Assembly: GCA_963575745.1 (NCBI GenBank)
Contig: CAUYUJ010017838.1
Span: 256,501-320,500 of the forward strand
From: Prorocentrum cordatum
Lineage: Eukaryota > Sar > Dinophyceae > Prorocentrales > Prorocentraceae
Direction: 5' to 3'
DNA: 64,000 nucleotides
A program made the position numbers and the translations under genes. Below, piece after piece: positions 1-64,000 of this stretch; within the stretch, counting starts at the first letter, position 1, and every line of letters begins with the position of its first letter. The notes beneath the pieces were generated by a model. That model had not been told where the DNA came from and made no database searches. It saw nothing but the letters and a program-made list of their open reading frames with translations.

Positions 1-660
1 GAGGCGGAGGAGGAAGGGGGAGGAGGAGGGGGAGGAGAAAGAGTAGGAGAAGAAGGACGATAAGGCGGACGACGAGGAAAAGGACGAGGAGTATGAGGAC
101 GTGAAGGAGGAGGAGGAGGAGGAGGAGAAGGACGAGGAGGAGGAGGATAATGATACTGAGAAGAAGAGGAGGATGAGGAGAAGGAGGAGGAAGAGAAGGA
201 TCAGGAAGCATAGTGAGGAAGCAAGTTGATAAGGAGGATGAAAAGGAGGAGGTGTAGGAGGAGCAGAGAGAGGAGGATGAGGAGGATGAGGATAAGGAGG
301 ATGGCAGGAGGGCGCGGAGGGAGAGGAGGATGAGGAGAAGAAGGAGGCAGAGGAAGAGGATGAGGAGGAGCAGGAGGACTAGAACTATAGCCACGAGGAG
401 GAGGAGAAGAGGAGGAGGAGGAGGAGAAGGATGAGGAGGACGAGGAGGAGGGCAAGGAAGGAGGAGGAGGAGGAGGGCGAGGAGGAAGGAGGAGGAGGAG
501 GACGAGGAGGAGGAGGAGGAAGACGAGGAGGAGGAGAAGGAGGGGGAGGAGGAGGAGGATGGGGAGGAGGAAGGGGATTGTTTTGCTGTAGACGGCAACC
601 GGCACGACCGCAAAAGCGTCGCGGCGGCTGGGCAGCAGGCTGGCGCAGCGGGTCAGGCGG
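1..660. repeat. Degenerate GGA/GAG purine tract
   Basis: Almost pure purine plus strand built from imperfect GGA/GAG/GAA triplets. It is open in several frames only because it has few stops (poly-Glu/Gly on plus, poly-Pro/Ser/Leu on minus). No gene is supported inside it. The 3' end of the broken minus-strand gene that follows runs into it near position 655. Confidence 0.85.
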
Positions 661-1796
661 AGGAGGAGGAGCAGGTTGAACCAACAATGCTCAAGCCGCC
701 GAAAACCTGGTGCACCCAGATATATGTGGTGGAGGCCTGGTAGGTCCCACCCGGCTCTGCGAAGCTCACCTGGTAATCTAAAAAGTCGTCCAGGACCGAC
801 TTCCTGACCCTCTCATGCATGAAGTTCGAGGCGAGGATACGAAGCTTATTCCCGCTGGCTGGCTCAATCAAGGCGCACGTGGTCCAGCAACCGCAGCTTG
901 GCGAGCATCTCGGAAGAGGCCTAGGACAACTCGTCAGCAGTGTAGGAGGCACCATGCGCGGAAACAGAAGAAAGAACCGTGCAAGTAACTGCCGCACTCT
1001 CCGACTTCAGCTGACACGTGCCTGAAAATGGTAGAACAGGACGCAAATGATCAACAGCATGCGACGATGAAGCTGCGGTCGAGGCGGGCACCTCCATCTA
1101 CCGTTCCCCCCTTTCCTGCTTGTTCTTATCTGTATGCTTCCTATTGCGGTTCTTGGGCTTGGGCTTCCTCACGCGGGCGCCCTTGTCGCTGGAAGTGTCG
1201 AACTTCTGGACCTCTCGGGCGAGCACGCTCGAATAGTTGGCAGCGGAGGGGCAACCATCTGCCTGCCTTTCAAAGCCCACCACATCTTCACCCGTGGGTC
1301 GCTCAAGTAAGGGTCCTGGTCCAAGCGGAACACCCCGGGCGGTAGCGGAGTCGGTAGCGGCGGCTTCGGGTAGACCGTCTCCCTCCTCTCCGTCTTCTTT
1401 TTATTCCCCTTCATCCTCGGCTCATTGTAATTATTGTGCATGTTGCCGTACTTCGTCTTCTTCTTCTTCTTCTTCTTGGAAAACGTCTTGCTCTTCACGC
1501 GGAGCTTGGGCACCGTAGGCCTGCGAGGGGTCGACGAACTGCGCCCCGAACGCGGTGGCGGAGGCGGTACCAGCAAGGGCCCCTTCCACAGCGAGGGCGC
1601 CAGCGGCAGCGGGATCGTCACGACGTCCCCGCTCTCCCGCTTGAACACCACCGACTCCGTGCCTCGCTAGAAGGTCATGGGCGAAGTCATTGTTGACCAC
1701 GACGACGTCCACCTCAACCTCCACGGCGAACTCAAACTCGGTGATCTCCCGCAAGAGCTCCGGACTCACCAGCTCCTGAGGTACAAATACGCGCAT
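653..1796 (-). pseudogene. Broken or multi-exon gene, function unrecognised
   Basis: Several minus-strand stretches look like real protein but lie in two alternating frames. From an ATG at 1796: MRVFVPQELVSPELLREI, then an acidic segment and FAHDLLARHG. In the other frame, about 1170-1651, comes a Lys-rich segment and then YLSDPRVKMWWALKGRQMV. Back in the first frame, about 1098-1240: NYSSVLAREVQKFDTSSDKG followed by a Lys/Arg/Asn-rich stretch. Finally, about 680-880 in the second frame: LRILASNFMHERVRKSVLDD, ending in TYIWVHQVFGG. The changes of frame could be small introns with non-canonical sites or frameshifts in a decayed copy; I cannot tell which. I recognise no family. The upstream side is CT-rich low-complexity DNA with no SL relict. 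Confidence 0.4.
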
Positions 1797-1915
1797 GCAC
1801 CACGGCGCCCTTCAAAAAGCGGACGTGCAGCAAATCTGGTCCAGCCCCAGGGCGCTCAGGATCGGACCCCCGCGCGCGGCCCGGCGCGCGGCGCTGCTCG
1901 AGCCCGAACAGCGGC

Positions 1916-2239
1916 TTGAGGAGGAGGAGGAGAAGGAGGAGAAGGAGGAGGAAGAGGGGTCGCGGCAGGAAGATGGGGAAGGGCAGGGCGGGGAGAGGAA
2001 GAGCAGCAGCGCAGGGGGGTGGGGGGAGGGCTGGGCTGATCGGAGGTACCACGTCGTTCTCCTCCCCTGGAGGCCGAGCGCAAATCCCTCCCTCCCTCCC
2101 TCCCCTTCTCCTCCTCCTCCTAACGACCCCCTCCTCCTCCACCACCTCTTCCTCCCAATAACCGCTTCCTCCCTCCATCCCTCCTCCCGCCCGCCATACC
2201 TCCCTCTCTCCCTCTCTCCCCCTCTTCCTCTCGCTCTCG

Positions 2240-2275
<36 letters not shown>

Positions 2276-2480
2276 GTACACACATATGTATCTGCCCCAT
2301 CTCCCTCTATTTCGCTCTCTCTCTCTCTCTCTCTCTCTTTCCCGGTCTCTAACTCACTCTCTCTCTCTCTCTCTCTCTCTCCGGGTCTCTAACTCACTCT
2401 CTCTATATCTCTATTTCTATGTCAGTGCTCTACATATATATAGAGAGAGAGAGAGAGAAAGGAATCGTTGGTGCGCCAGT
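1916..2480. repeat. GGA tract, CCT-rich tract and (CT)n/(TA)n microsatellite
   Basis: GAG/GGA triplets at 1916-1960 are followed by C/T-rich DNA and then a (CT)n microsatellite at about 2217-2410. The latter is interrupted by a TA run (2259-2275) and ends in TATATA then (GA)n at about 2436-2460. Several frames are open only as a result of composition. Confidence 0.85.
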
Positions 2481-2499
2481 CTCCGCGATCACGATGGGC

Positions 2500-3490
2500 G
2501 GTCCCTGCTCCTCCTTGGTCATGCCAGCCTCAGATAAGAGAGGGAAGGCCGGGTTGAGTAAAAAGAGGTGGCAGAGAAATTCGCAGATACGCAGGGTCGG
2601 GGGGAGGGAGGCGCGAAAAGGGGGATGAACGAGGGCAAAGGGATCAGGGGGTATGAAGGTGAGAAAAAGCAAGAGTGAGGATGGCAGGGCATTCGCGAAG
2701 AAGCTGGGTCGGGGGAGGGAGGCGCGAATTGGGGGACGAATGGGTGCGGATGGATCAGGGAAGAGGAAGGTGGGAGAAGGGAAGAGCGCGGAGGGGACAG
2801 AAGAGGGGACAGCATTGACGAAGAACGGAGAAAAAACGAGGGGGAGGGACAAGAATAAGAGATGAAGAAGAAATTGAGTGGAGGAGGGATGGGGGAGGAG
2901 GAGGAACAGGGAGGAGAGAGGAGGCACGAATTCAGGTGAGAGGGGGAAAGGGAGAAAAGGAGGAGGGGGACGACGAGGACAGGAGGGGAAGAAAGCGGGC
3001 GGGGACATTGGATGACGGCGGAGGGGGCTGGGAGGCGAGAGAAAAACGACGGGGGGAGGATGGCGAGGGGGGGAGGAAGGGGGTCGGGACGTATGAGGAG
3101 GGAGCGGGAAGGAGAAGAGGGACGAGAGGGATAGAGCGAGGATGGTAAAGACGATATCGACGAAGTCGCCGAGGGCGAAGTCGAGGTCGAGGAGGAGGAG
3201 GAGGAGGAGGAGGCCATCTGTGCCACGGCGACGCCAGGGAGACACAGCGCCGCCCGCGTGAGCTGCATCGTTCTATCCTGGCGGACACCGGGGCGGGGAG
3301 GCGGGAGAGGAGAGATACTGATAAGAAGCATTAGACAAAAATAACACGAATAAAAACATAATAAGAAGAAACAACAAAACGGACAGGGGGAAGAGAAGCA
3401 ATCATGACTGTAGTGGATTGCTGCTGCCGTCGAAGTTAGGCGTAACCCCTGTCGATTCCAGTTGGGCACATTGGGCTTCCCCATCTTCAA
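2500..3490. other. Purine-rich spacer without a supported gene
   Basis: The plus strand is rich in GGGAGG, GAGGAG and GCGAA words. Segments around 2605-2650 and 2715-2760 resemble each other (GGGGGAGGGAGGCGCGAA, then GGGGGA and GAACGAGGG or GAATGGGTG), which suggests decayed internal duplication. Long minus-strand open frames here are Pro/Ser/Leu-rich shadows of the composition. Confidence 0.6.
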
Positions 3491-3529
3491 AAGCGGTGCT
3501 TGAGGAGCAAGGAGGAGAAGGGAAAATTA

Positions 3530-3861
3530 AGGGGGGAAGTGGCAGGAGGAGGAGGAGGAGGAGGAGGGAAAGGAGGAGGGGAAGGAAGAGGTGGAGCAGG
3601 GAGCAGGAGGAGGAGGTGGAGCAGGGAGAAGGAGGAGGAGGGACAGGAGGAGCAGGAGGAGGAGGCATACTGTCGCCGAAGCCGCCGAGGAGGAGGAGGA
3701 GGAGGAGGAGGAGGAGGAGGAGGAGGAGGAGGAGGAGGAGGAGGAGGAGGAGGAGGAGGAGGCGGAGGAGGAGGAGGAGGAGGAGGAGGAGGAGGAGGAG
3801 GAGGAGGAGGAGGAGGAGGAGGAGGAGGAGGAGGAGAGGAGGAGCACGAGGAGGAGGAGAA

Positions 3862-3900
<39 letters not shown>
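3530..3900. repeat. Long (GGA)n microsatellite
   Basis: An imperfect GGA array (3540-3665) is followed by about 50 nearly pure GGA units at 3686-3836, with a GGC interruption near 3762, and then (CGA)n at about 3859-3900. On the minus strand this is (TCC)n. Confidence 0.95.
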
Positions 3901-3901
<1 letters not shown>

Positions 3902-4000
3902 GGACGGCGTGTTCGAAGAGGATGTTGGCGGCGAGCGCGGGGGGGACATGATTTTCAGAAGGCTCGGGAGTCCCCCGGCCATCTGGAAAGACACAAAAGA

Positions 4001-4051
4001 CTTCTCAGAAGTCGCGAGGGCTTCTGAGAAGTCCCGCCGCCTTCTGAGAAG
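4001..4051. repeat. Three CTTCTnAGAAG palindromes at a 20-bp step
   Basis: CTTCTCAGAAG (4001-4011), CTTCTGAGAAG (4021-4031) and CTTCTGAGAAG (4041-4051) start exactly 20 bp apart. A partial TTTCAGAAGG lies just upstream near 3953. The same core recurs at 40273-40385 and, as TTCTnAGAA, in the large intron of the second EF-hand gene. Confidence 0.8.
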
Positions 4052-4059
4052 GCATTCTC

Positions 4060-4815
4060 CTTCTCATTTATGCCCCTCGCCCTCCGCCGAGGATGGGTGA
4101 AGATGACGAGGAGACGGGGAGGAGGCGATGGGGGGAGGTGGGAGGAGGGGAGACGAGAAGGAGCAAAGGGGGAGGGGGAGGGGGAGGGGAGGGGATGGAG
4201 GCGCGGCAGCAAGAGAGGTCTCCAACTGAAAGACGAAGAGGCTTCCGATCCTTCAGGCGCTGCTGCCGCTGCGGCACCGTGCGACGGGGGCGCTACTTCA
4301 AAACGGCTATCTGGTACCACATCGGCTCTTGCTCTTTCCAGAACGCAAGTGTGCACGCGACGGCGACGGCGACGGCAGCAACAGCAGCGATGACGACGCG
4401 AAGACCTTGATTGTGGCGCCGACGGTGAGGATCGTGGGGGTGGTGGTCCCAATGGGTTCAATGGGCAACACCTACTGATCGACATGAGAGGGCGAGGGAA
4501 GAACACCCAGGAAGGAACTATGATGGTAGACATCATGGCTGATATCACAATGCATATGTCCCATATGTCCTCGGACTGAGGGTTACGAAGCCACGTAAAA
4601 ATCAGACACACACACACACACGGGTATGATGAGGCTCGAACTCAGACACCAAATCCGCCGACCCTGTCGGCGTGTGTAAGGGGCTTGTCCGCTCGAGTCG
4701 TCGTCTCCGTCAGTCGTCGTTTCGTCGTTTCCTTTCCCTGCACCCTCCTCCTCAAGCCTGTCAGCGAGAGAAAGATCTAACAATGTCGTCATCGGGTCGA
4801 AAGGAAGCCCCTTCC
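4060..4815. other. Spacer, no gene seen
   Basis: Purine-rich plus-strand DNA (4090-4220), then mixed sequence with a short (CGGCGA)n patch near 4358-4385 and a (CA)n patch at about 4606-4620. I see no coding signal, RNA gene or SL relict. Confidence 0.5.
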
Positions 4816-4859
4816 CTTTGATCCCCTCCCAGTCGGAGAGTGGGGTCCGAAGGGGGCAG

Positions 4860-5430
4860 GGGGGGAGGTCCCGGGGGGGGGGCGGTTTGGGGGGGTGGGA
4901 GGGGTCAGATACGCAGTCCCCCCTGGGGGTCACGGGGCCTCCGAAAGTACCAAGACAGGCCACGAGTGCCCGAAGAGACTTCCGAGACGGTCCAAGAGGG
5001 CCCCCGATCGCCAAACGATCGGTCCAAAAGGCTCTCACGCCCTCCAAACTGCCCAAGAGGCCTCCATTTGTCCCTCCCCCCTGCTCAAGACGGCCCCAGA
5101 GGCCCCAAAGATCGCCCCAAGACGACCCAAGAATCCTCCAAGAGGGCCCAAGCCCAAGAGGACCCCACGACAATCCAAAACGCCTCCAAGACAGCCCCAA
5201 AGGCCCCGAAGACGGCTCCCAGAGCGTGCCCAGATGGGAGATCCGAACGGACATTCGAGCCCTCGGCCCCGAGAGGCTCCAAGGAAGCCACAAGAGGTTC
5301 CCAAGAGGCCCACAAGAGGCATGTCCCCAGGAAGCCCGAAGAGGCCCCCAGGAGGTCTCCAAGAGGCTCCCCAAAGGCTCCCTAGAGGCCCCCGAGAGCC
5401 TTCCAAAGAGACCCTGCGAAGCATTCCTGA
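4860..5430. repeat. CCAAGAGGCC-type degenerate repeat region
   Basis: Dense, irregularly spaced CCAAGA, AAGAGGCCC and AAGACGGCCC words. All three plus frames and several minus frames stay open because the words lack stop triplets; they would encode Pro/Arg/Lys-rich or Trp/Gly/Leu-rich peptides, which I treat as non-coding. The same family recurs, in either orientation, at 9650-10060, 11030-11330, 11740-12600, 13140-13340, 13775-14060, 14705-14870, 16160-16540, 20100-20470 and 62840-63580. Confidence 0.8.
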
Positions 5431-5762
5431 GGAGTCTGGCCCACGTCAGCGTCGTCGTCGTCGCCGCCGCCGCCGTTGTCGTCGTCGTCTCCCTTCAAGG
5501 TCTGCGGCACTGGCCTTAGGGCCTTCGCAATCTCGAGCTTGTCAGCCAAATGGCAAACAACATGCACCCGAATCGCTTTGCCAATGGCTGTGCGGAGAAA
5601 CATGCATTGACTATCAGACGGAATATGCGATGGGTTCCAACGGACAGACAACATGTATGTCATACAGGTAAGCGGCTGGAAGTGGAGGGCAACAGGCGGG
5701 CGCAAGCAAACAACTCACCTCTCCAAAGAATATGATCCCGTCGGAAACTTGAACCGTCACCG

Positions 5763-5942
5763 ATGTGTGCTCTGCCAGACAAACCGCAAACTAAACGGGG
5801 TGGGCGTGATATTGAGAACGGTAGCATGAATCACGATGCACAATTGGCAGAGGCATTCTTCTCAGGCTCGAACACGACTGTCTTCCCAGTGTCCTGCCAG
5901 GAGTGCGGCCGAAGAACAGACCGACATGACCTGTCCAAGTAA
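5763..5942 (+). CDS. Small duplicated ORF, 59 aa, copy 1
   Basis: An ATG-to-TAA frame of 59 residues, with internal KPQTKRGGRDIENGS and C-terminal CQECGRRTDRHDLSK. A second copy of identical length lies at 11390-11569. Between the copies, five codons differ silently (AGC/AGT, CAC/CAT, TTG/CTG, ACA/ACG, GAC/GAT) and the stop differs (TAA/TAG), while the last 22 residues are identical. This hints at, but does not prove, selection on the protein. Similarity extends upstream of the ATG (GAACCGTCRCC), so this may be the last exon of something longer or part of a dispersed repeat. The family is not recognised. Confidence 0.35.
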   Translation: MCALPDKPQTKRGGRDIENGSMNHDAQLAEAFFSGSNTTVFPVSCQECGRRTDRHDLSK

Positions 5943-6168
5943 GGCCACGCGCCAGCTCGCAAAGCTGGCGGGTGCCGAAACAAACACGTAGAGGAGAAAT
6001 GTCCAGTGCCCCGACAGCCCCCTCGACCGGGGTTTGGAACGGAAGGAAGCGATGGAGTCACACAACTGGCACAGGAATGGTGACGAGGGTGAGCGTGAAA
6101 AGCAGTGCGCATGCCGACGGACGACGGAAGATGAACGACGTGCAGTGCGCAGAACACATTGTGCACTA

Positions 6169-7906
6169 TCTCGTGACTGACGCAGCACGCCCCATCATCC
6201 ATCGGCACTTGGGCCTCCTCCCCGTACGCCGCGTCACGCCTCTCCCGCTGGCCCTCCCCCCCTCCCCGGTTCCTCCCCCGATCGCCCACCTCCCTGACCT
6301 CCCTCCCCTGCTCCCCCCCTCTCCCACTCGCCGTCCCCTTCACTCATCCTCCCTTTCCCTCGCCTTCTCCGTCTCCCCACGCCCTCCTCGCCTCTCCCCC
6401 TGGCCCTCCCGCCCCCCCGATCTCCTCCCCGCTGCCCGACGGGGCGCGGAAGAGGGGGGTGGGAGGGGGAATGGAGGCGGGGTCGAACAATCGCTGGCGC
6501 GCTAACCGCTCAGGCCTGCGGGTCACTTGCGAGGGTCTACGGAACTGTCCAACGGCGGCGTCAACTCCTGGACGGTCGCGCACCCGTCATGCCCGAACGC
6601 ACCGCGACTGCCGTCTCCATCGCCCCACCACGGGTAAGGGAACCACCGCCACTTGCCGACGCTGCCGGTGGCACGCTTCCTGTTCCACCACCAGTCGAAG
6701 CTGTTCGCGTGCAGCCACTCGTGGACCTCGTCATCGTATTTCTCCAGGAAGACTGCAGGATCGCGCGCCAAGACAAAGAGCTGGCCTGCATCAAACAGCC
6801 AGCTCAGCGTCGCTGGACTTCCAACCACCGCCCACTCGTACTTGCCATTAACGATGGGGCCGAGCCTGTACACCCAATAGTCACCTTCAAAATCAGGAGG
6901 CGAAATTGTTTCGTTGCCCCGGAGGAACTTCTGAAAGCTCAGCTTCTTCTGGCCTACTGCTTCGGTAGCTTTGGCCTGGCCCCAGATCTTCGTGACGCGG
7001 CCATCAAGTCTGATTCCCTGGTTAAGTACATCAATCGTTGTCCCATCGGCGTTCAGAGAGTAGTCTGTTGAGGTGCAGAGGTCATGGGGTCCAGCGTTGC
7101 CGAACGTCAAGATCGTGCTGGAAATACTGCCGTACATCTGGTACCATCGGCCCAAGAAAGCCTCGGTCTGAAGTTCCGTCACGGTGTCGAGCTTGCTCAA
7201 CTGCGACTCAGCAGTTTCGGATGTCTCCTCTCCTGTGATTTTGACCCTAGCACCTGCAGTCAGGCCAAACAGCAGCACTGGCGGAAGGAGCCGAGTCATT
7301 GCGAAGCAGGTGTTCGTCAAACAATTGGGATCCAGACTAGAGTTGGCAATTACCACTGTGCCCATATGGCTGAAGAAATGGTAGGGGGGTCGGGGAAGCG
7401 GGCGTTGCGTACCCGTGACCTCCCGAAGAGGCCGAACACCCTGGCATCTGGAATCGCGGTTGGTCATACATGTTCTCTGCGTCCGAAAAGAATGCTGGCG
7501 GCATGCAACCAACACCTGCCTACGGGTCCGTAGGAACTGCCCGATGGCCCCAGCGAAAGTCACTGGACCCAGAACCTCGACAAAAAACCAGGGCCGAGCA
7601 GTCTATCCTTGGTCAAAACTGCACTGCAAAGCCTTCTGGGCCGTCCGGAGGCGATCTCAGGGACCTCTTGGGCAGTATTGGGTTGCCGGGGACCCGAGAG
7701 ATCGAGGACGCAACAATGAATCAAACAAAATGAGAAAAACTACTTATGTGTTCTTCTAGAGGCCATTGGCAGGCTCTCGAGGCGTCTTGTGGGCCTCCAG
7801 AGTGGGTATGGGGGTATGTTAGGGATCTTGGGGGGCATCTTCGGGGGAAAGTGCCTTCTCATTGGCCCCTCGTGGGGCACTATATTGGGGGGCTCGGAGG
7901 CCGTTC
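6169..7906. repeat. 1738-bp tandem duplication, unit 1
   Basis: Unit 1 of a direct tandem duplication; every position maps to unit 2 by adding 1738. I found only two substitutions between the units (6309 T versus 8047 C; 7279 T versus 9017 C). The second is synonymous in the lipocalin. The unit holds the complete lipocalin ORF plus about 350 bp 3' and about 600 bp 5' of it (minus-strand sense). The right boundary is at GGAGGCCGT/TC followed by TCGTGACTG. Confidence 0.95.
6523..7299 (-). CDS. Secreted lipocalin-like protein, copy 1
   Basis: 258 aa from the ATG at 7299, chosen because it gives a signal peptide (MTRLLPPVLLFGLTAGA). The same frame runs upstream to an ATG at 7563, but those residues look like leader or untranslated sequence. 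Lipocalin features, in order: the GxW motif FLGRWYQMY (residues 48-56); a Blc/apolipoprotein-D-like block DYSLNADGTTIDVLNQG (79-95); strands GDYWVYRLGP (139-148), YEWAVVGSP (154-162) and LFVLARDP (174-181); then a Trp-rich tail (FDWWWNRKR, WRWFPYPWWG). Lipocalins bind small hydrophobic ligands; a secretory-pathway or extracellular location is inferred from the signal peptide. The ORF has no intron. The protein is longer than a minimal lipocalin because of the tail. Confidence 0.85.
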   Translation of the reverse strand: MTRLLPPVLLFGLTAGARVKITGEETSETAESQLSKLDTVTELQTEAFLGRWYQMYGSISSTILTFGNAGPHDLCTSTDYSLNADGTTIDVLNQGIRLDGRVTKIWGQAKATEAVGQKKLSFQKFLRGNETISPPDFEGDYWVYRLGPIVNGKYEWAVVGSPATLSWLFDAGQLFVLARDPAVFLEKYDDEVHEWLHANSFDWWWNRKRATGSVGKWRWFPYPWWGDGDGSRGAFGHDGCATVQELTPPLDSSVDPRK

Positions 7907-9644
7907 TCTCGTGACTGACGCAGCACGCCCCATCATCCATCGGCACTTGGGCCTCCTCCCCGTACGCCGCGTCACGCCTCTCCCGCTGGCCCTCCCCCCC
8001 TCCCCGGTTCCTCCCCCGATCGCCCACCTCCCTGACCTCCCTCCCCCGCTCCCCCCCTCTCCCACTCGCCGTCCCCTTCACTCATCCTCCCTTTCCCTCG
8101 CCTTCTCCGTCTCCCCACGCCCTCCTCGCCTCTCCCCCTGGCCCTCCCGCCCCCCCGATCTCCTCCCCGCTGCCCGACGGGGCGCGGAAGAGGGGGGTGG
8201 GAGGGGGAATGGAGGCGGGGTCGAACAATCGCTGGCGCGCTAACCGCTCAGGCCTGCGGGTCACTTGCGAGGGTCTACGGAACTGTCCAACGGCGGCGTC
8301 AACTCCTGGACGGTCGCGCACCCGTCATGCCCGAACGCACCGCGACTGCCGTCTCCATCGCCCCACCACGGGTAAGGGAACCACCGCCACTTGCCGACGC
8401 TGCCGGTGGCACGCTTCCTGTTCCACCACCAGTCGAAGCTGTTCGCGTGCAGCCACTCGTGGACCTCGTCATCGTATTTCTCCAGGAAGACTGCAGGATC
8501 GCGCGCCAAGACAAAGAGCTGGCCTGCATCAAACAGCCAGCTCAGCGTCGCTGGACTTCCAACCACCGCCCACTCGTACTTGCCATTAACGATGGGGCCG
8601 AGCCTGTACACCCAATAGTCACCTTCAAAATCAGGAGGCGAAATTGTTTCGTTGCCCCGGAGGAACTTCTGAAAGCTCAGCTTCTTCTGGCCTACTGCTT
8701 CGGTAGCTTTGGCCTGGCCCCAGATCTTCGTGACGCGGCCATCAAGTCTGATTCCCTGGTTAAGTACATCAATCGTTGTCCCATCGGCGTTCAGAGAGTA
8801 GTCTGTTGAGGTGCAGAGGTCATGGGGTCCAGCGTTGCCGAACGTCAAGATCGTGCTGGAAATACTGCCGTACATCTGGTACCATCGGCCCAAGAAAGCC
8901 TCGGTCTGAAGTTCCGTCACGGTGTCGAGCTTGCTCAACTGCGACTCAGCAGTTTCGGATGTCTCCTCTCCTGTGATTTTGACCCTAGCACCTGCAGTCA
9001 GGCCAAACAGCAGCACCGGCGGAAGGAGCCGAGTCATTGCGAAGCAGGTGTTCGTCAAACAATTGGGATCCAGACTAGAGTTGGCAATTACCACTGTGCC
9101 CATATGGCTGAAGAAATGGTAGGGGGGTCGGGGAAGCGGGCGTTGCGTACCCGTGACCTCCCGAAGAGGCCGAACACCCTGGCATCTGGAATCGCGGTTG
9201 GTCATACATGTTCTCTGCGTCCGAAAAGAATGCTGGCGGCATGCAACCAACACCTGCCTACGGGTCCGTAGGAACTGCCCGATGGCCCCAGCGAAAGTCA
9301 CTGGACCCAGAACCTCGACAAAAAACCAGGGCCGAGCAGTCTATCCTTGGTCAAAACTGCACTGCAAAGCCTTCTGGGCCGTCCGGAGGCGATCTCAGGG
9401 ACCTCTTGGGCAGTATTGGGTTGCCGGGGACCCGAGAGATCGAGGACGCAACAATGAATCAAACAAAATGAGAAAAACTACTTATGTGTTCTTCTAGAGG
9501 CCATTGGCAGGCTCTCGAGGCGTCTTGTGGGCCTCCAGAGTGGGTATGGGGGTATGTTAGGGATCTTGGGGGGCATCTTCGGGGGAAAGTGCCTTCTCAT
9601 TGGCCCCTCGTGGGGCACTATATTGGGGGGCTCGGAGGCCGTCT
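7907..9644. repeat. 1738-bp tandem duplication, unit 2
   Basis: Second unit of the duplication, in the same orientation. After about 9642 the sequence departs from unit 1 (GTCTCAAGAACC here, GTTCTCTCGTG at the unit junction). Near identity indicates a very recent event or continuing homogenisation. An assembly duplication is less likely because the units differ at two sites. Confidence 0.95.
8261..9037 (-). CDS. Secreted lipocalin-like protein, copy 2
   Basis: Encodes the same 258 residues as copy 1 (ATG at 9037; signal peptide, GxW motif and Trp-rich tail as there). The only coding difference seen is a silent CCA to CCG proline codon near the start. The whole 5' flank within the unit is duplicated too, so both copies should carry the same local regulatory sequence. 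Head-to-tail identical copies are a common way for dinoflagellates to raise gene dosage. Confidence 0.85.
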   Translation of the reverse strand: MTRLLPPVLLFGLTAGARVKITGEETSETAESQLSKLDTVTELQTEAFLGRWYQMYGSISSTILTFGNAGPHDLCTSTDYSLNADGTTIDVLNQGIRLDGRVTKIWGQAKATEAVGQKKLSFQKFLRGNETISPPDFEGDYWVYRLGPIVNGKYEWAVVGSPATLSWLFDAGQLFVLARDPAVFLEKYDDEVHEWLHANSFDWWWNRKRATGSVGKWRWFPYPWWGDGDGSRGAFGHDGCATVQELTPPLDSSVDPRK

Positions 9645-9649
9645 CAAGA

Positions 9650-10060
9650 ACCTCGTGGGCAGTCTTGAAAACCTACTGCGTCGTCTTGGAGCCTTCCTCA
9701 AGCCTCTTTGGCCGTCTTGGGACGACCTTGGGGGTATCTTGGGCCCTCTTGGGCCGTCTGATGTCCAACAAAGCTAGGACCCGAAAATCTGTGGCAAACC
9801 TATGAAGGTCAGTGATGTTTGCGCCTGGGGGGCTTTTTCAAGGTCCTCTTCGGGCCCTCTTGGGTCCTCTTGGGTCGTCTTGGGGGCCTGCTGGGCCGTC
9901 TTGCGGCCGTCTTTGGCCTGTCTTGGCCGCCTTGAAAATCTCTTCTGGACTTCTTCGGGCTTCTTGGGACTTGTTGGGCCGTCTTTTCGCCCCGCCTTGC
10001 CCCCTTTGAAGCCTGCCGACAGCTCTCCAGTGGACCCAAGACGCCGCAATTCGAAGTCAG
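9650..10060. repeat. CTTGGGGCC-type degenerate repeat region
   Basis: Reverse-complement orientation of the CCAAGAGGCC family: TCTTGGGCCGTCTTGG-like words at irregular 10-20 bp spacing. No gene seen. Confidence 0.75.
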
Positions 10061-10095
10061 TGTTCCATGGTGCCCCCAGAAGCCCATCCTCACAC

Positions 10096-10778
10096 ACATA
10101 CATACATACATACATACATACATACATACATACATGCATGCATGCATGCATGCATGCATGCATGCATGCATGCATACATACATACATACATACATACATA
10201 CATACACATACATACACACATACACACATACACACATACACACATACACACATACACACATACATACATACATACATACATACATACATACATGCATGCA
10301 TACATACATACATACATACATACATACATACATACATACATACATACTTACATACACACATACAGTCATACATACATACATACATACATACATACATACA
10401 CACATACATTACATAGATACATACATAGATACATACATGCATACATGCATACATACATACATACATACATACGTACGTACGTACGTACGTACATACGTAC
10501 GTACGTACACATACATACATACATACATACATACATACATACATACATACATACATACATACATACATACATACATACATACATACATGCACACACATAC
10601 ATACATATATGCATACATACATAAATACACACACACATGCATACATACATACATACACACACATACATACATGCACGCATGCACGCATGCACGCATGCAT
10701 GCATACATGCATGCATACATACATACATACATACATCCATCCATACATACATACATACATACATACATACATTTGCAT
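10096..10778. repeat. Long (CATA)n microsatellite with CATG, CACA and CGTA variants
   Basis: About 680 bp of tetranucleotide CATA/TACA, with internal blocks of CATG (10132-10172), CACATACA (10200-10262) and the self-complementary CGTA (10471-10508). The tetranucleotide period gives open frames repeating a four-residue unit (YIHT on plus, MYVC on minus); these are not genes. Confidence 0.98.
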
Positions 10779-10799
10779 ATCTATGTATGCACATATATA

Positions 10800-11030
10800 C
10801 AAGGCTGCATTGGCGCTTCGCGCCATGCACCTTGGTCCTTCATGCTTGACACTCAGGCGGAAAGGCAGGAATTTGATGCCTTTTCCGACGCCATTGTTTT
10901 AATGCTGTTATTCGTCATCCTGGTAGCATTTCCGCATGCTTCCTCTCCTTCTTCCTCACTGTCGCCCTACCTTGCGAATGTGTCCCCATCCTTCTTAGCT
11001 TGTTTTCGGGGGCTCCTCCTTGGAGAGCTT
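10800..11030. other. Short non-repetitive spacer
   Basis: Mixed sequence between the CATA microsatellite and the next CTTGG-type region. No coding signal, SL relict or RNA gene seen. Confidence 0.4.
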
Positions 11031-11330
11031 CTGAAGGCCTCACGAAAATATCTACGGGCTACTTGGGGCCTTCTGAAGGCCTTCAAAGTTCCTTCGGGAG
11101 CTCCCGGGGCTTCCTCGAACCACCCTGCTTCCAACGGCGGTCTCCCTGAACGACCGTGTCACGATTTGGAATGCTTCGGGGGGCCTCTTGGAGCCATCTT
11201 GGGCCGTCATGGGGCTCTCTTCGGGCCATCTTGGAGCCCTGTTGGGCCGTCTTGGGGCTTTCTTGGACTGCCTGGAAAACCTTTTGGGTAGTTTGGGGGC
11301 GATGTTCTGACCTCCTGGGCGGTCTCGGAC
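11030..11330. repeat. CTTGGGGCC-type degenerate repeat region
   Basis: Same family and orientation as 9650-10060, with GGGGCCTTCTGAAGGCC and TCTTGGGGCTTTCTTGG words. No gene seen. Confidence 0.7.
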
Positions 11331-11389
11331 GCCCAGCAGACCTAAGAACAGAGCATTATCCAAATTCTCCAAATCCAGAACCGTCGCCA

Positions 11390-11569
11390 ATGTGTGCTAT
11401 GTCAACCAAACCGCAAACTAAACGGGGTGGGCGTGATATTGAGAACGGTAGTGTGAATCATGATGCACAACTGGCAGAGGCATTCTTCTCAATATCGAGC
11501 ACGACTGTCTTCCCAGTGTCCTGCCAGGAGTGCGGCCGAAGAACGGATCGACATGACCTGTCCAAGTAG
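11390..11569 (+). CDS. Small duplicated ORF, 59 aa, copy 2
   Basis: Second copy of the 59-residue ORF at 5763-5942. It has the same length, the same C-terminal CQECGRRTDRHDLSK and a TAG stop. About 40 bp after the stop it continues into sequence matching the start of the 1738-bp unit (CGTGACTG...CAGCACGCCCCAT, 11612-11660). Copy 1 has about 205 bp extra at that point (about 5965-6168), so one locus gained or lost a segment there. Function unknown. Confidence 0.35.
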   Translation: MCAMSTKPQTKRGGRDIENGSVNHDAQLAEAFFSISSTTVFPVSCQECGRRTDRHDLSK

Positions 11570-11739
11570 GGCCACGCGCCAGCTCGCAAAGCTCGCAAAG
11601 CTCGCGTTACCTCGTGACTGAAGCAGCACGCCCCATAATCCATCGGCACTTGGGCCTCCTCCAAAAAGAGGAAACCCGAACATCTGAAACAACATCTGAT
11701 GTTGTTTTCCTCCTCCGGGCCTCGTGAGTTCTCTGTCTT

Positions 11740-12600
11740 GGGGACCTTCTGGGGCTTCTTAGGGGACCTTCTTGGCTGTGACGAGGCCATCAGGAGCCCT
11801 CTTGGAGCGCTCTTGGACCGTCTTCGGGTCCTCTAAGGTCTCTCTGAGGCCGTATTGGGGGCTTCTTCGGCCGTCTTGGAGGCCATTTGGGCCGTCTCGA
11901 GGCCTCCAAGGCCGAAAACGCCGCCAACATGACCCCAAGAGGGCGTGTTAGACCTGGGCCGGCACGGGAACGGAAAGAGCGGTTCTGTAGAGCGGAAGCG
12001 TCACATGGTCTCAGGGGTTCGACGGCTGTTCACGCGCCGTCCAGGGGCCCTCCTGGGCCGTACTGTGGCGCTCTTGGGCCGTCTTGGGGGGCTTGGGCCA
12101 GCTTGGGGCGCCCACGGGGCCCTCTTGGAAGCCTCCTGTGGCCCCATTGAAGCTCTCCTGGGAGCCTCTTGGGCCTCCGTGGGGCCATCCTTGGCCCGTC
12201 TTGGAGCTGTCGTGGCCCGTCTTGAAGCTCTCTTGGGATTGTCTCAAGCCCTCTGGGGAGCCTCTGGGGACGTGTTGGGGCGACCTCGGAGGCCCCAAAG
12301 GGCGTCTTTGGCGGTTTTTGGGCCCCAAAGCGAGAACCCCCCAAACCGTCAAAAGCCTAAGGGAAATCGATTGTGTTTGCCTCTTTGGTCCCTCTTGGAG
12401 GCCCTCGTGGGGGCCTCTTGGGGCGTCTGGGGGGCTTCTGAGGCTGTCTCGGGGCCACCGTCGCCCCTCCTGGAGCGCTCTTGGGTCGTCTTGGGGCCTC
12501 TGGGGCGTCTCTTGGACCGTCTTGGATATATCTTAAGCCGTCTTGGGAGCCTCTTGGGTGTCTTGGGTGTCTCTTGGACGGTCCTGGGCCGAAAAAGCCG
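11740..12600. repeat. CTTGGGGCC-type degenerate repeat region
   Basis: Longest stretch of this family in plus-strand CTTGG orientation. It contains a conserved non-repeat core, CGTCAAAAGCCTAAGGGAAATC with TTGTGTT, at about 12343-12380. The core recurs, diverged, at about 63008-63040 inside another block of the family, so these regions may be copies of one larger element rather than independent simple repeats. Confidence 0.7.
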
Positions 12601-12660
12601 CCAGCATGGCCCCCGGAAGGCGTGTTAGAACAATCTGCGCGGTCCCACCCCCCCGACACC

Positions 12661-12803
12661 CCCCATTGGGGCTAATGCCCTGTCCAGAACTTCTCTCGCT
12701 AGCGCTCTTTCCGTCAAATGTCGCTCTGCCCCCCCAGAGACCCCCCCCTTGGGGGCTGAAGCCCCGTGCAGAACTTCTCTCGCTAGCGATCTTTCAGTCA
12801 TGT
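12661..12803. repeat. Two-copy direct repeat, 84-bp step
   Basis: Two copies of a segment ending CAGAACTTCTCTCGCTAGCG start at 12685 and 12769, each preceded by a small C/G-rich inverted repeat (CCCCATTGGGG; CCCCCCTTGGGGG). No coding function seen. Confidence 0.75.
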
Positions 12804-12809
12804 TCTTCT

Positions 12810-13380
12810 GCTATCTGGAGAGGTGTCTGTAGTGCTTGCATGGCCGACCGCCTCCCTCGTACGGTCAACCCGTAGAATAAGAATGTGCGGTAAGGATGCA
12901 AGGGCCTTGGATGGCCATGTTGACGTGTTTCGAACGAGTCGCTAAGTTGTAGCGAAGGGGAAGGATGGAAAACTGGCCTTGGAAAATCGCTCATCCCGAC
13001 TATGCGGATCGATTGTACTACGCACCGTCAGAACATCGCCCCCTTCGGCATCTGCCCTCTGGCGGTTGCTTTGGTTCCTGGAACGGCCCAAGGCAACTAC
13101 CAAGCAGCCAAAACGGCAGCAACCAATATATGATCCAAAGACTGCCAAAAGGCCACTCCAGGATGTCTCCAAGACGCCCAACGAGGGCCCAAACAGCCTC
13201 AAAGATCGTCTAAAGACGGCTCAACTAGCTAACATGCCCGAAGACGGCTCAAAATCTCAAGATCTCTCCTAGATGCGCGAAGACGGCCCCGAAAGGCTCG
13301 TAATAGACGCTCCAAGAGACCTCCAGCTAGGCCCAAAGATGCGAAAGCCATTGAACAACTTACCTGAATCCCACCAGCCC
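12810..13380. other. Spacer with a short CCAAGA-type patch
   Basis: Mixed sequence with no supported gene. A patch of CCAAGACGGC words lies at about 13140-13340. Confidence 0.45.
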
Positions 13381-13389
13381 TTTGGGCGT

Positions 13390-13770
13390 GAGTGGTTTAG
13401 GGAGCTCTCTCTGTTCTCAACCCCCTAACCCCCTATCTTCCCCTTCGGGGAGGGGTTTACCCCTCCCCCTACCCCCTCCCCTGGACCTGGAGAGGGCGGG
13501 CCGAGTGGGATCAAGGGGGTCTTTTTCGACTCCTGGGAGGGCCAAAAAACGACGACCCTCACAAGGATTCTGGCCCCGAGGGGGGGAGGCAGGTTGGCCC
13601 CTCTGCTCGTCTTTGAAGCAGAAATCATTGATTTTACGAAAAGGTTTTGGCCCCATGTTGGCCTTCTGAGGGGGCCGCGCTCATCTTCCCTCATAGCAAA
13701 ATCATTGATGTTACGAAGGTGTTGGGCTCATTTTGTCCTTCTCAGGGGGCAGCTCTCCTTTGCGCTTCTG
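13390..13770. other. Spacer with an inverted-repeat segment shared with 62.7 kb
   Basis: CTTCCCCTTCGGGGAGGGG at about 13437-13455 is a small stem-loop sequence flanked by C-rich DNA. A close relative occurs at about 62736-62760. Around 13620-13740 two similar phrases (GCAGAAATCATTGATTTTACG and AGCAAAATCATTGATGTTACG) indicate a local duplication. No gene seen. Confidence 0.45.
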
Positions 13771-13774
13771 CGGA

Positions 13775-14060
13775 GGTCGCAAGAGGCCCCAAGATGGCCC
13801 CAAGAGGCCCCCAGGAGGCTCCCAAGAGGCCTCCAAGAGGCCCCCCAGAAGCCCCCAAGAGGCCCCCCAGAGGCCCCCCAGAGGCCCCCAAGAGGCCCCC
13901 AAGAGGCCCCACGAGGCCCCAAGAGGCCCCCAAGAGGCCCCCAAGAGGCCCCCAAGAGGCCCCACGAGGCCCCAAGAGGCCCCCAAGAGGCCCCCAAGAG
14001 GCCCCCAAGAGGCCCCCAAGAGGCCCCACGAGGCTCCAAGAGGCCCCCAAGAGGCCCCAC
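13775..14060. repeat. Tight 12-14 bp AAGAGGCCCCC tandem repeat
   Basis: The most regular block of the CCAAGAGGCC family: about 20 units of AAGAGGCCCCC/AAGAGGCCCCACG in direct orientation. All frames are open by composition. Confidence 0.9.
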
Positions 14061-14460
14061 GAGGAGCCCGAACGACTCACATCAGGACGAGGGGCCCGAA
14101 CGACTCACACCACGAAGAGCCCGAACGACTCACACCACAAGGAGGGGCCCGAACGACTCACACCAGGACGAGGCGCCCGAACGACTCACACCACGAGGAG
14201 CCCGAAGGACTCACACCACGACGCGGGCCCCGAACGACTCACACCACGAGGAGCCCGAACGAGTCACACCAGGAGGAGGGGCCCGAACGACTCACACCAG
14301 GATGAGGGGCCCGAACAACTCACACCACGAGAAGCCCGAACGACTCACACCAGGACGAAGAGCCCGAACGACTCACACCACGAAGAGCCCGAACGACTCA
14401 CACCAGGAAGAAGGGCCCGAACGACTCACACCAGGACGAGAAACCCCAAACGACTCAAAT
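14060..14460. repeat. 27-30 bp minisatellite around CCCGAACGACTCACACCA
   Basis: About 15 direct units of CCCGAACGACTCACACCA followed by an alternating tail (CGAGGAG, GGACGAGGGG, CGAAGAG). Unit-length variation shifts the frame, so no continuous peptide is implied. Confidence 0.9.
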
Positions 14461-15026
14461 CACGAGGAGCGCTTTCTCTCCCTCCTCCTCCGCCTCGTCC
14501 TTCTCCCGCTCCCCCACAAGGAAGATGTACAAGGAGGCGGGAGGAAGGAGGAACAGGGGAGATATGCGGGGCCAAGCGGACACACGCCTGAAAAACACGA
14601 CTGTCGGCATGCTTCGCGAGAGTTGCTGCTGTGAGATGGGCTGGTGGGGATACGCGAAGCGTAAAGAATTCAATGTACTTCGACCCCCGGCCTTTATCGC
14701 CTCGGGAAAGCTTCAGAGTGCCCCAAGGAGCTCCCAAGGCAGCCTGGAATTGCCCCAAGAGAGCACACAGATGGCCCCAAGACTTCCCGAGAGGCTTCTA
14801 GATGGCCGAAGAGGGCTCCAAGACAGCCCCAGGACCGAGAGAACGAGGCTGCATGTCAGACCCACGCGAACTCAGACCGCGCGCTGAACGAACCGTGGGT
14901 CTACAGTCAGTGTCCGCAACCCTGCGCTGCTGCGCTGGCACGGCGGCGGGACTTGCCGCAGGATGAGTATGCAGATGTGCGCGATCGTGTGCGATATACA
15001 CTCTGGCGGCATCTCCGCCCAGGGGC
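14460..15026. other. Spacer downstream of the first EF-hand gene
   Basis: Contains a CCAAGA-type patch (about 14705-14870) and otherwise mixed sequence. It includes the 3' flank of the EF-hand gene that ends at 15027. No poly(A) tract or other gene is evident. Confidence 0.45.
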
Positions 15027-17007
15027 TCAGAGTTCGTCGACGAAGTGGTCCGCCCACTCTACGAAGGGGTAGTAGGCCTCGCTGCCAGCAAGCTGCTTCC
15101 GCGCGGCCCCGAGCTCCTCCGCGGTCACGTGCATGTCTTTGTCCTTGTCGGCGAGCTCGAACAACGACTTCATGGCCTCCTCGGTGTGGAGCCTGCCGGA
15201 CTCGAACGCCTTCAGCTCCTGCAGGTCCAGCTTGCCGCTGTGGTCAGCGTCCATCTTTCGGAACTCCTCCTGAACGCGGCCCGAGGCCAAGTACACACCA
15301 CCGCCGTCTCCCTCCCCCCCTTCCCCTCACCCCGACTCGTCTCCTCTTTTCCCTGGCAGGGAGGAGAGGGGAGGGAGGCACTGATGGTGCACAACATGGC
15401 CCGGTGTCCTGCTCACCATCCATGATGAGAGGCTCCTGTCCCTCCTCACTCAGGGCGTCATCCGAGGGGGCGCCGTCACGCCAGAACTCCTGCAGACTGA
15501 GCAGGCCGTCGCCGTCTCCGTCCTTCTGCCGCAGCGTCTGCTTAGCGGTGAGATCCAGAACGCCCTCGTTGATCTCTGGATAGAACATGGCGGGCAGCTC
15601 GTGGATGTCCAGCAGCCCGTCCTTGTTCGTGTCAGCTGCGCCAAACTTCGCGATCTCCACCTCCTTCATCGTGGCGGCCTCGTGCTCATCCTGCTTGACG
15701 TCTTCGCCTCCCCACGAATGCAGGTCCTCTATTGGGAGGAAGTTGCACGGGACAAGCAAGCTGCGAACAAAAATCACTTCGAATTTGCCTACAAGGCCAC
15801 TAACTCGCCCCCGTGCGCCCGACCCGTGATCAAAAAAATGATCAATCAAGACACCTGGGTCAGCTTCCCGGAAATGTATCAAACCAAACCTGGACCAATA
15901 TCTGATGTCAATGCTGGAGGAGTCGAGCGTGCTCAAGAAACTGGGCCAGCTTTCTGGCAAGTTGGCTACGAGACGCAGGCCCAGCTTTTTGGGAGGAGGT
16001 TGTTTAATCATATGCTGGGCTGTATGTACGTACCGTCGCCGTGCCTGAGGCACGTTGAGGAGTACCAGACTGCATGTAGGGTTGCTGTCCCTTTCGGGGA
16101 GCCCCACCCCCTTCGCCGCACACCTGCGAAGCAAAGCGCATCCCCCCATGTGTGGCTCCTCGGCGCTCTTCGCAGGAGCGGAGAATCCCCAAACACGGCC
16201 GAAGACCGCCCCAAGATAGATGCAGTCTGCACGAAGTCCAGCTGTGGACGACACCAAGACCCCCCGACAATCGGCTTCGGGGAGGCCTCAGAAAGCCCCG
16301 AGACGGTCTCACACAGCCCCGAGACGGCCCCAAGGCGGCTCTGAGACTGCCCCACGGCCCGACCAGACCGTCCCAAGACGTGTCCACACACCCTTCGGGA
16401 AAGCTCAATAGGACCATTATGCCGAAAAACATCCCTGGGACCCTCCTCGGGCCGACCGAGAGCTCCCTCCCGCCCCCTCAAAAGATACCAAGAGACCCAA
16501 GAGCGCCCCGAAACGCCCCCCAAGAGGCATCGCGACGGCCACGCAAAATGACTGGTGGCTGCTTCCCAGATAGGCTCCAAAAAGGTTGCATCAGTCTTGC
16601 GCGGGCCAGTCCTTGACGAGCTCTTGGACGCTCAGCTTTCCGTCCTTGTCGAGATCCATCTCCTCCAGAACGGCCTGCACCTCCGTCTCCAAGATCTGCC
16701 TCCGCGTGCTGTCCGAGAAAGCCAAGAGCTCCGCCATGGAAACCTTTCCGTCGCCATTCGCGTCTATCTTTTTGTGGAGGCCGTGCATCTGATCGGCGCT
16801 CAGCGACTGCTCACCGCCCTCCTGCTCGATGCCATCGATCTGATCGTCACCCTCGTGCACGTCGTCCATGTCGTGCATGTCGCCGTCGACGAGCTCGACG
16901 CTGTCGTCCACATCGTCATCAAAGTCGTGAAGCGTCTCAGCATGCGCGATTCCCCAGACGGCCGAGGCGATTGCCAGCGCCAGCACCCATGCACGCTGAC
17001 CAGACAT
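15027..17007 (-). CDS. Reticulocalbin/calumenin-like six-EF-hand ER protein (downstream gene of the pair)
   Basis: Three exons on the minus strand: 16612-17007, 15409-15726 and 15027-15269, giving 318 aa. The boundaries are inferred from alignment with the tandem copy: both introns fit AG|GA at each end (AAG|GACTGG...AG|GACCTG, and CAG|GACACC...CAG|GAGGAG), i.e. GA donors. Residues 1-23 form a signal peptide, followed by an acidic Asp/Glu segment. EF loops start at about 82 (DANGDGKVSMAE), 118 (DLDKDGKLSVQE), 164 (DTNKDGLLDIHE), 201 (DGDGDGLLSLQE), 245 (DADHSGKLDLQE) and 279 (DKDKDMHVTAEE; loop position 6 is Met, not Gly). The C-terminus VDEL resembles a KDEL/HDEL retrieval signal. Signal peptide, six EF hands and size match the CREC family of ER Ca2+-binding proteins. 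Confidence 0.85.
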
Positions 17008-17100
17008 GATCGGTTCCTCCCAAGTCGCCTAATCTGGAGCTCGCCGCGAACGAAGAGGGGCCAAGAGAAGGCCGAGTTGCTTTGAGAGTCGCTAACTACA
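17008..17100 (-). promoter_or_regulatory. Conserved 5' flank of the EF-hand gene
   Basis: The ~90 bp before the ATG align with the same interval of the upstream copy (21129-21215). Shared words on the minus strand include CTCTCAAAGCAACTCGGCC, TTCGCGG and GGGAGGAA (GGAGGAA in the other copy) just before the start. An AG|GA in this last block, 12-14 nt from the ATG, could be the SL trans-splice acceptor. No SL relict is present here, unlike the retroposed units. Confidence 0.45.
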
Positions 17101-17735
17101 GAATAAGTGCCCGAGGGGGAGGAGGAAGAGGAGGAGGAGGAGGAGCAGGAGAAGAAAGAAAAAATTAGGAAACCAAGCAGGAGAAGGGAGACCACTCCCG
17201 TCGCTCACCAGATCTCTAATCTGCCCAAACACGGAGCTTCCCAGCGATCTTCGCCTCTCCGAAGCACCCTGGTCGCCGTACTTGTTGGTAAGGGTTCGAC
17301 GGGAGGCATAAAGGGGTGGGCGCAGTCGCCTTACGGCGCGCGCTCTGCCGAACTGACTGAGCCTGCGTGGAAGCGTCGCGCACGAAGGGGTACATTCTCG
17401 TCAGACGTCACATGCACTCAGGATCGGCACTTCACGCACATACACACACACTGATCTCGAACTGCGACGCCTTGCTTTCTGTCACTGTGCGAACATAGCC
17501 TAACATTGGTGGCGTGCCTAAACCTGAAAGCTACCGGGGACCTGCCGTGTACCATATGAACCTACAGACGGGGGCCTACTAAGCCTAGAAAGAGGATGCA
17601 CTGCATGGACGGAATCAGCACTTTCCGGAATGATTCCAGCGACCTGGGGGGGCCAGCCCTAGTGGTGTGCCAACTTGATTGCAATAATTATCGAAGTCGG
17701 CTCCAGTTTGGTCTCTAGGGGGAGGAAAGAGGCGC
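17101..17735. other. Intergenic spacer of the EF-hand tandem pair
   Basis: About 635 bp between the two same-strand genes. A GGA patch lies at 17116-17165. No gene seen. Confidence 0.5.
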
Positions 17736-20700
17736 TCAGAGGTCGTCGACGAAGTGGTCCGCCCATTCCGCGAAGGGGTAGTGGGCCTCGCTGCCAGCGA
17801 TCTGCTCCCGCGCAGCCCCGAGCTCCTCCGCGGTCACGTGCATGTCTTTGTCCTTGTCGGCGAGCTCGAACAACGACTTCATGGCCTCCTCGGTGTGGAG
17901 CCTGCCGGACTCGAACGCCTTCAGCTCCTGCAGGTCCAGCTTGCCGCTGTGGTCAGCGTCCATCTTTCGGAACTCCTCCTGAACGCGGCCCGAGGCTATA
18001 CACCACCACCGCAGTCTCCCTCCCCCCCCTGCCCCTCCCCCCAACTCCTCTCCTCGTCTTCCCAGGCAGGGAGAAGAGGGCAATCAGGCACTCATGGTGC
18101 AGATCGTGGTCCCAGGATCCTGCTCATCATCGGTGACGATCAATTCCTCCCCCTCCTGGTCCAGCGCGTCATCCGAGGGGGCGCCGCGCCAGAATTCCTG
18201 CAGACTGAGAAGGCCGTCGCCGTTCCCGTCTTTCTCCCGCAGAGTCTGTCTGGCGGTGAGGTCCAGGACGCCCTCGCCAACGCCCAGGATATATCCAGAT
18301 CCACCGATCGGGAGGCGTCCCGCCGAGGATCTCGCGGAGCAAAATACTTTTCATCAGCCTCACATGCATAGATGGATACTATATATACATATATATGTAT
18401 ATATATACATGCATACACACGACCATGTATACACAAGTTGTATCACAACCACGTGCGCGCTTCGCGCGCTTAGGTTTTAGCAAAAGCAGATTGTATGTAA
18501 GTGTTCGGCGCTGGAGAACATGTAATGCCACATGGATCATGCCCCTCAAGGAAGTCGACCGTTAAGCAGGGACCAACCGTCCCGCCATTCCTATAGGCCG
18601 ACCGCGATATGTTCTTAGAACCCGAGAATGTTCTGAGAACAATACAAGGATCTCATGATATTAGAACATAGGCCCGATGTGTCAAAACAAGACAGTCTCG
18701 GCCAACAATGTTCTAAGAACATTTCGTGCAGACCACAAAAGGTTATTAGAACACTCTTTGGTGGACCTATAAGCGTGCCAGGACGCTTCGCCACTGCCTG
18801 ATACCGTCGGCACCAGATACAGGCTTTGCCTAGCGTCCCCCCGCCCATGCCGGCACACCACTCAAAGGCATCGCGCCACACAGGGATCTCGACCTATGTA
18901 CGTCCCCAGAGACAAGGTTCGCACAGTGGCACCGTCCCGCAGCAATGGTCGGCGCGCTGGGGGCGTTTGGATGCTCTCTTGGTCTCTTGAGGGCCCTTTT
19001 TGGTGCCCTCATGGCCCCCTAGCAGGCCCTTTTGGCCGGTCGAGGCCTGTTTGGCCCCCCATGCCACGCGGTGTCACAGGTCCGCCCTCCCCCCCGAGGG
19101 CCTGTTCAGGTAGATGTGTACAACATGTGTTTATGTATATGTGTATGTGCATGTATATGTATATATACATACATGTATATATATACATATACAAATGTGT
19201 GCATGCATACGTATATGCAGATACATGTGTATGAAGGTGTGTATACACACATGCATGCATGCATACATGGAGATGTACACACCTACCCACATATGTACAT
19301 GCATACATACATACGTACGCACATACACTCATACATACATACATGCATACATGCATGCATACATACATTCATGCATACAGGCGTACACGCATACATTCAT
19401 GCATACAAATATACATGTATGCATACATACATGCATAAACACCTACAGAAATGCTTACCCACATACGCCGATACGCATGTATGCATACATACATGCGAAC
19501 ATTGATATGTATATATCTATACATGTATGCATATATGCATACATGCATGTTCAACCATTCGCGCATACATGTGCAGACATACACAGACCTATACAGAATA
19601 GCTGGATGCGCACAGTTCCGCCCTAAGGGGACAGGAACGTAACCATCAACACTCCGAGAGACCCTCGGGGGGGCTCATCTAAATCGGTGGACACATGGAT
19701 GAATGCCGGGTCTGGACCTCGTGAGTCTCTGGGTAGAAAATGGCGGGCAGCTCGTGGATGTCCAGGAGCCCGTCCTTGCTCGTGTCAGCGGCACCAAACT
19801 TCGCGATCTCCAACTCCTTCATCGCGGCGGCCTCGTGCTCGTCCTCCCTGACGTCTTCGCCTCCCCACGAATCCAGATCCTTCCAGGGTGGACGCCGGAT
19901 GAGGGCAGCGAACCCGAGGGGACAAACGGGCTGCGGAAAACATGCACTTCGAATGGTCCCGCAATGTCGCTAACCTGATACCGCGTGCGCGAAGGGAGCT
20001 ACGTATCCGTCGCCGTGTCCACGGCGAAGCGTGCAGGGTGATTGCCAACTCCCTGGGGCGCCCTCCCTCGCCGCACACCTGTGCAGAAAAGCCACGTCTG
20101 GCCCCTTGGCGCTCTTCGCAGACGCAAGACACCCCAAGGAAGGCCCAAGACCGCCTCAGCACAGCTGCAAGAGGCTCCCCCAGCCCAGCCCGGGAAGACC
20201 CAGGAGACGCCCCAGAGGATGGTTTCGCAAAGGCCCCAGCGAATCCCAAGACGGCCCATGGAGCACCAAGGAGGGCCCCAAGCTGGCCCCAGGGAAGCAC
20301 AAAAAAAAGACCCGGCCAGGCGGCCACCAGATGGCTCTTAGTGAGTATATCCGGGAAAGATCGGAAGAACCACCTCCAACGAGGCTCTCCTCCAGAAGCA
20401 TCCGATGAGCCCCCGAAGAAATCCCAATGAGCCTCCAAGACGCCCCCCACGAGGCAACGCGACAACCATGCAACATGTTCGGCCACGCCACGCCACGGCA
20501 TCGTAGCGCTGCATTTCACGACGGCCTCTCGGTGTTCCTACCGAGCACCTGTTCGGGAGAGCCCGGCCAGACCAACCTGCGCTGCGCGGGCACGTTGTGG
20601 GTGGGCTTGCCGCAAGCAGCTGAACATGTCGACCACATCCGATCAAGTTGCCCCATTCCCCGTCCCCCCCATTTCCGCCGAGGGCCAGTCCTTGACGAGC

Positions 20701-21128
20701 TCCTGGACGCTCAGCTTCCCATCCCCGTCGAGGTCCATCTCCGCCAGGACGGCCTGCACCTCCCTCTCCAAGATCTGCCTCCGCGTGCTGTCCGAGAAGG
20801 CCAGGAGCTCCGCCATGGAAACCTTTCCGTCGCCGTTCGCGTCCATCTTCTTGTGGAGGCCGAGCATCTGCTCGGCGCTCAGCGACTGGTGCTCGCCGCC
20901 CTCCTGCTCGATGCCCTCGATCTGCTCGGCATCGAGCGCTCCGTGCTCGATGCCATCGATCTGCTCGAGGCCCTCGTGCGCGTCGTCCAAGTCGTGCGCG
21001 CCGTCGGCGACGAGCTCGACGCTGTCACCCACGCCGTCGTCGGAGCCGTGGAGAGTCTCGGCCTGCGCGATGCCCCAGAAGGTCGAGGCGAAGGCCAGCG
21101 CCAGCACCCATGCAGACTGACCAGGCAT
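17736..21128 (-). CDS. Reticulocalbin/calumenin-like six-EF-hand ER protein (upstream gene, extra intron)
   Basis: Four inferred exons on the minus strand: 20691-21128, 19718-19879, 18120-18272 and 17736-17978, giving 331 aa. It is a head-to-tail paralogue of the gene at 15027-17007. The signal peptide is MPGQSAWVLALAFASTFWGI followed by AQA; the acidic segment is longer (repeats of the type DGIEH and EGIEQ), and all six EF loops are kept. It ends in VDDL rather than VDEL, which may weaken ER retrieval. The central exon of the sister gene is split here by a 1445-bp intron (18273-19717) with a GT donor (CACGAG|GTCCAG) and acceptor GCGAG|GGCGTC; splicing restores the sister's reading FYPExxEGVLDL. 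The other two introns keep AG|GA ends. Intron 3 (141 bp) and intron 1 are recognisably homologous to those of the sister gene. Confidence 0.82.
18365..18425. repeat. TATATACATG microsatellite patch inside an intron
   Basis: Short AT/AC-rich repeat in the extra intron of the upstream EF-hand gene. Confidence 0.8.
18612..18719. repeat. TTCTnAGAA palindromes inside an intron
   Basis: TTCTTAGAA (18612-18620), TTCTGAGAA (18631-18639) and TTCTAAGAA (18711-18719), with diverged TTAGAACA and TTAGAACAC words between and after them. All are flanked by ATG...AAC, giving near-perfect ATGTTCTnAGAACAT palindromes. Confidence 0.75.
19110..19600. repeat. Degenerate (ATAC)n microsatellite inside an intron
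   Basis: About 490 bp of imperfect CATA/TACA/TGTA tetranucleotides in the extra intron of the upstream EF-hand gene. Same family as 10096-10778 but more decayed. Confidence 0.9.
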
Positions 21129-21220
21129 GGTCGTTTCCTCCTAAGCCGCCAGATCCGGGGCTCACCGCGAATGAGGAGGGGCCTCGAGCAGGCCGAGTTG
21201 CTTTGAGAGAAGCTGGATGG
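21129..21220 (-). promoter_or_regulatory. Conserved 5' flank of the upstream EF-hand gene
   Basis: Aligns with 17008-17100 upstream of the sister gene, so the duplicated unit included the 5' flank. The minus strand reads CTCTCAAAGCAACTCGGCC, and GGCGGCTTAGGAGG just before the ATG. The CTTAG|GAGG here is a plausible trans-splice acceptor. Confidence 0.45.
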
Positions 21221-21302
21221 CTACAGAGGAAGTGCCGTGCGCACGACGCACAGAACGCATGCAAACCCACATTATGGCCAATGGGCATCATCATGGTACG
21301 CC

Positions 21303-21578
21303 TCAGAAGCCGAGAAAAATTTCACGATATACGCGATGCAATGTGACAAGCCGCGAACAGTCGTCGAATGTTAAGACCGAGACCACCCTCTGCTCCAGAG
21401 GGTGCCTACGGCATTTTCGTGTCGCGACGACGTAGGCGTTGGTTCCTGGCACCGCCTGGATCGTGCAACCTTGAATGATCGCGGTTTCGATGTCGACGGA
21501 TTCCTGGCCATTGGCGGCGTCCAATCCCGAACGCCTGTGCTGATTCCACAGGGGTCGCGGCCAAAGAATCCAGACCAC
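21303..21578 (-). CDS. Unrecognised small ORF
   Basis: A 91-residue frame with non-repetitive composition: ETAIIQGCTIQAVPG, NAYVVATRKCRRH and VVSVLTFDDCSRLVTLH. It could be an exon or a fragment of a decayed element. I recognise no family, and there is no SL relict or paralogue in the window. Weak evidence. Confidence 0.2.
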   Translation of the reverse strand: MVWILWPRPLWNQHRRSGLDAANGQESVDIETAIIQGCTIQAVPGTNAYVVATRKCRRHPLEQRVVSVLTFDDCSRLVTLHRVYREIFLGF

Positions 21579-21579
21579 G

Positions 21580-22250
21580 AGGCTGTGGATAGCCCGCCCC
21601 CGACAAGAGGCTTCTGACCTCCTTGGAAGGCGGGGGAACCTTCAGGAAGCCCAACGCCGGAAGCCCAACGCCTCATTGCGTCAAGGGCCGCCCCCTTCGC
21701 GCCACCGGCTTCGCCAGGCAATGCCAATGAGAATCGCCACTACGGGGCCGCCAACTCCAAGAGGAAACGGGCCCCCACACAGACCCACCCAGAGCGCCCC
21801 GAGACCCTCACACACGCGGAGAAACGCCCCATACCCGATCCTCGCTCCTCGACGCTTGGCAGGGGGGAACCTTTGGTGCGCAGCTTCTGGGGGCCACGAG
21901 GGGGTCAGATCCTGGCGCGCAGGCCACTGCTGCGGAGACCCCCGCGGACCCGCACCAAAGAGCCCGTCTGGCGAAGGGCTAGGCTACCCCTGCGTGCTGC
22001 CGAAACCCTCCCTCCTCCCCGATCTTCGATTCCTGCGAAGAGGAAATGGGCCCCCCCTTGCGGCGACCCCCATCGGCATCACCCGATGAGCTCCGCCCGC
22101 CGACGGAGAAAACGTCCGCCCGCGCGGCGCCGCCCGGGCCCCGCGCCCCGCCGGCTCCCCGCGGGCCCTCACGCAGGCGCTTCTCTCCGCCGGAAGCGAG
22201 GGGTCGGGGCACCCTCCCCCTTTCAGGCAGCTGATGGCACGGCCCCCATC
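21580..22250. other. GC-rich spacer, no gene seen
   Basis: Mixed GC-rich sequence. Open frames on both strands are Pro/Arg/Ala-rich and carry no recognisable motif. Confidence 0.4.
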
Positions 22251-22254
22251 CAGC

Positions 22255-22450
22255 ACGTCCTTTTCCGCCTCCTCCCCCTCCTCCTCCTCCTCCTCCTCCT
22301 CCTCCTCCTCATCATCATCATCCTCCTCGTCCTACCCCTCCTCCTCCTCCTGCTCCTCCTCCTACCCCTCCTCCTCCTCCTCCTCCTCATGCTCCTCCTC
22401 CTCATCCTCCTCCTCCTCCTTCTCCTCCTCCTCCTCCTCTTCCCACTCCC
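22255..22450. repeat. (CCT)n microsatellite with CAT and CTG interruptions
   Basis: Imperfect CCT/CTC triplets on the plus strand for about 190 bp, including a CATCATCAT patch near 22309. Confidence 0.95.
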
Positions 22451-22479
22451 CCTCCTCACTACCAGGCAACCCAAAGCCA

Positions 22480-24130
22480 ACCCGCTGACCCAATCTTCGG
22501 GTTGGGGGGGCACGGGTTCCGCATGTGTTTTTTTCAATGTTCCCCGACGCCCCCCCCCCCTCTGGGAATGGAGGGCAAATGGAGGCCTTCGGATTGGACT
22601 GAAGTGTGTTGAAGGATGGTGACCTGCTCCTCTCCTGATCCCTGGTGAGGCGGGGGGGGAGGGCTCGCACTTCGCCCTCCGCGCCGACTGACCACCTCCA
22701 CGAAAAACAGAACAAGGCAGGCTAGCTCCAGCAAGCCCCCGCGACGGCGCCCGGCGCCGGCGCAGCCGGCAAGATAGAACCTAGCGGACGTTCCTATTCA
22801 CAGCGGTGTGGGGCACGCCCCGTTCGGTTCGGGCCAAGAGCGGATCGCGGACTGGCAGACTCTGCGCCGCACGGGAGGACAAAAAAGAGGGCGGCCGCGG
22901 GGCAGCAGAAAGATGATATGCGCCCGGGCCGAGCAAACTTGACGCGCGGCGCTGGCGCTCGAAGCTCTACCAGGGAGTCGTGCGAAGGAGGCTGCGCCTG
23001 TCCAAAATCAGGAATCACATTCCTGGTAGAATGAACTCAGGAGGGAACCAACTAGGGGTGCCCTTCCAGAGCATTGGAAACCAGTTCTGAGCAAAGCACT
23101 GCAATGTGAAACGTTGCTCGGCGCTGGTCGTTGCTGTTGGCGTTGCTTGCCATTGCCTCTTGGCGTTGCTTGGAATTGTTTGGCGTAGCCACCAGCAACG
23201 CCAACGATCCCTGAGAAACCCAAAAGAAACTCGAGCAACGCAGGGGCAGAGACACTCCCAGGACCCCCGAAGATCCCCGGGCAAAACCGAGGGCCGCCTC
23301 TGACGAAGGGCCCCGCACCCACCGGCTTCTCGCACGAGCAAATTAAAATCTCTGAGGCACGGCCTATGTGGGAAACAAAGAGCGACATGACCCAACATAT
23401 TGCGAAGGTCCGCATGGACCTCGGGAAGTGCAAAGCCAAGCCGCCTTGTTTTCTTCGATGAACGGTGATGCTCTTTTCCTAGAACTGGCTGGATCACCGC
23501 ACGACAACGGAGGCAGCTCAAGAGGGACAAGAAGCAGGCGGGGTCTGAGGATCGCGCCGAATCGCGGATGCACTGGCGACCCAGCTCGATCAGGAATCCA
23601 TCCCGGCGTCTCCGACGCACCGCTGATGCATCGGCGATTTGGAGAGATCCTCCGACCCCGCACACCTTGGCCCCATTGCCAGACCTCTAACTTCACATTT
23701 TTTCGCGACGTCGGCCCCTGGAGCTCTCGGCCACATGCCTGGGGGCGGATTCTCCACCCCAGGTACTTTGGGCTTCCTCGTGCGTCAGGGACCCATTGCG
23801 CCCCTTGGGAACGACCCGTTCCCCTGAGCGGCCCGCGCCCGCTTCCTCCTCCTCTCGGCGATCGCTTCGTCGTCTTCTCACCCCTCTTGCATGGTGGCAC
23901 AATTCGCTTAGCGGCAGCCCCGTTTCGCTCCCTCGCCAGCGCAGTGATTCTGCCTAGCCGCCGACGAAAACAATTCGTGTGCCAGGAGAGGGCCCAGTGA
24001 CGCCCGCGACGGCAAAAAGGCAGGCCGTGGCGACTTGCGCTGGCGACGCTGGCCACGAGGCGGCCAGGGGGTCTGCTCTGGATTGATGCCCGCAAAACTT
24101 GCGAGGATATGAAGAGGGGGGGAAATTGAT
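22480..24130. other. Spacer without a supported gene
   Basis: About 1.6 kb of mixed sequence. Minus-strand open frames are not recognisable. Around 23110-23215 a GTTGGCGTTGCTTG word recurs and is partly inverted (CAGCAACGCCAACG), a small hairpin-like patch. Nothing else identified. Confidence 0.35.
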
Positions 24131-24164
24131 ATTCGAAAGAGCGTGTTCTACCGCTGCTGGCGGA

Positions 24165-24385
24165 AAACCGGGGGGGGTCACTACCGGTTCGACCCCCCCC
24201 CCCTTCCGGAAAACCGGGGGGGGGGGGCACTACCAGTTCGAACCCCTCCCCCCCCCCCAGTCCATCATGAAAAGGGGAGGGGGGGATCACTACCGGTTCG
24301 AACCCCCCCCCTCGAAAACCGAGGCGAAAACCGTGGGGGGGGGTCACTACCGGCTCGAACCCCCGCCCCCTCGAAAACCGAAGGG
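24165..24385. repeat. ~57-bp tandem repeat with CACTACCGGTTCGAACCCC
   Basis: Four direct units: CACTACCGGTTCGA at about 24180, CACTACCAGTTCGAAC at about 24230, CACTACCGGTTCGAAC at about 24289 and CACTACCGGCTCGAAC at about 24348. They are separated by C-runs and GAAAACCG. The GGTTCGAAC core matches a tRNA B-box, but no tRNA fold is present. Two inverted units lie at 26235-26335. Confidence 0.85.
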
Positions 24386-24394
24386 ATTGCGGAC

Positions 24395-24530
24395 AGTGGT
24401 GGTGGGGACGGTGGTGGTGAGGACAGTGGTGAGGGGACAGCGGGACAGTGGTGGGGACAGTGGGACAGTGGTGGGGACGGTGTGGTGGTGGGGACAGTGG
24501 TGGTGGTGGTGGTGGTGGCTTGGGTAAGCA
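24395..24530. repeat. GGGACAGTGGTG minisatellite, block 1
   Basis: Imperfect 9-15 bp units of GGGACAGTGG/TGGTGGGGACGG ending in (GGT)n. G-runs at close spacing make G-quadruplex folding possible. Same family as 25665-26200. Confidence 0.9.
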
Positions 24531-24534
24531 ATCT

Positions 24535-25325
24535 GGTGAGGCCGCGGGCACTGCCTCTTTAGCGGCACCTCCCACTCAGGGATGGCTGGGGGACAGCTCG
24601 CCACCTGTCGCGGGGGTCTAGTACCGCAACGCCACGGCGCCACTTGGTCCGAGAGACTCCCAGGGGTACCTCCCCTGGGGCACCCTCCCCGCCCCACCTC
24701 AACCACAGGAAGGCCCAGCAATACCAGCCCCCAAATACCTGGGAGCGGGATATCCCAGAACAGGAGGGCGCTACAGCTGGGGTCCCGACCCAGGAGGAGG
24801 GGAACAGGGGGATCCATCCAGGGCAGCCCTGGTGGCCACCCGTGCCGGGCGGAACCTGTGCCGCAGAGTGGGGATGGACAGCGCGAGAGCTCCCGCTCAC
24901 CTCCGCTGGGGCCTCGCCCGTCCTAGCACATCACGGATGCCACCGCAGGGCGCAGCTGCGAGGCGATGAGAGATGACTGGAAGAGCCCTTCCCGAGTGGG
25001 TGCCCCCCGCCACCACCCCGGCTCGGCATCGGGACGCGGCCCGGCCTGCGGGGAGAGACAGGGGGGGAGAAAGAGCCCCCTCGCCCACCCCGAACTCCAC
25101 CGGCCCCCAGAGGGGGCCCCAAGCCAGGGAACGAGGCGAGGCCACCGCAACAAAACAGAAAGCCCCAGGAACCCCAGAGGAGCACACCCCGAAAGCCACA
25201 GGCCCCCAGGGGGGCCCTCGCCAGGAAACGAGGCGAGGCCACCGAGACAGAATCCAGAGCCCCGGGAACCCCAGAGGGCGGAGGAGGAGGAGGAGGGGAG
25301 GGACCACTTGGGGATTGAGGTGCGC
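24535..25325. other. Spacer, no gene seen
   Basis: GC-rich DNA with an internal near-duplication: two segments around 25115-25150 and 25207-25240 share GGGAACGAGGCGAGGCCACCG-like phrasing. No coding motif recognised. Confidence 0.4.
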
Positions 25326-25329
25326 AAGA

Positions 25330-25475
25330 CCCCAAGGAGGAGGAGCGAGGAGCGAGGAGCGAGGAGCGAGGAGGAGAAGCGAGAAGCGAGGAGCGAGGAG
25401 CGAGGAGGAGCGAGGAGCGTGGAGGAGCGAGGAGCGAGGAGCGAGGAAGAGCCAGGAGGAGCGAGGCTCGTCGCC
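25330..25475. repeat. GCGAGGA heptamer repeat
   Basis: Direct GCGAGGA/GCGAGGAG units for about 130 bp. Composition-driven open frames only. Confidence 0.9.
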
Positions 25476-25664
25476 CCTCCGTCCCTCCACCCCCCCCGCC
25501 GACGCGGCCTCGCAGCCGAACGCGAGCCTCCTGAGCCGAGCGCGTGGTCCTCACGTCAGCGCCCTGGCTGCAGAAGTCCAAAGGCCCGCGCTGGAACGCA
25601 TGCAGACGAGCGCGCTCCACGACTCGCAGAGTAACCACTCGCAAATGGCCTGGATCCGCCGAGG

Positions 25665-26200
25665 AGGGGACAGCGGGACAGTGGTGGGGACAGTGGGACA
25701 CTGGTGGGGACGGTGGTGGTGGGGACAGTGGTGAGGACAATGGTGGGAACTGTGGGGACAGTGGGACAGTGCTGGGGACGGCGGTGGTGGGGACAGTGGT
25801 GTGGGGACAGTGGGAATGTGGTGGAAACATTGGGACAGTGGAGGGAACAGTGGTGGTGGGGACAGTGGTGAAGGCGGTGGCGAGGACGGCGGTGGGACAA
25901 TGGGACAGAGGTACAGTGGGGACAGTGGTGGGGACATTGGTGGGAACAGTGGGACAGCGGACAGCGGAGGAGTCAGTGGGACAGTGGGGACAGTGGGGAT
26001 AGTCGGGCACTGGTTGGGGCCGTGGAGAAAGTGGGGAGAGTGGAACCGTGGTGGGAATAGTGGTGGGAACAGTGGGGACAGTGCGACGGTGGTGGGGGCA
26101 CTGGTGGGGACAGTAGGGACGGTGGTGGAACCAGCGGGGGCAGTGGTGGTGAGGGCTGTGGTGCTGGGAACAACAGTGGGGGATGTGGTGCGGACGGTGG
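25665..26200. repeat. GGGACAGTGGTG minisatellite, block 2
   Basis: About 530 bp of GGGACAGTGG/GGTGGGGACAGTGG units, same strand and family as 24395-24530. Shares GGACAGCGGGACAGTGG with block 1. Confidence 0.92.
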
Positions 26201-26234
26201 TATGGACCGGGAGTCGTTTGCTGGCGGCGAGGGG

Positions 26235-26335
26235 TGAGAGGAGGGGTTCGAACCGGTAGTGACCCCCTTCCGGTTTTCGAAGGGGGGGGGGGGTCGAACC
26301 GGTAGTGACCCCCCCGGGTTTTCGACGGGGAGTTC
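26235..26335. repeat. Inverted units of the CACTACCGGTTCGAACCCC repeat
   Basis: Two units in reverse orientation to those at 24165-24385 (GGTTCGAACCGGTAGTGAC, then GGGTCGAACCGGTAGTGAC), with the reverse complement of GAAAACCG alongside. Together the two clusters form an inverted repeat about 2 kb apart, enclosing the GGGACAGTGG minisatellites. Confidence 0.85.
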
Positions 26336-26339
26336 AGGG

Positions 26340-27290
26340 AGGGGAAGGGTTTTGCCGGGGGGGAAGGGGGGGAGGGGGGGTGGGGTCCAGCAGGTGTGTG
26401 TGGGGGGATTTTCGGAGGGGGGAGGGGGGACTCCCGGGCTCCGGAGGAAGAGGGGGGGGATAATTTTCCACAATAAAACCGCGGTGGATCACGCTCTCTC
26501 TGATATTCAATGCCCGTCTGGAAAGGGCTTCCCAGAGGTGACAACAGGGAACGATGCCACCGCGCAATAGTGTCGATCCCCCTATCACCAATCCCGCGTC
26601 CTGTCATGGGCGCTGCCAACTGCCCCAAAAGACACGCACCCCGTCTGGCCTGCGGGCCGCAGCTCCTGACCCAGACCGAAAGGAAAACAGGCCCCCGACG
26701 GCCGTTCCCGGCCGCTGTCGCGGGCGGGCGCGCGCGCAGGGTTGCGACGCTGCAGCGCAGGATGGAGGAGTAAGGAAAAAACGGCAGCCAAGAGCGCGAG
26801 ACGAGAAAATAATGGCGGCCATCGCCGACGCCCAGAGAGCGCGGGTCGGAGGCGGGGCCGCCTGCGTTGGAGCTGGGCCAAGCGGGCCTCAGCGGCCGTG
26901 CAAGCCAAGCCACCTTCCAGACCTCCCTGGCGACGACGCGAGCGGTGCAAGCTGCGAATCGACTCGTTAAACATGCGCGCAAAGGCTAACTGGGACTCGG
27001 CAGGCGAAAGAAGCAGGACGGGGGCAGCACAGGCAGCGGCGGGGCGGCGAAGAGCGCGGGTTTGCAGGAAATGCAACGCAAGCGGCTCTGCAAATCTGGT
27101 GTATATATACGTATAACAGGAGCGCACCAATAATTATAATGCACTGCCTTGAGAAGACTGGACATCGCACAAGGGGGCATCAGATCAGCTAGGCGATTGC
27201 CTGCAGGTAGAAAGCGGACTTCGGCGCGCTGCCTGGCGACAGGGCCGAGAAGACGCGCGCGGTCCGGCAGCGCTCCCATGGCCGAGACAC
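26340..27290. other. Spacer, possible degraded 3' part of the following LINE
   Basis: G-rich DNA to about 26460, then mixed sequence. Minus-strand frames at 26585-27130 are Arg/Ala/Pro-rich and could be the badly decayed 3' end of the minus-strand LINE; I cannot show it by motif. Confidence 0.3.
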
Positions 27291-27299
27291 TTTTCAGAC

Positions 27300-30200
27300 C
27301 TCTGAGGAAATACTCATTTTGGGCATGTTTTCTGCACGCCCCGACCTGCGGAATATTCGGCAATGCTTGCAAACCCTGTAGATCGTGACGCGTGCGATAA
27401 TGCATGGTGCGTTTAAACCACGGGCTGCGACGCAATGAGATGACGCAATCACCCGAGCCCTCAAAACCCCCAAAACAACAAATTATCATATTTCCGGCAA
27501 GGGTTTACCTTGGGGAGCGGTCATGTACCTGGCTGCTCTCGCCAGCCAATGCAAGTGGCGGGCCTGCGCATGGAATTCACATGCCTTGCTGTCGCGAAAC
27601 AACTCGCGCGACGTCGCATTCCTGAGGGGGCGGGGGCGTGGGATTCGCGCTGCAGCGCAAACTTAGCCAAAGCAACAATCTGGGCAACGTAGCCCAGGCA
27701 GGAAAAGGCGTGGACGTCAAATCGAAAGATCGACTTAGAGCGACCAACCTTCAAAGCTTTGCATTCTCGAGCGCGGCGCAAACCCGCGTTCGCAGGACTT
27801 CCCCATAGACGATACATCTCCATCTTTGCCCATCCACACCCCGAGATATATGACAGCCGCGCGGAGGGTCGCGCCTGGCAGCATCAGACAGCACCTGCGA
27901 AAGAGGGAGTCAAAGACGGCGATGTGCGGTCCAGGCGCGACCACCGCGCGCATCGGGAGGCCCGACACTAGACCAGCAACTCGCTCCGCAGTCTTGAAGA
28001 CAGGCATGCATATGCCGAGGGCCCCCAACCGCATCTGCAGCACCGGCTTCGAAATTACCTGCAATCGCTGCTGGCTGCCCGACATTCCCTGGAAAGTGTC
28101 GACCGAAAGCGCGAAATGCGCACCCGGAATAGGACGCCCCCGTCTAACTCCATGAAGAACTTCGAGGACAGGATCCCGCGCTCCTCCCAAAATCACCTGG
28201 CCCTTGATGTTGCGATCAAGCCGATGGATGGCGACGACGGTCCGACGGTCGATCTGGAGGGCCTCCAGTATCACACAAATCACCGGGCACATCAGCGAAG
28301 GAAGCGCTGCTTATGAAGCGGAGCAGGAGAAATCCAGCTCGCTGGCGGCGCCGCTGCGCGAGCCAATGGAGCACGCGCCCTCCCACATGGCTAAGATCAT
28401 CCGTCGTCTGCCGCTCGGATATACAGCCGCGCTGGATGGGGTCGCGACGCGCCTGCTCCGCGTGCGATATGGGCCTGCGGATAGCCTTGACTCAGTGCGT
28501 CGTCACTGCTGGCGAGGGCGACGGGCGGGGTGCAGGACGGGGCTCCGGGGATCATCTGAGAGTCCTCAGGGCGCGCACCTTTGGCAGGGAATACCCCCAT
28601 GGAGCAATTCGCTTACTGATCCTGAGTGCCCCCGCGTCGGGCAGCAGGATGCATCTGGCGCAGCGCAGGAATGCCCCCTGGACCTGCTCTGGAGAACGCC
28701 ATGAAGGGGGCCCCGCGGGGACCAGGACTAGCATCTCTGGTCTTCGCGACCATCTCGGCGAACTCGCCTTCCTCTGGGGCCCGGTTCGTCAGCTGGGGCA
28801 ACTCGGGCGCGAGCGGGCGCATCTGCCCCAATTCTGGATTAACAAATTGCGCGCGCGCCCCCCGCGCTCGCCCCGCGCGCCTGTCCCCAGTGCCCACCTC
28901 ACACTGGACATCCTCGAGCAGGATTGGCACTGCAAAATCCCGCTGGGTCTGCGACGGCAGAAAAAGACATGGCCCCGCCAGAGGCCCCCCCCCCCCCCCC
29001 CCCAGCAGCAGCATGCTAAGCGAGGCGGTGCAACTGCGGCTTCTTGCGAAACACGGCACGTCACTGGTCTCTAGGTCTAAGATGTGAGAAGGAAGAGACT
29101 GCCGGCCGAGATCGGCAAGGCAAGAGCAAACAGTGCGGACGCCCATGCACGCGCAGTCCTGAGGGCAAATCGAATCGCAGAGCACGGGGTAGGCAACGAA
29201 CGCTCCTCTGACGAAGCCCAGCTGGTCAGCGGCGAGCGCGCGCGTCGCAGCCAGGCCCCGCGAGTTATACTCGGGAAGGGGCGGGCGGGGCACCCCGGGC
29301 GGGCGGGCGACGCTCCAGGGGCTTCGGCGAAGGACGTGGGAGGTCTCTGGGCTCCGCGAAGGCCCCCCCAGGCGCCGCTGCAAGAGGGGCAGCGTTCATC
29401 GCCAAGTTAATGAAAAACGTCGGGGGCATCGAGGTACACGGCGAGCCACGAGGGGGCCCCTGGGAGAGTTCGGGGTGCCAGACGGGCGAAGAACAAAAGC
29501 AAACAGGGGCGTGATCTGAGGGCAACAACCAATCGAAAGGGCCCTCCAGAAGGTGGGGCGCAATCGAGGAGCTCGGCGGTGCAAATGTTCGCAATTTCCC
29601 TATCCAGACGCCTGCCGAGATGATGCGCGCGCCGCGCAAATCGCAGCGGGTCGCCGATGGCTGCTCAACTTCGGCGAAGGACGGAAAGGGCCCGCGAGGC
29701 AACGTCCGCCGGGTTCCTGGAAGGGTAGCTGGTCTGTCCAGACATCAGCAGACTACCATCGCCCAGCGAGGGGACGCTCCTATCGCCGACCACCACGAAC
29801 GTCGCGGATCTGGCATCTGGTGGGAGAGACCTCATAATGGAGTTTAACACTTACTTTCTGCCAGGCGACGCTCAGGCTGGGGCCCGCATGGAAATCGACA
29901 ACGGCGAACGCGTCGCGCGCGCCCTCGAAAGTAAACTCGCGGACTCGACCGCGCGAGTTGATCGCCCGGTCGACCCCTTGAAACTGCCGCCGAACTTGCG
30001 GGCCACAGCGAAGACGACGCGCCCTCCGGTCGGGGTCTGAGATTGGGGGGGGGGGGGGCGCCGTGGCTTCGAGGCCTGGCGCTTCTCTACAAGTGAACGT
30101 CAAGTTGCCCTTTGAGCTCCTGGACTCCTGACTAGCGACTAGCAACAAGCCGCGGTTAGCGATGAGACGATGATGGATGCGACGCCCGGCCTGGAGGGCG

Positions 30201-31287
30201 GTCGGGCCCGACCACGACGCGCCGAGACGCAGGCGGCCGCCCCGAGAAACGACGAGGAACTCAGCCGACAAATCATGCGCAAGCCGGCAGAAACCGGACC
30301 GAGGGGCGGCAGAACGAGAAGAAATCCCAGTTGCGGAAGAAGACACTGTGGTCGGGGAGTCGAGCCTGGCGCGGATGCAGACCTGCACCTGCTTCTTGCG
30401 ATCGCGCCGCAGCCGCCCCGCGTCCTTCGCCGCGTCGCGAAACCACTCGGCATCGGCCTGGTGATTGAAAATGAAGGCGAAGCCCTGAGAATGGCTGCAG
30501 CCCAGCATGTTGACTGCATGCTGGGCGCGGTGCGGGATCTGCCCCAATGGCGCCGTCGGCGCAGGCGTCGAGCACGCGCGCGAGTCGCGGAAGGGGGAAG
30601 CCGCCGCGCAACGCGTTCCCACAGTCGTCGCGCTGCTCGCCCTCAACGACTCGGCTCGGAGCTGGGCCAGGCGAGGACGAGGCGGCCGAAGCGCGGGGAC
30701 TGCTGTTCAGCGGCGCCAGCGTCGCTCGCGGGGCCTCGACAGCCCGGCACTCGGCGTCGAGCGAACTCTCGGCCGAGGGCTCGACGACCTGGGCGACCTC
30801 AGCTGCCTGCGCCTGCGCGGGCTGCGCGAGCTTCGCATGGGCAGCTCCTGCTACCGCTCGACGCCGCCGCGCGCTGCCTGCTCGGAGTCGGCCATGGACC
30901 TCGCGCTGCCGGCGGCGTGGGCGGCCTGGGAGTCGATCTCGCGAAAGAGGGGGTTGAGCCATGCCTAGTCACTACCATCAGCGGGAGCGCTGCGCCCAGA
31001 GCGCGAGCGCGAGTCATGCCTTCTGCTAGCTGACGGGGAAGGCGCGAAGGGCTGGAGAAGACTTGCGACGCTTGCCGAATTTCTTGGCACTAGCCGACCC
31101 ACGTCCGAAACCGCGCAAGCCGACTCAGGAACTGGAAATGGCAGTTTACACGGGCCCACAGGTGCAGACGCGTCGGATGTAGCTGTGCATTCTGGTGCGG
31201 CAATCTGACCAGTGGCGGGCCTGGCCGAACGCGTGCCATCTAGCCTCGGAAGGAAGGCACCTGCGGGTTTTAAAGGAAATCTCGCAT
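27300..31287 (-). mobile_element. Decayed LINE (non-LTR retrotransposon) remnant 1
   Basis: A minus-strand chain of frame-shifted fragments in LINE order. At about 30350-30540: FIFNHQADAEWFRDAAKDAG. At about 29700-29960, an endonuclease-like part with FAVVDFHAG and then GDGSLLMSGQTSYPS, in the place of the usual LLAGDWNF block. At about 28665-28700, SRAGPGGIPALR, matching the RT entry motif GPDGI with D changed to G. At about 28070-28140, GVRRGRPIPGAHFALSVD, matching the RT block G(V)RQGCPLSGxLFALxxD. Next LGALGICMPVFKTAERVAGL, where catalytic ADD is replaced by GAL, and then a YLGVWMG block. At about 27690, LGYVAQIVALAKFALQRES (thumb region). Catalytic residues are lost and many frames are broken, so it is dead. 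An SL relict marks its probable 5' end. Confidence 0.7.
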
Positions 31288-31317
31288 CTTGAGCCAATGG
31301 CTGCAGCCAAAATGGCT
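31288..31317 (-). other. Double (tandem) DinoSL relict
   Basis: The minus strand reads AGCCATTTTGGCTGCAG directly followed by CCATTGGCTCAAG and then ATG. This is the pattern expected when a retroposed mRNA already carrying an SL was trans-spliced again at the AG within the relict (GTAG|CCATTTTGG...), then retroposed a second time. Two substitutions (CA to GC) and a 2-nt deletion show age. It lies at the 5' side of the decayed LINE on the same strand. Confidence 0.7.
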
Positions 31318-31499
31318 CGAGCCAGAAATCCAGCGCGGGGGGGGGGGCGGGGGGGCGAAGCGGAGAAGAGGATGTTGCCGGGTGACGAGGAGAAAGAGCG
31401 ACAGCAGCAAGCGGCGAAGGTCCCCGGGCAGGCGGCAGACTACTGGAGGGGCGCGGGGCGCGCTGCATCGAGTGGCGCTGCCACGGCGTTAGGCGAGAA

Positions 31500-33220
31500 A
31501 TGTTCAATCACATGCTGCTCGATGCAAGTTTATAAAAACCAGCGCCGCGCCACTGCGCGCAGCGTGGTCGGTGGCGACGGGGCGCGCCGGAAAGGATCGA
31601 ACACGCGAGCGGCAGCAGGGCCGAGCCCCCAGGCTGCGCGCGCGCACTGGAGTAGCGGGGGCTCAGGAGACCAAAGAAGACGGCGCAGAGCGGGCGGGAG
31701 AGGTCGCGCGGAAATGTCCCAGGCTGCCCGGCGCAGCCAAAGACGCCGCATCTCTGTTCGAGGACGCGCGCGCGGCGGTGGCCCAACCGCCAGCGAGGTT
31801 CGATCGATGCCCGGCGTCAACTTGGACAGACATCCCCGACAACGGTCTTCAACGAACTCCAACGAGCGGAAAGCTCGGCAGGCGAGGTCAGCAAATCCGA
31901 AAAGGCCCAAGCAGCACTGCGTTCCGGAGAGTGGCTTCGACAGAACACGCGGCATTCGCACGGCGCAGCATCGCGGCCACCTCGCGAAGCACCTTGGGAC
32001 GGCGCGGCACAGCAGGGGCCCGCTGCTTCTCGCGGCGAGCGGCAGACGCGCCCTGGGCAATCGAGACCGCAGCGAAAGGCGGCGCGCGGAAGCCATAGCA
32101 CAACGCCTGGTAGTGCTGCACAGTGAATGTGTGGCCCTCCCAAAACGGAGGAAACCACATACCACGAGACCATCGAGAAGGCAGGTCCCACGTCGCAGCC
32201 CCCTCCCAGGCCCCGCCCCGCAGACGGGCGCGGGCGCCGCGCCGCCAGCCGCCATGCGCGCGGGCCACCTGAATCGAGTGGGGGGTCGGTGACCCGCTAC
32301 ACTCGGCAAGCGAGGCAAGGTCGACCTCGCGGAACGCGCTGGGAAGAAGCTCGAAACATGTGGAATTAAAATGCTTGCGACGCACGAGGCGCCGATCCAC
32401 CAGGAGGAACTGGCTAAAGTAGTTGAGGGTGGTTATGGTGGAGCTACCGCACAAGCGGACTGCAACGTCGCCCCCCTTGCACAAGCGCGAGCTGGCGCCG
32501 GCGCAACCACCATTTTTGCCCATGAAGAAGCCGGCGGCGCGCCAAGGAAGCCGAGGGGCCGAGGAAACCGCCTAGATCTTCTGCGCGCCCCTCCACCGCG
32601 CACCCCCCCCCCCGAAAAAAAAAAGAGGCGATCTCGGCGAGGAGGGGGCGGGCTTGGCCCTGGACGTCTGGGGTGGTCTTCGCCTAGAAAGTGGCGACTA
32701 CGCAGTTGCAAAGATTCGGCCTCAGAGGGGCGAGGGACTTCGCAGCGAAAATCAGTTCGCGTGCGTTGCGGGGCGCGCCGAACTTGATCGAAAGCAAGCC
32801 CGCGTCGCCAGGGCAGCCTCCAACATAATCCTTCTCGGGGTCGGGCGAGCCATCCGCGTCCTCAACGAACGAGCAGAGATGGCGAAGTAGCGGGCCCATT
32901 CCGACCCGCTGGCACTGCAGCCCTGCGCCGCGCCAGATTCGAGGGCGAACATCGCAAAGCGGACGCCGTCGACCTTGAAGTAGTTCTCCGAGGGGCGCAA
33001 TGCATCGCGCGGGACAAGTTCAAATAGCCCTGCGCGAGCCCAAATTATTGCCCCAGCGCGAAGAACAACCAGACCCTGCCCAGCGACGGGAACGCCGCGG
33101 CGAAGTCGAAACTGGCACATGTCGGCAGCTTCGTCGAGGCGTCGGCCGACTGGGTGGTCGTCCGTCCGCATCTCGGCATACTGGAGGACGATATGCTGGG
33201 TGAAATTGCGAATGGGCACG
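31500..33220 (-). mobile_element. Decayed LINE remnant 2
   Basis: Minus strand. At about 32890-33010, AENYF-like SENYFKVDGVRFAMFALES, then GAAQGCSASGSEWARYF, matching the RT block GxxQGCPxSGxLxAL. At about 32790-32830 in another frame, GCPGDAGLLS, in the place of the catalytic xxADD block, so the motif is lost. Further downstream only anonymous fragments remain (FRSLEFVEDRCRGCLSK). A second LINE copy unrelated by frame to remnant 1; inactive. Confidence 0.6.
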
Positions 33221-33224
33221 CAGC

Positions 33225-33590
33225 CCTGCTGACAAGGGCAAATTCGCTCACGAACGGCCTCCCTGACACGATAGTTGGCAGCCCAGCCCCCGCACTTGCC
33301 TTGATGTCCGTGCTTTTGAGCGACAGCGGAAGCGCGTCCTCTGGAATTCGGTCACGGGAAGGAAAAGGAGGAGGAAGATGAGGAGGAGGACCGCAGGGCC
33401 CAGGCAGCAGGCCAGGCGGCCACGAGGGCGACGGGCTCGCCTACGTGGTCGCGGGTAAATATAGGCCCCGGCCGGCGCACCCCTTCCTCCTCGGGTGCGG
33501 CTCCCCGCCGAGCGGTGGGCCGCACCTGGGGTGGGGGGTTGCGCCGGCCCCCGCTTGCAGCGCTCCGGCCGCGGGAGACCCGCGCGCGGC
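33225..33590. other. Spacer between LINE remnant and CCT-flanked unit
   Basis: GC-rich mixed sequence; no coding motif seen beyond short open frames. Confidence 0.35.
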
Positions 33591-33594
33591 ACAG

Positions 33595-33690
33595 GAGGGG
33601 GAGGAAGAGGAGGAGGAGGAAGGAGGAGGAAGGAGGAAAAGGAGGAGGAGGAAGGAGAAGGAGAAGGAGGAGGAGGAGGAGCAATGGAGC
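33595..33690. repeat. GGA tract (minus-strand CCT)
   Basis: Plus-strand GGA/GGAGAA triplets. In minus-strand sense this CCT tract begins right after TTGCTCCATTGCTCC and bounds the 3' side of the SL-headed unit at 33690-34488. Confidence 0.9.
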
Positions 33691-33866
33691 AATGCAGAGA
33701 GCGGCCAGGTGCATCACGAAGCCATCTCGGCCGCACGGCAACCGCGCCCAGCGGCGCACGCGTGCCGCCGACCGCCGAGGAAGGGCCGCTGAGGGATCAC
33801 CCACGGGACAGCAACCGCGCCCACTGACGCACACGTGCTGCCCGCGGGGCCCACGGGGGCCAGCGT

Positions 33867-34459
33867 TCACGTCACCTTCCGCTTTTGCACCGCGACGGCG
33901 CGCAGCTGGGCGAGCGTGAGGCAGGAGAGGCCCTCGGTAGCGGACGGGTCGGAAAACCAGTCCACGAACTCGGCGAACACCGCCGCGCGCTCGTCCTGCT
34001 CTCCCACGTCGCGCATGCCCGCGGCGACAGCTCCGCGTCGTCGAGCGACGAGGTCTCGGCCTCCACGAGCATGACGTCCGCTGCTGCCTCCGCCGCGGGC
34101 GCGGGCGCGCCTGCAGCTCCAGCAACACCAACCGCCGTCGCCCGCCGCCTGGCCGCCAGGGCCTGACGGCGGCGCTTGCGCCGCGCCAGCTTCGCCTCGG
34201 AAGGCGGGCGAGCTGGCGCCGCAGCATCTTCACCATGAGCAGCCTCGGCGCGGGCGGCGGGCGGCAGCGCGGGCGGCGCGGCCAAGGCGTTCGCCACGGC
34301 CGCGCAAACTTCGCGCGCTACCGCCGCCACCGTGCGGCGAGGACTGTTGGCCTCAGCCGAGGCCCGTACCGCATCGGCAACCAGTGCCGCGCCGTCCTCT
34401 GCCGCGAGAGCCCCTCTAGGCGCAGCCATCGCGCGCGGAGAGGCGCGAGGCAGAGCCAT
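33867..34459 (-). pseudogene. SL-headed Ala/Arg-rich ORF with one frameshift
   Basis: The ATG at 34459 lies 7 nt after a DinoSL relict on the same strand. It begins MALPRASPRAMAAPRGALA and continues Ala-rich with a basic patch (KLARRKRRRQALAARRR, about residues 92-108). The original frame runs through SSLDDAELSP to a stop at 33872, but near 34030 the natural continuation is in another frame: AAGMRDVGEQDERAAVFAEF, VDWFSDPSATEG, LAQLRAVAVQKRKVT, stop at 33867. A single missing base there would join them, so this is a once-coding protein of about 197 aa, now frameshifted (or an assembly error). No domain recognised. It could be a retrogene or the ORF1 of a retroelement. Confidence 0.55.
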
Positions 34460-34466
34460 GCGAGCG

Positions 34467-34488
34467 CTTGAGCCAAAATGGCTACAGA
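34467..34488 (-). other. DinoSL relict (one change), 5' end of a retroposed unit
   Basis: The minus strand carries the 22-nt leader with one substitution near the 5' end (CTGTAGCC instead of CCGTAGCC) and the intact core GTAGCCATTTTGGCTCAAG. It is followed by CGCTCGC and the ATG at 34459, not by a GT donor, so it is a retroposed leader and not an SL RNA gene. The base before it is the end of a CCT tract. Confidence 0.85.
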
Positions 34489-34560
34489 GGAGAAGGAGGA
34501 GGAGGAGGAGGAGAAGGAGAAGGAGGGGGGAGGAGGACGAAGAGGAGGGAGGAGAGGAGC
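34489..34560. repeat. GGA tract (minus-strand CCT) abutting the SL
   Basis: Plus-strand GGAGAAGGAGGAGG..., i.e. (CCT/CTC)n on the minus strand, immediately 5' of the SL relict. Confidence 0.9.
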
Positions 34561-34736
34561 GAGCCAGTGATGCCCAACCTCGACCCAGCCAGCTCCAAAC
34601 CTGAGCCCCCCCCCTTTCAATATTGACCCCAGGGGTCATCCTGGGGCGCGCTCTGGCCACAGCGTCGGGGGGGGGCATCCAGGCGTGGCAGCGAGGCCTG
34701 AGGGCGCCCCAGGGTGCTCCACAAAAATCGAAGTCC

Positions 34737-34775
34737 TGGTCCTCCTCCTCCTCCTCCTCCTCCTCCTCCTCCTTC
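34737..34775. repeat. (CCT)n patch
   Basis: Plus-strand CCT triplets, about 12 units. Confidence 0.85.
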
Positions 34776-34839
34776 TCATCCTGGGAGCTCTGTCCAGGGC
34801 CTCCCAAACGAGATCCGAGTAGATGGGTCCGAGCATCAC

Positions 34840-34970
34840 GCCGCATCGGCGATACATCGGCGATGCATCGACGATGCATCGGCGACGTCGGAGATGTATC
34901 GGCGTCGTCAGCCTTGAGAATGTATGGCCCCATATCGGAGCCTCATCGCCGATGCATCGGCGACGCGGCG
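34840..34970. repeat. GATACATCGGCGATGCATC repeat with 16-bp palindrome
   Basis: Repeated words CATCGGCGA and GATGCATCG, ending in the perfect palindrome CGCCGATGCATCGGCG (34947-34962). Related words (GATACATCGGCGATAGG) occur at about 54308-54324, and CTGATGCATCGGCGAT at about 23621. Confidence 0.75.
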
Positions 34971-34974
34971 TGGT

Positions 34975-36755
34975 CCTCCGGCTCGATCTATTCAGTCACT
35001 AATCGGACCCCTTTCGAGAGGCCTGGACCAGCGGCCCCCGGAAAAGCCGACACGTCCAAACTGTCCGATGCCGGGCTCTTTTCACCCCTCGCGCGAGCGA
35101 GCCGCGATCGCGACGGCAGGATGCCGTTCCCCCAGACCTGCGACGGACTGCCTTTTGTTTCGAGACGCGGGCCCCGAAAAGCTCGACGCCTCCCCTAGGG
35201 GAAGATGTTCTGATCCAGGGTCACGGATAGTGGCCCCCAGGACATGACACCGGTCCCTGGAGGGGCCGAGACTGGGAAAAGCACTAGGATTCCCACCCCG
35301 CCGTCGTGTGATCGCCACAACGTGTACCCTGGAGGCTCTCTATCCCTTCCCTGGGAACGGCTTTTCATCCTCAGCCGTTCTCGAAAGGCCCCAGGGCCCA
35401 GCAGAGGCTCAAAAGGCCGCAAACGCCCGAAGACTCCGTTGTGCTTCTGTGTCGTCACGGCGGTAACAGAAACCAATCCTTCGGAGGTCTGTGCCACGCG
35501 TGCGTCGCCATTTGGCGAGCCCTGTCGGCGGCATGCAAGCCCCTCGAAGGCGGGGCTACCGGAATTCGCGCCCTACGTGGCCATGGCCGCCGCGGTCGGC
35601 AGATCCGTCCTCATGGCCCGTCCGCCTTCTCCATCTCCTCCTCCTCCTCCCTCCCCTCTTCCGCCTCCTTCTCCTCCTTTAACCACCTCCTGGTGCTCCT
35701 CCTCCTCCTCCTCCTCCTCCTCCTCTTCTTGGTGGTCGAGGGTCTCTTGGTTCGCCCTGGTTTGGGGTTCCTCGTCGCAGTGGTCGGACTCTGCTGTGGT
35801 CGCTGGTCGGTGGCCTGTGCGAGGGCCCTTAACAGCGAGCATCGGGTAATTCCAGCGACCGGGCCTCGAGGCGTTGCTGCGGCTGGAAGCCGTTGCAACA
35901 TGCGCCCGGTGGCGATTTTCGCGGCGGCGGCGACTCACAGTGGGTATAGTTTCCGCGCAATCGCGCCCGCGGGCGAGGGATCGGACGAGCTTCTCCCGGA
36001 CCAATTCTAGTATGGCGGAGGTGACGGATTTTTTCTTTACCGGTTAACGGTCGTTACCAGGGGGAGGGCTGGCTTTCGGGCGGGAGAGCAGCAACGGCGG
36101 CCGCGGCGTGCACCCGCCAGAGTGCGTCCGCGCCACCGGCGCATCAAATGCCTCTGTGAACCACAGCATGTAGTGGGGTGTCGAGGCCACCCCCCCAATA
36201 CGATCGTCAGCGTTTTTGGCCCGGGTGCCGAGCGTTACCCTGGGGAGGGGAAAAAGGTCACGAGTCCCCTTCCAACCAATCGGGAAGCTGGCTCGCCTCG
36301 CTTGCACGCACGCGTGCCTGGGCTGGACTCCGTCCGCCTGCCCGGGAGTGGAAAGGGGGAGGGCCCGTCTCCTCAAGGGCCGACGGTCGAGGTGGCCGAG
36401 GCTCGAGGGGTCGGGGGCCAAGGGGGTCGAGGCATCGAGGTTCGAGAGTCGAGCTTCAAGAGTGGAGGCTCGAATGTTCCCAGCTACATGTAAGAGTAGC
36501 CATAAGCAAGAATTACTTTTTGTGCGCGACTTTCGGGGGACGCGGGGGGGGGGCTGGGGGGGAGGCCAAACCCGAATGCGGAAACGGTTGCTCGGACTCC
36601 AGTGTGCCCGCACCAAAGGTCACCCCGACGAAAGGTCACACGTACGTGTACACGAGGTCCGCATGGACCAGAAAGCAGTGGTCGCCACGGCCAGATATCC
36701 GCCTCGGCATCCTGGTCTGGAAGCACTTCGGAAGAGGAGGATCGACATGGAGGGA
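34975..36755. other. Spacer, no gene seen
   Basis: About 1.8 kb of mixed GC-rich DNA with a CCT patch at about 35696-35730. No coding motif or SL relict. TTTCCGCGCAATCGCGCCC and similar words are unremarkable. Confidence 0.35.
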
Positions 36756-36756
36756 G

Positions 36757-36932
36757 GGGGAGGAGGAGGAGGAGGAGGAGGAGGAGGAGGAGGAGGAGGA
36801 GGAGGAGGAGGAGGAGGAGGAGGAGGGAGATGGGGGGCGACAGGGCTACGTGTGGAAGGGAAGCTTGGGAAGATGAAGAGGAGTAGGAGGAGGAGGAGGA
36901 GGAGGAGGAGGAGGAGGAGGAGGAGGAGGAGA
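36757..36932. repeat. Two (GGA)n blocks
   Basis: GGA arrays at 36757-36825 and 36882-36932, separated by a unique ~55-bp segment. Confidence 0.95.
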
Positions 36933-36934
36933 GG

Positions 36935-37220
36935 AACGGCGGAAACCAGCCACTCTTCCCCTCCTCCTCCCCCTCCTCATCTTTACTCCTTTCCTATATC
37001 ATTTCTCCATGTTCGCGTGTACACCTACGCTACCACCTAGCCAGCCGACGGGGGCCACCTCCGAGGGCGGGCCCAGCTTACTTATTTCAATCAAGACAGA
37101 GTCGACGTTCTCCTCTCGACATTGACCTAGTGACGCCGACGTTGCGACATGCGTGTCAATAGCGCGACACGGCGCACACAGCGTTCAAAAGGGCGAAATG
37201 TCCCTCTCGCCTCGGCGCCG
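36935..37220. other. Spacer, no gene seen
   Basis: C/T-rich then mixed sequence downstream (in minus sense) of the copia-like remnant. No LTR could be recognised by eye. Confidence 0.35.
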
Positions 37221-37223
37221 TAC

Positions 37224-39480
37224 TCAAAATTCCTGAGAATTGGGCTCCCGCTCGGGCGCGGCGCGCTGCTTCCGCACCCCAATTCCTCTACAACTCGTGG
37301 TGCTCGGAGGGGTCAGCCCAACGATGGGCGATGTCGACGCGCTCCGTCTCGTTGCAGGGGATGCGGTGGGCCTCCGCGGGCACGGGCCGCGCGACATCCA
37401 CGCCGTCGCTATGGCCTGGCAAAAACGGTGTGACACCTCGATTGGGGGGCCGGATGTCCCGGTCCATGGGGCAATTTGGGCGGTGCTCCTGCCATCCAAA
37501 GCACGCGCACATGCGGCAATTGTTGCGCAGATTGACGCGTTCCCGCCCGGCCCCCCGCTCTTCCCGGCGTCGGCGGGCGCGCATCCCTGCGGAGAACCGC
37601 ACGATCATGCCTCCATCGTCGCGCTCGCATCGCACCTTCGGACGGCACGCCAGTTGCGGATCTGGGCCCCGGCCCAACCTTGGCCGATCCAGTAGCCCAT
37701 GTCCTCGCGAGACATGTAGACGCGGGGGCAGTCCCAATCGGGCGGCACCCCCGCGGGGCCACGCGAACGGCCCCGTGGGGCGCGATGCGTCACGTAGGCG
37801 TTGGAGCTGGTCATGCCCCACCCAACGCCCATGAGGTCTTCGGGCGCGATGTTCGTCGTAGGCCCGATACTCTGCCTCAGCGCGTTTCCACGCAATTCGT
37901 CCGCCCCCGTCGGCATGTTTGTTTTCTGCCGAGGGTATCTCTTCATGCGTTTCCGCAAGATTGGGCGAGCTGACGTTCTGCAGCTCGGCTGGCGTAGCAA
38001 GGGCCGTCTAGGCTTCGGAGATGCCCCCGTCGCGAGCAGTTGCGTCTCCGCCAGAATCGGAGAGCACGTCGTCGAACGCTCGAGCCATCAACCTTCGGTG
38101 GAAATGGGGGCGCGCGAGAAGGGCACTTGGAGAAAAGAGATCGAGTTCGGGCCAATCGACGCGCACCGCGGCCTCGATTGCTTCTTGGGCCGTCGAAAGA
38201 GCCGCGTTGTCTCTCCTCCCCTTGCCCTTGGAATCGCGCTGGCTCTGAGACTGTGCATCGCTCCCGCGGCGGTTACACAGCGTCCTCTCACCGTTCCGGT
38301 CCATGGGTTGAACTTCCTGCCTTTCCCCTTCCCCGTGGAATAGTGCCCGCCTCGACCCTTTGCCCGGGGTATGTTTCCGACCCGGCTTCGACAAAAAACG
38401 GCCATGAACGCGGCGAAGCCATTTCCGTGTAAGCGTCGGTTGCGACGACCGCCTTTTTCCACGACACTTCCCCCGTCGGTGAAATGCTCTCCGCAATGCC
38501 CTACGCACTCGCCGCGCGAGCTTCCTACTGAGCCGTCTCCAACGGCGTTTTGCGTGCTGGTAGCCTACGAATGCAGATTCAGCGGTTTCCGCTTCACCGA
38601 GGACTGGGGGCAGATCCAACATGTCTATCCGTTCGTTCCCGTCGGATGACCGCGCGTCTGCGTCCGCCCCAGAGTCGACGGGCGAATCTGCATTGGAAGA
38701 TTGGCCCCGTAGGACAGTCTGGCTCTCAGGAGCCGCGTGCGATTGGGGATTGGAAGGCTGTCCCCAGCCCTGTTGCGTCGATGGCATCGGGTAACCTCTG
38801 CCAGTCTCTGGACCCCGAGGGGCCGTCGATGCTAGCGCATTGGCCTCATCTGGGTCGTTTGGGTCGTCGGCCCATGCGTTGTCGGGCGCGGCCGCGTCTC
38901 CACCGGCGTTTGCCCTGCATGCGTTCGCGTTTCCGCGCCCTGTGCCTCCCAGCAACGTGTTTTTCCGATGCTGCCTGGAGCGCGTTCAGCCAGATGCCCA
39001 AATCTACGCATGCGGTCCAAGAGTTCGCCATATCGTTGCTGGGTCCGTCGCATCTGACCGCCGAGAAGCTGAAGCATGCGCGCAGCCCTGCCAGGGCCGA
39101 ACCTTAGGGCACGAAAGAGCACCGTTATGAGGAGCTGAAAGTTCGGAATGGCAGAGCCGACTGAGTCAGCCTCAAGAAAGACCATTTCGAACCTGGCGAA
39201 GATCGAATCCGTTACCTCGCCTCGCTCGGGCCTGACGCCTATGAGCGCCACCCCCGAGGTGAGCTGTCGCCCGTCCTCAAGACTATAGAATTTGGCGCTA
39301 AAGAAAAGCAGTCTGTACGTAACGGTGTCCGTGTGGACACCTTGTATCGTCACGCCGTACTTGATGATTGGGGAGGGATTCGCATCGCAATGTCGCATGC
39401 CCCCCCCTACCTGGCCGCGCTGCAAGCACGCGGCTTGATGTTGTGGGGTCATGCGGGTGTTCGTGACGTTCAACCACGCA
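37224..39480 (-). mobile_element. Decayed Ty1/copia-like gag region
   Basis: Minus-strand fragments in gag order. At about 39120-39440: FYSLEDGRQLTSGVALIG and MVFLEADSVGSAIPNFQLLI. Then an acidic/Pro-rich linker. At about 38510-38560: GYQHAKRRWRRLSRKLARRV. At 38235-38277: CNRRGSDAQSQSQR, which keeps the exact C-x2-C-x4-H-x4-C spacing of a retroviral-type zinc knuckle but with Arg, Gln and Arg in place of the second Cys, the His and the last Cys. Each change needs one base. The downstream part (37224-38000) is split over three frames. A Gly/Lys-rich basic region before a CCHC knuckle is typical of copia-like gag; no protease, integrase or RT motif is visible, so only gag and a little more remains. 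Confidence 0.6.
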
Positions 39481-39484
39481 TGTA

Positions 39485-41050
39485 CTTCACGAGTGAACTC
39501 AAGGAACGATACGTTCCCTTAGGGGTCCCAGCATGGGCCCCGTGTTGTATGATCGCCTCCGTCATTGTGGTTGCCACGCTGCATGCGTCCTATAGCACAT
39601 CCAATGGCCAGCCAAATAATGCTGAAAGTAACGTACTCTAAGAGTGACTCCATGGGGGACCTGCGTTATTGTTGGTCGTTTTCGGAACGTCCATCGCCGG
39701 ATTGGTTGTGGAAGCGTGTCGCCAAGTTGATTCAAGAATATGGGGTTCGCGCTTCCGCGTAATGGAAACTGGTACCTTAACTTGTGTTCAAGCTCGTCGT
39801 AGGTTGGTGTAACGTGGCGTAAAGCCGGGGCGGGGCGTATACGCTTCTCGGAATGGTCAGGCGGATGTCGCCCATAGTGGACACAGCGTGTCCGCTAAGG
39901 GCGTTTCCTCCTGCTTGCGAATACTCACGCTCTGACGTCGCAGTGGTGTTGGCGGCATACCAAGCCGTGCCGTGGATAAGTATTGCGATCGACAGGGCTG
40001 ACCACAACTTAGTGGGGCCAGCCCCGCTACCAAGTAAAAAGCAGGATGAGGATCATGTGGTAATAGGTTGCAGGGAAGATGGGAGATGGTGTCCCATCCA
40101 AAAGACTGATCGGGGCTTTTCTTTTAGGTACGATCGTATATTGTTGCGTCCGCAATCAATATACGCAAACAGGGTGCCGGCGTTTTGAGCCAGACGCCGA
40201 CGGCACGCCTGCTACGCTCGCTATACACATGTCCGTATGACCCCCTAGTTCAGAGTACGTGCGAAGGAGAAGGCCTTCTCAGAAGGCAGCGAGACTTCTC
40301 AAAGGCCCTAGGCCTTCTGAGAGGTTGTTTGTGCCTGAAAACCTCTCTCAAGGCCGGGAAACTTCCGAGCCTTCTGAGAGGGCCTTTTACTTTTGACCTC
40401 CACCCTCGCTCGCCGCCGAGTGTTTGCAGCCCTCCTGGAAAACCAGAGACCCTTCCCCCTCGTCCTGCTCCCAGTCCCGTGCCGCCCCCCAGGTGGGAGG
40501 CTCCGCGCAAGCACGCAGAGTTATGCCGCGGCAGCACGCATACGGCCGAACCTGGGCCAGAAAAACCTCCTTCCATAACACGAGACCCTCCGCAGGCCAA
40601 ACTGACGAACATTCGCGGGTACCCTCCCCCAGGATGCATAAGTACATACATCCAACAAGAACGAAGAATATCAGGGTGCCCTCCCCGAGCCGACCTCGAT
40701 CTTATGCCTCGGTCCGACCGTATCTGATGTACGAAACAAATGTTTCATTCTCTGTCGTGAACAAAACTCTCTCCCAGCTGCGATCGGCAAGTCATGGCGC
40801 ACAAATCGAACTTACAGTCGAAACCCGATTTTGCCAGCGAGCACTTGTTGGTAGTGAACACATGCACGCTCCCTGGCGCGCGCCCGCACGCGCATGCAGA
40901 GCAAAAAACAGACCAGATTGATCATCCACTGATCACCCATGTATAACGCCCAATTTCACCGCTGTGGAAGCTGGAGTGGGCAGCATACTTAAGGAGGAGC
41001 TAAACTTCTCGACCGCAGAAGTGGCAGTGCATACCTATGGCCTAAAACTT
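39485..41050. other. Spacer, no gene seen
   Basis: Mixed, less GC-biased sequence on both sides of the palindrome cluster at 40273-40385. No recognisable coding motif; short open frames only. Confidence 0.35.
40273..40385. repeat. CTTCTnAGAAG palindrome cluster
   Basis: GCCTTCTCAGAAGGC (40273-40287) is a 15-bp palindrome, followed by diverged copies GACTTCTCAAAGG, GGCCTTCTGAGAGG and GAGCCTTCTGAGAGGG. Related to the cluster at 4001-4051. Confidence 0.7.
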
Positions 41051-41055
41051 TTAAA

Positions 41056-41168
41056 TAGCGTGTCGCACCGGCGGCCCTGGCGACATGCTATGATGCCTTG
41101 CAACCGGATGGCGTGTCGCTCCGCTCCGCGGGGCGGGAGGCGCGGCAAAACTTGGAACGTTGACGCTG
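41056..41168. repeat. GCGTGTCGC hairpin repeat, copy 1
   Basis: TAGCGTGTCGC...GCGACATGCTA (41056-41090) forms an 11-bp stem with one mismatch. It is followed by GCGTGTCGCTCCGCTCC, a CGGGAGG box and ACTTGGAACGTTGACGC. Copy 2 lies at 54408-54525 with the same order of boxes, so it is a dispersed short element of roughly 115 bp. Confidence 0.7.
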
Positions 41169-41561
41169 GGCGGCCGTATCCGTGTGCAGAATCACGATGG
41201 AGGTCGCGGCGGAGGCCCAACGCAAATCTCCCTTCCACTCGCGGGAGGCCCTCGGAAGGCAGCCAACACTGCGGACAGCATAAAAAGCATCTCCATAAAT
41301 TCACCCACGTTTCACTCTGCGCTCCCGTCGGCATCAGCAGAGGGCGCATCACGCGGCGCTGGGGGCGCTCACGGCGGATCCCTCCGAGGCCAGCTTCGCG
41401 AGCTGCTCGTTCTCGTGCGCCTGAACCCCGCGGTACTCCTCACCGGGGACGCCGCGTGTCCGTCGGATCGCCAGGGGGGCAGACGAAACGACCTCATAAG
41501 AAGCGACCGCCTGCAAACGAATGTTTCCGTAAGCGTACCTAATAGGGAAGAAATCGAAGTG

Positions 41562-41661
41562 NNNNNNNNNNNNNNNNNNNNNNNNNNNNNNNNNNNNNNN
41601 NNNNNNNNNNNNNNNNNNNNNNNNNNNNNNNNNNNNNNNNNNNNNNNNNNNNNNNNNNNNN
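41562..41661. other. Assembly gap of 100 N
   Basis: Exactly 100 N, the usual filler for a gap of unknown length. The gap abuts the 102-bp satellite array on its right, so the array is probably longer than shown. Confidence 0.98.
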
Positions 41662-42460
41662 CCATCCCTGGGGGGCTGCGATCTGTGCAACTGTCGCCAC
41701 TTTCGAGGCCTGCTGGGGGGCCCAGCACAGTGGGTACCCACCGCAGGTTCAAATTAGACCTCGCCATCCCTGGGGGGCTGCGATCTGTGAAACTGTCGCC
41801 ACTTTCGGAGCCTTCTGAGGGGCCCAACACAGTGAGTACCCACCGCAGACTCAAATTAGACCTCGCCATCCCTGGGGGGCTGCGATCTGTGAAATTGTCG
41901 CCACTTTCGAGGCCTGCTGGGGGGCCCAGCACAGTGGGTACTCACCGCAGATTCAAACTAGACCTCGCCATCCCTGGGGGGGCTGCGATATTTGAAGCTG
42001 TCGCCACTTTCGAGGCCTGCTGGGGGGGGGGCCAGCACAGGGGGTACTTACCGCAAACTCACATTAGACCTCGCAATCCATGGGGGGCTGCGATCTGTGA
42101 AACTGTCGCCACTTTCGAGGGCTGCTGGGGGGCCCAGCACACTGGGCACTCACCGCAGACTCAGATTAGACCTCGCCAGCCCTGGGGGGGCTGCGATCTG
42201 TGAAACTGTCGTCACTGTCGAAGGCTGCTGAGGGGCACAGCACAGAAGGTATTCACCGCAGACTCAGATTAGACCTCGCCATCCCTGGGGGGCTGCGATC
42301 TATGAAACTGTCGTTACTTTCGGGGGCTGCTGAGTGGCCCAGCACAGTGGGTACTCACCGCAGACTCAGATTAGACCTCACAATCCCTGGGGGGGCGGCG
42401 ATCTGTCAAACTGTCGCCACTTTCGACGGCTGCTGAGGGGCCCAGCACAGTGGGCTTCCC
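41662..42460 (+). repeat. ~102-bp satellite array, about 8 units
   Basis: Units start (CCATCCCTGG or variant) at 41662, 41764, 41866, 41968, 42074, 42176, 42279 and 42381, i.e. steps of 102, 102, 102, 106, 102, 103 and 102. Shared words are GGCTGCGATCTGTGAAACTG, TCGCCACTTTCGAGG, GCCCAGCACAGTGGGTA and AGATTAGACCTCGCCATCC. 102 is a multiple of three, so a 34-residue period stays open in frame; I regard this as incidental. The same satellite occurs inverted at 53361-54230. Confidence 0.95.
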
Positions 42461-42824
42461 GCACGTCTTTCTCCTGCTCTGCGTTCCCGACTCCCCATGT
42501 CCTCTTCGAGCCTGTAGTTGTCGCCCCTGGTTCTTGTACGGTTCTCCTGCGCATCATTCCACAGGCGCGTGTCCCAAGTAGCTTACATATCAAACAACGG
42601 ATCCTGCAATTTGATTGCCCATGCAAGGTTCGGCCAACTCTCCGTTTCCCATGATACAAATGGGTTGGGTACGTCACAGGGTAATTTCTGGCATGCCCCC
42701 CTTACCCACCATTGCCGAAGGTGGGGCAGGGCCGTGGCTGCTTAAGCGGAACTTTGCTGTTTGGGAGCAGAGTGGGTGATCCCTCGGCCCTTCCAGCAGC
42801 AACAGTAGAAAGGGGGAGAAGAAG

Positions 42825-43390
42825 GAGAAGGAGGAGGAGGTGGAGGAGGGGGGAGGAGGAAGGAGGAGGGAAGAGGAGGGAGGAGGAGGGAGGAGGAGAA
42901 GGTGCCCACCGAGCGAGAGCCCAGTAAAAGGGGTAGGAGGAGGAGGAGGAGGAGGAGAGGAGGAGGAGAGAGGGTGGAGGAGGAGGGAGGGCGGAGGATG
43001 GAGGAGGAAAAGGGGGAGGAGAAGGAGGAGGAGGAGGGAGTAGAGAGGAGAGGAGGAGGAAAGAGGGAGAGGAGGAGGGGAGGAGGAGGAGGAGGGAGGA
43101 AGGTGCCCCCCCGAGCGAAAGCAAGGGCGCTCGGGCAGGCCGCGCTCTGCCGTTCTCCTCCAGCTCGGGGTCGGTCACGAGGCAAGAGTCCAGCAGCGCG
43201 CGAACGGCCGCCTCCCGGGGGTTCCGAGGCGGGCCCTGCTCCCACCAGCCTGCTCCCGCCTCCTGGCTCCTCGAACTGCGCGCCCCTTTCCGAATTGTCT
43301 TGCTAATGTTCCTCCTCCTCCTCCTCCTCCCTCCTCCTCCTCTCTCTCCTCCTCCTCCTCCTCCTCCGCTCCTCCTCCTCCCTCCTCCCA
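42825..43390. repeat. GGA arrays followed by CCT array
   Basis: Plus-strand GGA triplets at 42830-42900 and 42930-43105, a unique ~200-bp GC-rich segment, then CCT triplets at 43306-43390. The GGA and CCT blocks could pair as an inverted repeat. Confidence 0.9.
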
Positions 43391-43396
43391 CTGAGC

Positions 43397-44158
43397 TGAG
43401 CGGGGTAGAGAGGGATCTGCGCCATGGTAAGGGATGGGAGGGAGGGGTAGGATGTCAATATGATCGAGCGCACCTACTTTCTCCTCCCCTTCCCCCTCCC
43501 CCTCCTCCTCCTACTCCTCCTCCTCTCTTCTCCTCCTCCTCCTACTACATCCTCCTCCTCCCTCTCCTCCCTCCTCCTCCTCCTCCTCCTCCTCCCCTCC
43601 TCCACCTCCTCCACAAGTGCTCAATATGTATACTACTCTCCATCTTCCCCTGATGACGGCCTGGGAGTCTCCGACCCCCCCGCGTACTGTTTTTTTACAC
43701 ACAGGTTTCCCCGGAGTTGGGTTTTCGCCCTGCATTTGTTTCAAAATGCTGCTCTCGCTGAGGCGCCGGCCTCATTTTCGGGCCCCGCTCGTTCCGAATC
43801 GTGCTCCCGCTGCAGCGCTGGCCTCATTTCCGTGCTTCCGCTCGTTCCGAATCGTGCTCCCGCTGCAGCGCTGGCCTCATTTCCGCGCTTCCGCTCGTTT
43901 CGACTCCTGCTCCCGCTGCAGCGCTGGCGTCATTTCCCGTGCCATGCCACGGCATGCACTGCAATGCTAGGTTGATGCTACGCTTTGCGGTGCTCTTCTA
44001 CGCCATGCCATGCCGTGCTCTACAATGCATCGCGTACCCATCGTTGCCCTGCTCGACATCCGACAGAGCGGGTAGACAGGGGATCTGCGCCATGGTAAGG
44101 GATGGGAGGGAGGGGTAGGATGTCAGATATGACGCGAGCGCACCTAGCTTGTCCTCCT
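43397..44158 (+). repeat. ~660-bp higher-order repeat, units 1 and start of 2
   Basis: A boundary segment (AGCGGGGTAGAGAGGGATC, then GCCATGGTAAGGGATGGGAG) occurs at 43397, 44064 and 52124. Each is followed by a CCT tract, then ACAAGTRCTCAATATG and a conserved ~500-bp body. The body holds three ~60-bp subunits (CGTGCTCCCGCTGCAGCGCT, with TCATTTCCGTGCTTCCGCTC) at 43796-43945 and a CATGCC-rich segment. No gene seen. Confidence 0.9.
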
Positions 44159-44232
44159 CCCCCTCCCTCCCCCTCCCCCTCCCTCCTCCTCCTCCTCCTC
44201 CTCCTCCTCCTCCTCCTCCTCCTCCTCCTCCC
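44152..44232 (+). repeat. (CCT)n tract at the LINE 5' junction
   Basis: CCT/CTC triplets running directly into CCGTAGCCATTTTGG, the SL at the 5' end of the LINE. The matching tract resumes at 51237 after the element. Confidence 0.95.
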
Positions 44233-44253
44233 CCGTAGCCATTTTGGCTCAAG
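44233..44253 (+). other. DinoSL relict at the 5' end of the LINE
   Basis: 21 of 22 leader bases are present and perfect (core GTAGCCATTTTGGCTCAAG); only the variable first base is lost in the CCT tract. ATGCC follows directly, not a GT donor, so it is the processed leader of a trans-spliced mRNA. Confidence 0.95.
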
Positions 44254-44393
44254 ATGCCTAGTTCCACAGTGGAACAAGTGGATACCGCTAGTCCGCGGCC
44301 AGTGCCAGGGCTCTTGAGCCCGACAGCTTTGTTCAACTCTCCGTGTGCCTCCTGCAGCCCGCAGGTGAGCTTCCTCTGTTCCTCAGTTCGTCC

Positions 44394-45620
44394 ATGGCGC
44401 CCCCGCAGCAGCGCAGCGCCTATGTCAAGTGCTACTCCTGCTCGTACGCCTGGAACTACAAGACCAACCAGACGTGCTACTGGTGCAGCAAAGCCTTGGC
44501 GCCGTGGACAGATTCCCCGCCTCCAGTTCAAGGCGCCTGGGCGGCCCGCGCCAAGGCCGCAGCCCAGGCCGACTCCAGCTGCACCCAGCAGCCCAGCCCC
44601 GAGACTGGATGGGAACCGTGGTCATCATGGCCCAAGTCCCGCCGCCGCCGAGGCAACGGCAATGGCAAGAACCAAGAGGACGACTGGTGGGCCAACAAGA
44701 ACGACACCCCCAAGCTGCGCTCCGCAGAGGAGATCCTTGCGGAGCTCCAGGCGACCGCCCCCCACATCGACAAGGCAGCCATCGACGGTATCAAGTCGCA
44801 GATCCCGCCGCCCCAGCCGCAGAAGCCAGCCGACCTCAACGACATCTACAGCCGCGCCCAGGCCACGGAGCGCCGCTGCAAGAACAACCTGGAGAGGCTG
44901 CTCGAGAGCGAGCAAAAGGCGCTCAGCTGGTACACCGAGCGCAAGGCGGCGTCGGAGGAGGCCGCCTACAAGTTGGCAGGAGCCCAGGCCGAGGCTCAAG
45001 CCGCTCTCGATGCACTCCAAGTCGCTCGCAAGGGCGGCACTGCTACTCCCACGGCCTCGCAGCAGAACCCGACGTTCAACCTCACCAGCCTCCTCGAGGA
45101 CGGTGACATCTCCATCGAAGCGGGCTCGGCTTTCGATCTCCAAGGCCTTGACATCGACGACAGCGATCGCCAGGCATGGGAATCCCTTCAGCAGCGCTTC
45201 GCCACGGAGCTCAAGGCCAAGGTCACCGAGCTCTTCGGCAACACCGCCAGCCGCATCAGCCAGCTCCGCACAGAGGCCAGCACCATGCGCACGCGCTTCG
45301 CCGCCAAGCGACAGCGGTCCGACGAGGACGGTGACGCCCGTGAGGGAGGTGGATCACCGCCCGCCGCCTCGGCGGCAGCAGGCGAACCCCCAGCGGCAGC
45401 CGCAGCGGACGTTGATGGCTCTGCGGCCTCATCGACAGCGGCGCCAGGCGATGAGCCTCCCGCACCTGCTCCTTGCGCTGCTTCTGACGGCAGCTTCGTT
45501 GCACAGCCTGTACCAGCGATCAACAAGGACCCCGACCTCGAAGACAAGGCACAGAAGATGCTCAGCCAGATGCGCAAGCCCACCGCGACCGCCGCGGCTG
45601 GAGCGCAGCAGCCTCTTTAG
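44394..45620 (+). CDS. LINE ORF1: zinc-finger, coiled-coil protein
   Basis: 408 aa from MAPPQQRSAYVKCYSCSYAW. This ATG is preferred over the in-frame one at 44343 because the upstream 17 residues look like leader. Near the N-terminus, CYSC...CYWC (about residues 13-31) is a four-Cys finger resembling the RanBP2 type. A basic patch KSRRRRGNGNGKN follows (about 82-94), then a helical, probably coiled-coil segment (about 160-215: ERLLESEQKALSWYTERKAA onward), and an Ala/Pro-rich, acidic C-terminal third. LINE ORF1 proteins bind RNA and chaperone the RNP; that role is inferred from position, finger and coiled coil. ORF1 ends 91 nt before the ORF2 ATG. Confidence 0.75.
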   Translation: MAPPQQRSAYVKCYSCSYAWNYKTNQTCYWCSKALAPWTDSPPPVQGAWAARAKAAAQADSSCTQQPSPETGWEPWSSWPKSRRRRGNGNGKNQEDDWWANKNDTPKLRSAEEILAELQATAPHIDKAAIDGIKSQIPPPQPQKPADLNDIYSRAQATERRCKNNLERLLESEQKALSWYTERKAASEEAAYKLAGAQAEAQAALDALQVARKGGTATPTASQQNPTFNLTSLLEDGDISIEAGSAFDLQGLDIDDSDRQAWESLQQRFATELKAKVTELFGNTASRISQLRTEASTMRTRFAAKRQRSDEDGDAREGGGSPPAASAAAGEPPAAAAADVDGSAASSTAAPGDEPPAPAPCAASDGSFVAQPVPAINKDPDLEDKAQKMLSQMRKPTATAAAGAQQPL

Positions 45621-45711
45621 CCGACTACTACCCGACCCTGGACGGAATGGTGAGACGGGACGTATACCGTCAGAGACCAAGTACTACGACAACCCACCGA
45701 TCATCAACACA

Positions 45712-48700
45712 ATGGACGCAGTCCTCGACCCGCTCGACGAGCTGGCCGAGTTGGACGCCCACATCGATTTCGCAGCCACAGCTCAGTACGCTACCGCCCC
45801 GCCCGAGACGCTGTCCTCGGTTGGGGGCGATGAGGCGGCACAGCCCGTCGACACAGTGACATGGGACCCAGGGCAGCCGCAGCGTGCTGCGCGAGCCGAC
45901 CCTGATGCCGCTCCGCCCGAGACGCTGTCCTCGGTAGGGAGCGATGAGACGGCCCAAGCTGTCGCCAAGCATTTGGTTCAGGACCCAGGGGGGGCGTTGC
46001 CAACGGCACACCCTGATGCCGCCCCGCCCAAGACGCAGTCCTTGGTAGGGGGCGATGAGATCGCGAAAGCTATCGACTCGACCTCTGTGAAAGGCCCATG
46101 GAAGCCCAGCAGCCCGAGACCCGACCCCACACCCGTCTACCAGGGCGAAGGCCCTACGAGCCCCACGCCGTCAGATCACTCCCTGTTCTTCTCCAACATT
46201 ACTCAGTGGGGGCCACAGTCGGAGAAATGGCTGGCAGGACCAGGCAAACAATATCAGATGGTGGCATTGGTTGAAACACACATCTCTCACGGTAAGGCCC
46301 CTCTCACCTACGACAAGCTAGCAGCGGATGGTTGGAGGATATCATCGACTACTGCCACGCCGACCAGCAGATCCGACGGAGGCAACACGGGTGGCGAGAT
46401 TATCCTCTCCAGGTACCATGTCCAGGCCACAACCTTCAACCACCTCCGCGACCTGGCCATCTCCCAGCGCAGGCCCGACCCGTTCCGAGGCTTCACGCCC
46501 ATGGTGTGGCACAGACGCTCTGGCAACCTGGTTGTTATTGCAGCGTATCTGGAACCCCGCAGGCAGATCGAGGGTGCAGTGCACGATAAGCTACTCTCGC
46601 TGGGGGCCTTCGTCACTATGCTCACTGACCCGTGGATCATCCTCGCCGATTGGAATATGACTCCTGAGCAGCTCGCGGCGACAGAGTGGCCCGCCAAATG
46701 GAATGCCACCATCGTGCGAGCGCCTGGATCTGCCACGTGCGACAAGGGCCAGGGACTCACGCTCGACTTCGCATTGGTCAAGACTGGCATCGAGCACACC
46801 ATCTCCATTCGCCAGTGCCCCACCGTCCCCTGGGCCACCCACGTGGGCCTCGAAGTTCGAGCAGGCAGTGCAGACCCCTGGTGGTATCAGACGATCCATA
46901 CCCCCAGGGCTTTCCCCACAGTGGACAGACCCAGGATCCCACCCGACCCCAACAACAAGTCCGCCATCAAGAGACGTAAAACAGCAGAAGCTCGAGCAGC
47001 ACGCCTACGCGAGCTACCTCCCGAACTCCAACAAGCAGCAGCACAACTCCAGCCACAAGACGAGCCCGCAGCACAGGAGCCTATCTCTTACGCTATCCCG
47101 TCGGACCTCTGGGAGGAGCAATGGCTGCAAGCAGTACCCACACGTTGTAAGCAGCCCCACGCGCACTTCGTGTGCACCCACTGGGTGCACGAAGCCGACG
47201 ACCTCAACCTCAAGTACGCCAAATGGGTCACGGCGCTCGAGAACACCATGATCAGCCACCACCAGATCGACCCCAAGGAAGCCGCTGCTTTCACAGGCCG
47301 TGGCCAAGGCTACCAATTGTCCTGGAAGAAGACGGCCGCCGCCCCAGGCCGAGTTCACGTACACGACCCTCAGTCGGAATGGTGGGCAATCACGCTCACC
47401 CTCATCAAGCGCTACGCTGCGCTTCACGACAAGCCCAAGCACACTGCGCTCATGCAGCAGCAGGCCTCCATCATCCAGCAGCGAGCGGACCACTTCAACA
47501 CTCACTTTCACGACCTCCAGTTCGAGAAGGACGAGGACACCATCTTCCGCTGGTTTGCACTCGTCTGGGCCCCGCACTTGGACAACGAGGACACCGACGA
47601 CTTGGTCACTATTACTGCTACTTGGGCCTCCAGAGCGCTTGCTGCCGCCCTCGCTAAGTCCAAGAGGGCTTACGGTGCTTGGCTCGCCAAGCAATGGAAA
47701 CACCGCCCTGGGGTACTACACGCCCATGTCAAGCCAGCGCCCGTGCGTCACATCGAGGCCTACACGACCAATCTGACCATCGCCGACCCCACCGTTATCA
47801 TGGACAGCAAGAAGCAACAATGGCAACAAGTATGGCAGGCCACCGAGACCCCCGACGACATCCTACAGGCGCTGTCAAAGGCCAAGGCAGCAGCCGCTCG
47901 CCAACCGCTCGAGCCCATCACAGCCGAGATCGTACACCGCTTTCACGGCCGCATGCCACCCAGTAAAGCACATGGAGTTGACGCCCTTGGACCTCGCGAC
48001 CTCCATCGACTACCAGAACCAGCAGTCGAAGCCTATGCGGATATCCTCAACGCTGTAGAGCAAGCAGGCATTTGGCCACTACAAATCTCAGGCACTATTG
48101 CAGCCCTAGCAGCCAAGAAGTCTGGAGGCGACAGGGTTCTCGGCATGCTACCTCACATGGCCAGACTCTGGTCTCGCATCAGGTCGACTGCATCTACATC
48201 CTGGACCCAAGGCCTGGACGACTTTTGGACTACAGCCATCAAAGGCTCCTCAGCTCTCCAGGCCGCCCTACACAGGGCCTTGTTAGACGAGACAGCCTCA
48301 GCTCTTGGCATACAGTCAGCCACATTGCTATTAGACATCCAGAAGTTCTACGACAATATCAAGCTCGCCAACCTCATTCTGGTCGGCCTCAACTGCGGCT
48401 TTCCCCCCATCATTCTACTTCTGGAGGTGCAGCTATACCTGGCGCCCAGATTCTTGCGCAGTCGACAATGGGTGAGTATGCCTATCTTCGCCTCCAAAGG
48501 CATCATCGCAGGCTCCCCGCATGGCACGACCTTGGCACGACTCATAGTACTTCCTATTCTTCGACAAGCCCAAGCTCAGGCAGAGCTGGCCCAGATGTGG
48601 ACCTTCGTAGACGACACTGTCCTTCGAGTCGAAGGAGTCCTACGCGCACTACAGAAGCACCTCCCCCGTGCCGCCAAGACGCTCTGCGACGGTCTAAAGG

Positions 48701-50895
48701 AGTTCGAGCTGCCCATCTCTGACAAGACGGTCCTCATCGGCTCCACCCCCAAGGTCCGCAAATCGCTAGCCAAGAAGTTGCGGCAGTACGACATCCCTGT
48801 CACAGCGACCGCCACGGCTGTCGACCTCGGAGTTGACGCGGCCGCGGCTACTCGACGGGTACAAGCCAAAGCCAGGAAGCGACAGAGCTCAGCCGCAGCT
48901 AGGTTTCGCAAGATACACCGACTACGGAGCACTGCACAGCAGGCTCGAATCTCGGCAGGGCTGTGGCGTACTGGCGCTCTCCCCGAAGGAGTCTTTGGTC
49001 ATCAGGTACACGGCCTTGCTCGACGCGCTCTACTACGATGGCGCCGTCAGGCCGCCATCGCGGCCACGGGGGCAGCAGCGGGCCGATGCCTCACCTCCCT
49101 CCTCGGCGCCACCTTCGACGGCATGGACCCAGGAGTTTCCCTAAGGATCGAATTCGTCGAGGCTCGGCTCCAGCACTGGATACGCCACCCGAGCACGCGC
49201 GCCAGGATCATCAGAGCATGGCCAAGGATCAGGACCACTTTGCTAGCCGCAGGCCCCAAGCTGTGGCGCAGGGTCAAGGGGCCCACTGGCGCGGCCATCG
49301 CGACCCTGCTGGAGGCCAGCTGGGAGCCGACCTCAGCTACCACGTGGAGGCGCACGAAGGACGGCTACATCGAGGAGTGGAACCTCCCCCCTGCCGATGA
49401 CCCTGACCTCCTCGACGCCGACATCCACACAGTATTGCAGGACCTCAGCGAGGATTTGCACAGGCTCCTCTGGACTCAGGCCGCTACGCACGACCATGGT
49501 GACACGCTGGCTGGAGGAGCGGACATGGTCACTATCCGCATCGAACAAAGGAGGCTCCTCGCAAACGGTGATTTCAGCGACTGGGCCCTCAACAACACCG
49601 TCATCAGTGGTGGACAATGGACCAGGGACCGCCTCCACAACGCGGGCTACCAGATCGACAAGAACTGTGACCGATGCAGCGCAGGAGTTCCTGAAACCCT
49701 GTTTCACCGAATGTGGCAGTGCGAGGCGAATGTGGGACCTGAGTTTGAGGCCAGTGACAAGTTACTACCGCGAGCCGTGGCGGGGGCCGATGCCGACCCT
49801 GCCCTGTGGCTCCGTGGCATCCCTTCTGTCGCTCTCACTACGCCCGCGTTCGAGCCATTGACTGGGAGGGACGGGTGGGAGTTTGTTGGTGCGGTGCGGG
49901 AGGGGTTGCCGTCGTGGGAAGGAGCTCGTAACGCTGAGGGCGAGTTGTTTCTTTTTGGCGACGGGTCTGGCGGCGCCTTTTCCGACGACGTCAGACGAAG
50001 ACGTGTTGGTTCTGGCCTCGCGGCCCTCCGATGGGACCCTCCCTCGGCCTCCTGGACCCTCCACGCGGGCCTCCTCGCCCCCCTCCCAGGCCCCCGCCAG
50101 ACCGTCCCAAGAGGCGAATTGCATGCGTTTTGCCTGGCACTGGAGACGTGCCAGCAGGATTTCACGTTTGTTACTGATCACCTAGCCCTGCAGCGCGGCT
50201 GGCAGAATGGCAGATGTCTCCGACCTGGCAGCCTCAGAGGCAAGAATAAGAATGGGGATCTCTGGCTGAGAATTCGGCACCTCGTGCAGGATCGATCTGG
50301 CGGCTGCTCTTCGGTCTCGGTGCTCTGGACCCCATCTCACGCCGATCCCCTCACTTTGAATGGTTTCCAAAAATTTATGGCCCTCGGCAACCAGCATGCC
50401 GATGAGCTCGCGGGAAGCGCGGCCCACAAGTCGGCCACCCTTGCCCTCCCGCCTGTCCCCAGGACCGATGAATACGACGCTATTGCAGCCATCGTCCGAC
50501 AGAGGGCTCGACTGATTTTACGTTCCTTAGGCAAGAATTCAGAGCCACGAGGACTGTGGCCAGACAGGCAATCCACCCAGGAGGCAGCCCCTCGCTCTCA
50601 GTTGCAGGCCGCGATCGCGGCTTCTCAGCACAAATTCGAGCGGTGTGCCGACAAATGGAGATGCCCAGCCTGCCTCATCATCGTTGACGCTCGCCAGGTT
50701 ATCCCAGCTGCCGCCACTGAGTGTGTGCCGCCTTGCCCCCTCCCCGAGTTCGCTGCGTGTGGAGAGGTGCTGTGGTCGAGGGGTCCCCGCGTGATCAGTG
50801 GCAAGTTGATCCACCCCTCCCACTTTTTGGCCACCATCCCCAAGTGGCATTGTCTTTTGTGTGAAGTGCGGCCATACGGCCACGCACCAGGTTAA
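45712..50895 (+). CDS. LINE ORF2: endonuclease, reverse transcriptase, RNase H
   Basis: 1727 aa from the ATG at 45712. The same frame is open back to 44254, but there it is only a shadow of ORF1. Residues about 25-110 hold three diverged copies of APPETLSSVGGDE. APE-type (EEP) endonuclease: catalytic Glu in VETHI (about 188), LADWN with Asp 313, LDFAL about 351-355, and THVGLE about 376, in the place of the usual terminal SDH. Reverse transcriptase: GVDALGPRDL (about 755), LLLDIQKFYDN with Asp 875, GIIAGSPHGTTLARL, and FVDD with Asp 967/968. Cys-His motif CDRCSAG...HRMWQC about 1320-1340. RNase H: GDGSGG Asp 1417, RGELHAF Glu 1469, VTDH Asp 1489, NQHADELAG Asp 1564. All catalytic positions are kept. 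A frameshift near 50857 truncates the extreme C-terminus. Confidence 0.88.
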   Translation: MDAVLDPLDELAELDAHIDFAATAQYATAPPETLSSVGGDEAAQPVDTVTWDPGQPQRAARADPDAAPPETLSSVGSDETAQAVAKHLVQDPGGALPTAHPDAAPPKTQSLVGGDEIAKAIDSTSVKGPWKPSSPRPDPTPVYQGEGPTSPTPSDHSLFFSNITQWGPQSEKWLAGPGKQYQMVALVETHISHGKAPLTYDKLAADGWRISSTTATPTSRSDGGNTGGEIILSRYHVQATTFNHLRDLAISQRRPDPFRGFTPMVWHRRSGNLVVIAAYLEPRRQIEGAVHDKLLSLGAFVTMLTDPWIILADWNMTPEQLAATEWPAKWNATIVRAPGSATCDKGQGLTLDFALVKTGIEHTISIRQCPTVPWATHVGLEVRAGSADPWWYQTIHTPRAFPTVDRPRIPPDPNNKSAIKRRKTAEARAARLRELPPELQQAAAQLQPQDEPAAQEPISYAIPSDLWEEQWLQAVPTRCKQPHAHFVCTHWVHEADDLNLKYAKWVTALENTMISHHQIDPKEAAAFTGRGQGYQLSWKKTAAAPGRVHVHDPQSEWWAITLTLIKRYAALHDKPKHTALMQQQASIIQQRADHFNTHFHDLQFEKDEDTIFRWFALVWAPHLDNEDTDDLVTITATWASRALAAALAKSKRAYGAWLAKQWKHRPGVLHAHVKPAPVRHIEAYTTNLTIADPTVIMDSKKQQWQQVWQATETPDDILQALSKAKAAAARQPLEPITAEIVHRFHGRMPPSKAHGVDALGPRDLHRLPEPAVEAYADILNAVEQAGIWPLQISGTIAALAAKKSGGDRVLGMLPHMARLWSRIRSTASTSWTQGLDDFWTTAIKGSSALQAALHRALLDETASALGIQSATLLLDIQKFYDNIKLANLILVGLNCGFPPIILLLEVQLYLAPRFLRSRQWVSMPIFASKGIIAGSPHGTTLARLIVLPILRQAQAQAELAQMWTFVDDTVLRVEGVLRALQKHLPRAAKTLCDGLKEFELPISDKTVLIGSTPKVRKSLAKKLRQYDIPVTATATAVDLGVDAAAATRRVQAKARKRQSSAAARFRKIHRLRSTAQQARISAGLWRTGALPEGVFGHQVHGLARRALLRWRRQAAIAATGAAAGRCLTSLLGATFDGMDPGVSLRIEFVEARLQHWIRHPSTRARIIRAWPRIRTTLLAAGPKLWRRVKGPTGAAIATLLEASWEPTSATTWRRTKDGYIEEWNLPPADDPDLLDADIHTVLQDLSEDLHRLLWTQAATHDHGDTLAGGADMVTIRIEQRRLLANGDFSDWALNNTVISGGQWTRDRLHNAGYQIDKNCDRCSAGVPETLFHRMWQCEANVGPEFEASDKLLPRAVAGADADPALWLRGIPSVALTTPAFEPLTGRDGWEFVGAVREGLPSWEGARNAEGELFLFGDGSGGAFSDDVRRRRVGSGLAALRWDPPSASWTLHAGLLAPLPGPRQTVPRGELHAFCLALETCQQDFTFVTDHLALQRGWQNGRCLRPGSLRGKNKNGDLWLRIRHLVQDRSGGCSSVSVLWTPSHADPLTLNGFQKFMALGNQHADELAGSAAHKSATLALPPVPRTDEYDAIAAIVRQRARLILRSLGKNSEPRGLWPDRQSTQEAAPRSQLQAAIAASQHKFERCADKWRCPACLIIVDARQVIPAAATECVPPCPLPEFAACGEVLWSRGPRVISGKLIHPSHFLATIPKWHCLLCEVRPYGHAPG

Positions 50896-51106
50896 AAGCC
50901 TTCTTTTGCCGTGCCCTCTCTCCCACCAAGTGGGAGAGCGCAGGGCCCTGGGACCCACTGGCAAAGGCCTCGAGAACCTCAGCAGGATCAGGCGAGGCCT
51001 CCACCCGTCCAGAGCGGGCCCCAGCAAGTCTGTGCTTGAGGCGTTGCACGTTTCGGCAGCCGAAGCCGCGATCGGTTCCTTCGCGGCGGGTGCCGCCACC
51101 GAGTAA
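50861..51106 (+). pseudogene. Out-of-frame C-terminal end of LINE ORF2
   Basis: Immediately after KWHCLL of ORF2, the +1 frame reads VKCGHTATHQVKSLLLPC and then about 60 more residues to a TAA at 51106. A CxxC-GHxA...L...C ending after HxLxC is the expected C-terminal zinc-binding tail, so one base near CTTTTGTGTG (50850-50862) was probably lost or gained. The ORF2 stop at 50893 is therefore likely secondary. Confidence 0.55.
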
Positions 51107-51236
51107 ATTGTGAGGCCAGGGGGGCCTGTCGCGGTGGGCCGTGGGATGTCGCCCCCCACGGCCCTCCGAGAAATACTGGATGGCCCCCCTGGCATCTCTG
51201 GGCTCGAACGGACTACGTCCGATTGTTCCACTCCGC

Positions 51237-51640
51237 TCCTCCTCCTCCTCCTCCTCCTCCTCCTCCTCCTCCTCCTCCTCCTCCTCCCTCCTCCGCCTCT
51301 TCCTCCTCCTCCTCCTCCGCCTCCTCCTTCTCCTCCTTCTCCTCCTCCTCCTCCTCCTCCTCCTCCCACATCCTCCTCCTCCCCTCTCGTCTCCTCTCCT
51401 CCTCCTGCTGCTCCTCCCTCCTCGTCCTGCTGCTGCTTGCTTCTGCTGGCTCCTCTCTCTCCCCCTCCGCCCTCCTACCGTGTGTGTGTGTCCTCCTCCT
51501 CCTCCTCCTCCTCCTCCTCCCGTCCTCCTCCCTCCTCCTCCTACTCCTCCGCCTCCTCCTCCTCCTCCTCCTTCCTCCTCCGTCCCCCCCTCCTCCTCCT
51601 CCTCCTCCTCCTCCCTCCGCCTCCTCCTCCTCCTCCTCCA
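51237..51640 (+). repeat. (CCT)n tract at the LINE 3' junction
   Basis: CCT/CTC triplets with CTG and TGTGTG interruptions (TGTG at 51481-51491). Continues into the repeat-unit body at ACAAGTACTCAATATG (51639). Confidence 0.95.
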
Positions 51641-52213
51641 CAAGTACTCAATATGTTATACCGTCTCCCTCTTCACCCTGATGTTCGGCCTGGGAGTCTC
51701 CTCTCCGACCCCGCGGGACTGTTTTTTTAACACACCAGTGTTTCCCGAGTTGGGTTTTCGCCCGCATTGTTTCAAAATGCTGCTCTCGCTGTAAAAGAAA
51801 AAAAAGAAATAATAAAAAGAGCGCGGGCCTCATTTTCGGGCCCCGCTCGTTCCGAATCGTGCTCCCGCTGCAGCGCTGGCCTCATTTCCGTGCTTCCGCT
51901 CGTTCCGAATCGTGCTCCCGCTGCAACGCTGGCCTCAGTTCCGTGCTTCCGCTCGTTTCGACTCCTGCTCCCGCTGCAGCGCTGGCGTCAGTTCCCGTGC
52001 CATGCCACGGCATGCACTGCAATGCTAGGTTGATACTACGCTTTGCGGTGCTCTTTTACGCCATGCCATGCCGTGCTCTACAATGCATCGCGTACTCATC
52101 GTTGCCCTGCTCGACATCCGACTGAGCGGGTAGAGAGGGGATCTGCCCCATGGTAAGGGATGGGAGGGAGGGGTAGGATGTCAGATATGACGCGAGCACA
52201 CCTAGCTTGTCCT
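51640..52213 (+). repeat. ~660-bp higher-order repeat, rest of unit 2 and start of unit 3
   Basis: Matches 43612-44158 over the whole body, including the 60-bp subunits. Differences: a short A-rich insertion (about 51790-51822, AAAAGAAAAAAAAGAAATAA) and scattered substitutions. The boundary segment of unit 3 starts at 52124. Confidence 0.9.
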
Positions 52214-53260
52214 CCTCCCCCTCCCCCTCCTCCTCCTCATCCTCCTCCTCCTCCTCCTCCTCCTCCTCCTCCTCATCCTCCTCCTCCTCCTCCTCCTCCT
52301 CCTCCCTCCCTCGCCTCCGCATCCGCCTCCCCGCCTCCGCCGCCTCCTCCTCCTCCTCTCCTCCTCCTCCCCCTCCTCCTCCTCCCCTCTCCTCCTACTC
52401 CTCCTCCTCCATCCCCTCCGCAATCCTCGTCCCTCCTCCTCCTGCCTCCTCGCTCCGTCCGCCGCCGCCGCCGCCGCCTCCTCCTCCCTCCTCCGCCTCC
52501 TCCTCCTCCTCCTCTCCTCCGCCTCCTCCGCCTCCTCCTCCGCCTCCTTCCTCCTGCATCCTCACCTCCTCCGCCTCCTCCGCCTCCTCCTCCTCCTCCT
52601 CCTTCCGGCCTCCTCCTCCTCACTCCTCCTCCTCCTCCTCCTCCTCACTCCCTCCGCCTCCTCTTCCTGTCCTCCTCTTCCTCCCCCTCTCCCTTCCTCC
52701 CTCCTCCCTCCTCCCCTCCTCCCTCCGCCCTCCGCCTCCTCCCTCCTCTCTCATATCCGCTCCTCCTCCCTCCTCCTCCTCAAACGCCTATACCCCGTCC
52801 TCCCTCCTTCCTCTCCCTCCTCCCTCCACCTCCCTCTCCCTCATCCCGTCCTCCCATCCTCCCTCCTCCCTCCTCCCTCCTCCCTCCTCCCATCCTCCCT
52901 CCTCCCTCCTGCCCCTTCCTCCCTCCTCCCTCCTCCCTCTCCCTCCTCCCGTTCCCCTCCTACCGTCCTTCCTCCCTCCGCCCCTCCTTCCCTCCTCCTC
53001 CCTTCCCCTCCTCCTCCTCCTCCTCCTCCCTCCGCCTCCTCCTCCTCCTGCCTCCTCCTCCTCCCACTCCTCCTCCGCCCCACGGCCTCCTCCTTCCTCC
53101 TCCTCACTTCTGCTCCTCCTCCTCATCCTCCTCTCCTCATCCTCCTCCTCCTCGTCCTGCTGCTCCTCCGCCCTCCTCCTCCTCCTCCTCCTACTCCTCC
53201 TCCTCCGCCTCATCCTCCTCCTCCTCATCCTCCTCCTCCTCCTGCTGCTCTTCAGCATAC
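52207..53260 (+). repeat. Kilobase-long degenerate (CCT)n tract
   Basis: About 1050 bp of CCT/CTC/CCG triplets, more degenerate toward the middle (TCCCTCCTCCC words at 52680-53000). Frames are Pro/Ser-rich by composition only. Confidence 0.95.
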
Positions 53261-53360
53261 TCCTCATCGTGATCGTCGTATTCTCTGTGAGTGGTAGTAG
53301 TAGTCTTCATACTCTTCGTCTTCGTCATCGAAAACATCGTCATCATCATAACCACCATTC

Positions 53361-54230
53361 CATTACACTCCATTCCGCTGGGCCTCCCACGAGCCCACGA
53401 AACCAGCGACGATTGCGCCCTTCGCAGCCCCCGCAAGGGACCCGCGAGGTCTCGGCTGGACATGTTTACAACTCCACTCCGCTGAGCCTCCTAGGAGCCC
53501 ACGTCCATGGCGATAGTTGCAAGCTTCGCAGCCCCTGCAAGGGACCCGCGAGGTCTCGGCTGGTCCGTTTACCACTCCACTCCGCCGAGCCTCCGAGGAG
53601 CCCACGACAATGACTACACTTGCGCACTTCGCAACCCCCGCAAGGGACCCCGCGAGATGTCGGCTGGGTCTGTTTACCACTCCACTCCGCTAGGCCTCCC
53701 ATGAGCCAACGAAAATTGCGACAAATGCACACTTCGCAGCCACCGCAAGGGAGCCACGAGGTCTCGGCTGGTCTGTTTACCTCTCCACTCCGCTGAGCCC
53801 CCGAGCCCGCGAACATGACTACACTTACGCACTTCGCAGCCCACGCAAGGGACCCCGCGAGATGTCGGCTGGGTCTGTTTACCACTCCACTCCGCTGAGC
53901 CTCGCAGGAGCCCACGAAAATTGCGACAAGTGCACACTTCGCAGCCACCTCAAGGGAGCCACGAGGTGTCTCGGCTGGATCTGTTTACCATTCCACTCCG
54001 CTGAACCTCCCAGGAGCCCACGAAAGTGGCGACAATTGAAAGCTTTGCAGCCCCTACAAGGGACCCGCGAGGTCTCGGCTGGATATGTTTACAGCTCCAC
54101 TCCGCCGAGCTTCCAAGAAGCCCACGAAAATGGCGACAAGTGCGCACTTCGCAGCCCACGCAAAGGAGCCGCGAGGTCTCGGCTGGGTCTGTTTAACACA
54201 CCACTCCGCTAGGCCTCCCACGAAACTGGC
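53361..54230 (-). repeat. ~103-bp satellite array, about 8 units, inverted
   Basis: GGTCTCGGCTGG or variant recurs near 53449, 53551, 53654, 53760, 53863, 53968, 54072 and 54176. Read on the minus strand, the unit (GGCTGCGAAGTG, TGTCGCCATTTTCG, GGCTCAGCGGAGTGG, CGAGACCTCG) aligns with the array at 41662-42460, so this is the same satellite in opposite orientation about 11 kb away. Sequence divergence between arrays is much greater than within them. Confidence 0.92.
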
Positions 54231-54407
54231 GGCAGCTTCACATTTCACAGGCGGGGGCGTTGGCTCAGGGGGGAAGTCATCGACCTGGGATCGGGGATAC
54301 ATCCCCGATACATCGGCGATAGGCCCCGATGGCGAACCCGCATGTTTCTGCACAGGGCAGGCTGTCGGGCCCCTATCGGCGATGAAAGGGCGACACGAAA
54401 TTTTGCA

Positions 54408-54525
54408 TAGCGCGTCGCTGCGGCGGCCCCGGCGACACGCCATGCCCTCCAAGCGGGCAGCGGGTAGCGTGTCGCTCCGCTCCTCGGGGCGGGAGGCTCG
54501 GGAAAGCTTGGGACGTTGTCGCCTG
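54408..54525. repeat. GCGTGTCGC hairpin repeat, copy 2
   Basis: TAGCGCGTCGC...GCGACACGCCATG then TAGCGTGTCGCTCCGCTCC, a CGGGAGG box and GGGACGTTGTCGCC. Same box order as 41056-41168. Further GCGTGTGACGC (54544) and AGCGACACGCTATCC (about 54584-54598) suggest additional arms. Confidence 0.7.
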
Positions 54526-54599
54526 GACTCGAGGACGCGGATAGCGTGTGACGCCAACGCGTGGTGGACCAGGACCGGCGAAGCGACACGCTATCCAAC

Positions 54600-55445
54600 A
54601 AATTCCGACCGTATCCCCCCTGACGTTGCCGCTGGTGTCATCGTCCGATGGCGCGCGCGGGGGGACAGCCTCGTCCATCCGCTGCCCGATGAAGACTAGC
54701 TCCTGTGTTCCGTCGGCACGGGCGGCCACAGCGCGCCCTCTCGAGGACTCGACAAGCCCGCGAGTCGCGGGGCAAAAGCGAAAGTGAACCTCGTCTCCCC
54801 TCTCTCCTTCCCACCTCATCCTTCTCCTTCTCCTCATCATCCTCCTTCTCCTGCTGAATCCGCGACCAAGGCACTAGTCCCCCTTGAGGACCAGTGGCCA
54901 CCTGGATCAGGCGTATCGGCCGGCAGTCCCGCACAGTCTACTGGCTACTGGGGGTGTGCCCATCCAGGTGATTTTTCTTAGCACCCATGTTGAGGGCGAC
55001 ATCCCATCTGGGTGCCGGCGACAGGGCACACTTCCCTGAAAAACAAAAACCTCGAAGAGATGAGGAAGGAGAGAGGAGGGAGCAGGACGGGACCGGAAGG
55101 CGGTGGCAGCAGACGCGCGGCCGGGGAATCTGAGCCACCTAGCCCCCCGTTAGGACCGTTAGGAGCTCGCGCGCCTGCCGGAGGCAAGGAGCGGGAATGA
55201 GCAAAGCGCGAAGGTGGGAAAGGGGGAAAGGACCGAGGGGCAGGAGAGGAATGAGAGGAGGGGATGGACTATGATGCGAATGTTTTTGACCGCAGTCGCC
55301 ATAAACTTCGATGTCTGCCCCTCTCGGCCGAGGGTGGGGTCACTCCAGGGCACTCGACCCACCGGGCTACGAATGTCACGGAGTCGGTGCGCCTGTGTGA
55401 CCCCAAATGTCCGTCGATTTAATCCCAATTTCTCGGGAGTCCCCG
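54600..55445. other. Spacer, no gene seen
   Basis: Mixed sequence with a CTTCTC patch (54828-54852). No coding motif recognised. Confidence 0.35.
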
Positions 55446-55448
55446 AAA

Positions 55449-55554
55449 CGGACAACCGGGGAACCGACCCGGGAAACGGACAACCGGGGAACCGACCCGG
55501 GAAACGGACAACCGGGGAACCGACCAAGGAAACGGACAATTGGGGAACCGACAT
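55449..55554. repeat. 28-bp minisatellite, four units
   Basis: CGGACAACCGGGGAACCGAC starts at 55449, 55477, 55505 and 55533. The last unit is slightly diverged (AATT for AACC). Confidence 0.95.
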
Positions 55555-55559
55555 GTTCT

Positions 55560-57130
55560 CAGTCGTTACCATTCGTCCCCCCTGGGCTTTTCGTTTGGCG
55601 CCACGGTCCGAGGCCCAGGATCCCGGCTCGAATCAAACACCTGGGGTCCACCCTCCGCGAATCCAAACCCACCCGCGTCCACGCCTTCCGCGCCAGCCCC
55701 ACTCCGCACTCCGGCTCATTCTGGGCCGATTAACCAAGCCAGACCCAGGCCTGGCGGCCCCGTCGAGGAATCTCCTCCCCTCCCCGTCGTCCTCGTCCTC
55801 GACCTCGCCGTTGTCGTCGACGTCGTCCTCGTCGCTGCCACCGACTTCGTCTCTCCTCGTCGTGGACCTCGCCGCAGACGTCCTCGCCTTGGTGGTCGTC
55901 GCCGCTGCCGCCGCGGGCGTCGCGGCGACGACGGCGGCGACGATGACGAGGCCAAGAGAAGGGGGGCCGCAAAGGCGGCGGCGGGGGCACTCCTGCCGCC
56001 GGTCGGCCCATTCCTCGCTCCAGCCCTCGCTCTGCAAGCGCTCGAAGTCCTGCCGGGGTGGCGCAGAAAAGCCAATCGCCCTCCCACCCTTCCCGTCGGA
56101 TCGGCCAGGACGGGTTACCGTGATGCGGCCTCCTGGGGCCTCGTGGGGTCTCGCGGGGCCACATACAGCCGCTTGGGGCGAGGGGAGGAGCTCCCAGCAC
56201 GGGGGTAAGGGTCGAATCCCCTGAAACCGCCAGGGATTCAACTCTTCAGCTTATGTTTGACCTCACTTTTTGGCGGCAGGCGATGATAAGTTCATATCGA
56301 AACCGACGTGTCTCACAAATTTGGAACCAACATGTCTTACTAATCCCAGACAAAGCGAGCTAAACAAAGCAAGTGAACAAAAAGGGTTCACAGCTTTGTA
56401 CATCACATCACCGGTGCAAGCAAGCGAGATCATAGCATTGTGGGGAGGAAACTTTGAAGACCCACGGTTTCGTCTACGATTTGTTTGCCCGTGCACCGAT
56501 GTCACGGAACCGTGGAATTCCAGACCAGACTTGTGCCAAGAGACGCTTTCTGACGCAGCTATGTGTTCCAGGATGTACGGGTGCACTAGTGGTCTACTTG
56601 GGCCCTCTCTGGGATCCCGAGAGTCCTGTTGGGCGGGCTCTCGCGAGCCCCGAGAGGGCTCTCGCGAGCCCCGGGAGGCCTCTCGCGAGCCCCCTGAGGG
56701 CACTAGGGAATCCGCAGAGGCCTCTCGGGAGCCCTAAGACTGCCACGGATTCTCTGTTTCACGCCTCCTGGGACCCCCTGAGGCGCCCTGAGGTCTTTGA
56801 GGTCCTCGTGTGGCCTCTGGGTCGCCCCGACCCCTCCTGGGGACTGCAAAGGCCTCCCCCGCTCCCTCCAACTCGTGCAGAATGCAACAGAAGCGGTACG
56901 GTGCACACTTGTTGCATTGAGTTCCTTTGTGATGTTCCGCATCATGCTGCATGGGTGCAATTCCTTTGCCGTTGAAGGTGTCTTGCATTGTATCTTGCTG
57001 CTCGAAGTTACAAGCGGAGTCCTTACCAGGTCAGAAGTCCTTGCTCCAATCGGCGGACTGACCCAGAACTGACTAGACAGAGATCAGAGCTCAGGACAGC
57101 CAACTATCAAGCGTTCATCATGGACCTGGG
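55560..57130. other. Spacer with a GCTCTCGCGAGCCCC repeat
   Basis: No gene supported. Around 55795-55930 CGTCGT/CTCGTC triplets give open frames. At 56634-56695 the self-complementary word CTCTCGCGAG recurs in direct units (GCTCTCGCGAGCCCCGAGAG). The segment up to 57132 is the pre-insertion flank of the retrogene. Confidence 0.4.
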
Positions 57131-57132
57131 GA

Positions 57133-57148
57133 ATGCAACGGGGCAGGA
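57133..57148. repeat. Target-site duplication, left copy
   Basis: ATGCAACGGGGCAGGA, identical to 59080-59095. It directly follows the A8 tract in minus-strand sense. Confidence 0.92.
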
Positions 57149-57156
57149 TTTTTTTT
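57149..57156 (-). other. Poly(A) remnant of the retrogene
   Basis: Eight T on the plus strand, i.e. A8 at the 3' end of the minus-strand transcript copy, exactly between the 3' UTR and the target-site duplication. Confidence 0.85.
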
Positions 57157-57519
57157 GGTGGGCACGTGCAGCGGCGGCGCCGCTCCCCGACTTCGCCCGA
57201 GAGCTCGCCCTCTCCGCGCTGGCCCTCCCGGGCGCCACCTGCGCGCCCTCGAGGAGGCGGCGCTGACCACAGCCAGAGAAGAGCACACCACCCGCCCATC
57301 GCGGCCCGATGTAAGCACGGCCGTGGCCTCGCCGCCTCTCGCGGCCCTTGCCGCTCAAGCGCCCGCAGGGCGGCCCCCTGGCCGAAACCCGCAGTCTCGA
57401 GCGGCGCGCCCGCCGCCGCCCATGCCGCTCGCGCCGCGGCACGCCACTTCTGGCCGCCGCGGCGCGGGCTGGGTCTCGAGCAGTCGTCGCCCCCGGGCCG
57501 CCAGAGCCAGCCAGCCCAG

Positions 57520-59004
57520 CTACCTGGCGGCGCACCCGCCCCGGGAACGGGATCTCGAGGTGGCCTGCCTCTTGGACCTCGTGGACCTCTGTGCATCCTT
57601 CGCGCCCTCGTCGGGATTCCACAGGGCAGTCGCCTCGGTCGGCTCCGAATGCTCGGTGTCGCAGCTGGCCGCCTTCAGCTCCTGGTCGTCACACGCAGCG
57701 CGGTCCCGCGTCAGCGAAGGCCAGTGCCAGAGTATCAAGGTGCAGACCATCGCCACCAGCACCAGCGCCGACAAAATCAGCAAAATAATTGTCCAGCTCT
57801 GCCTTCCCCCCTCTCCCTGGAGATTGTGAAATATAACTCCTGCGACCAATTGGAAGACTGTGCTTGAGATCAGACCGACCACATCCAGGAGTGCACTTGC
57901 GGTCGCGCAATCCTCGCCGAATGTCAATGGATACATGTTGAGGGTAACATAATACGTAAGACCACCACCAAAGGAGAGCAAGAAGAGGCACACCACAATC
58001 ACTATCGGCATGCTGACATTCACTGCCAAAATTCCTGGCGCCATCCCAGCATGCCAGACGGCCGCAAGAGCCATCAGCGCCCCCATCAGGCCCAGGGCCT
58101 GAAGAGACAGCTCGAAGGCGAACTTCCAGCGGCGCAGCCCCATGTTTGCATACACGGGCGCGGCCACCAAGAGGGCCGCTCCCAGCCCGGCAGGAAACGC
58201 GGCCGAGGCCATGCTGACGCCCGCGGCGTCGAGCTCGGTCGTGTCCTGCAACAACAGCGGCGCCAGCGAGTCCATTGACCCACACTGGGAGTACAGGCAT
58301 ACTGCCGCCAAGCTCGTGAGCGCCATGCCTGGGTCCAGCGCGATCACCGGCAGCCGGTCGAGCAGCCGGCCAGTCGGCCTCTCGGCCTGGCGCGCCCCGT
58401 TGGTGGCCCGCTCACCGTCCCTGTGCTCCCCGCTGGACGGCAAAAGCCACGCGGCGGCCACCGAGCCTGCGGCCATCGCAGCGGCGGTGAGCAGCGCGAC
58501 CTGCCTCCAGGGCAGCGCCTTCAGGAGCAGGCCCAGGCCCAGCTTGGAGCCGACCGCGCCCAGGCGCGAGGCCACGCCGAGGAGGGAGAAGCAGCCCACC
58601 CAGCGCTCCTGGTCAAAGTTCTGCTCGATCAGCTTGCAGGCCGAGAGCCACCCGCCAGCGGCGCAGAGCTGCAGGACTATGTAGCCTACCAGCGGCCCCA
58701 GCCGGCTGGGGACGGCGCCAAAGGCCGCTGCACCCAGCGCCATGAGCGGCATGGACACGAGCAGAAAGCGCCTGGCCCCGAACCTGTCGATGAGCGGGCC
58801 GCCGGCGAGCTTCCCGGCCGCGTTCAGGGCCGTGCCGAACGAACCGAGCACGCCGGCGAGCGCCGCGGAGAGGCCGAGCTCCCCGTCCTCGCGCATGGCC
58901 GCCAGACAGGCCCCAGGCATGGCGAGCACGAACTGCTCGCTCATCAGAGGCAGGCAGATCATCGCGTAGGCGAGGAGCCATGCCTGTCCCTTCGCGAAAT
59001 CCAT
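57520..59004 (-). CDS. MFS transporter retrogene
   Basis: 494 aa, intronless. The ATG at 59004 is 54 nt after the SL and is the first in the transcript copy. About twelve hydrophobic segments are visible, with a charged central loop (SSGEHRDGERATNGARQAER). The motif GKLAGGPLIDRFGARR (residues 64-79) matches the MFS loop 2-3 signature GxLaDrxGrkxxl. The C-terminal ~60 residues are hydrophilic and Ser/Arg-rich, probably cytosolic. The substrate is unknown. 3' UTR 57157-57519, then A8. The reading frame is complete with no disabling change, so it may still be functional if it is near a promoter; its own promoter should not have been copied. Confidence 0.85.
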   Translation of the reverse strand: MDFAKGQAWLLAYAMICLPLMSEQFVLAMPGACLAAMREDGELGLSAALAGVLGSFGTALNAAGKLAGGPLIDRFGARRFLLVSMPLMALGAAAFGAVPSRLGPLVGYIVLQLCAAGGWLSACKLIEQNFDQERWVGCFSLLGVASRLGAVGSKLGLGLLLKALPWRQVALLTAAAMAAGSVAAAWLLPSSGEHRDGERATNGARQAERPTGRLLDRLPVIALDPGMALTSLAAVCLYSQCGSMDSLAPLLLQDTTELDAAGVSMASAAFPAGLGAALLVAAPVYANMGLRRWKFAFELSLQALGLMGALMALAAVWHAGMAPGILAVNVSMPIVIVVCLFLLSFGGGLTYYVTLNMYPLTFGEDCATASALLDVVGLISSTVFQLVAGVIFHNLQGEGGRQSWTIILLILSALVLVAMVCTLILWHWPSLTRDRAACDDQELKAASCDTEHSEPTEATALWNPDEGAKDAQRSTRSKRQATSRSRSRGGCAAR

Positions 59005-59058
59005 GGCTCGTAGGAGGCCGCGCGCTGCCGCGGCGATCGCTTCGAGACGAAAACACGG

Positions 59059-59079
59059 CTTGAGCCAAAATGGCTACGG
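59059..59079 (-). other. DinoSL relict at the 5' end of the MFS retrogene
   Basis: Perfect leader on the minus strand (core GTAGCCATTTTGGCTCAAG). The variable first base at 59080 fits both the leader and the target-site duplication. The following sequence is CCGTGTTTT, not a splice donor. Confidence 0.95.
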
Positions 59080-59095
59080 ATGCAACGGGGCAGGA
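59080..59095. repeat. Target-site duplication, right copy
   Basis: ATGCAACGGGGCAGGA, identical to 57133-57148 and directly abutting the SL. The first base is shared with the variable leader position, so the duplication is 15 or 16 bp. Confidence 0.92.
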
Positions 59096-60480
59096 GTGAT
59101 AGTGATCAAGAGAGAAAAAACGGCGAGGGTTCCTTCTGCTTTACCCAATGGAGACCTGCTCCTCGTACGTGTCATGGGATGCTCGGCCCTGGCGGAAAGT
59201 GGACGACGCCCAGGGCGGACTATCAGTCGCCGACCGCGCGGTCCTTCGGCCTTTGGCAACTCCTCCGCGCCACGATGTTGAAGATATACGATCTTCAACC
59301 TCCTTTCAACGGCGATTGCCGCGAGAAGACACGAGGACGGTCCCAAACTGCGGCAACTGTCGTTGTAAGATTTGCACCTTCTGGCATGCAGTCTGAGATC
59401 CCAGCAGCAGGTATTTGTCATTCACCCTCAGCTGCCGCATCAAGGATGAGTCGACGAAGTGCATCAGTTCAGTGGAGGCTAATAAAAAAAGGCCAGGTTA
59501 ATCATGATCATGTTTGGTCACCCCCAGCTGGCCACTCAAAATGGCCGGGCGAACAAGTGGTACTCGGAGCCGAAGCGAAGCACCAACAACATACGGCTGG
59601 GTGCTGCGTTCAGGGACGGCGCGCGCAGTAGGCTACCGCTCCAGGCTGTCGCAAGTCTAGCCGCCGGGACCTGAGAATGGGTGGCAAGTGAGAGGGAGGC
59701 CAGGCAGAGACAACGCCCAGCATGTTTAGGTTGTTCGAGGATGCTGGCCACAGGTCCTCTTCCACGAGGCTCAGCGCTGGAAGAGGCCCGCCGCAGAGGC
59801 CTCAGCAAGCCGGCCTGCGGGTCCAGCGCAGATGCAAGAGGTCCGCGCGGAGCTTCCAAAGTCCGTGAACATGGGGTCTTTCTTGATCGAGGATCTGCAC
59901 ATGATGACGAGTGCGAGACAGCCACGCGAGGCAGCGCAGGCTCCAGTTCGAACAAACGAACAGCGGCGATGCCCGTGCCCGCACAACGGCGGCACCGGCG
60001 CTTGCAGACAAACATCCAGCCGCATTCTCAGCGGCGGGTGGCAGGACCAGGGTAGTACTGCTGACCGAGCTCCTCCGCTCCTCTCACCACCACCGGCCTC
60101 TCCTCCTCCACCTCCTCCCCCCTTTTTACACCATTCGGCTTCACGACCTGAAGCGTCTTACTTCACACACCCACCGCCACGTGTCTTTTGTTCCAGGGAG
60201 CGCCCTTGTTCAGGTTGAATCATATATGACTTGATGGATGTACATAACAGATCAACTGCCTTGACCACTCATCGTGGCTCCATGTCCGCAGATTATCTGG
60301 CGTCCAAGATGACTTTGGCGTTCGATTCTTTCCGCCCAGAGCAGATGAGTGCAAGTAGGCTACGAAAAAAAGATATCAGCATCCGAACTGCGAAATCCCC
60401 ACAAGAGCGGGCGCCAGCGTAGCCACCACCGTCAGCTCATCGATCCAATCGTGCTCTGCGACTTCGGGGCCACTCAGATC
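59096..60480. other. Spacer, no gene seen
   Basis: About 1.4 kb of mixed, less biased sequence. Open frames on either strand (for instance minus 59536-60015) show no motif I recognise. A C/T-rich patch lies at 60070-60130. Confidence 0.35.
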
Positions 60481-60482
60481 AG

Positions 60483-61720
60483 TCAGCCGTCAGACTGGGC
60501 AATTCCACCGCCACCGCTCATGGCCACCGCAACTTGGACCACAGCTCCGCCGCCGCCGCCCGCGGGCGGCCACCGCCATGAACTACCGTCTTGTAAGTTC
60601 CACCCTTTTCGTGTCACGGGGAAAACAGAGTACCAACAGATTGTGCTGGTCGGGGTTATCCCATCGTGACCATGTCTACCAAAATTGGCCGCTCCGTTGA
60701 CAGTGCACATGTCGAACTAACTCTCCGCGTTGAGACTCTCCACTGAGATCACCCCGACATGTTACACGGATACCTAAATTGCGCACGATTGATCATTCGA
60801 ATGCTTGCTTGGATAGTTCGGGCTCTTCACACAGTCCCCAGCTAGCGTGCAATCGACAGTAACTGAAAAAAGCCACGTGTAATCCCAGGGTGGCGTCGGC
60901 GGAGCCGGGGTATGAGCTGACGTTGGAGTCGGCGTAGGCGTCAGCGTCGGCGGAGCTGGCATAGGCCGTATTGTCGGGGCCTGAATGGCCCCCATCACGT
61001 CGTAGACCCAGTCGCGCACAACATCGACTCGACTCCAGACTCCAGGGTACCTTGTCACTGCGCACCCGTAAACCCACGATGAAGATCCGTGAGGGGGGTC
61101 ACTGCCAGAAGCATAGACGAGCGGCAAGCGTCGGTGGTTTCGCCGTTGCCGTTCGTGCCCTGTGCACACAACATGTCATCGGTGATCGCACAGCCGAAGT
61201 TGCTGTATGACGCAGCGCAATCCACCGCATTGCTGTCGATGCTGACCTGCACCTCCTGCATCCTGTTAGAAGATTACCCTCCGGAGGAGACGGTACCCCA
61301 GCTGGTGACGAAGCACTCCTCACCGACGGCGACGTCCTCTGTTGGCAAGCATGCTACCCCAATGCATTCATCCACGGGCGCGTCACTATCCAGCTCCACC
61401 AGGGCAACATCGTGCGATGTTTCGCTTGCCTATGTTGAGGTCATGCGAATAAACTTGTTTCACTGTCAGCGACACCTCTGTCGCATCCGTCGGTTGGTGT
61501 CTGTATAGCTGCCCGCCTCGACGGCGAGAAAATTCCCCATGCAGTGGGCAGCTGTCAGGACCCAGCTCGGGGCGACGAGTGTTCCACCGCAGAAGTGCCC
61601 CCCAGCTCGGGCGCGAGAGGGAGGCCTGCCACTTCCACTCGCAGGCATCGGCGTCTTGCCGTACTGCATCGCGTTGATTTGCGCCGCATTGCATATATTT
61701 GCTTCACGCCACACGTTACC
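60483..61720 (-). pseudogene. Trypsin-like serine protease with CUB domain, disabled
   Basis: Minus-strand order: CEWKWQASL, then in another frame [21 protein letters not shown] (catalytic His kept), then [17 protein letters not shown] in a third frame, then DVALVELDS (catalytic Asp) and FVTSWGTVSSGG. After TTDAC the sequence jumps directly to PLVYASGSDPPHG: the segment encoding QGDSGG, with the nucleophilic serine, is missing near 61124. The S1 end (YPGVWSRVDVVRDWVYDVM) is followed by a Pro/Thr-rich linker and a CUB domain (GDCVKSPNYPS...SCAI). This continues in frame through three stops (TAG 60774-60776, TAA 60762-60764, TAG 60717-60719) into FDMCTVNGAANFG and ICWYSVFPVTRKGWNL. Frameshifts, lost catalytic loop and stops make it a pseudogene of a probably secreted protease. 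Confidence 0.75.
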
Positions 61721-61794
61721 AAAAAAGAGTCTTCGCAGCTAGGGTTCTGATTGGGATGACTGCAACAACGGCATGGGTATGCCAAGGTTTCGAG

Positions 61795-62230
61795 TGGTGC
61801 CCGGTTACTGCGCGCCCGTGGGCGCCTCGTGGGCGCCCGACGCTCGGGGGGTATGCCGAGGATTCGCCTGGTGCCCGCCAGTCCCTCGTGGGCGCCCCGT
61901 GCTCAGGGGATATGCCGAAGTTTCCTCTGGTGCCCGCCCGCAGGGATGTCGTGGGCGCCCCGCGACGGGGCTGCATGCCAAGGGTTCGCCTGGTGCCCGC
62001 ACGTGGGCTCCCCGTGTGCTGGGGGATATGCCCGAATTTCGCCGGGCGCCCGCCCGCGGGCGCCTCGCAGCCTCGCAGGCGCCCCGTGCGCTGGGGGGGG
62101 GGATGCCCAGGTTTCGTCTGATGTTCGCCCGTGGCCGCCCGCGGGCGCCTCATAGGCGCCCCATGCGCTATGGGGGGATGCCCAGGTTTCGCCTGGTGCC
62201 AACCCGTGGCCGCCCCGCGAGTGCCGCGTG
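61795..62230. repeat. 60-76 bp degenerate tandem repeat, about 7 units
   Basis: Units combine TTTCGCCTGGTGCCCGCCCG, GGGCGCCTCGTGGGCGCC and GGGGGATATGCC. They start near 61785, 61864, 61922, 61984, 62036, 62112 and 62188. GGGCGCC palindromes in each unit allow hairpins. Confidence 0.85.
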
Positions 62231-62289
62231 CGCCTCGTGCACCCACGTACATTGCACCAAGCCGTTGGCAGCGCATAGCGTGTTCCACG

Positions 62290-62600
62290 TCGCGTGCACC
62301 GTGTAGCATGCGCACATTAGCTTACACAGCATTGCGCGCACCACATAGCTGGTACCACAAACGGTTGCACCATTTACCTTGCATTACGTTTTCACCACAC
62401 CGCCTGCACCACGTGAGCTGCCGTATATAGTTTGCGCTATATAGTTTGCACCGTACAGCTTGCCCCATGTTGGCTGCACGAAACCATTTGCACCACATAG
62501 CTTGCACCACACATCTTGTAGCACTGCACTTGCACCTCATAGTTTGCGCCACGTGAGCTGCACCACGTAGTTACCAGCACCTAGCTTGCCCCACATATTT
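62290..62600. repeat. ~18-bp degenerate repeat TTGCACCACATAGC
   Basis: Around 15 imperfect copies of TTGCACCACATAGC/TGCACCACGTGAGC and TATAGTTTGCACC. No gene seen. Confidence 0.8.
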
Positions 62601-62619
62601 TGGAGCCCATAGCTTGCAC

Positions 62620-62840
62620 CGCCGAGCTCCCCCCCCCAAGGGTGATCCCCCGCCTGGGACACTGCAAATCCCACGAACCCCTTGGGCACGGGTGATCTAA
62701 CGATGTCTCTTGTCCCTCTTCCGAAAACCCCTCTTCCCTTCGGGGAGGGGTACCCTCCCCCTCCCCCTCTCCTCCCAAAGGTTTTCTTGAGGGTCGTGAG
62801 GTGTCAGGAAGGTCCTTTGCCGCCCAAGATCGTTCCAAGA
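62620..62840. other. Spacer with stem-loop segment shared with 13.4 kb
   Basis: CTTCCCTTCGGGGAGGGG at about 62736-62753 in C-rich flanks resembles 13437-13455. Otherwise no feature. Confidence 0.45.
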
Positions 62841-63590
62841 GGGCCCCCGATGATGCAAGATGGCCTCCAAGATGCCTCAAGATAGCGCAATATCGCTCAG
62901 GATGACCTCCATCATCTTGCCCCCAAGAGGCTTCAAGAGGGCCACCAGAACAGTTCCAGGTGCTTGTGGAGACCCTTCAGGACCTCCTCGAGAAACCCAA
63001 ATCCGTCAAATAACTACGGGAAATCATTGTTGTGTTGACTTCTCGCCTTTTCGCTTCCGATGCGCTTTTGAGGCCTCAAAATGGTCCCAAGATGGCCCAA
63101 GAGCTCCAAGAGGGTCCAAGGAAGCCCCCAGGACGGCCCCAACACAATATCGCCCTAAGAAAGGCCCAGGAGCGCCCCAAGAGGTTGTTTCTAGGCCTCT
63201 TCAGGGGGGGGGGGGCTCGATATCAAAGACCCAATTGTTTTATCGATGGCCTCCAGTATGGCCCCGGGAGGCCATCCGAAACTCACAGGAAAACTCCGAG
63301 AGAGACCCAAGAGAGCCCCAAGAGGACTCCAAGACTCCCCCCCAAACAAAGACCCGAGAGGACCCCAAGACCCTCTAAAAGAGCTTCAACGAGGTTCCAA
63401 GATGATACTTCTGAAGATTCCCCGAGGGGGGGGGGGGGGGGGGGGGGCGAAATCTTAGACCCCAATCCATGCTCTCCCGAACTGCCCCAAAACGCTCTCC
63501 GGGGCCCGAAAGTTGATCACCGGAGGGCTTCCAAACGCAAGACCCGACACAAGAACCCCAAGGCGACCACAAGACCTTCGAAACAAATCC
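62840..63590. repeat. CCAAGAGGCC-type degenerate repeat region
   Basis: Plus-strand CCAAGA/AAGAGGC words with two long G-runs (63209-63218 and 63427-63448). Holds a second, diverged copy of the core found at 12343-12380 (CCGTCAAATAACTACGGGAAA, TTGTGTTG). Confidence 0.75.
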
Positions 63591-63624
63591 TAAAAGGCCC
63601 CCAGAGGAACCCGAAGGAACACCA

Positions 63625-63895
63625 ATACCAGCAGCGCCAGCAGCAACACCAACAGCAGCAGCGCCAGCAACAGCACCACCAGCAACAGCCGCACCGCCGC
63701 CGGCATCAGCGCCAGCACCAGCAGCAGCACCACCGCAAACGACAACACCAACAGCAGGAGCACGAGCAGCACCGTCAGCGCCAGCAGCGCCAGCAGCGCC
63801 AGCAGCGCCAGCACGAGCAGCTCTAGCAGCAGCACAGCAGCAAAGGCACCGCCAGCAGCGCTGGCACCAGCACCCGCAGCAGCACGTGCACCACC
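63625..63895. repeat. CAG/CAGCGC triplet-rich tract
   Basis: Imperfect CAGCAG, CACCAG, CAGCGC and CAACAC triplets over about 270 bp. One plus frame reads as Gln/His/Arg-rich, but it opens out of the CCAAGAGG repeats and shows no other protein character. Confidence 0.9.
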
Positions 63896-64000
63896 AAGCC
63901 TCTTCCTCATTTTCATCAAGTTTATCCATGTTTTCGTCCTCCTATTCGCCCTCGTCCCTCTCGCTCTCTTCCTCCTCGTCCTTCGGCTTGTTCCCCTCGT

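Follow-up and report, generated by a model that had tools for sequence, protein, structure and literature searches.

Processed retrocopies made by mammalian L1 elements are intronless, end in an A tail and are bounded by duplications of 15-16 bp. L1 nicks the first strand at a T-rich TTTT^AA motif; target-site duplications in retrocopies made by target-primed reverse transcription (TPRT) range from about 7 to 20 bp, and integrases leave duplications of 4-6 bp.

For dinoflagellates we rely, here and below, on the consulted portions of each paper cited. The dinoflagellate spliced leader (SL), DinoSL, is 22 nt long in full (DCCGUAG..., PMC6050394), and SL-tagged retrogenes, mRNA copies that carry this leader, are an already known kind of gene. 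According to the recycling model, the CCGTAG of a copied leader acts as a trans-splice acceptor, and stacked SL relicts have been described for recycled transcripts (PMC3229502). The route by which mRNAs re-enter dinoflagellate chromosomes is less clear, since a 2018 review regards the type of element as unknown, with a preference for LTR retrotransposons of the Ty1/copia type (PMC6050394). LINE-mediated insertion of RNA-virus genes has been argued from SL relicts, nearby LINEs and LINE abundance (PMC10235124), and both SL relicts and divergent LINEs are reported from Symbiodiniaceae (PMC8045281). In the consulted portions of these and related papers, the term 'target site duplication' is absent from PMC6050394, PMC12014239 and PMC11453091, 'target site' from PMC10235124 and PMC12014239, 'direct repeat' from PMC12014239, and 'spliced leader' from the SymbioLINE paper PMC5890265; within the literature searched, subscription papers apart, we found no description of duplications at dinoflagellate retrogenes or of SL-tagged LINEs.

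Here we analyzed 64 kb of Prorocentrum cordatum DNA (the window, meaning the whole stretch), which has a G+C content of 61.4%; the mean of the published P. cordatum assembly is 59.7% (PMC10666404). The window contains a new case of an SL-tagged retrogene, an MFS transporter copy that reads, on the minus strand, TCCTGCCCCGTTGCAT, CCGTAGCCATTTTGGCTCAAG, a 54-nt leader, ATG to stop, a 363-nt 3' region, AAAAAAAA and again TCCTGCCCCGTTGCAT:

59080..59095, minus strand: target-site duplication, 5'-side copy, identical to 57133-57148 over all 16 bp; its base 59080 is possibly nucleotide 1 of the SL
59059..59079, minus strand: DinoSL, 21 of 22 nt, 5' end of the copied mRNA, a perfect match; the 22nd nucleotide may be the T at 59080
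59005..59058, minus strand: 5' untranslated leader of 54 nt, ending at the MFS ATG and beginning CCGTGTTTTCGTCTCGAAG
57520..59004, minus strand: uninterrupted MFS transporter ORF, 494 aa plus stop, an open frame matching Pfam MFS_1
57157..57519, minus strand: 3' untranslated region, GC 0.785 versus 0.566 in the left flank
57149..57156, minus strand: A8, poly(A) tail remnant, read as T8 on the forward strand and abutting the left repeat
57133..57148, minus strand: target-site duplication, 3'-side copy, an exact match to 59080-59095

The positions given in the earlier note for the repeats, the DinoSL and the A8 proved exact when the window was re-examined. Its description of an intronless MFS ORF was likewise borne out, as the frame runs open for 494 codons with no internal stop and matches MFS_1 at E 4.8e-22. 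Third-position GC in this frame is 0.826, a simple Kyte-Doolittle scan finds 10 hydrophobic segments in the protein, and GC rises from 0.566 and 0.595 in the flanks to 0.66-0.79 within the unit. The two copies of ATGCAACGGGGCAGGA differ at no position, and the sole further match to this sequence within 3 mismatches in the window has 3. Because the full leader has 22 nt, its first nucleotide may be the T at 59080, which leaves a duplication of 15-16 bp. A second, eroded SL relict within the leader (CCGTGTTTTCGTCTCGAAG) was considered and is not claimed, its alignment (p = 0.1 in shuffles) not being significant. Like other dinoflagellate SL-tagged retrogenes, the MFS copy carries DinoSL, and it fits the enrichment of transmembrane transport among dinoflagellate retrogenes (PMC6050394); unlike those reported, it keeps both its tail and its target-site duplication.

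SLs are common in this genome, and many dinoflagellate genes lack introns, so that an ordinary intronless gene might by chance have come to lie among an SL, an A-run and a repeat. We give this explanation next to no probability, because the SL, the A-run and the repeat are three independent features that abut base by base, and because the SL read backwards, used as a control pattern, has no match in 4.13 Gb, versus 14,218 perfect SLs in the assembly. The A8 at 57149-57156 is one of four A/T runs of at least 8 in the 64-kb window, and on the SL strand 20 SL loci of 10 kb each hold 6 A-runs of at least 8. From base composition, the chance of a 16/16 match at two fixed places is about 5e-10. Simple repeats spoil random-pair statistics for the duplication (63 identical among 2 million pairs), and we therefore used a cross-locus control, in which the MFS upstream flank was compared with the downstream DNA of 22 other SL loci. 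At its own locus the flank gives 16 bp, ending exactly at the A8, versus at most 10 bp in the 22 controls. Among the 23 SL loci put through this control, the duplication is clearly beyond its own controls in two, because most of the others sit in simple repeats; anchored repeats at most SL loci lie inside (CCT)n or (GGA)n, are indistinguishable from the control and were discarded as evidence.

The anatomy of the MFS locus very probably reflects the insertion of a mature, SL-capped and polyadenylated mRNA by non-LTR (LINE-type) TPRT. A duplication of 15-16 bp and an A8 lying directly against its 3' copy are both features by which LINE/TPRT retrocopies are recognized, and retroposition with a TPRT-type duplication is supported independently by two further loci described below, L031 through its parent gene and L036 through identical scars. 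In the proposed sequence of events, the MFS-transporter pre-mRNA would have been spliced, trans-spliced to the dinoflagellate leader and polyadenylated, and non-LTR retrotransposon machinery would then have taken over the mature mRNA. After a nick in one DNA strand, cDNA would have been begun at the tail from the nicked end and extended to the leader; a cut in the second strand 15-16 bp away would account for the duplication. The enzyme may have come from an A-tailed, SL-tagged LINE of the L036 kind. The resulting copy may be expressed. The CCGTAG in its copied leader could act as a trans-splice acceptor once more, and the upstream TTTTTTCTCTCTT could provide a pyrimidine tract.

In its lack of introns, its A tail and its 15-16 bp duplication the MFS copy resembles mammalian L1 processed retrocopies, from which it differs in the SL leader at its 5' end and in a nick without TTTT^AA. 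Read from the window sequence, the nick is GGCAGGA^GTGATAG, in which that motif is absent. Since this nick is not T-rich, the tail could not have annealed there as in L1, and since the strand ending in ...GGCAGGA^ cannot pair with poly(A), the enzyme would have another or a relaxed specificity. The remnant of the tail, A8, is short. Of the LINE-type TPRT proposed by the earlier note, the structural part stands (duplication, A8 and the same scars at L036); the nick is not of the L1 type, and the source of the enzyme is our proposal.

It has also to be considered that LTR-retrotransposon machinery of the Ty1/copia type, which the 2018 review favors while calling the element type unknown, made the cDNA in a virus-like particle, and that the cDNA was then joined to an LTR or inserted by integrase. 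At the MFS locus, nothing longer than the 16-mer brackets the unit, there is no LTR at the junction, and the tail meets the duplication directly. The duplication of 15-16 bp contrasts with the 4-6 bp of integrases, and a LINE in the same genome, L036, bears the same scars. We therefore consider LTR machinery very unlikely and retain LINE-type TPRT. Insertion scars can decide the element type, and here they are legible at three places, two gene copies and a LINE, each with an A-rich tail and a duplication of about 15-16 bp.

A genome search with the MFS protein (87 of 169 candidates scored; 4,128,499,153 bases in 21,875 contigs) identified the copy itself as the sole 100% match and no near-identical parent among the candidates scored. 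The next-best match is a paralog on contig C9677, in three separate pieces spread over about 11 kb (residues 224-273 at 50% identity, 267-353 at 63% with one in-frame TAG, and 346-465 at 52%). C10571 contributes a piece covering residues 7-64 (60%, with one TAA), and two further matches are weak, at 25-26%. Judged from these alignments, the MFS family is intron-bearing in this genome, and the copy has no introns; given that no near-identical parent was found, intron loss is demonstrated only against a 50-63% paralog. Nor did a protein database search find the parent among length-limited candidates (the best 7,999 by shared words), and the MFS-protein cluster has one member. The direct parent is thus missing: it may have been lost or replaced, or may lie in unassembled DNA. 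Dinoflagellate retrogenes usually lack a parent, only 6.4-9.8% being paired with one (PMC6050394).

The insertion had been described beforehand as recent. This claim was not supported, as there is no near-identical parent among the scored candidates of the assembly and the 53 unmutated scar bases bound the divergence of the MFS copy only to about 5.5% per site (95%). A single exact repeat pair and an intact SL are a weak clock, and recency is possible. A different history for the same scars is that an older retrogene was copied at the DNA level, as a segmental duplication, and carried them along from retroposition elsewhere. The whole-genome protein search, with 87 of 169 candidates scored, identified no second MFS copy, and neither MFS flank repeats at length in the window, where the longest other match is 52 bp. 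We hold such a DNA-level copy to be very unlikely as well, and continue to read the locus as a direct retroposition.

An intron-bearing parent, which the earlier note proposed to search for and which in the MFS case yielded only the 50-63% paralog, was found for a sister locus. L031, one of the 30 SL places fetched, has an SL, an intronless WD40 ORF (1.1e-41) and an A-rich end with a tail of A4-A6. Its putative duplication is an SL-anchored repeat of 15 bp when exact or 18 bp with one mismatch, and its flank holds related CCAAGAGG-type words. The genome search placed its parent on C13789, matching at 96% in residues 52-368 and at 91% in residues 18-66. In a 2.2-kb piece of the parent, the two exons are 98.3% (958 bp) and 97.5% (119 bp) identical to the copy and are separated by an intron of about 0.43 kb that the copy is without. 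Upstream of this exon pair parent and copy no longer match, which makes one or more additional introns likely. At the 3' end the match stops at ...AAGCCAAAA, where the parent goes on with genomic GAGG and the copy enters its tail. Neither an SL nor its 12-nt tail is found on the coding strand of the 2.2-kb piece; the parent's first exon lies further upstream, where an SL may be present. The 16 differences in the larger exon comprise 7 synonymous and 8 nonsynonymous ones and 1 after the stop. L031 is therefore a WD40 retrogene of the same process with an identified intron-bearing parent.

The third locus with such scars is itself a LINE. L036 is a 6.6-kb LINE with an SL, an A8 and a 15-bp duplication versus at most 10 bp in controls, scars equal to those of the MFS copy. 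It matches P0011, a protein with reverse transcriptase and endonuclease domains, at tblastn E 2e-11, and its Pfam matches to RNase_H (9e-5) and RVT_1 (3.1e-3) are both below the Pfam cut-offs; its RNase-H ORF has no relatives at E 0.001. L048 was rejected as a further scar case: its 5' end is similar, its tail is AAA and its repeat measures 13 bp, but the flank is of the (GGA)n kind and the control rises to 19. The window holds a LINE of its own about 6 kb from the MFS retrogene, an example of SL-tagged retroposition machinery:

44233..51237, plus strand: LINE with a perfect SL at its 5' end (SL 44233-44253), RVT_1 1.8e-8, between (CCT)n-CCC tracts and without an A tail
44292..45620, plus strand: ORF1-like frame of this LINE, 442 aa, an open frame with no Pfam match
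45649..50895, plus strand: ORF2 of this LINE (endonuclease-like, reverse transcriptase, RNase-H-like), part of a longer frame 44239-50895

Below the Pfam cut-offs, this element also matches Exo_endo_phos (6e-4), zf-RVT (2.6e-4) and RNase_H (1.5e-3), and its middle has no match in PDB at E 0.1. Its end repeat is not beyond controls. Relatives on other P. cordatum contigs show 90-91% identity over 65-67% of the stretch searched. The LINE is bracketed by two copies of a roughly 790-bp repeat that are 88.6% identical (43481-44234 and 51509-52293); we rejected this pair as LTRs, the LINE already ending at 51237. From the few elements at hand, there seem to be two sorts of LINE, one inserted in microsatellites without an A tail and one A-tailed like L036, and it is the A-tailed sort that the scars of the MFS retrogene match. 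Like dinoflagellate LINEs such as SymbioLINE (PMC5890265), the LINEs here are non-LTR retrotransposons with reverse transcriptase; unlike SymbioLINE they have a 5' DinoSL, in some cases joined by a second relict, and (CCT)n or (GGA)n surrounds many of them. Insertion into simple repeats is shared with microsatellite-targeting non-LTR elements (PMC4640811, on restriction-like endonucleases), whereas the endonucleases of the LINEs here match the endonuclease/exonuclease/phosphatase (APE) family PF03372.

Such LINEs account for much of what follows an SL in this genome. We fetched 30 SL places and read 20 of them 9.7 kb downstream. These 20 were not drawn at random but are the ones that come first in listing order behind a place at a contig end, and L037 and L038 overlap. 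LINE coding DNA lies on the SL strand in 13 of the 20, one of them weakly: it was detected by tblastn in L033, L036, L040, L043, L048, L049 and L051, by Pfam with RVT_1 above cut-off in L035, L037, L039 and L041, by 5.7 kb of DNA similarity to L035 in L047, and weakly in L045 (Exo_endo_phos 9.4e-4, below cut-off). No LINE coding DNA was detected in L032, L034, L038, L042, L044, L046 and L050, the frames of L050 having been searched by tblastn only. Most SLs in this 20-place sample are thus LINE 5' ends, which cautions against equating numbers of SL relicts with numbers of retrogenes. A T precedes CCGTAG in 27 of the 30 places, as it should if copying usually takes in the whole 22-nt leader, and a second SL relict stands directly behind the first, clearly (p at most 0.006), in 9 of the 30. 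A 40-nt polypurine/polypyrimidine stretch directly precedes the SL in 22 of 30, versus 2.8% of positions in downstream control DNA (20 loci) and 4.9% in the window. Across the genome's reverse strand, with one match per SL in the portion listed, TCCTCC lies within 10 nt in 2,555 of 7,017 and GGAGGA in 923 of 7,017. Unlike most SL places, the MFS copy lies in ordinary DNA, and its scars are readable for that reason.

Collectively, these observations make it reasonably likely that DinoSL is here mainly a LINE 5' end. LINE RNAs would be trans-spliced like mRNAs, each insertion would restore a complete 22-nt 5' end, re-splicing at the CCGTAG of an old leader would leave stacked relicts, and many families would target (CCT)n/(GGA)n; with their SL and tail, mRNAs would be ideal mimics of LINE RNA. 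That mRNAs share leader and tail with LINE RNA would explain the abundance of full-length dinoflagellate retrogenes. If this is true, SL relicts cannot be counted as retrogenes unless the DNA that follows them is checked. The larger picture, in which SL-tagged LINEs would provide the machinery as well as most SL relicts, merits following up, and the 14,218 perfect SLs of a single assembly make the question of the element type testable genome-wide.

Several minor observations came from the same SL sites. At L042, repeats on both sides are part of a minisatellite and were set aside. At L038 (G000:C1, SL at 893877) the SL unit spans about 1.66 kb, contains a frame of 269 aa and is inserted in (CCT)n directly after the 3' end of the L037 LINE. 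L026 (G000:C2, SL at 2043938) is a candidate retrogene in ordinary DNA, where an SL precedes a hydrophobic-looking frame of 203 aa and no duplication is detectable in 1.5 kb. Among the IMG/VR matches listed, the exact SL occurs on one contig, L001 (2746-2913), in two copies 126 bp apart, one of them shortly before an ATG; the viral-contig scan was uninformative. Within the window, a third SL (34467-34487, minus strand, 20/21) lies behind (CCT)n and ahead of a frame of about 200 aa; 785 bp further on, a CCT-variant repeat of 23 bp, marginal against a control maximum of 21, hints at a short inserted unit. The window also contains about 1 kb of almost pure pyrimidine, mostly CCT (52200-53260), and, at 6169-9642, a 1,738-bp unit in two tandem copies that are 99% alike.
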